Shown here piece by piece: positions 1-5,043 of a stretch of 5,043 nucleotides of DNA. The notes under the pieces were generated by a model. It was not told where the DNA came from. It worked only from the letters and a program-made list of their open reading frames with translations, and ran no database searches. This DNA is from Pseudomonadota bacterium (lineage in GTDB: Bacteria; Pseudomonadota; Gammaproteobacteria; Burkholderiales; Burkholderiaceae), in contig JAJXUC010000205.1 in NCBI GenBank assembly GCA_021783435.1, positions 1 through 5,043 on the forward strand, given 5' to 3'. The stretch's first letter is position 1. Each line of letters begins with the position of its first letter. The position numbers and the translations under genes were made by a program.

Positions 1-203
<203 letters not shown>

Positions 204-206
<3 letters not shown>

Positions 207-213
207 GGAGGTG
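204..213 (+). other. Perfect 10-base anti-SD complement at the glnB stop, no clear gene behind it
   Basis: The glnB stop codon is the first three bases of TAAGGAGGTG, a full complement to the 3' tail of 16S rRNA. No convincing coding region begins at the right distance. The nearest start is TTG at 224 (10 bases on), whose frame runs only through the antisense of the LOG gene. It may be a chance match, a relic of a lost downstream gene, or a ribosome pause site at termination. Confidence 0.4.
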
Positions 214-251
214 GACTGGGGGTTTGGCGGCTTCGGTGCGCCGCGTGGGTG
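207..251. other. Convergent intergenic gap between glnB and the LOG gene
   Basis: These 45 bases separate two genes that end towards each other. A weak GC stem can be drawn (GCGGC at 227-231 with GCCGC at 240-244, 8-base loop), but no T tract follows on either strand. A bidirectional terminator would be expected here, but none of canonical form is visible. Confidence 0.4.
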
Positions 252-836
252 TCAGATGGCTTCGCGCATGCGCCACCAGGGATCATCCTGAACGAGCTGG
301 CTGCCCACCATGCGGTCGAGCAGCCGGCCAGGATCGGTGTCCACCACCAGTGGCGCCAGAACCTCCGCGCGTACAAAGCCCTGTTCGTGGCTTTGCGCCA
401 GAAAATCCAGCAGCGGGTCGTAATAGCCTTGCACGTTGAGCAGGCCTACGGGTTTGTTGTGGTAGCCAAGCTGGCGCCAGGTCCACACCTCGAACAACTC
501 CTCCAGCGTTCCCAATCCCCCGGGGAGGGCGATGAAGCCGTCGGCATAGTCGGCCATGAGCTTCTTGCGTTGGTGCATGTTCTCGACGATGTGCAGCTCG
601 CTCAATCCCGTGTGGCCCACTTCGCGCTGCATCAAGAGTTCCGTGATCACGCCCACGGCACGGCCACCGGTGGCCAGGGCGGCGTCGGCCGTGGCGTTCA
701 TCAGGCCGACGCTGCCGCCCCCGTAGATCAGGGTCATCGCCCGGCTGGCGATCTCGCGTCCCATGGCCGTCGCGGCCTCGACATAGCCTGGGTCGGCTCC
801 GGTGCTGGAGCCGCAATAGACACATACTGCATGCAT
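252..836 (-). CDS. LOG-family / TIGR00730 Rossmann-fold nucleotide phosphoribohydrolase
   Basis: Seen: 194 residues from ATG at 836-834 to TGA at 254-252. The N-terminus MHAVCVYCGSSTG is the usual start of this family. A glycine-rich IYGGGSVGLM follows at about 37-46. The family signature PGGLGTLEE (105-113) and the upstream MHQRK (87-91) supply the conserved Arg90 and Glu113 of the active site. Known: LOG enzymes split cytokinin-type N6-substituted or plain nucleoside 5'-monophosphates into free base and ribose 5-phosphate. Many bacterial members are labelled 'lysine decarboxylase-like', which is a misnomer. The frame stays open 14 codons upstream to 878, but the shorter start fits the family and follows GAAGG (851-847, 10 bases before ATG). 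That motif overlaps the dgkA stop codon, so the gene is probably last in the operon and translationally coupled. The in vivo substrate cannot be read from the sequence. Confidence 0.92.
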   Translation of the reverse strand: MHAVCVYCGSSTGADPGYVEAATAMGREIASRAMTLIYGGGSVGLMNATADAALATGGRAVGVITELLMQREVGHTGLSELHIVENMHQRKKLMADYADGFIALPGGLGTLEELFEVWTWRQLGYHNKPVGLLNVQGYYDPLLDFLAQSHEQGFVRAEVLAPLVVDTDPGRLLDRMVGSQLVQDDPWWRMREAI

Positions 837-846
837 GGAAACTCGG

Positions 847-851
847 CCTTC
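847..851 (-). promoter_or_regulatory. Ribosome binding site of the LOG gene, inside the dgkA stop region
   Basis: GAAGG on the minus strand overlaps the dgkA TGA (852-850) and lies 10 bases before the LOG ATG. It favours the start at 836 over the longer open frame and suggests termination-reinitiation coupling. Confidence 0.6.
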
Positions 852-1230
852 AAAAAAAGCGCGGCAGCAAGATCGCAAGCCACACCAAAGCGCAAAGCAG
901 CAAGGTTAGCAAGACGGCGGCACTCCCGAGGTCCTTGGCGGTTTTGCTCAGGTCGTGGCGCTCCAGCGAAACGCGGTCCACGGTGTATTCGACGGCGGTA
1001 TTGAGCAGCTCGACCACCAGGACCAGCAAGACGGAGCCGGCCAATAGCGCGCGCTCGGTGCCGTCGTTGCCGAGCCAGAAGGCCAGCGGCAGCATCACGA
1101 GGGTCAGAAGACCCTCCTGCCGGAAGGCGGACTCGGTGCGCCACGCGGTGCGGATGCCGCTGGCCGAATTGCGCACGGCTTGCGCAATGCGGGCCAGCCC
1201 GGACTTGTTCTTGTAGGGATGCGGAGTCAA
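850..1230 (-). CDS. dgkA: Diacylglycerol kinase DgkA (prokaryotic integral membrane type)
   Basis: Seen: 126 residues, close to the about 120 typical of the family, with three hydrophobic helices (about 41-55, 62-82, 103-122). Residues matching the E. coli catalytic set are present at a constant +5 offset: Glu33 in RTESAFRQEG, Glu74/Asn77/Glu81 in VELLNTAVEYTVD, and Lys99-Asp100 in TAKDLGSAAV. Known: the trimeric inner-membrane enzyme phosphorylates diacylglycerol with ATP to phosphatidic acid, classically recycling diacylglycerol from osmoregulated glucan synthesis. The start is TTG (1230-1228) after a weak GAAAG 7 bases upstream. It gives an N-terminus (HPYKNKSGLARI) like other members, and no better ATG is in frame. 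The neighbours are a GT4 glycosyltransferase 63 bases upstream and the LOG gene 13 bases downstream. With an upstream phospholipase C-like gene, its substrate may come from that enzyme (inference). Confidence 0.95.
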   Translation of the reverse strand: MTPHPYKNKSGLARIAQAVRNSASGIRTAWRTESAFRQEGLLTLVMLPLAFWLGNDGTERALLAGSVLLVLVVELLNTAVEYTVDRVSLERHDLSKTAKDLGSAAVLLTLLLCALVWLAILLPRFF

Positions 1231-1293
1231 ATGCAGGCTTTCAGGAAGGCCGTGCCTGATCGGGGGGCGAAGGGGGTTGCGGTCGTGACCGGT
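1231..1293 (-). other. Intergenic gap between the glycosyltransferase and dgkA
   Basis: These 63 bases are the longest spacer inside the downstream operon. A short imperfect palindrome, cggtcgtgaccg (1280-1291), lies next to the glycosyltransferase stop. There is no T tract and no convincing -35/-10 pair, so read-through into dgkA is the simplest view. The dgkA frame stays open across the gap without an ATG. Confidence 0.4.
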
Positions 1294-2322
1294 TCAAGCC
1301 TCGACCCCAGTTGGCGCAGGTTTCTCGGCGGCTTGTTGCAGGTGAAGAAGGAATTGTGACGTCGCACGCTGCCAGGTGAACTGACGGGCGTGCGCCACGG
1401 CGTTTTGTCGCGGAATGCGCAGCGCGGCCAGGCATGCGGCGCGCAGATCTTCGTCCAGCACGCCGGCCGGGGCGTCGCCGATCACGTCCACCGGGCCGGT
1501 CACGGGGTAGGCGGCCACCGGGCAGCCGCAGGCCAGCGCCTCGATCAGCACCAGGCCGAAGGTATCGGTGCGGCTGGGGAAGACGAAGACGTCAGCGCCG
1601 GAATAGACCTCGGCGAGGCGGTCTTGCGAGAGCACACCGAGGAAGCGCACTTGCGGATGCTCGCGGCGAATGCGCTCCAGTTCGGGTCCTTCGCCCACCA
1701 CCCACTTGGTGCCGGGCAGGTCGAGCTTGAGGAAGGCGTCGATGTTTTTTTCCACCGCCACGCGTCCGACATAGAGAAAGATCGGCGGGTCACCCTCCAG
1801 GCGCTGGCCTTGGCGCGGGAAGAACACCCGGCTGTCCACACCGCGCGACCAGATCGCCAGGCGCGTGAAGCCGCGCGCCACAAGATCGCTGCGCACGACT
1901 TGCGTGGGCACCAGGGTGATGCGTGCGGCATTGTGGAACCAGCGCAGATAGGCGTAGGTCCAGGACAGCGGGATGCCGAACCGGGCTTTCACGTATTCCG
2001 GGAAGCGTGTGTGATAGGCGGTCGTCAACGGGATGTCCAGATGCAAGGCGGCGCGGCGCGCGGCCAGACCCAGGGGGCCCTCGGTGGCGATATGCACGAC
2101 ATCCGGGCTGAAGCTGGCGATGCGCTGCATCACCAGCCGCCTCGGACGCCAGCTCAGGCGGATTTCCGGATAGGTGGGGCAGGGGACGGTGCGGAACAGG
2201 CCGGGTTCGATCACCTCGACCTCTTCGCCCTGGCTGCGCAGGTGTTCGATGGTTGTCTTCAGCGTGCGGACGACGCCATTGACTTGAGGACTCCAGGCGT
2301 CGCTGACGATCAGGATGCGCAT
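1294..2322 (-). CDS. GT4 family glycosyltransferase, Agt-like (diacylglycerol glycosyltransferase)
   Basis: Seen: 342 residues with a two-domain GT-B fold. The N-terminal acceptor domain opens with MRILIVSDAWSPQVNGVVRT, the signature of the MgtA/SQD2/Agt branch of GT4. The donor-domain motifs are LYVGRVAVEKN (183-193), VGEGPELE (209-216) and RTDTFGLVLIEALACG (251-266). In the last, the EX7E pair appears as Asp253...Glu261, a common variant in this branch. No signal peptide or TM helix is seen, so it is probably a peripheral inner-membrane protein. Known: Agt enzymes transfer sugars from nucleotide sugars to diacylglycerol under phosphate starvation and are often paired with plcP. Inferred: the same role here, because the preceding gene is plcP-like and the next is dgkA. 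Its ATG lies inside the end of the previous gene (13-base overlap), with no Shine-Dalgarno, so coupling is likely. The frame stays open upstream to 2808, but that stretch is antiphase to plcP. The sugar and acceptor are not provable here. Confidence 0.85.
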   Translation of the reverse strand: MRILIVSDAWSPQVNGVVRTLKTTIEHLRSQGEEVEVIEPGLFRTVPCPTYPEIRLSWRPRRLVMQRIASFSPDVVHIATEGPLGLAARRAALHLDIPLTTAYHTRFPEYVKARFGIPLSWTYAYLRWFHNAARITLVPTQVVRSDLVARGFTRLAIWSRGVDSRVFFPRQGQRLEGDPPIFLYVGRVAVEKNIDAFLKLDLPGTKWVVGEGPELERIRREHPQVRFLGVLSQDRLAEVYSGADVFVFPSRTDTFGLVLIEALACGCPVAAYPVTGPVDVIGDAPAGVLDEDLRAACLAALRIPRQNAVAHARQFTWQRATSQFLLHLQQAAEKPAPTGVEA

Positions 2323-3248
2323 GCTGCGGGGCTCGGCTCGGTCATGGTTGAGGAATGGCTGGCGGCAGCGCAGGCAGGTGCGCGCATCTCGGCGAGAACC
2401 TGCGGGCTGGAAGTGGCCGACTTCCACATCAGGAGCTGCATCGCGCCGTCGTGCTGTTCGGCCACTGCGGTCAGGCTTTCGACCCAGTCTCCGCAGTTGG
2501 CGTAGAGGGTGCAGCCGATGTGGCGCAGTTCGGCGCGGTGGATATGGCCGCAAACGACGCCCTCGCACTGTCGCCGTGCGGCTTCCTCGGCAAGCAACTG
2601 CTCGAAGCTGGAGATGTAGCTCACGGCGTTCTTGACCTTGCCCTTGAGGTATTGCGACAGCGACCAGTAGGAAAAGCCGAGTCGGTGGCGCACGTGGTTG
2701 AGCCAGCGGTTGAGCTTGAGGGTGAAGATGTAGAGTTGGTCGCCCAGGTGCGCCAGCCATTTGGCGTGCATCACCACGCCGTCGAACCAGTCGCCATGCA
2801 CGATCCACAGCCGGGTGCCGTCAGCTGTGACGTGCACGACATCCGACAGGACCTCGATGCCGCCGAAATGCAGTCCCACGTAGTGGCGGGCGAACTCGTC
2901 ATGGTTGCCCGGGATGAAGATGACGCGGCATCCCTTGCGGGCCTTGCGCAGCAGCTTTTGCACCACGTCGTTGTGCGCCTGGGGCCAGTACCAGCCCTTG
3001 CGCAGCTGCCAGCCGTCGATGATGTCGCCGACCAGATAGATGGTGTCGGCGTGGCAGTGCCGGAGCAGTTCCAGCAGGGCGTCGGCCTTGCAGTCGCGCG
3101 TGCCGAGATGGATGTCCGAGAGCCAGAGGGTGCGGAATTGGTACGAAGTCTCCGGATCGTCGGCCGGATCAGCCGCAGAAGCTGAAGACAGTGCTTGCGC
3201 CATCAAGTGCGCATCCGTGGGGGGGCTGCTGAGGGTGCTGGGCTGCAT
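2310..3248 (-). CDS. Metallophosphoesterase, PlcP-like phospholipase C (LpxH superfamily)
   Basis: Seen: 312 residues with all calcineurin-type metal motifs in order. These are SDIHLG (Asp45, His47), VGDIIDGW (Asp75), PGNHDEF (Asn115, His116), VHGDWFD (His151) and CGHIHRAEL (His235, His237). The stretches GTRDCKADALLELL, WYWPQAHNDVVQKLLRKARKG and CGDWVESLTAVAE match PlcP of Sinorhizobium-type lipid remodelling rather than short classic LpxH. Known: PlcP hydrolyses membrane phospholipids to diacylglycerol and a phosphorylated head group under PhoB control; the wider family is routinely annotated UDP-2,3-diacylglucosamine diphosphatase. Inferred: the PlcP role, from sequence resemblance, the adjacent Agt-like gene and the upstream Pho-box-like site. 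Start: ATG 3248 is the first in frame, and the codons between it and the alternative ATG at 3203 end in G or C 14 times in 15, so they look coded. Neither start has a good ribosome binding site. An LpxH-like activity is the alternative. Confidence 0.85.
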   Translation of the reverse strand: MQPSTLSSPPTDAHLMAQALSSASAADPADDPETSYQFRTLWLSDIHLGTRDCKADALLELLRHCHADTIYLVGDIIDGWQLRKGWYWPQAHNDVVQKLLRKARKGCRVIFIPGNHDEFARHYVGLHFGGIEVLSDVVHVTADGTRLWIVHGDWFDGVVMHAKWLAHLGDQLYIFTLKLNRWLNHVRHRLGFSYWSLSQYLKGKVKNAVSYISSFEQLLAEEAARRQCEGVVCGHIHRAELRHIGCTLYANCGDWVESLTAVAEQHDGAMQLLMWKSATSSPQVLAEMRAPACAAASHSSTMTEPSPAACAS

Positions 3249-3254
3249 GCGCGC

Positions 3255-3288
3255 ATTGCAGCGTGATCATGTGACAGGGGGATGACAC
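3255..3288 (-). promoter_or_regulatory. Candidate PhoB box plus -10 upstream of the plcP-like gene
   Basis: Read on the minus strand, 3288-3271 is GTGTCAT-CCCC-CTGTCAC. This is two 7-base Pho half-sites 11 bases apart, with one mismatch to CTGTCAT/CTGTCAC. Ten bases further on is TGCAAT (3260-3255), 4 of 6 to the -10 consensus. A box of 18 bases, a gap of 10 and then a -10 is the layout of the E. coli phoA promoter. The central CCCC is a weakness, because the spacer is usually AT-rich. Transcription would start near 3248, leaving almost no leader before the first ATG or about 45 bases before ATG 3203. Confidence 0.5.
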
Positions 3289-3294
3289 CGACAA
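3266..3294 (-). promoter_or_regulatory. Alternative sigma-70-like promoter for the plcP-agt operon
   Basis: On the minus strand TTGTCG (3294-3289, 4 of 6 to the -35 consensus) and CATGAT (3271-3266, 4 of 6 to the -10) are separated by exactly 17 bases. The start would be near 3259, giving a leader of about 11 bases to ATG 3248. It overlaps the Pho-box-like site, so the two could be constitutive and regulated options, or only one is real. Confidence 0.35.
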
Positions 3295-3310
3295 CGTGTC
3301 ATCCCCCCTG
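3275..3310. repeat. Long inverted repeat between the RDD gene and the plcP-like gene
   Basis: GGGGGATGACAC (3277-3288) pairs perfectly with GTGTCATCCCCC (3296-3307) around a 7-base loop. Allowing one bulged C (3308), two more pairs form (3275-3276 with 3309-3310). It begins 8 bases after the RDD stop codon on the minus strand. There is no T tract on either side, so it is not a canonical intrinsic terminator. It may still act as a 3'-end stabilising hairpin or pause for the upstream operon. One arm contains a Pho-box-like half-site and the loop holds a -35-like hexamer, so it could also be an operator for a dimeric regulator. Confidence 0.7.
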
Positions 3311-3317
3311 GTCGGAA

Positions 3318-3827
3318 TCAAGACTCGGTACCGACCAGTCGTGTGCCCGACCATGCGTCATGCCAGAACTGGCGATCTTCCCGCAGCAAGGATGCGAAGG
3401 CCCAGAGCACGATCCAGGCAGCCAGCAGGCCGAGCCCAGCCGCATGGTCAAGCCCGGTCCACCAGGCGACGGCCAAGGGCGGAAGCACCCAGAGCCAGCC
3501 CAGCAGGAATCGCAAGCCCGCGCGCCAGACGCACGGCGGCCGACCCTGCTGATCGATCACGCGAAGATGCCAGGCACGCATGGCCACGGTCTGGCCCGCG
3601 CGACTCCAGAAACCGATGAAATACAGCGCAAGCGCAAGGAATGCAGCCAGCTGCAAGCCGTGGCGGTCCATCATCCCGCTGCGCTGCCCCACGGCAAGCC
3701 CGTAGATCATGGCAACGGACCAGAGCACGCCGAACAGAACGATGGATTCGTACAACAAGGCCCCGAATCGGCGCGGCAGTGTGGGCGCACGAAGCGGGGA
3801 CGACGGATCCTGCGTGGCGGCCGGCAT
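3318..3827 (-). CDS. RDD family small integral membrane protein
   Basis: Seen: 169 residues from ATG 3827. A short Pro/Ser-rich cytoplasmic N-terminus leads into the RDD domain at LPRRFGALLYESIVLFGVLW (18-37). Hydrophobic segments lie at about 23-46, 57-75, 107-125 and 130-148. The family-typical GQTVAMRAWHLRVID (78-92) and the C-terminal WHDAWSGT (155-162) are present. The first conserved Asp of the R-D-D name appears to be Glu27; the Arg and the last Asp (157) are kept. Known: RDD proteins are widespread membrane proteins of mostly unsettled function, some proposed in transport. It follows the DUF3106 gene by 31 bases and is probably last in the sigma-factor operon. GTG at 3854 is an alternative start that would add 9 residues and leave 4 bases between the genes; neither has a good ribosome binding site. 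No function beyond membrane location can be claimed. Confidence 0.85.
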   Translation of the reverse strand: MPAATQDPSSPLRAPTLPRRFGALLYESIVLFGVLWSVAMIYGLAVGQRSGMMDRHGLQLAAFLALALYFIGFWSRAGQTVAMRAWHLRVIDQQGRPPCVWRAGLRFLLGWLWVLPPLAVAWWTGLDHAAGLGLLAAWIVLWAFASLLREDRQFWHDAWSGTRLVGTES

Positions 3828-3843
3828 ACCTGGTGGCTGGGGT

Positions 3844-3861
3844 TGGCCGCTCACGCGGCTA
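3844..3861. repeat. Small GC hairpin over the DUF3106 stop codon
   Basis: GCCGC (3846-3850) pairs with GCGGC (3855-3859) around a 4-base loop, extended by a wobble and an A-T pair. It covers the DUF3106 stop (3861-3859), and the alternative GTG start of the RDD gene (3854-3852) sits in its loop. There is no T tract, so it is not a terminator. It could affect reinitiation at the RDD start, or it may be chance in GC-rich DNA. Confidence 0.35.
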
Positions 3862-4509
3862 GTCGCTGGCCGAAGGCGCGCGCTGCGGAGCGGCGGGTGG
3901 CGATGCGCCGGGGTGGGGCGGTACCGGAGCGGCGGCTCCCGGCTTGGCGCCTGGGTTGGATGCCTGGGCTGCTGGCGCGTGGCTGGGTTTGGGATGCTTC
4001 CGATGCTCCTCGGCCACATAGCGGCTGACGGAGCCGGGCGCCTTGGGGGGGGATTTGGCCTCGTGGGCCAGTCTGCGCTTTTCGGCTTCGGGGAGTTTTT
4101 GGTAGCGCTCCCAAGCTTGTTTGCGACTATCCAGCGGTGCCTTGCCGGTGGCGAGGAAGTTTTCGCGCGCCAGCCGTCTTTGCTGGGGGGTCATGCGCAC
4201 CCACTCCGACATGCGCCGGTGCAACGTGACCCGCTGCTGCGTGCTCATCGCCGGGTAACGCGCTGCAATGTTGAGCCATTTGCGCTTGCGGTCGGCGTTG
4301 AAGCGTTCCCATTCAGGTTGAAGCGGGCCGAGCGCTTCCTTTTGCATGGGCGTGAGTTGCTGCCACGTGGGCTTGGCCCCGATCGGTTCGGCCGCATGCG
4401 CGCGCATCCAGCTCGCGGCAAGCAGGACACAACAGACGATGAGAAACTGCCGCAGGACAACAGGGGCGGATGTCTCGATGAAGGTGCGGAGCTTCCAGGT
4501 GGCCGCCAT
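3859..4509 (-). CDS. DUF3106 protein, secreted, possible periplasmic sensor
   Basis: Seen: 216 residues. A basic N-terminus and a hydrophobic stretch (about 18-34) end in a likely signal peptidase site near AHA-AE (38-41). The mature part is helical and charged with repeated L/M-x-P-x-Q-type units: LTPMQKEAL (52-60), MSTQQRVTL (88-96), MTPQQRRLA (106-114) and LPEAEKRRL (139-147). W49, W68 and W78 lie in the DUF3106 core. Residues 174-216 form a Pro/Ala-rich, probably unstructured tail. Known: DUF3106 has no established function. The repeats resemble the LTxxQ motifs of the Spy/CpxP and CnrX/ZraP periplasmic proteins. Inferred: a periplasmic partner of the upstream sigma/DUF3619 pair. Its ATG overlaps the DUF3619 stop by one base (TGATG), with AGGG 6 bases upstream, which decides the start over a TTG one codon earlier. 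Confidence 0.88.
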   Translation of the reverse strand: MAATWKLRTFIETSAPVVLRQFLIVCCVLLAASWMRAHAAEPIGAKPTWQQLTPMQKEALGPLQPEWERFNADRKRKWLNIAARYPAMSTQQRVTLHRRMSEWVRMTPQQRRLARENFLATGKAPLDSRKQAWERYQKLPEAEKRRLAHEAKSPPKAPGSVSRYVAEEHRKHPKPSHAPAAQASNPGAKPGAAAPVPPHPGASPPAAPQRAPSASD

Positions 4510-4946
4510 CAACCGCCCTGCCGCAGAAAACTGGTGAAACCGGGGTCCACATAAGCTTGTGGCGGCAGATTGTCAAGTAGCAGGGCTGTATCGATATCGG
4601 CAATTTTTCCCACAAAGCGTTCTTGCTGATAATGTTGCAGCGTATACAGGCCGCACAACAGCGTCGGAATCGCCAGCAGCAATCCGAGACGCAGCCGCCA
4701 TGACGACGCTTCGCCGGGTTCGCCGCCCACCATTGTGGCAGCGCCGCCACGGCCCGAAATGACGGCGTGAGCGAGGGCCGTGCGGCGTTCGCGGTGACGA
4801 TCGACCGCCATGTGTCGGATGCCCTTGAGCCGCTCCGTGATGTCCATCGGCAGTTGTTCGCTGCTTTCACTCAGGCGCGCCGCGACCTGATAGCCGAAAC
4901 GTGTTTCTGCCCCCGCCAAACTGAAATTCTTGTTATCTGTGTTCAT
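4509..4946 (-). CDS. DUF3619 protein, single-pass membrane protein, putative anti-sigma factor
   Basis: Seen: 145 residues. An N-terminal hydrophilic domain (1-80, including AETRFGYQVAARLSESS and a basic DRHRERR at 49-55) is followed by one TM helix (about 84-104). A short C-terminal segment carries DIDTALLLDNLPPQAYVDPGFTSFL (117-141), the most family-typical part. The positive-inside pattern places the N-terminus in the cytoplasm. There is no zinc anti-sigma HxxxCxxC motif. Known: DUF3619 is described mainly in Burkholderiales and has no proven role. Inferred: an anti-sigma factor for the preceding ECF sigma factor, because the genes overlap by 14 bases and the size and topology match RseA/CnrY-type proteins. 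Start ATG 4946 is supported by AAGG 8 bases upstream; the frame stays open to 4994, but that is antiphase to the sigma gene. Confidence 0.88.
   Translation of the reverse strand: MNTDNKNFSLAGAETRFGYQVAARLSESSEQLPMDITERLKGIRHMAVDRHRERRTALAHAVISGRGGAATMVGGEPGEASSWRLRLGLLLAIPTLLCGLYTLQHYQQERFVGKIADIDTALLLDNLPPQAYVDPGFTSFLRQGG
4516..4519 (-). promoter_or_regulatory. Ribosome binding site of the DUF3106 gene
   Basis: AGGG on the minus strand, 6 bases before ATG 4509-4507, lies in the last codons of the DUF3619 gene. It supports this ATG over the TTG at 4512. Confidence 0.5.
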
Positions 4947-5043
4947 GATCGAAACCTTGCGCCTTGAGCGCCTTAGCCAAGGTATGCGTGGCACGCGAAC
5001 AGTGCGTTTTCACGCTGCCCTCGGAACATCCCATGGCCGCTGC
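4933..5043 (-). CDS. ECF RNA polymerase sigma factor, C-terminal end (5' part outside window)
   Basis: Seen: 36 codons from the window edge to TAA at 4935-4933. The peptide AAAMGCSEGSVKTHCSRATH is the helix-turn-helix of sigma region 4.2 that reads the -35 element: MGCSEGSVK is the turn and TH-SRA the recognition helix. A short basic tail (TLAKALKAQGFDHEHR) ends the protein. Known: ECF (RpoE-type) sigma factors direct polymerase to stress-response promoters and are normally held by a membrane anti-sigma factor. Here the next gene, DUF3619, starts 14 bases before this stop, so the two are probably translationally coupled. Regions 2 to 4.1 and the promoter are outside the window, so the ECF group cannot be assigned. 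The frame is short, but the motif and overlap make it convincing. Confidence 0.88.
   Translation of the reverse strand, partial: AAAMGCSEGSVKTHCSRATHTLAKALKAQGFDHEHR
4955..4958 (-). promoter_or_regulatory. Ribosome binding site of the DUF3619 gene, within the sigma gene
   Basis: AAGG on the minus strand, 8 bases before ATG 4946-4944, lies in the last codons of the sigma factor gene. It decides the start of the DUF3619 protein and fits coupled sigma/anti-sigma translation. Confidence 0.55.

What the first reader, a model, noticed from the sequence alone, without database searches (positions are those of the whole stretch)
850..3248. Putative phosphate-starvation lipid remodelling operon plcP-agt-dgkA in a betaproteobacterium
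Seen: a metallophosphoesterase with PlcP-type sequence overlaps by 13 bases an Agt-type GT4 glycosyltransferase, followed by diacylglycerol kinase, all on the minus strand. Known: in Sinorhizobium, Agrobacterium and marine alphaproteobacteria, PlcP makes diacylglycerol from phospholipids and Agt turns it into glycolipids when phosphate is scarce. Inferred: the same pathway here. A standard annotation as 'LpxH' plus 'glycosyltransferase' would miss it. A built-in dgkA is an unusual addition worth comparing across genomes.
Basis: partly seen in the sequence, partly recalled or inferred. Interest (0 to 1): 0.75.

Follow-up and report, generated by a model that had tools for sequence, protein, structure and literature searches.

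The report
Predicted phosphate-starvation lipid-swap genes in Thiomonas
A bacterium close to Thiomonas delicata carries neighbouring genes that very probably let it swap phosphate-containing membrane lipids for sugar lipids when phosphate runs short, a known bacterial strategy that is hidden here because the key gene is usually labelled as a lipid A enzyme.

Summary
The finding holds up. The window is almost certainly Thiomonas (PlcP 97% identical to T. delicata). Minus-strand plcP (2310-3248), agt (1294-2322) and dgkA (850-1230) are real; plcP and agt overlap by 13 bases. PlcP has the GNHD block that separates PlcP/LpxH2 from LpxH (GNRD), is 58% identical to a P. aeruginosa PA3219-type protein and 49% to an S. 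meliloti one. A separate LpxH was found in 16 of 16 related genomes (14 over the cut-off). Agt is 50% identical to the P. aeruginosa Agt1-type neighbour. New evidence: a Pho box (3271-3288) precedes plcP, with a -10-like hexamer 10 nt downstream. Box and spacing recur upstream of plcP in related Burkholderiales; no agt, dgkA or lpxH gene tested reaches the same score. dgkA is not an unusual addition: it follows agt in 50 of 58 usable loci and is the only dgkA in 15 of 16 genomes, so it may be housekeeping as well as Pho-induced. This is a betaproteobacterial member of the known PhoB-controlled PlcP-Agt remodelling system. Enzyme activities, a shared transcript and lipid changes are inferred, not shown.

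The parts
2310..3248 (-). plcP: PlcP-type (LpxH2-type) metallophosphoesterase, 312 aa from the ATG at 3248
   Evidence: Pfam Metallophos; far below both LpxH cut-offs in NCBIfam, 31.6 of 190.35 and 43.1 of 134 bits; metallophosphoesterase blocks with GNHD; 58% to a P. aeruginosa PA3219-type protein, 49% to S. meliloti. The ATG at 3248 is conserved in the 4 aligned loci, the one at 3203 is not.
1294..2322 (-). agt: GT4 glycosyltransferase, predicted diacylglycerol glycosyltransferase, 342 aa
   Evidence: Pfam GT4; 50% over 338 aa to the glycosyltransferase directly downstream of P. aeruginosa plcP; 52% over 332 aa to that of Sphingomonas; one match at 1e-10 in T. delicata.
850..1230 (-). dgkA: membrane diacylglycerol kinase, 126 aa (TTG start, uncertain)
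   Evidence: Pfam DAGK_prokar 5.5e-35; 45% over 119 aa to E. coli DgkA.
2310..2322 (-). 13-nt plcP/agt overlap (translational coupling likely, inferred)
   Evidence: direct from sequence
3271..3288 (-). Pho box GTGTCAT-CCCC-CTGTCAC (12 of 14 to CTGTCATNNNNCTGTCAT; 13 of 14 if the last base of each half may be C or T)
   Evidence: recurs upstream of plcP in relatives
3255..3260 (-). -10-like hexamer TGCAAT, 10 nt downstream of the Pho box
   Evidence: xxxAAT at this spacing in 35 of 47 distinct sequences; 0 at spacings 4-9 and 11-18, 6 at spacing 19
3277..3307 (.). perfect 12-bp inverted repeat with 7-nt loop, overlapping the Pho box; perhaps an end-of-transcript hairpin of the upstream RDD gene
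   Evidence: one stem pair differs on both sides between window/L001 and L002/L003 (my reading). It was not reported as a terminator by the pattern scan.
252..836 (-). LOG-family (TIGR00730) gene, 13 nt downstream of dgkA; possible fourth cistron, no role in the pathway claimed

Best explanation
When phosphate is scarce, PhoB binds the Pho box upstream of plcP and switches on plcP-agt, probably with dgkA and perhaps the LOG gene. PlcP cleaves membrane phospholipids to diacylglycerol plus a phosphorylated head group that can be recycled. Agt adds a sugar (glucose or glucuronate, by analogy with P. aeruginosa and Agrobacterium) to the diacylglycerol, making phosphate-free membrane glycolipids. 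DgkA converts surplus diacylglycerol back to phosphatidic acid, as in housekeeping. Shown here: gene identity, catalytic motifs, a separate LpxH in relatives, a conserved Pho-box promoter. Inferred: the activities, the shared transcript and the lipid change.
For: PlcP not LpxH; a separate LpxH in 16 of 16 related genomes, 14 over the curated cut-off. Agt. Pho box, C/T allowed at the last base of each half: at least 12 of 14 within 300 nt upstream of plcP in 47 of 79 loci, against a mean of 0.18 in 60 rounds of dinucleotide shuffles; 54 of 81 within 400 nt. At that score: 0 of 16 lpxH genes, 0 of 63 agt and 0 of 52 linked dgkA genes within 500 nt; one of each reaches 11. Spacing to the -10 is 10 nt in 35 of 47 distinct sequences, the geometry stated for E. 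coli in PMC1906773 (passage). PhoB over its cut-off in 6 of 6 genomes searched, T. delicata included. T. delicata has pstS, phoU, phoR, ppk and ppx genes together with phoB, and a pstS Pho box ATGTCATATGATTGTCAC like its plcP box GTGTCATCCCCTTGTCAC. In one Caldimonas, one Roseateles and one Mitsuaria record plcP is followed by ppk1, polyphosphate kinase.
Against: No expression or lipid data. 13 of 81 loci score under 11 of 14 for a Pho box, among them T. intermedia L014 at 10. Sites with up to 3 mismatches are common in the T. delicata genome (65+75, against 23+20 for the reversed pattern), so the box in one genome alone would prove little. The loci are the best 80 of 589 candidates and are not independent: 30 of the 81 are Burkholderia or Paraburkholderia. 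The root between PlcP and LpxH is unresolved: a tree with the window beside all 17 LpxH rows is not rejected (AU p 0.285), although grouping it with the two Thiomonas LpxH rows is (p 5e-65). The window's own genome is not held. 18 of 81 loci, some on short contigs, have no agt of at least 45% identity beside plcP.
Confidence: 0.88

Rival explanations
1. The phosphoesterase is a lipid A enzyme (LpxH) and the neighbours make cell-surface sugars; no lipid remodelling.
For: Nearly all names given by sources among the 120 listed homologues are UDP-2,3-diacylglucosamine diphosphatase, hydrolase or LpxH; the best sequence and fold matches in the PDB are LpxH; a tree with the window beside all LpxH rows is not rejected.
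Against: GNHD instead of GNRD; far below the LpxH cut-offs; an LpxH-type gene in 16 of 16 related genomes; Pho box on plcP, none at 12 of 14 on 16 lpxH genes. PMC3087551 (passage) reports that P. aeruginosa LpxH2 did not replace E. coli LpxH.
Confidence: 0.03
2. PlcP-Agt remodelling is real, but dgkA is only a neighbour with its own housekeeping role and promoter, not a part of the Pho response.
For: Sole dgkA in 15 of 16 genomes; no Pho box of its own at 12 of 14; the gap to agt is 124-492 nt in Burkholderia, Paraburkholderia and Ralstonia-type loci; dgkA lies away from plcP in the Comamonadaceae and Sphaerotilaceae genomes searched.
Against: The gap is 9-86 nt, measured from the end of the agt match, in all but one (L014, 248) of the Thiomonas and nearest unnamed loci counted; in L002 the agt stop at 6234 lies beyond the start of the dgkA match at 6231. 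Same strand in all 52 loci with a dgkA match. No sigma-70-like promoter in the window (weak, 0.6 expected by chance). DagK was enriched in phosphate-starved P. putida BIRD-1 (PMC5082522, passages).
Confidence: 0.4
3. Agt glycosylates something other than diacylglycerol (another lipid or a surface glycan), and the PlcP diacylglycerol goes elsewhere.
For: GT4 enzymes are diverse and the substrate cannot be read from sequence; NCBIfam gives no family above its cut-off.
Against: 50% identity and the same gene order as P. aeruginosa plcP-agt1, whose Agt1 was sufficient for monoglucosyldiacylglycerol in E. coli (PMC8528852, passages); overlap with plcP and the Pho box.
Confidence: 0.08

Closest known systems
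P. aeruginosa plcP-agt1 (PA3219-PA3218)
   Same: Overlapping plcP-agt pair, Pho box reported upstream, GNHD-type PlcP; 58% and 50% protein identity
   Different: In the record fetched the next gene is on the opposite strand and annotated adenylate/guanylate cyclase; no dgkA follows. A second Agt (PA0842) is described there; T. delicata has one Agt match. That the fetched genes are PA3219-PA3218 is inferred from length, neighbours and gene order.
Sinorhizobium meliloti PlcP (SmLpxH2)
   Same: 49% identity, same motif
   Different: No glycosyltransferase is listed beside plcP in the record fetched, whose gene table may be incomplete. That this is the characterised PlcP is inferred from length (281 aa) and recall of its neighbours.
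SAR11 and Erythrobacter plcP-agt (type 2 clusters of PMC4796936)
   Same: plcP followed by agt, putative Pho boxes in plcP clusters (section 13 read)
   Different: Alphaproteobacterial; 'diacylglycerol kinase' has 0 occurrences in that paper's main text
LpxH (UDP-2,3-diacylglucosamine diphosphatase)
   Same: Metallophosphoesterase fold and metal-ligand blocks; best PDB matches
   Different: GNRD instead of GNHD, separate clade in the tree, separate gene in the related genomes

Membership tests
PlcP / LpxH2 | Metallophosphoesterase blocks D-Xn-GD-Xn-GNH(E/D)-Xn-H-Xn-GHXH | tested here: met
   Block residues invariant in 16 aligned sequences; motif as given in PMC3087551 (passage)
PlcP / LpxH2 | His, not Arg, in block 3 | tested here: met
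   GNHD in all 26 PlcP-like rows including the window; GNRD in all 17 LpxH rows
PlcP / LpxH2 | Groups with the P. aeruginosa and S. meliloti PlcP-type proteins rather than with LpxH | tested here: met
   LpxH (17) and PlcP-like (25) split with 100/100 support; window with the two Thiomonas LpxH rejected. Caveat: root open, AU p 0.285 for the window beside all LpxH
PlcP / LpxH2 | Genome has a separate lipid A hydrolase | tested here: met
   16 of 16 related genomes, 14 over the cut-off; the window's own genome is not held
PlcP / LpxH2 | Phospholipase C activity | not testable with these tools
   needs biochemistry
PhoB regulon | Conserved Pho box with a -10 element 10 nt downstream | tested here: met
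   13 of 81 loci score under 11 of 14
PhoB regulon | Induction under low phosphate, lost in a phoB mutant | not testable with these tools
   needs expression data
Agt (diacylglycerol glycosyltransferase) | GT4 protein homologous along its length to a characterised Agt, beside plcP | tested here: met
   50% over 338 aligned columns (of 342 aa) to the P. aeruginosa Agt1-type protein; 13-nt overlap with plcP
Agt (diacylglycerol glycosyltransferase) | Makes MGDG or GADG | not testable with these tools
   needs expression and lipid analysis
DgkA | Small DAGK_prokar protein related to E. coli DgkA | tested here: met
LpxH | Above the NCBIfam LpxH cut-off, GNRD in block 3 | tested here: not met
   31.6 of 190.35 bits; GNHD

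The most novel reading that the evidence does not exclude
In Thiomonas and Burkholderiaceae the Pho response co-induces a phospholipase, a glycosyltransferase and a diacylglycerol kinase from one promoter, making diacylglycerol a controlled branch point. Agt drains it to phosphate-free glycolipid, while DgkA returns surplus (or, on phosphate return, all of it) to phosphatidic acid. PlcP plus DgkA would then form a cycle that strips phosphorylated head groups while the lipid backbone is kept.
Probability: 0.35. Interest if true: 0.55.

Novelty: new member of a known kind. Interest (0 to 1): 0.42.

Why it matters
The papers seen here describe PlcP-Agt lipid remodelling in alpha- and gammaproteobacteria and other marine groups. 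This places it, with promoter evidence, in Burkholderiales, where the gene is named LpxH. It suggests a simple annotation rule (GNHD plus Pho box is plcP; GNRD is lpxH) and predicts glycolipid membranes in phosphate-starved betaproteobacteria. The steady dgkA linkage makes the fate of the diacylglycerol testable.

Tried and rejected
LpxH identity: rejected (the one result that does not reject it is the AU p of 0.285). Pho box as a chance match: rejected by shuffles, antisense strand and five neighbour-gene controls, by lpxH of related genomes and by spacing to the -10; the single-genome pattern count alone would not have excluded chance. A Pho box of dgkA's own: none at 12 of 14 in 52 linked loci (one at 11), best score 10 among 8 unlinked copies from 7 genomes. 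Start codon at 3203 instead of 3248: not favoured. Structure: AlphaFold model from 16 sequences, mean pLDDT 79; the 14 best PDB matches are LpxH; no solved PlcP was listed, so it adds fold only.

Papers: ten searches ran (two searches found none). By title and start of abstract, none of the papers listed is about plcP-agt in Betaproteobacteria; this covers the held open-licence library only. PMC3087551 already placed the lpxH/lpxH2 duplication before the beta-gamma split (passage), so members in Betaproteobacteria are implied there. The B. cenocepacia phosphorus-stress proteome paper (10.1111/1462-2920.15451) is not held, so prior mention there cannot be excluded.
Full report
WHAT IS THERE. 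The window is almost certainly Thiomonas: its phosphoesterase is 97% identical to T. delicata DSM 16361 and the gene order matches that genome from the DUF3619 gene to the PII gene. A LOG-family gene starts 13 nt after dgkA. The window's own genome is not held, so genome-wide statements rest on relatives.

PLCP, NOT LPXH. NCBIfam scores are far below the LpxH cut-offs (31.6 of 190.35 and 43.1 of 134 bits). The protein is 58% identical over 236 aa to a 270-aa P. aeruginosa protein that is followed, with a 4-nt overlap, by a glycosyltransferase, and 49% over 281 columns to a 281-aa S. meliloti protein. Those lengths equal those given for PaLpxH2 and SmLpxH2 in PMC3087551 (passages); that they are PA3219 and the characterised S. 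meliloti PlcP is my inference from length, neighbours and gene order. PMC3087551 and PMC5016852 (passages) give the test: block 3 carries Arg (GNRD) only in LpxH and His elsewhere. The window and all other PlcP-like rows (26 in all) have GNHD; all 17 LpxH rows (16 from related genomes, one from E. coli) have GNRD. A tree of 42 rows splits the two sets with 100/100 support. Holding the window with the two Thiomonas LpxH rows is rejected (AU p 5e-65). Against this: holding it with all 17 LpxH rows is not rejected (p 0.285); I read that as the open root and the long branch between the sets. The 17 betaproteobacterial PlcP rows group together with 88/92 support, not starred. A separate LpxH was found in 16 of 16 related genomes (chosen from the 80 loci), over the curated cut-off in 14 and just under in two, 188.5 and 185.1 of 190.35 bits.

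AGT. The glycosyltransferase is 50% identical over 338 columns to the one beside P. aeruginosa plcP and 52% over 332 to the one beside Sphingomonas plcP. In P. aeruginosa Agt1 alone was sufficient for monoglucosyldiacylglycerol in E. coli (PMC8528852, passages). Sugar and acceptor of the Thiomonas enzyme are inferred.

PHOSPHATE CONTROL. Upstream of plcP lies GTGTCAT-CCCC-CTGTCAC (3271-3288, minus strand), 12 of 14 to the consensus CTGTCATNNNNCTGTCAT quoted in PMC8528852. In 79 of the 81 loci with at least 300 nt upstream, a sense-strand match of at least 11 of 14 occurs in 38; 100 rounds of shuffles give a mean of 0.56, the antisense strand 1. Letting the last base of each half be C or T, 47 of 79 reach 12, against a mean of 0.18 in 60 rounds. 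Windows of the same size upstream of agt (64), dgkA (52), LOG (43), RDD (34) and DUF3106 (40) give none at 11 by the strict count. Within 400 nt and with C/T allowed, 54 of 81 reach 12 and 68 reach 11 (two of the 81 have less than 200 nt); of 16 lpxH genes from the related genomes none reaches 12 and one reaches 11. In the same 16 genomes plcP reaches 12 in 11 and at least 11 in 15 (my count from the list). The 54 give 47 distinct 50-base sequences; 35 of them carry xxxAAT exactly 10 nt after the box, none at spacings 4-9 or 11-18, and 6 at spacing 19. PMC1906773 (passage) states that E. coli Pho boxes lie 10 bp upstream of the -10. In the window the hexamer is TGCAAT (3255-3260), followed by an ATG at 3248 that is conserved in the 4 aligned loci, so transcription may begin at or very near the start codon (inference). 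PhoB is over its cut-off in 6 of 6 genomes searched. In T. delicata it lies in a region with pstS, two transport permeases, phoU, phoR, ppk and ppx (pstB not checked), with Pho-box matches upstream of pstS and ppk and at the 5' end of an OlsB-like acyltransferase frame. Caveats: 13 of 81 loci fall under 11; the loci are related; and in one genome the motif alone is not specific (140 matches against 43 for the reversed pattern).

DGKA. DgkA is 45% identical over 119 aa to E. coli DgkA. Of 58 loci (window included) with agt of at least 45% identity beside plcP and at least 1 kb beyond it, 50 have dgkA within 700 nt; all 52 dgkA matches in the loci are on the plcP strand. Measured from the end of the agt match, the gap is 9-86 nt in Thiomonas and the unnamed loci nearest it except L014 (248), 124-151 in Ralstonia-type, 183-348 in Burkholderia and 288-492 in Paraburkholderia loci. 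In L002 the agt stop (6234) lies beyond the start of the dgkA match (6231), so the two genes overlap. It is the only dgkA in 15 of 16 genomes and has no Pho box of its own at 12 of 14, linked or not. So it is neither a unique addition nor a dedicated second copy: most likely the cell's one diacylglycerol kinase has come to sit behind a Pho promoter. There is precedent for diacylglycerol kinase in this response: DagK was enriched with PlcP under phosphate depletion in P. putida BIRD-1 and is called PHO-dependent in the discussion, though the passage listing proteins absent from the phoBR mutant does not name it; whether that DagK is of the DgkA type is not stated in the passages I saw (PMC5082522).

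VARIATION. In 18 of 81 loci, some on short contigs, no agt at 45% identity or more is beside plcP. In one Caldimonas, one Roseateles and one Mitsuaria record the next gene is ppk1. Six such genomes were searched for Agt: one has a 57% homologue elsewhere, two have 39-42% relatives, three none at 1e-30. Other partners or other end lipids are therefore likely there (inference).

VERDICT. It is a betaproteobacterial member of a known system, with a steady dgkA neighbour that is worth an experiment.

Noticed in passing
L130:12831-13736 (T. delicata, minus strand): OlsB-like ornithine acyltransferase (157.8 bits to NF052554, below its cut-off of 350) beside ppx, with Pho-box matches at the 5' end of its open frame (13697-13747; the true start is uncertain, the OlsB match begins at residue 62): Thiomonas may make ornithine lipids under low phosphate too.
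   Followed up: partly
3277-3307: Perfect 12-bp hairpin (folding z -3.8) between the RDD gene and plcP whose arm contains one Pho half-site; one stem pair differs on both sides between window/L001 and L002/L003. Possibly a terminator sharing bases with the PhoB site, though the terminator scan did not report it.
   Followed up: partly
L069:4911-8012, L080:4986-8048, L114:3920-6986: plcP directly upstream of ppk1 in Caldimonas, Roseateles and Mitsuaria; in Mitsuaria on a plasmid record with a Ppx/GppA-family gene next to it.
   Followed up: partly
L112 (NZ_CP137508.1) and two further P. aeruginosa plasmid records: plcP on records labelled plasmids, in L112 with agt and chromosome-like neighbours; may be excised or mislabelled chromosome stretches. 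Only L112 was opened.
   Followed up: no
L018 and L020 upstream of plcP: Ralstonia plcP genes carry three to four tandem Pho half-sites at 11-bp spacing, about 335-357 nt before codon 38.
   Followed up: partly
252-836: LOG-family (cytokinin riboside 5'-monophosphate phosphoribohydrolase-like) gene packed 13 nt behind dgkA; nearly 1 kb behind dgkA in the Ralstonia and Burkholderia loci looked at, with a TetR-family gene between in L018.
   Followed up: partly
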